Shown here: piece after piece, positions 1 through 7,249 of the stretch | Position numbering within the stretch: the stretch's first letter is position 1 | Layout: each line of letters opens with the position of its first letter | Source: an uncultured Thermomonas sp. | GTDB lineage: Bacteria > Pseudomonadota > Gammaproteobacteria > Xanthomonadales > Xanthomonadaceae | Reading direction: 5' to 3' | Assembly (NCBI GenBank): GCA_946480065.1 | Contig: CAMLJA010000094.1 | Coordinates: forward strand, 1 to 7,249 | Length of the DNA: 7,249 nucleotides | Program-made: the position numbers and the translations under genes | Notes under the pieces: generated by a model | The model's input: only the letters and a program-made list of their open reading frames with translations | Database searches by the model: none | What the model was told of the DNA's origin: nothing

Positions 1-1
1 G

Positions 2-1030
2 GTGGTGGACAAGGAGAACGGCGGCAAGGCCGACGCCCTCAACGCCGGCATCAACACCGCGCGCTATCCCCTGTTCTGCGTGGTCGATGCCGACTGCATC
101 CTGCAGCAGGACAGCCTGGCGCGGGTGGTGCAGCCGTTCCTGGAGGACGCCACCACCGTGGCCACCGGCGGCGTTATCCGCGTGGTCAACGGCTGCAAGG
201 TCAAGAACGGCCTGATGGCGAAGGTGGAGCTGCCGGACAAGCTGCTGCCGCTGGTGCAGACGATCGAATACCTGCGCGCGTTCCTGTTCGGGCGCCTGGG
301 CTGGTCGCCGATCAACGCCCTGCTGATCATCTCGGGCGCGTTCGGCGTGTTCTACAAGGAGCGCGTGATCGCCGCCGGCGGCTACCAGCGCGACGTGGTG
401 GGCGAGGACATGGAGATGGTGGTGCGCCTGCACGACCACCTGCGCGAGGAGAAGCGGCCGTACCGGATCAGCTTCGTGCCCGACCCGATCTGCTGGACCG
501 AGGTGCCCACCGACCTGCGCTCGCTCTACAACCAGCGCGTGCGCTGGCAACAGGGCCTGGCCGAAAGCCTGTTCGGCAACTGGCGCCTGATGTTCCGCCG
601 CAACGGCGGCGCGGTGGGCTGGCTGGCGTACCCGTTCATGATGCTGTTCGAGTGCCTGGGCCCGGTGGTCGAGGTGCTGGGCTACGCGTCGGTGATCGCG
701 CTGGGCCTGACCGGCAACCTGTCGCCCGAGGCCTTCTTCGTGTTCCTGTTCGCCTCGATCGGGCTGGGGGTGCTGCTCTCGGTCAACGCGATGGTGCTGG
801 AGGAAATCTCCTTCCACCTGTATCCGCGCCCCGGCCAGCAGCTGAAGCTGTTCCTGGTCGCGATCCTGGAAAACCTGGGCTACCGCCAGATGACCTCGGT
901 GTTCCGGGTGATCGGCCTGCTGCGCTGGCTGCTGTCGCTGCGGCGGCGCGGGCACTGGGGCCATGTGCGCCGCCACGGCGACTGGGACGACCAGGCGCCC
1001 AAGGCCGCGGTCGGCGAGGCCACGCCATGA
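2..1030 (+). CDS. Membrane-bound family 2 glycosyltransferase, processive polysaccharide synthase type (5' end missing)
   Basis: This is the C-terminal 342 residues of a GT2 enzyme; the frame is open to the left edge, so the GTG at 2 is not the true start. Visible GT2 landmarks in order are a DAD metal/UDP-binding motif (86-94), the GED acceptor/catalytic-base motif (ED at 404-409) and a QRVRW motif followed by QQG (533-556), the QxxRW signature of processive synthases such as PgaC/IcaA, NodC, HasA and BcsA. Hydrophobic segments follow at about residues 204-237 and 243-266, with a further amphipathic or membrane stretch near 285-310 and a short basic tail, presumably cytoplasmic. Family knowledge: such enzymes polymerise a nucleotide-sugar in the cytoplasm and pass the chain through the inner membrane. 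The neighbouring outer-membrane TPR-barrel gene supports polysaccharide export. The sugar cannot be read from the sequence. About 100-150 N-terminal residues, including the start of the nucleotide-binding fold, lie upstream of the window. Confidence 0.9.
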   Translation: MVDKENGGKADALNAGINTARYPLFCVVDADCILQQDSLARVVQPFLEDATTVATGGVIRVVNGCKVKNGLMAKVELPDKLLPLVQTIEYLRAFLFGRLGWSPINALLIISGAFGVFYKERVIAAGGYQRDVVGEDMEMVVRLHDHLREEKRPYRISFVPDPICWTEVPTDLRSLYNQRVRWQQGLAESLFGNWRLMFRRNGGAVGWLAYPFMMLFECLGPVVEVLGYASVIALGLTGNLSPEAFFVFLFASIGLGVLLSVNAMVLEEISFHLYPRPGQQLKLFLVAILENLGYRQMTSVFRVIGLLRWLLSLRRRGHWGHVRRHGDWDDQAPKAAVGEATP

Positions 1031-1050
1031 CCGCCCATCCCGCTTCCGCG

Positions 1051-1055
1051 AAGGA
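1051..1055 (+). promoter_or_regulatory. Shine-Dalgarno site that fixes the yaiO-like start
   Basis: AAGGA lies 7 bases before the ATG at 1063. It favours that start over the in-frame ATG at 1027, which overlaps the upstream stop codon as ATGA but has no comparable site and would place 12 polar residues ahead of the signal peptide. Confidence 0.6.
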
Positions 1056-1062
1056 CTCCCCG

Positions 1063-2331
1063 ATGCGCCTGCTGCTGCCCGCCCTGCTCCCGCTCGCGCT
1101 GCTCTCAGTCGGTGCTCCCGCGGCCGCCCAGTCGGCGCCAGCCGCCGCCGACGGTTACGTGGCGCGGCTCGAACAGGCCCGCGCGCTGGCCACCTCGGGC
1201 GATCCGACGCAGCGCGAACAGGCGCTGGCGCTGTACGCGGCCATGCTGGCGGATTCCCCCGGCAACAGCGACGTGCTGCTCGCGCGCGGCCGCACCTTCG
1301 CGTGGATGCAGCGCTACGCGGAGGCCGAATCGGACCTGCGCGCGGTCACCGACGCGCGCCCGGATTACGCCGACGCCTGGTCCGCGTTGGGCGACATGTA
1401 CCTGTGGAGCGGGCGCCCGCGGCTGGCGGCCGATGCCTACGCGCACTGGGTGGCGCTGGCGCCGGACGACCCGGCGCCGCGCGTCGCCCGCGGCCGCGCC
1501 CTGCGCGATGCCGGCGATCCCGAGGGCGCCCGCATCGACTTCGCCGCCGCCGCCGAGCGCGGTGCGCCCGCCGCGGACGCGGCGCGCCTGGCCGCGGGCG
1601 CCGACCCGCGGACGGCCCTGCCCGAGGCCACGGTGGGCGACGGCTATTCGTGGTCGCTGCGCGCCGGCCTGGACCGCACGACGTTCACCGGCGGACGCGA
1701 GGCCTGGACCGACGCCGACGTGGCGCTGCGGCGCAAGTTCGAGCGCGGTTCGCTGGCGCTGGAATGGCTGCAGGCGGACCATTTCGGCCGCACCAACCAC
1801 GCGTGGGCGCTGGACGGCTACGCGTCGCTGTGGGCGCGCGCCTATGCCAACCTGCGCTACCAGCGCGGTCCGTCGGACGGCATCCTGCCGCGCGACGCCT
1901 GGCGCGCGGAGCTGTTCCAGGGCGTGGGCCGCGGCTGGGAACTGTCGGCCAGCGTGGACCACCTGCGCTACAACTCGGATACCGAGTTCTACGGCGTGGG
2001 CGTGGGCCGCTACGTCGGCAACTGGTACCTGCGCTACAAGCTGCAGCACGTGCCCGGCGTGAGTTCCGGCAGCTGGAGCCACCGCGTGCTCGCGCGCAAC
2101 TACTACCGCGGCGACGCCGACGACTACTTCGAGGTCAGCGCCGGCAGCGGCCGCAGCAGCGACCTCGACCGCACGGGCGCCCTGGTCCGCAACAGCAACG
2201 CGGCGCTCGGCGTGGCCTGGGTGCATTACTTCCACCCTCGCTGGGGGTTCAAGATCGGCGCCGGTTATGCCGACGACGCCGACGGCTTCGACGAACGCCG
2301 GCTGTCGTTCGCGCTGTACACGCGCTGGTGA
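1063..2331 (+). CDS. Secreted TPR plus YaiO-type outer-membrane beta-barrel protein, probable polysaccharide export porin
   Basis: The protein is 422 residues from ATG 1063, chosen because of the AAGGA site and because it gives a clean signal peptide: MR, a Leu-rich core, and cleavage near PAAAQ at about residues 20-23. Residues ~28-165 form three to four TPR-like helical pairs (the ALALYAAMLADSPGN and AWSALGDMYLWSGRP stretches are typical). Residues ~195-422 are alternating polar/aromatic strands with no long hydrophobic helix, ending in an aromatic residue (YTRW) as many barrels do. This resembles the YaiO outer-membrane domain. PgaA, the PNAG exporter, has the same order of parts (periplasmic TPRs, then barrel) but is about twice as long. 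The start is 32 bases after the glycosyltransferase stop, so the two are probably co-transcribed. Role inferred: passage of the polymer through the outer membrane, with the TPR part binding chain or partner proteins. The symbol yaiO is withheld because orthology to the TPR-less E. coli protein is not shown. Confidence 0.8.
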   Translation: MRLLLPALLPLALLSVGAPAAAQSAPAAADGYVARLEQARALATSGDPTQREQALALYAAMLADSPGNSDVLLARGRTFAWMQRYAEAESDLRAVTDARPDYADAWSALGDMYLWSGRPRLAADAYAHWVALAPDDPAPRVARGRALRDAGDPEGARIDFAAAAERGAPAADAARLAAGADPRTALPEATVGDGYSWSLRAGLDRTTFTGGREAWTDADVALRRKFERGSLALEWLQADHFGRTNHAWALDGYASLWARAYANLRYQRGPSDGILPRDAWRAELFQGVGRGWELSASVDHLRYNSDTEFYGVGVGRYVGNWYLRYKLQHVPGVSSGSWSHRVLARNYYRGDADDYFEVSAGSGRSSDLDRTGALVRNSNAALGVAWVHYFHPRWGFKIGAGYADDADGFDERRLSFALYTRW

Positions 2332-4721
2332 CGGAGCGCGCCGCCGCGCGTGCCCCCGACGACGCCGGGCCTGGCCCGGCGTCGCGCTTCCTGGCCTGGT
2401 ACCCGGCGCTGCTGCTGGCCCAGCTGGCACTGGCCGGTTGGGCGCTGGCGGCCGGGCTGGGCGAGGACGCCAGCGGAGCGTCGCCGACCGCGGTGGGGGC
2501 GGCGGCGATCGGCAACCAGCTGCTGGGGCTGCTGCGGGCCACCCCAGTGCTCTTCCTGGTGTCCTGGCCGCTGCTGCGGCTGCGCGGCGCGCGCGCGCGG
2601 CTGCTGGCCGCCGGCGTCGCCTGGTCGCTGTTCCTGTTGGCGCAGGTCGCGCTGGAACAGTACTTCCTCGCCGCGCGCACGCCGCTGGGCGCCGACCTGT
2701 TCGGCTACACCCTGCGGGAGATCCGCACCACGATCGCGGGCACCGCGCCGGATGCCGCCGGCCTGCTGGGCTGGCTGCTGCCGCTGGCGGCCCTGTGGCT
2801 GGGCCTGGCGTGGCGGGCGCGGCGTACAGTCCGCCGCCGCGGCCGCGCCGCCGCGGTGCTGGTGCTGGCGGGCATGGCGACGTGGGCTCTGCCGGTCGCG
2901 GCGGGCGTGCGCGGGTTCCCCGAGGCCGCCCGCGACCTGGCCACGGACAAGCTGGCGTATTTCGCGGCCGACGCCCTGCACTGGCTAGGCGGCTCCGCGC
3001 AGGGCGCGGCCACCGCGGCGGTGGCCGCTCGCGCCGGGGGCGAATCGCAGGGCGCGGATGCCGATGCCGCCTTCCCGTTCCTGCACGCCGAGGCCACGCC
3101 CGACGCATTGGGCCCGTACTTCGGGCCCACCCGGGACGGCCGCCCGCCGAACATCGTGGTGATCGTGGTCGAAGGCCTGGGGCGGTCGTTCTCCGGCCCG
3201 GGCGCGCCGCTCGGCAGCTTCACCCCGTTCCTGGACACGCTGGCCGCGCGCGGCCTGTACTTCGAGAATTTCCTGGCCAACCAGGGCCGCACGTTCGGGG
3301 TGCTGCCGTCGCTGTTCGGCTCGCTGCCGGTGGCCGACCAGGGATTCGCCGCGCTGGGCCGGCGGATGCCGCCGCACGCCGGGCTGTTCAACGTGCTGCA
3401 GCGGCAGGGCTACCAGGCCGCCTTCTACGCCGGCTTCGACCTGGGTTTCGACAACGAGCGCGCCTTCCTGCAGCTGCAGGAAGTCGAGCGCCAGGTGGGG
3501 CTGGCCAACTTCGGCCCCGGCTACCGCAAGAACCCCTACAGCGAATGGGGCTACCCGGACAGCGAGCTGGTTTCGCGGGTGATCGCCGATGCCGGGCGCC
3601 TGCAGCCTCCGTTCGTGCTGGCGATGCAGACCATCAGCATGCACACCACCTACCGCTTCCCCGGCCAGGAGGCCTACCTGGCCCGGCTGGAGCCGCGGCT
3701 GGACGCGCTGGGCATCCCGCAGGCGCGCCGCGGCGCCTACCGCCGCGACGCCGCCATCTACAGCACCGTCCTGTTCACCGACGACCAGCTGCGGCGGTAT
3801 TTCGAAGCGGCCGAACGCGCGCCGTGGTACCCGGACACCATCTTCCTGGTGACCGGCGACCACCGCCTCACCGAGATCCCGATGGATACCTACATCGACC
3901 GCTACCACGTGCCGCTGCTGGTGTTCTCGCCGCTGCTGCGCAGGCCGGCGCGGATCGGCGCGGTGTCCTCGCACCTGGACGTCACGCCGTCGCTGCTGGC
4001 GCTGCTCTCGCATTCCTACGGGCTGCGGCGGCCGGCGCGGACGACCTGGACGGGGCCGGGCCTGGACATGGGCGCGGCGTTCGCCAGCCGGCACGCGATC
4101 CCGCTGAAGCACACCAAGACCAGCGACGTGGACTTCGTGGCCGGGCGCTGGTTCGTGCACGACGGCGAGGTGGCGGAACTGTTGGACGGCATGCGCACGG
4201 CGCCGGTGGACGATGCCGGCGTGCGCGCCTGGGCGCTGCGGCAGCGCGACGCCTACCTGGCCGAGAACGCGACCTTCCTGCGCCGCGGCGCGCTGTCGCC
4301 GGAGGGCGGCGCGCCCGCGCTGGTCGCGTTCGCGGCGACTCCCGCCGCGCCCTCGCCCGCCACCGCGGCCGCGCCGCTGCCGGCGGGCCTGGGCCTGGAC
4401 GCGGTGCATGCGCAACCGGGCGGCGGCGGGGTGGAAGTGGTGGCCACCTTCGCCAATGGCGATGCCGCCGACTCGCGCGGCTTCGTGCCGCTGGCGGTGC
4501 TGGCCGCCGGGGACGGACGCGAACTTCGCGAGGCCTACGGCGCGGCGGTGGTGCTGCGCCCGGGCGAGCGCCGCCAGGTGCGCCTGCTGCTGGAGGCGCC
4601 CGCGCTGGCGCCCGGCCGCTATTACGTCTCGGTGCTGCCCTCCGATCCGGACACCGGCAAGCCGGTCGGCCGCGGGCGCTACAAGCTGGCGGTGGACATC
4701 GCCGGCGGCGCGGCGCCGTGA
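2328..4721 (+). CDS. LtaS/OpgB-like membrane sulfatase-fold transferase with extra C-terminal beta domain
   Basis: The protein is 797 residues from GTG 2328, which overlaps the upstream stop as GTGA; no Shine-Dalgarno is evident, so translational coupling is likely. Five hydrophobic segments (about residues 21-44, 64-85, 90-115, 144-165, 172-195) precede a periplasmic alkaline-phosphatase/sulfatase-superfamily domain (~265-590). Expected active-site positions are present: E282 in VVEGLGRSF (metal), T322 in QGRTFG (nucleophile position), H439 in SMHTTY, and D511-H512 in VTGDHR (metal/substrate). A threonine nucleophile is typical of LtaS, OpgB and EptA-like phosphotransferases, whereas true sulfatases use a Cys/Ser that is converted to formylglycine. 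A Pro/Ala linker (~665-690) leads to a beta-rich, Ig-like tail of ~105 residues. Family knowledge: these enzymes transfer phosphoglycerol or phosphoethanolamine from phospholipid head groups to glycans or lipids. Context suggests decoration of the operon's polysaccharide, as BcsG does for cellulose and OpgB for periplasmic glucans. Donor and acceptor are unknown. Confidence 0.85.
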   Translation: MTERAAARAPDDAGPGPASRFLAWYPALLLAQLALAGWALAAGLGEDASGASPTAVGAAAIGNQLLGLLRATPVLFLVSWPLLRLRGARARLLAAGVAWSLFLLAQVALEQYFLAARTPLGADLFGYTLREIRTTIAGTAPDAAGLLGWLLPLAALWLGLAWRARRTVRRRGRAAAVLVLAGMATWALPVAAGVRGFPEAARDLATDKLAYFAADALHWLGGSAQGAATAAVAARAGGESQGADADAAFPFLHAEATPDALGPYFGPTRDGRPPNIVVIVVEGLGRSFSGPGAPLGSFTPFLDTLAARGLYFENFLANQGRTFGVLPSLFGSLPVADQGFAALGRRMPPHAGLFNVLQRQGYQAAFYAGFDLGFDNERAFLQLQEVERQVGLANFGPGYRKNPYSEWGYPDSELVSRVIADAGRLQPPFVLAMQTISMHTTYRFPGQEAYLARLEPRLDALGIPQARRGAYRRDAAIYSTVLFTDDQLRRYFEAAERAPWYPDTIFLVTGDHRLTEIPMDTYIDRYHVPLLVFSPLLRRPARIGAVSSHLDVTPSLLALLSHSYGLRRPARTTWTGPGLDMGAAFASRHAIPLKHTKTSDVDFVAGRWFVHDGEVAELLDGMRTAPVDDAGVRAWALRQRDAYLAENATFLRRGALSPEGGAPALVAFAATPAAPSPATAAAPLPAGLGLDAVHAQPGGGGVEVVATFANGDAADSRGFVPLAVLAAGDGRELREAYGAAVVLRPGERRQVRLLLEAPALAPGRYYVSVLPSDPDTGKPVGRGRYKLAVDIAGGAAP

Positions 4722-5689
4722 GCGGCCGCGCCGCCCGCTGGCTCCTCGGCGCGCTGCTGGCGGTGCTGGCGCTGTCCGCCGGCGGCGCCGGCCCGCGCCC
4801 GCCACCGGCGTCGCGCGCGGTCTGGACCTGGGAGCAGCCGTCCTACGCGATGCTGGAATCGCCCGCGGTGGCGGACGAGGCGCTGGACTTCCTGGCGCGC
4901 AAGCGGATCGGCATCGTCTACCTGTACGCCGACGCGTTCGGCGGCCGCAACCTGCTGGTGCAGGAGCCGGCGCGCTACCGCGCCTTCATCCGTGCCGCGC
5001 ATGCGCGCGGGATCCGGGTGTACGCGCTGCTGGGCTCCTGGTACCTGCATACCGAGCGCTACGTGCTGCCCGCGCACCAGCGCGAGGCGGTGGCGATGCT
5101 GCAGCGGGTGCTGGACTACAACGCCACGTCCGCGCGCCGGGAGCGCTTCGACGGCGTGAACTACGACATCGAGCCGCACCTGCTGGACGAGTGGAACGAC
5201 GCCGCCCGGCCGCGGCTGCTGCGCGGCTTCCTGGACATGACTGCGGCGATGATGGCCGCCCGGCGCAAGTCGGGGCAGGCGCTGCCGGTGGGGCCGGCGA
5301 TGCCGTTCTGGTGGGACGGCATCACGGTGGAGTGGCGGGGCGCGCGCAAGCCCGCCAGCCAGCACGTGGCCGACCTGACCGACTTCGTGGCGCTGATGGA
5401 CTACCGCAACCGCGCGGCGGGCAGCGACTCGATCCTCTCGCACGCGCAGGACGAACTGGACTACGCGCGCCGCACCGGCAAGCGGGTGGCGATCGGCCTG
5501 GAGTTCAACCCGTCCACCCCGGCCAAGCTCAGCTTCCACGGCCGGAGCGAGGCCGCGTTCGAACGCGAGGCGGCGGCGGTGGAGGCGGCCTGGGGCGGGG
5601 ACCCGGCGTTCGCGGGCTTCGTCTTCCACCACTACGAAGGCTACCGGCGTTTCGTGGGCGCCCCGGTGCCCGGCGACGCGCCGCCCTGA
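4718..5689 (+). CDS. Secreted GH18-like TIM-barrel protein, putative polysaccharide hydrolase
   Basis: The protein is 323 residues from GTG 4718, which overlaps the upstream stop as GTGA. The start is supported by the signal peptide or anchor it creates: MSGRAARW, a Leu/Ala core to about residue 21, then a Gly/Pro stretch. I do not recognise a named family, but the mature part reads as a (beta/alpha)8 barrel. The strand RIGIVYLYAD is followed by GIRVYALLG, then FDGVNYDIEP (D145, N148, D150, E152), ALMDYRN (M227-N231), VAIGLEFNP and FAGFVFHHYEGY. FDGVNYDIE matches the GH18 DGxDxDxE signature except that Asn replaces the middle Asp; the proton-donor position E152 and the preceding D150 are kept. 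ALMDYR lies where GH18 enzymes carry MxYD. The inferred role is periplasmic cleavage or trimming of the polymer made by the operon, comparable to the glycosidase domain of PgaB. A non-catalytic glycan-binding role is also possible. Confidence 0.7.
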   Translation: MSGRAARWLLGALLAVLALSAGGAGPRPPPASRAVWTWEQPSYAMLESPAVADEALDFLARKRIGIVYLYADAFGGRNLLVQEPARYRAFIRAAHARGIRVYALLGSWYLHTERYVLPAHQREAVAMLQRVLDYNATSARRERFDGVNYDIEPHLLDEWNDAARPRLLRGFLDMTAAMMAARRKSGQALPVGPAMPFWWDGITVEWRGARKPASQHVADLTDFVALMDYRNRAAGSDSILSHAQDELDYARRTGKRVAIGLEFNPSTPAKLSFHGRSEAAFEREAAAVEAAWGGDPAFAGFVFHHYEGYRRFVGAPVPGDAPP

Positions 5690-5704
5690 GCGCTCAGCGC
5701 TCGG
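5686..5704. other. Hairpin/palindrome joining two convergent genes
   Basis: TGAGCGCTCA at 5687-5696 is a perfect 10-bp palindrome containing the TGA of the GH18-like gene (5687-5689) and, on the other strand, the TGA of the LysR gene (5694-5696). An overlapping stem, GAGCGC (5688-5693) and GCGCTC (5697-5702) around a TCA loop, can be extended by a wobble pair and a C-G pair to 5686/5704. It could help end transcription in both directions, but there is no T-run on either side, so it is not a standard intrinsic terminator. Confidence 0.35.
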
Positions 5705-6659
5705 AGTGCCCGCCCTCGTCGTAGCCGCGGGGCGCCAGCAGGTCGGGCTTGATCAGCTCGGCGAAGGCGCGCGCCTGCGGCGACAGGAACTTGCCCTTGC
5801 GCATCACGATCCCGTAGCTGCGCGCGGGGAACCAGCGCGCCAGCGAGCGCGCCGCCAGCCGCTGGCGGTCGGCATCGGTCAGGCAGATCGCGGTCACGAT
5901 GCTGATGCCCAGCCCCATCGCCACGTACTGCTTGATGACCTCCCAGCCGCCCACCTCCAGCGCCACGGTGTAGGGCACGCGGTTCTGCTGGAACACCAGG
6001 TCCACCAGCCGGTAGGTGGTCAGGCGCTTGGGCGGCAGGATCAGCCCGTAGGGCGACAGGTCCTCCAGCGCCAGCTCGCGCTTGCCGGCCAGCGGGTGGT
6101 CCGGCGGGGTGATCAGCATCGGGTCGAAGCGGTAGGCCGGCGCGTAGGCCAGGTCGGTGGGGACGTCCAGCATCGAGCCCACCGCCAGGTCCACCGCGTC
6201 GCTGCGCAGCAGGTCCAGCCCGCCGGCGCCGGTGACGTTGTGCAGGGTCAGCCGCACGTCCGGGTAGCGCTGGCGGAAGGCCTCCACGATCCCGGGCAGC
6301 AAATAGAGGATGGTGGAGCTGCCCGCGGCCACGTGCAGCTCGCCGGCATCCAGCCCGCGCACCCGTTCGCGGAAATCGGCGGCCAAGCCGTCCAGCCCCT
6401 CCACCAGCGGCCGCGCCATCTCGTACAGCAGTTCCCCTTCGCGGGTGGGCACCAGCCGCCGGCCGCTGCGCTCCAGCAGGCGCACCCCCAGTTCGCGCTC
6501 CAGCGCCTGCACCTGCAGGGTCACCGCCGGCTGGCTGAGGTAGAGCGCCTCGGCTGCGCGCGACACCGAGCCCAGCCGCGCCACCTGGCAGAACGCCCGC
6601 AGCGGCTTCAGGCGGGAACCCTTGTAGGCGAAGCGCACGGCAGCGGGGCCTTTCGCCAT
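5694..6659 (-). CDS. LysR-type transcriptional regulator with CysB-like effector domain, probable regulator of aceB
   Basis: The protein is 321 residues, normal for the family. Residues ~16-75 hold the winged helix-turn-helix: LKPLRAFCQVARLGSVSRAA, then LYLSQPAVTLQVQALERELG, the classic LysR recognition-helix region. Residues ~105-305 are the periplasmic-binding-protein-like effector domain, with GSSTILYLLPGIVEAF (113-128) at the first lobe and GGWEVIKQYVAMGLGISIV (237-255) near the hinge. The latter resembles CysB/Cbl-type proteins, as does the MRKGKFLSP stretch (286-294). The ATG at 6659 is preceded by AGGA with only 3 bases between, which is weak; a GTG at 6638 (V8), still ahead of the HTH, is an alternative. 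The gene is divergent from malate synthase A across 111 bp containing two palindromes, the usual LysR layout for controlling the neighbour and repressing itself. The effector is unknown; the CysB resemblance does not make this a sulfur regulator. Confidence 0.9.
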   Translation of the reverse strand: MAKGPAAVRFAYKGSRLKPLRAFCQVARLGSVSRAAEALYLSQPAVTLQVQALERELGVRLLERSGRRLVPTREGELLYEMARPLVEGLDGLAADFRERVRGLDAGELHVAAGSSTILYLLPGIVEAFRQRYPDVRLTLHNVTGAGGLDLLRSDAVDLAVGSMLDVPTDLAYAPAYRFDPMLITPPDHPLAGKRELALEDLSPYGLILPPKRLTTYRLVDLVFQQNRVPYTVALEVGGWEVIKQYVAMGLGISIVTAICLTDADRQRLAARSLARWFPARSYGIVMRKGKFLSPQARAFAELIKPDLLAPRGYDEGGHSER

Positions 6660-6672
6660 GGATCCTGCTTAT

Positions 6673-6691
6673 GTATTTGGAATGCAAATAC
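6673..6691. promoter_or_regulatory. Inverted repeat 1, candidate LysR-type operator
   Basis: Arms GTATTTG (6673-6679) and CAAATAC (6685-6691) are perfect complements around a 5-base centre GAATG. The inner 13 bases (T6676 to A6688) fit the loose T-N11-A pattern of LysR binding sites. It covers the predicted lysR transcription start and touches the lysR -10, consistent with self-repression. Confidence 0.5.
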
Positions 6692-6718
6692 TAAACATTG
6701 ACAAATCTGCTTTGTCAA
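6690..6718 (-). promoter_or_regulatory. Predicted lysR promoter
   Basis: On the minus strand a perfect -35 TTGACA (plus 6713-6718) is followed after 17 bases by TTTAGT (plus 6690-6695), which matches four of six -10 consensus positions. Transcription would begin near 6683 and reach the ATG at 6659 after a short leader. Confidence 0.5.
6698..6718. promoter_or_regulatory. Inverted repeat 2, operator-like palindrome carrying -35 elements on both strands
   Basis: Arms TTGACAAA (6698-6705) and TTTGTCAA (6711-6718) are perfect 8-bp complements around TCTGC. Each arm contains TTGACA reading outward on its own strand: plus 6698-6703 toward aceB, and the complement of 6713-6718 toward lysR. A protein bound here would cover both -35 elements. 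It could be the LysR operator or the site of another regulator. Confidence 0.55.
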
Positions 6719-6758
6719 ATACCACACGCTGGCGGATGGTTGGCCTCCATCAGGTTCC

Positions 6759-6764
6759 AGGGAG
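6759..6764 (+). promoter_or_regulatory. aceB ribosome binding site
   Basis: AGGGAG ends 6 bases before the ATG at 6771 and supports that start. Confidence 0.6.
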
Positions 6765-6770
6765 TCGCCG

Positions 6771-7249
6771 ATGTCCGCCGTGCTGCAAGACCGCCCCGGG
6801 GAGGGCGTGGAAGTCACCCGCCGCCTGCCCGGGCAGGACGCCCTGCTCACGCCGGCCGCGCTGGGCTTCCTGGCCGACCTGCACCGCCGCTTCGAGGGCG
6901 AGCGCCAGGCCCGGCTGGCGGCCCGCCGCGTCCGCCAGCAGGCGTTCGACGCCGGGGCGCTGCCGGACTTCCGCGCCGACACCGCCCCCCTGCGCGCCGC
7001 CGACTGGACCGTGGCGCCGACCCCGGCCGCGCTGCTGGACCGCCGGGTGGAGATCACCGGCCCGGTCGATCCGAAGATGGTCATCAACGCGCTGAACTCG
7101 GGCGCGAACTGCTACATGGCCGACTTCGAGGACAGCACCAGCCCCACCTGGGCCAATCTGCTGGCCGGCCAGCAGGCGCTGCGCGCGGCGATCAGCGGCG
7201 CGTTGGTCCACGAGGCCGGCGGCAAGCGCTACGAGCTGCGCCCGCAGGC
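6771..7249 (+). CDS. aceB: Malate synthase A, N-terminal part (3' end outside window)
   Basis: The open frame from ATG 6771 runs 159 codons to the right edge without a stop, about 30% of a typical malate synthase A of roughly 530 residues. The start has AGGGAG 6 bases upstream. Recognition rests on DRRVEITGPVDPKMVINALN (about residues 90-109) and the NCYMADFEDSTSPTW stretch (about 112-126), both close to the conserved N-terminal core of class A enzymes. The enzyme condenses glyoxylate with acetyl-CoA to give malate in the cytoplasm, the second step of the glyoxylate bypass used for growth on acetate and fatty acids. The catalytic acid and base residues lie further downstream and cannot be checked. 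The gene is divergent from the LysR regulator, its likely controller. In relatives isocitrate lyase (aceA) often follows, but that lies outside the window. Confidence 0.93.
   Translation, partial: MSAVLQDRPGEGVEVTRRLPGQDALLTPAALGFLADLHRRFEGERQARLAARRVRQQAFDAGALPDFRADTAPLRAADWTVAPTPAALLDRRVEITGPVDPKMVINALNSGANCYMADFEDSTSPTWANLLAGQQALRAAISGALVHEAGGKRYELRPQ

Follow-up and report, generated by a model that had tools for sequence, protein, structure and literature searches.

The window, by which we mean the whole 7,249-nucleotide stretch of DNA analysed here, carries four genes on one strand (GT2, YaiO, LTAS and GHX), followed by a LysR-type gene and the start of a malate-synthase-like gene (Table 1). 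The open reading frames confirm the close packing of the four genes described in an earlier note on this DNA: GT2 and YaiO are separated by a gap of 32 bp, and the YaiO-LTAS and LTAS-GHX pairs overlap by 4 bp each. The size of the gap depends on the choice of the YaiO start, an alternative ATG at position 1027 replacing it with a 4-bp overlap with GT2. The GT2 start codon is missing because the window starts inside this gene. A protein labelled Thermomonas sp. matches LTAS at 94% identity, and the GT2 of the window falls among the Thermomonas rows of the GT2 tree, which makes a relative of Thermomonas the probable source. Scans of the window found no tRNA gene and no Rfam family, and promoter and terminator scans returned nothing above shuffled sequences. 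Between the divergent LysR-type and malate-synthase-like genes lies a perfect 8-bp inverted repeat, TTGACAAA-N5-TTTGTCAA (positions 6698-6718), which was recovered in 0 of 200 shuffles and has no verbatim copies in 125 loci; it is a candidate LysR operator.

Table 1. Genes of the window, with positions counted from its first nucleotide
Gene	Position	Strand	Description
GT2	2-1030	+	342 aa, 5' end cut; putative processive-type synthase; DAD 86-94, GED 401-409, QRVRW 533-547
YaiO	1063-2331	+	422 aa; hydrophobic N-terminal signal, predicted TPR helices and 14-strand beta-barrel; outer-membrane type
LTAS	2328-4721	+	797 aa, GTG start; putative LtaS/OpgB-type membrane phosphotransferase, PF00884
GHX	4718-5689	+	323 aa, GTG start; predicted secreted TIM-barrel, glycosidase-like
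LysR-type gene	5694-6659	-	convergent to GHX
Malate-synthase-like gene	6771 onward		only the start in the window; recognised from sequence

The GT2 protein matches PF13641 (E = 9.5e-14), its DAD, ED and QxxRW motifs are invariant in 18 aligned sequences, and its hydropathy pattern resembles that of PgaC; full-length relatives have about 470-500 aa. In a comparison set of 15 E. coli proteins, PgaC scores highest (102 bits), and E. coli YaiP, tried as the nearest synthase, was rejected given its lower score (46 bits). The best NCBIfam match is likewise PgaC_IcaA, at a score below the cut-off of 422.3 bits (137.6 bits for the full-length relative in locus L001 and 85.4 bits for the window fragment), and the CelA equivalog gives 54 bits against a cut-off of 699.1. 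No PilZ domain was detected in GT2 by the Pfam scan. The invariant motifs and the proximity to PgaC suggest a processive inner-membrane synthase, as the earlier note proposed, rather than the non-processive lipid-linked transferase that it named as the contrary outcome.

The YaiO protein belongs to PF19413 (E = 3.5e-26, 92.7 bits) and scores well above the cut-off of TIGR04390 (117.9 bits versus 32), with TPRs in addition. The AlphaFold model (pLDDT 85.5) consists of TPR helices and a 14-strand barrel, in line with the expectation that the second protein is a TPR-barrel. BcsC is the top Foldseek match, at a low TM-score (0.37), and PelBC is among the top fold matches; ordinary porins are common in the same list, and the closest VIA neighbours are FadL-type proteins, OmpG and CymA. 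The barrels of PgaA, BcsC and AlgE have 16-18 strands and are wider than the 14-strand barrel predicted for YaiO, which reaches 21.5 bits on the PgaA equivalog (cut-off 366.65). To our knowledge, the E. coli member of the YaiO family is an outer-membrane protein without an assigned role. At just 257 aa, it is as long as a barrel by itself, and it was not matched directly by the YaiO profile in the set of 15 E. coli proteins.

In LTAS, five TM helices (from hydropathy) accompany a PF00884 domain (E = 5.4e-30, 105.2 bits). Of the domain residues E282, T322, H439, D511 and H512, those at 282, 322, 511 and 512 are invariant in 25 sequences; T322 and D511-H512 are in register with the Thr and the DH of LtaS2 (chain 2w8d), and in 3lxq a Ser lies opposite T322. 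On this domain, the catalytic Thr and the DH motif, the sequence assigns LTAS to the LtaS/OpgB-like phosphotransferase family. The LTAS profile matches LtaS and LtaP chains and, in the set of 15 E. coli proteins, where OpgB and BcsG are the two phosphotransferases, OpgB only. Of the two relatives suggested earlier, OpgB thus stands and BcsG, not being matched, is rejected as the nearest phosphotransferase. Scores on the NCBIfam OpgB and LtaS equivalogs are 16.5-20.8 bits, compared with cut-offs of 572-970, and the top weak NCBIfam match is choline-sulfatase (23.4 bits versus 433). The C-terminal stretch of LTAS (residues ~661-797, window positions 4308-4718) is conserved as far as Elusimicrobiota and has no Pfam match. 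In Thermomonas sp. S9, a single open frame spans LTAS and GHX (L003:6644-10873), through either fusion of the two genes or an indel of the long-read assembly.

The GHX protein has no Pfam family at E 0.1 and no NCBIfam match. Its FDGVNYDIEPH motif places D145, N148, D150 and E152 near the end of strand beta-4, and MDYR and HHY motifs are also present; the pattern is DxxNxDxE in place of the DxxDxDxE of GH18. The AlphaFold fold is PgaB/GH18-like, with many TIM-barrel glycosidases matching about as well as PgaB, and is similar to GH153, the C-terminal domain of PgaB; the GHX profile matches neither PgaB nor BcsZ in the set of 15 E. coli proteins. The description of GHX as a GH18-like secreted protein resembling the glycosidase half of PgaB is therefore borne out for the predicted fold and not for Pfam or NCBIfam family membership.

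The three parallels drawn previously with PgaC, PgaA and the glycosidase half of PgaB hold as nearest synthase, TPR-plus-barrel architecture and PgaB-like fold, respectively, and might be taken to indicate a divergent PNAG (pga) system making poly-GlcNAc, with YaiO in place of PgaA. PgaC as the best GT2 match in both the E. coli set and NCBIfam, and the resemblance of GHX to the PgaB C-terminal domain, are compatible with such a system. Nevertheless, we regard it as quite improbable: GT2 and YaiO fall far below the PgaC_IcaA and PgaA cut-offs, the GHX profile lacks a PgaB match, LTAS has no pga counterpart, and inspection of the conserved neighbours noticed no deacetylase or PgaD-like gene among the matches listed.

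A scan with the GHX alignment, restricted to one genome per species, yielded 74 loci from Xanthomonadales, Massilia and relatives, Elusimicrobiota and a few other groups. When scored with profiles built from these same loci, several of which are cut by contig ends, LTAS is found in 64 of them, GT2 in 47, a gene for a HEAT-repeat protein in 46 and a TPR-barrel in 67 (53 with YaiO, 14 with a longer TPR-barrel of another kind). All five genes are present within the fetched flanks in 33 loci, 29 of which have them on the same strand in the order HEAT-GT2-YaiO-LTAS-GHX, with a stop-to-stop span of 6,079-6,277 bp; in four loci (L042, L057, L068, L069), HEAT-GT2 is divergent from YaiO-LTAS-GHX. In the 14 Elusimicrobiota-type loci, the longer TPR-barrel accompanies GHX; 12 of these loci also have CheY-HEAT-GT2, and 6 lack LTAS, which is missing from 10 of the 74 loci altogether; GHX stands without any partner in four (L062, L070, L071, L073). 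In the Massilia-group and Elusimicrobiota loci, the latter from a second phylum, the partners adjoin GHX at ~40-60% protein identity. The flanking genes, among the matches listed, vary among the Thermomonas, Stenotrophomonas, Massilia-group and Elusimicrobiota loci, so that the neighbourhood of the cluster is not mere general synteny. The grouping exceeds chance, the partners being kept beside GHX in a second phylum, and the four genes do stay together as the earlier note supposed.

The four-gene set itself is incomplete, given that relatives add the HEAT membrane protein before GT2 and many of them also a CheY receiver. The HEAT protein, of ~355 aa, has a single hydrophobic stretch at its N-terminal end, positive residues behind it, and HEAT repeats. 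In L001, which is closely related to the window, its gene and GT2 share 4 bp; it is missing here because the window starts downstream of it. Pfam scans for the canonical c-di-GMP domains, covering one or two members of the five product types, gave no PilZ or GGDEF match, and the cluster showed no c-di-GMP domain, sugar-nucleotide gene or deacetylase. Another neighbour, a CX5R phosphatase-like protein with a hydrophobic stretch near the N terminus and an HCYLGxxR motif, is encoded near HEAT or GT2 in 18 of the 74 loci (L001:2616-3647, L042:2278-3258, L061:5980-7083 and others). TPRs occur in the proteobacterial member scanned, and neither of the two members examined with Pfam matches a phosphatase family; the link of this protein to the cluster is weak, with the 7 proteobacterial copies scoring 54-64 bits.

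In 11 of the 74 loci, all Elusimicrobiota-type (L029, L032, L047, L053, L054, L056, L058-L061, L074), a gene of the diacylglycerol-kinase family lies near GHX; the single member scanned matches PF01219. Diacylglycerol kinase recycles the lipid left by OpgB-type transfer; its link with LTAS is only partial, LTAS being present in 5 of these 11 loci and absent from 6. This gene, along with the match of the LTAS profile to OpgB, LtaS and LtaP rather than BcsG, would fit a reading in which the cluster builds a periplasmic or outer-membrane-anchored glycan, either osmoregulated-glucan-like or a glycerol-phosphate glycolipid as in lipoteichoic acid, with YaiO as a receptor or anchor. We consider this unlikely in view of the QxxRW-type GT2 nearest to PgaC, the joint presence of a TPR-barrel and GHX in 67 of the 74 loci, the place of BcsC and PelBC among the top YaiO fold matches, and the kinase-gene loci that lack LTAS.

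Co-occurrence was assessed in 198 genomes drawn evenly from the Thermomonas family and in 245 from the Massilia family; the centre genome is included in each sample, and carriers already behind known loci account for at least 2 of 11 and for 4 of 4, respectively. In the first sample, GHX is found in 11 genomes and LTAS in exactly the same 11 (at least 959 bits, the next score being 114), and YaiO (E 1e-30) is found in 10 of these and in no other genome. GT2 (E 1e-90) is present in 23 genomes, including 10 of those with GHX, 9 of which have the window type (at least 763 bits) and 1 the sister type. In the second sample, GHX and LTAS share the same 4 genomes, and GT2 (E 1e-120) is present in 34, including those 4. 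The hypergeometric values, with kinship ignored, range from 3e-18 to 3e-4. The genome with only a sister-type GT2 (G179; 657 bits, one internal stop) has the cluster on two contigs; another (G053) has no GT2 or YaiO match, and its LTAS match begins at position 65, so that the contig probably ends there. GT2 alone was rejected as a marker of the window's system, with 23 of 198 and 34 of 245 genomes positive, because sister loci share GT2. Transfer of the cluster as a unit may in part account for the co-occurrence of LTAS and GHX.

The exact coincidence of LTAS and GHX in both samples bears on yet another explanation, under which the genes are neighbours without a joint function, or the phosphotransferase-like gene encodes a phosphatase or sulfatase acting on an unrelated substrate. 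PF00884 does include sulfatases, and choline-sulfatase is the top weak match of LTAS. However, that coincidence, the retention of the partners in two phyla, the four invariant residues of LTAS and the Thr and DH in register with LtaS2 make this explanation highly improbable.

In the Massilia group, the system appears to be split. Each of 15 genomes has one GT2, as found by a single search with a query from G015 (the other 14 at 71-75% identity), and in 14 of them this gene lies apart from the YaiO-LTAS-GHX locus, on another contig in 12 and more than 300 kb away on the same contig in 2 (G004, G008). In G015, GT2 is within ~4 kb of LTAS-GHX on the opposite strand, and YaiO is on another contig. 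All 15 synthase loci read CheY-HEAT-GT2, with a CheY-HEAT spacing of at most 75 bp that leaves no room for YaiO. A Pfam search found exactly one YaiO in each of the 15 genomes, located with LTAS-GHX in 14; among 14 control genomes, E. coli was the sole carrier. With the single YaiO beside LTAS-GHX and none at the synthase locus, the barrel appears to be supplied by one locus to the synthase of the other. Right behind GT2 in 13 of the 15 loci (L076-L088; 1.5 kb fetched), a distant second GHX-like domain follows an N-terminal region; the one member scanned has no Pfam match.

Relatives without GHX show a different arrangement. In 8 GT2 loci hand-picked from 30 such genomes, YaiO lies between CheY and HEAT in 5, and the other 3, with lower-scoring GT2s, have HEAT-GT2 only. 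In five comparison genomes picked after those 8 loci, YaiO is at the synthase locus in all five, and G292 has a second YaiO elsewhere. Ten further Xanthomonadaceae GT2 loci comprise 6 of the CheY-YaiO-HEAT-GT2 type, 2 CheY-HEAT-GT2 loci without YaiO, 1 HEAT-GT2 locus and 1 cut by a contig end; the YaiO of L108 was confirmed by Pfam. In the midpoint-rooted GT2 tree, 8 of these 10 sister loci group into a single clade (support 93/73), with L109 on its own, and a separate clade (80/100) holds the Massilia-group GT2s. L115 sits on a long branch within the relatives of the window; its window-type HEAT and GT2 (L115:8822-11544) have no partners and are perhaps a decaying remnant. A gene for a large sensor histidine kinase, CHASE3-like by sequence reading, adjoins CheY in L108, L110-L112, L114 and L119. 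These arrangements are most simply explained by a core of HEAT, GT2 and YaiO, placed under CheY in many lineages, with LTAS and GHX belonging to it in one branch.

Taken together, we propose, with a probability of roughly 0.7, that the cluster specifies a synthase-dependent system for a surface polysaccharide, with a new combination of parts. Judging from its motifs, the inner-membrane GT2 would polymerise a nucleotide sugar and pass the chain across the inner membrane, with the HEAT protein, from its position and topology, as a putative cytoplasm-facing partner or regulator. In many relatives, the likely source of input in place of c-di-GMP is the stand-alone CheY receiver, which often has a histidine kinase close by. 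The active site of LTAS suggests phosphoryl transfer onto the periplasmic chain, with phosphoglycerol or phosphoethanolamine as the most likely group and a phospholipid donor that could be phosphatidylglycerol or phosphatidylethanolamine. GHX, given its fold and conserved acids, may bind the chain and trim it, in the way that the C-terminal half of PgaB acts on PNAG. Finally, the TPR domain of YaiO would gather the chain, and the predicted 14-strand barrel would export it. The resemblances to PgaC and PgaB/GH18, and these only, suggest a HexNAc polymer. More tentatively, and at somewhat short of even odds, the loci might represent a further synthase-dependent class with a HEAT-GT2-YaiO core that receives its input from phospho-CheY via HEAT instead of c-di-GMP, the polymer of the LTAS-GHX branch being decorated with phosphoglycerol or phosphoethanolamine and probably containing HexNAc. 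The proposed system would give the YaiO family a specific, testable role as an export channel, the CheY-HEAT-synthase neighbourhood offers a way to test directly for control independent of c-di-GMP, and genomes with the LTAS-GHX pair are likely to produce a phosphorylated surface polymer.

According to the portion of PMC7112194 (2020) available to us, the synthase-dependent exopolysaccharides are five, namely cellulose, acetylated cellulose, PNAG, alginate and Pel, and the typical parts are a synthase, a c-di-GMP-binding regulator or co-polymerase, modifying enzymes, and a TPR domain with a pore. By prediction from the structure model, YaiO supplies the last of these; GT2, from its motifs, is a candidate for the synthase, and LTAS and GHX, from family, fold and conserved residues, are candidates for the periplasmic modifying enzymes. 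No canonical c-di-GMP domain appears in the members scanned. With the PgaC, PgaA and CelA cut-offs not reached, the cluster would work like such systems while lying outside the PNAG and cellulose families as tested; the Pel and alginate models were covered by NCBIfam scans only. With PNAG systems (pgaABCD, icaADBC), it shares a GT2 near PgaC, a predicted TPR-plus-barrel exporter and a TIM-barrel with the fold of the PgaB C-terminal half; it departs from them in its family scores and 14-strand barrel and adds an LtaS/OpgB-type phosphotransferase and the HEAT protein. Cellulose (bcs) systems with BcsG likewise have a synthase, a TPR-barrel exporter (BcsC) and a membrane phosphotransferase, but the GT2 of the cluster is below the CelA cut-off and lacks PilZ, LTAS matches OpgB instead of BcsG, GHX does not match BcsZ, and no BcsB-like gene was noticed among the conserved neighbours in the matches listed.

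The E. coli yaiO-yaiX-yaiP-yaiS genes also place a YaiO barrel near a GT2 gene; YaiP, however, has no QxxRW, and a deacetylase and an acyltransferase occupy the place of LTAS and GHX. OpgB/MdoB and LtaS resemble LTAS in TM helices, PF00884, the Thr nucleophile and the GDH motif, whereas LTAS scores below their cut-offs, has the extra conserved C-terminal stretch and is encoded beside a putative TPR-barrel exporter. The Zetaproteobacterial stalk cluster and xag genes were rejected as the same system, the part of PMC8250860 consulted describing BcsB-like and other genes without mention of YaiO. In agreement with the earlier claim that no characterised system has exactly this set, none of the described export systems compared matches it, and full-text literature searches, whose scope excludes subscription papers and preprints, found no description of the cluster among the matches listed.

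A further parallel is provided by the CheY-YaiO-HEAT-GT2 loci of other Xanthomonadaceae and Burkholderiaceae, for which we know of no name. They likewise bring together HEAT, GT2 and the YaiO barrel, but have no LTAS or close GHX, include CheY and often a histidine kinase, and most of their GT2s belong to other clades. The cluster recurs in Pseudomonadota and Elusimicrobiota and, as far as the available portion of PMC7112194 describes the five systems, would have the same division of labour with different parts.
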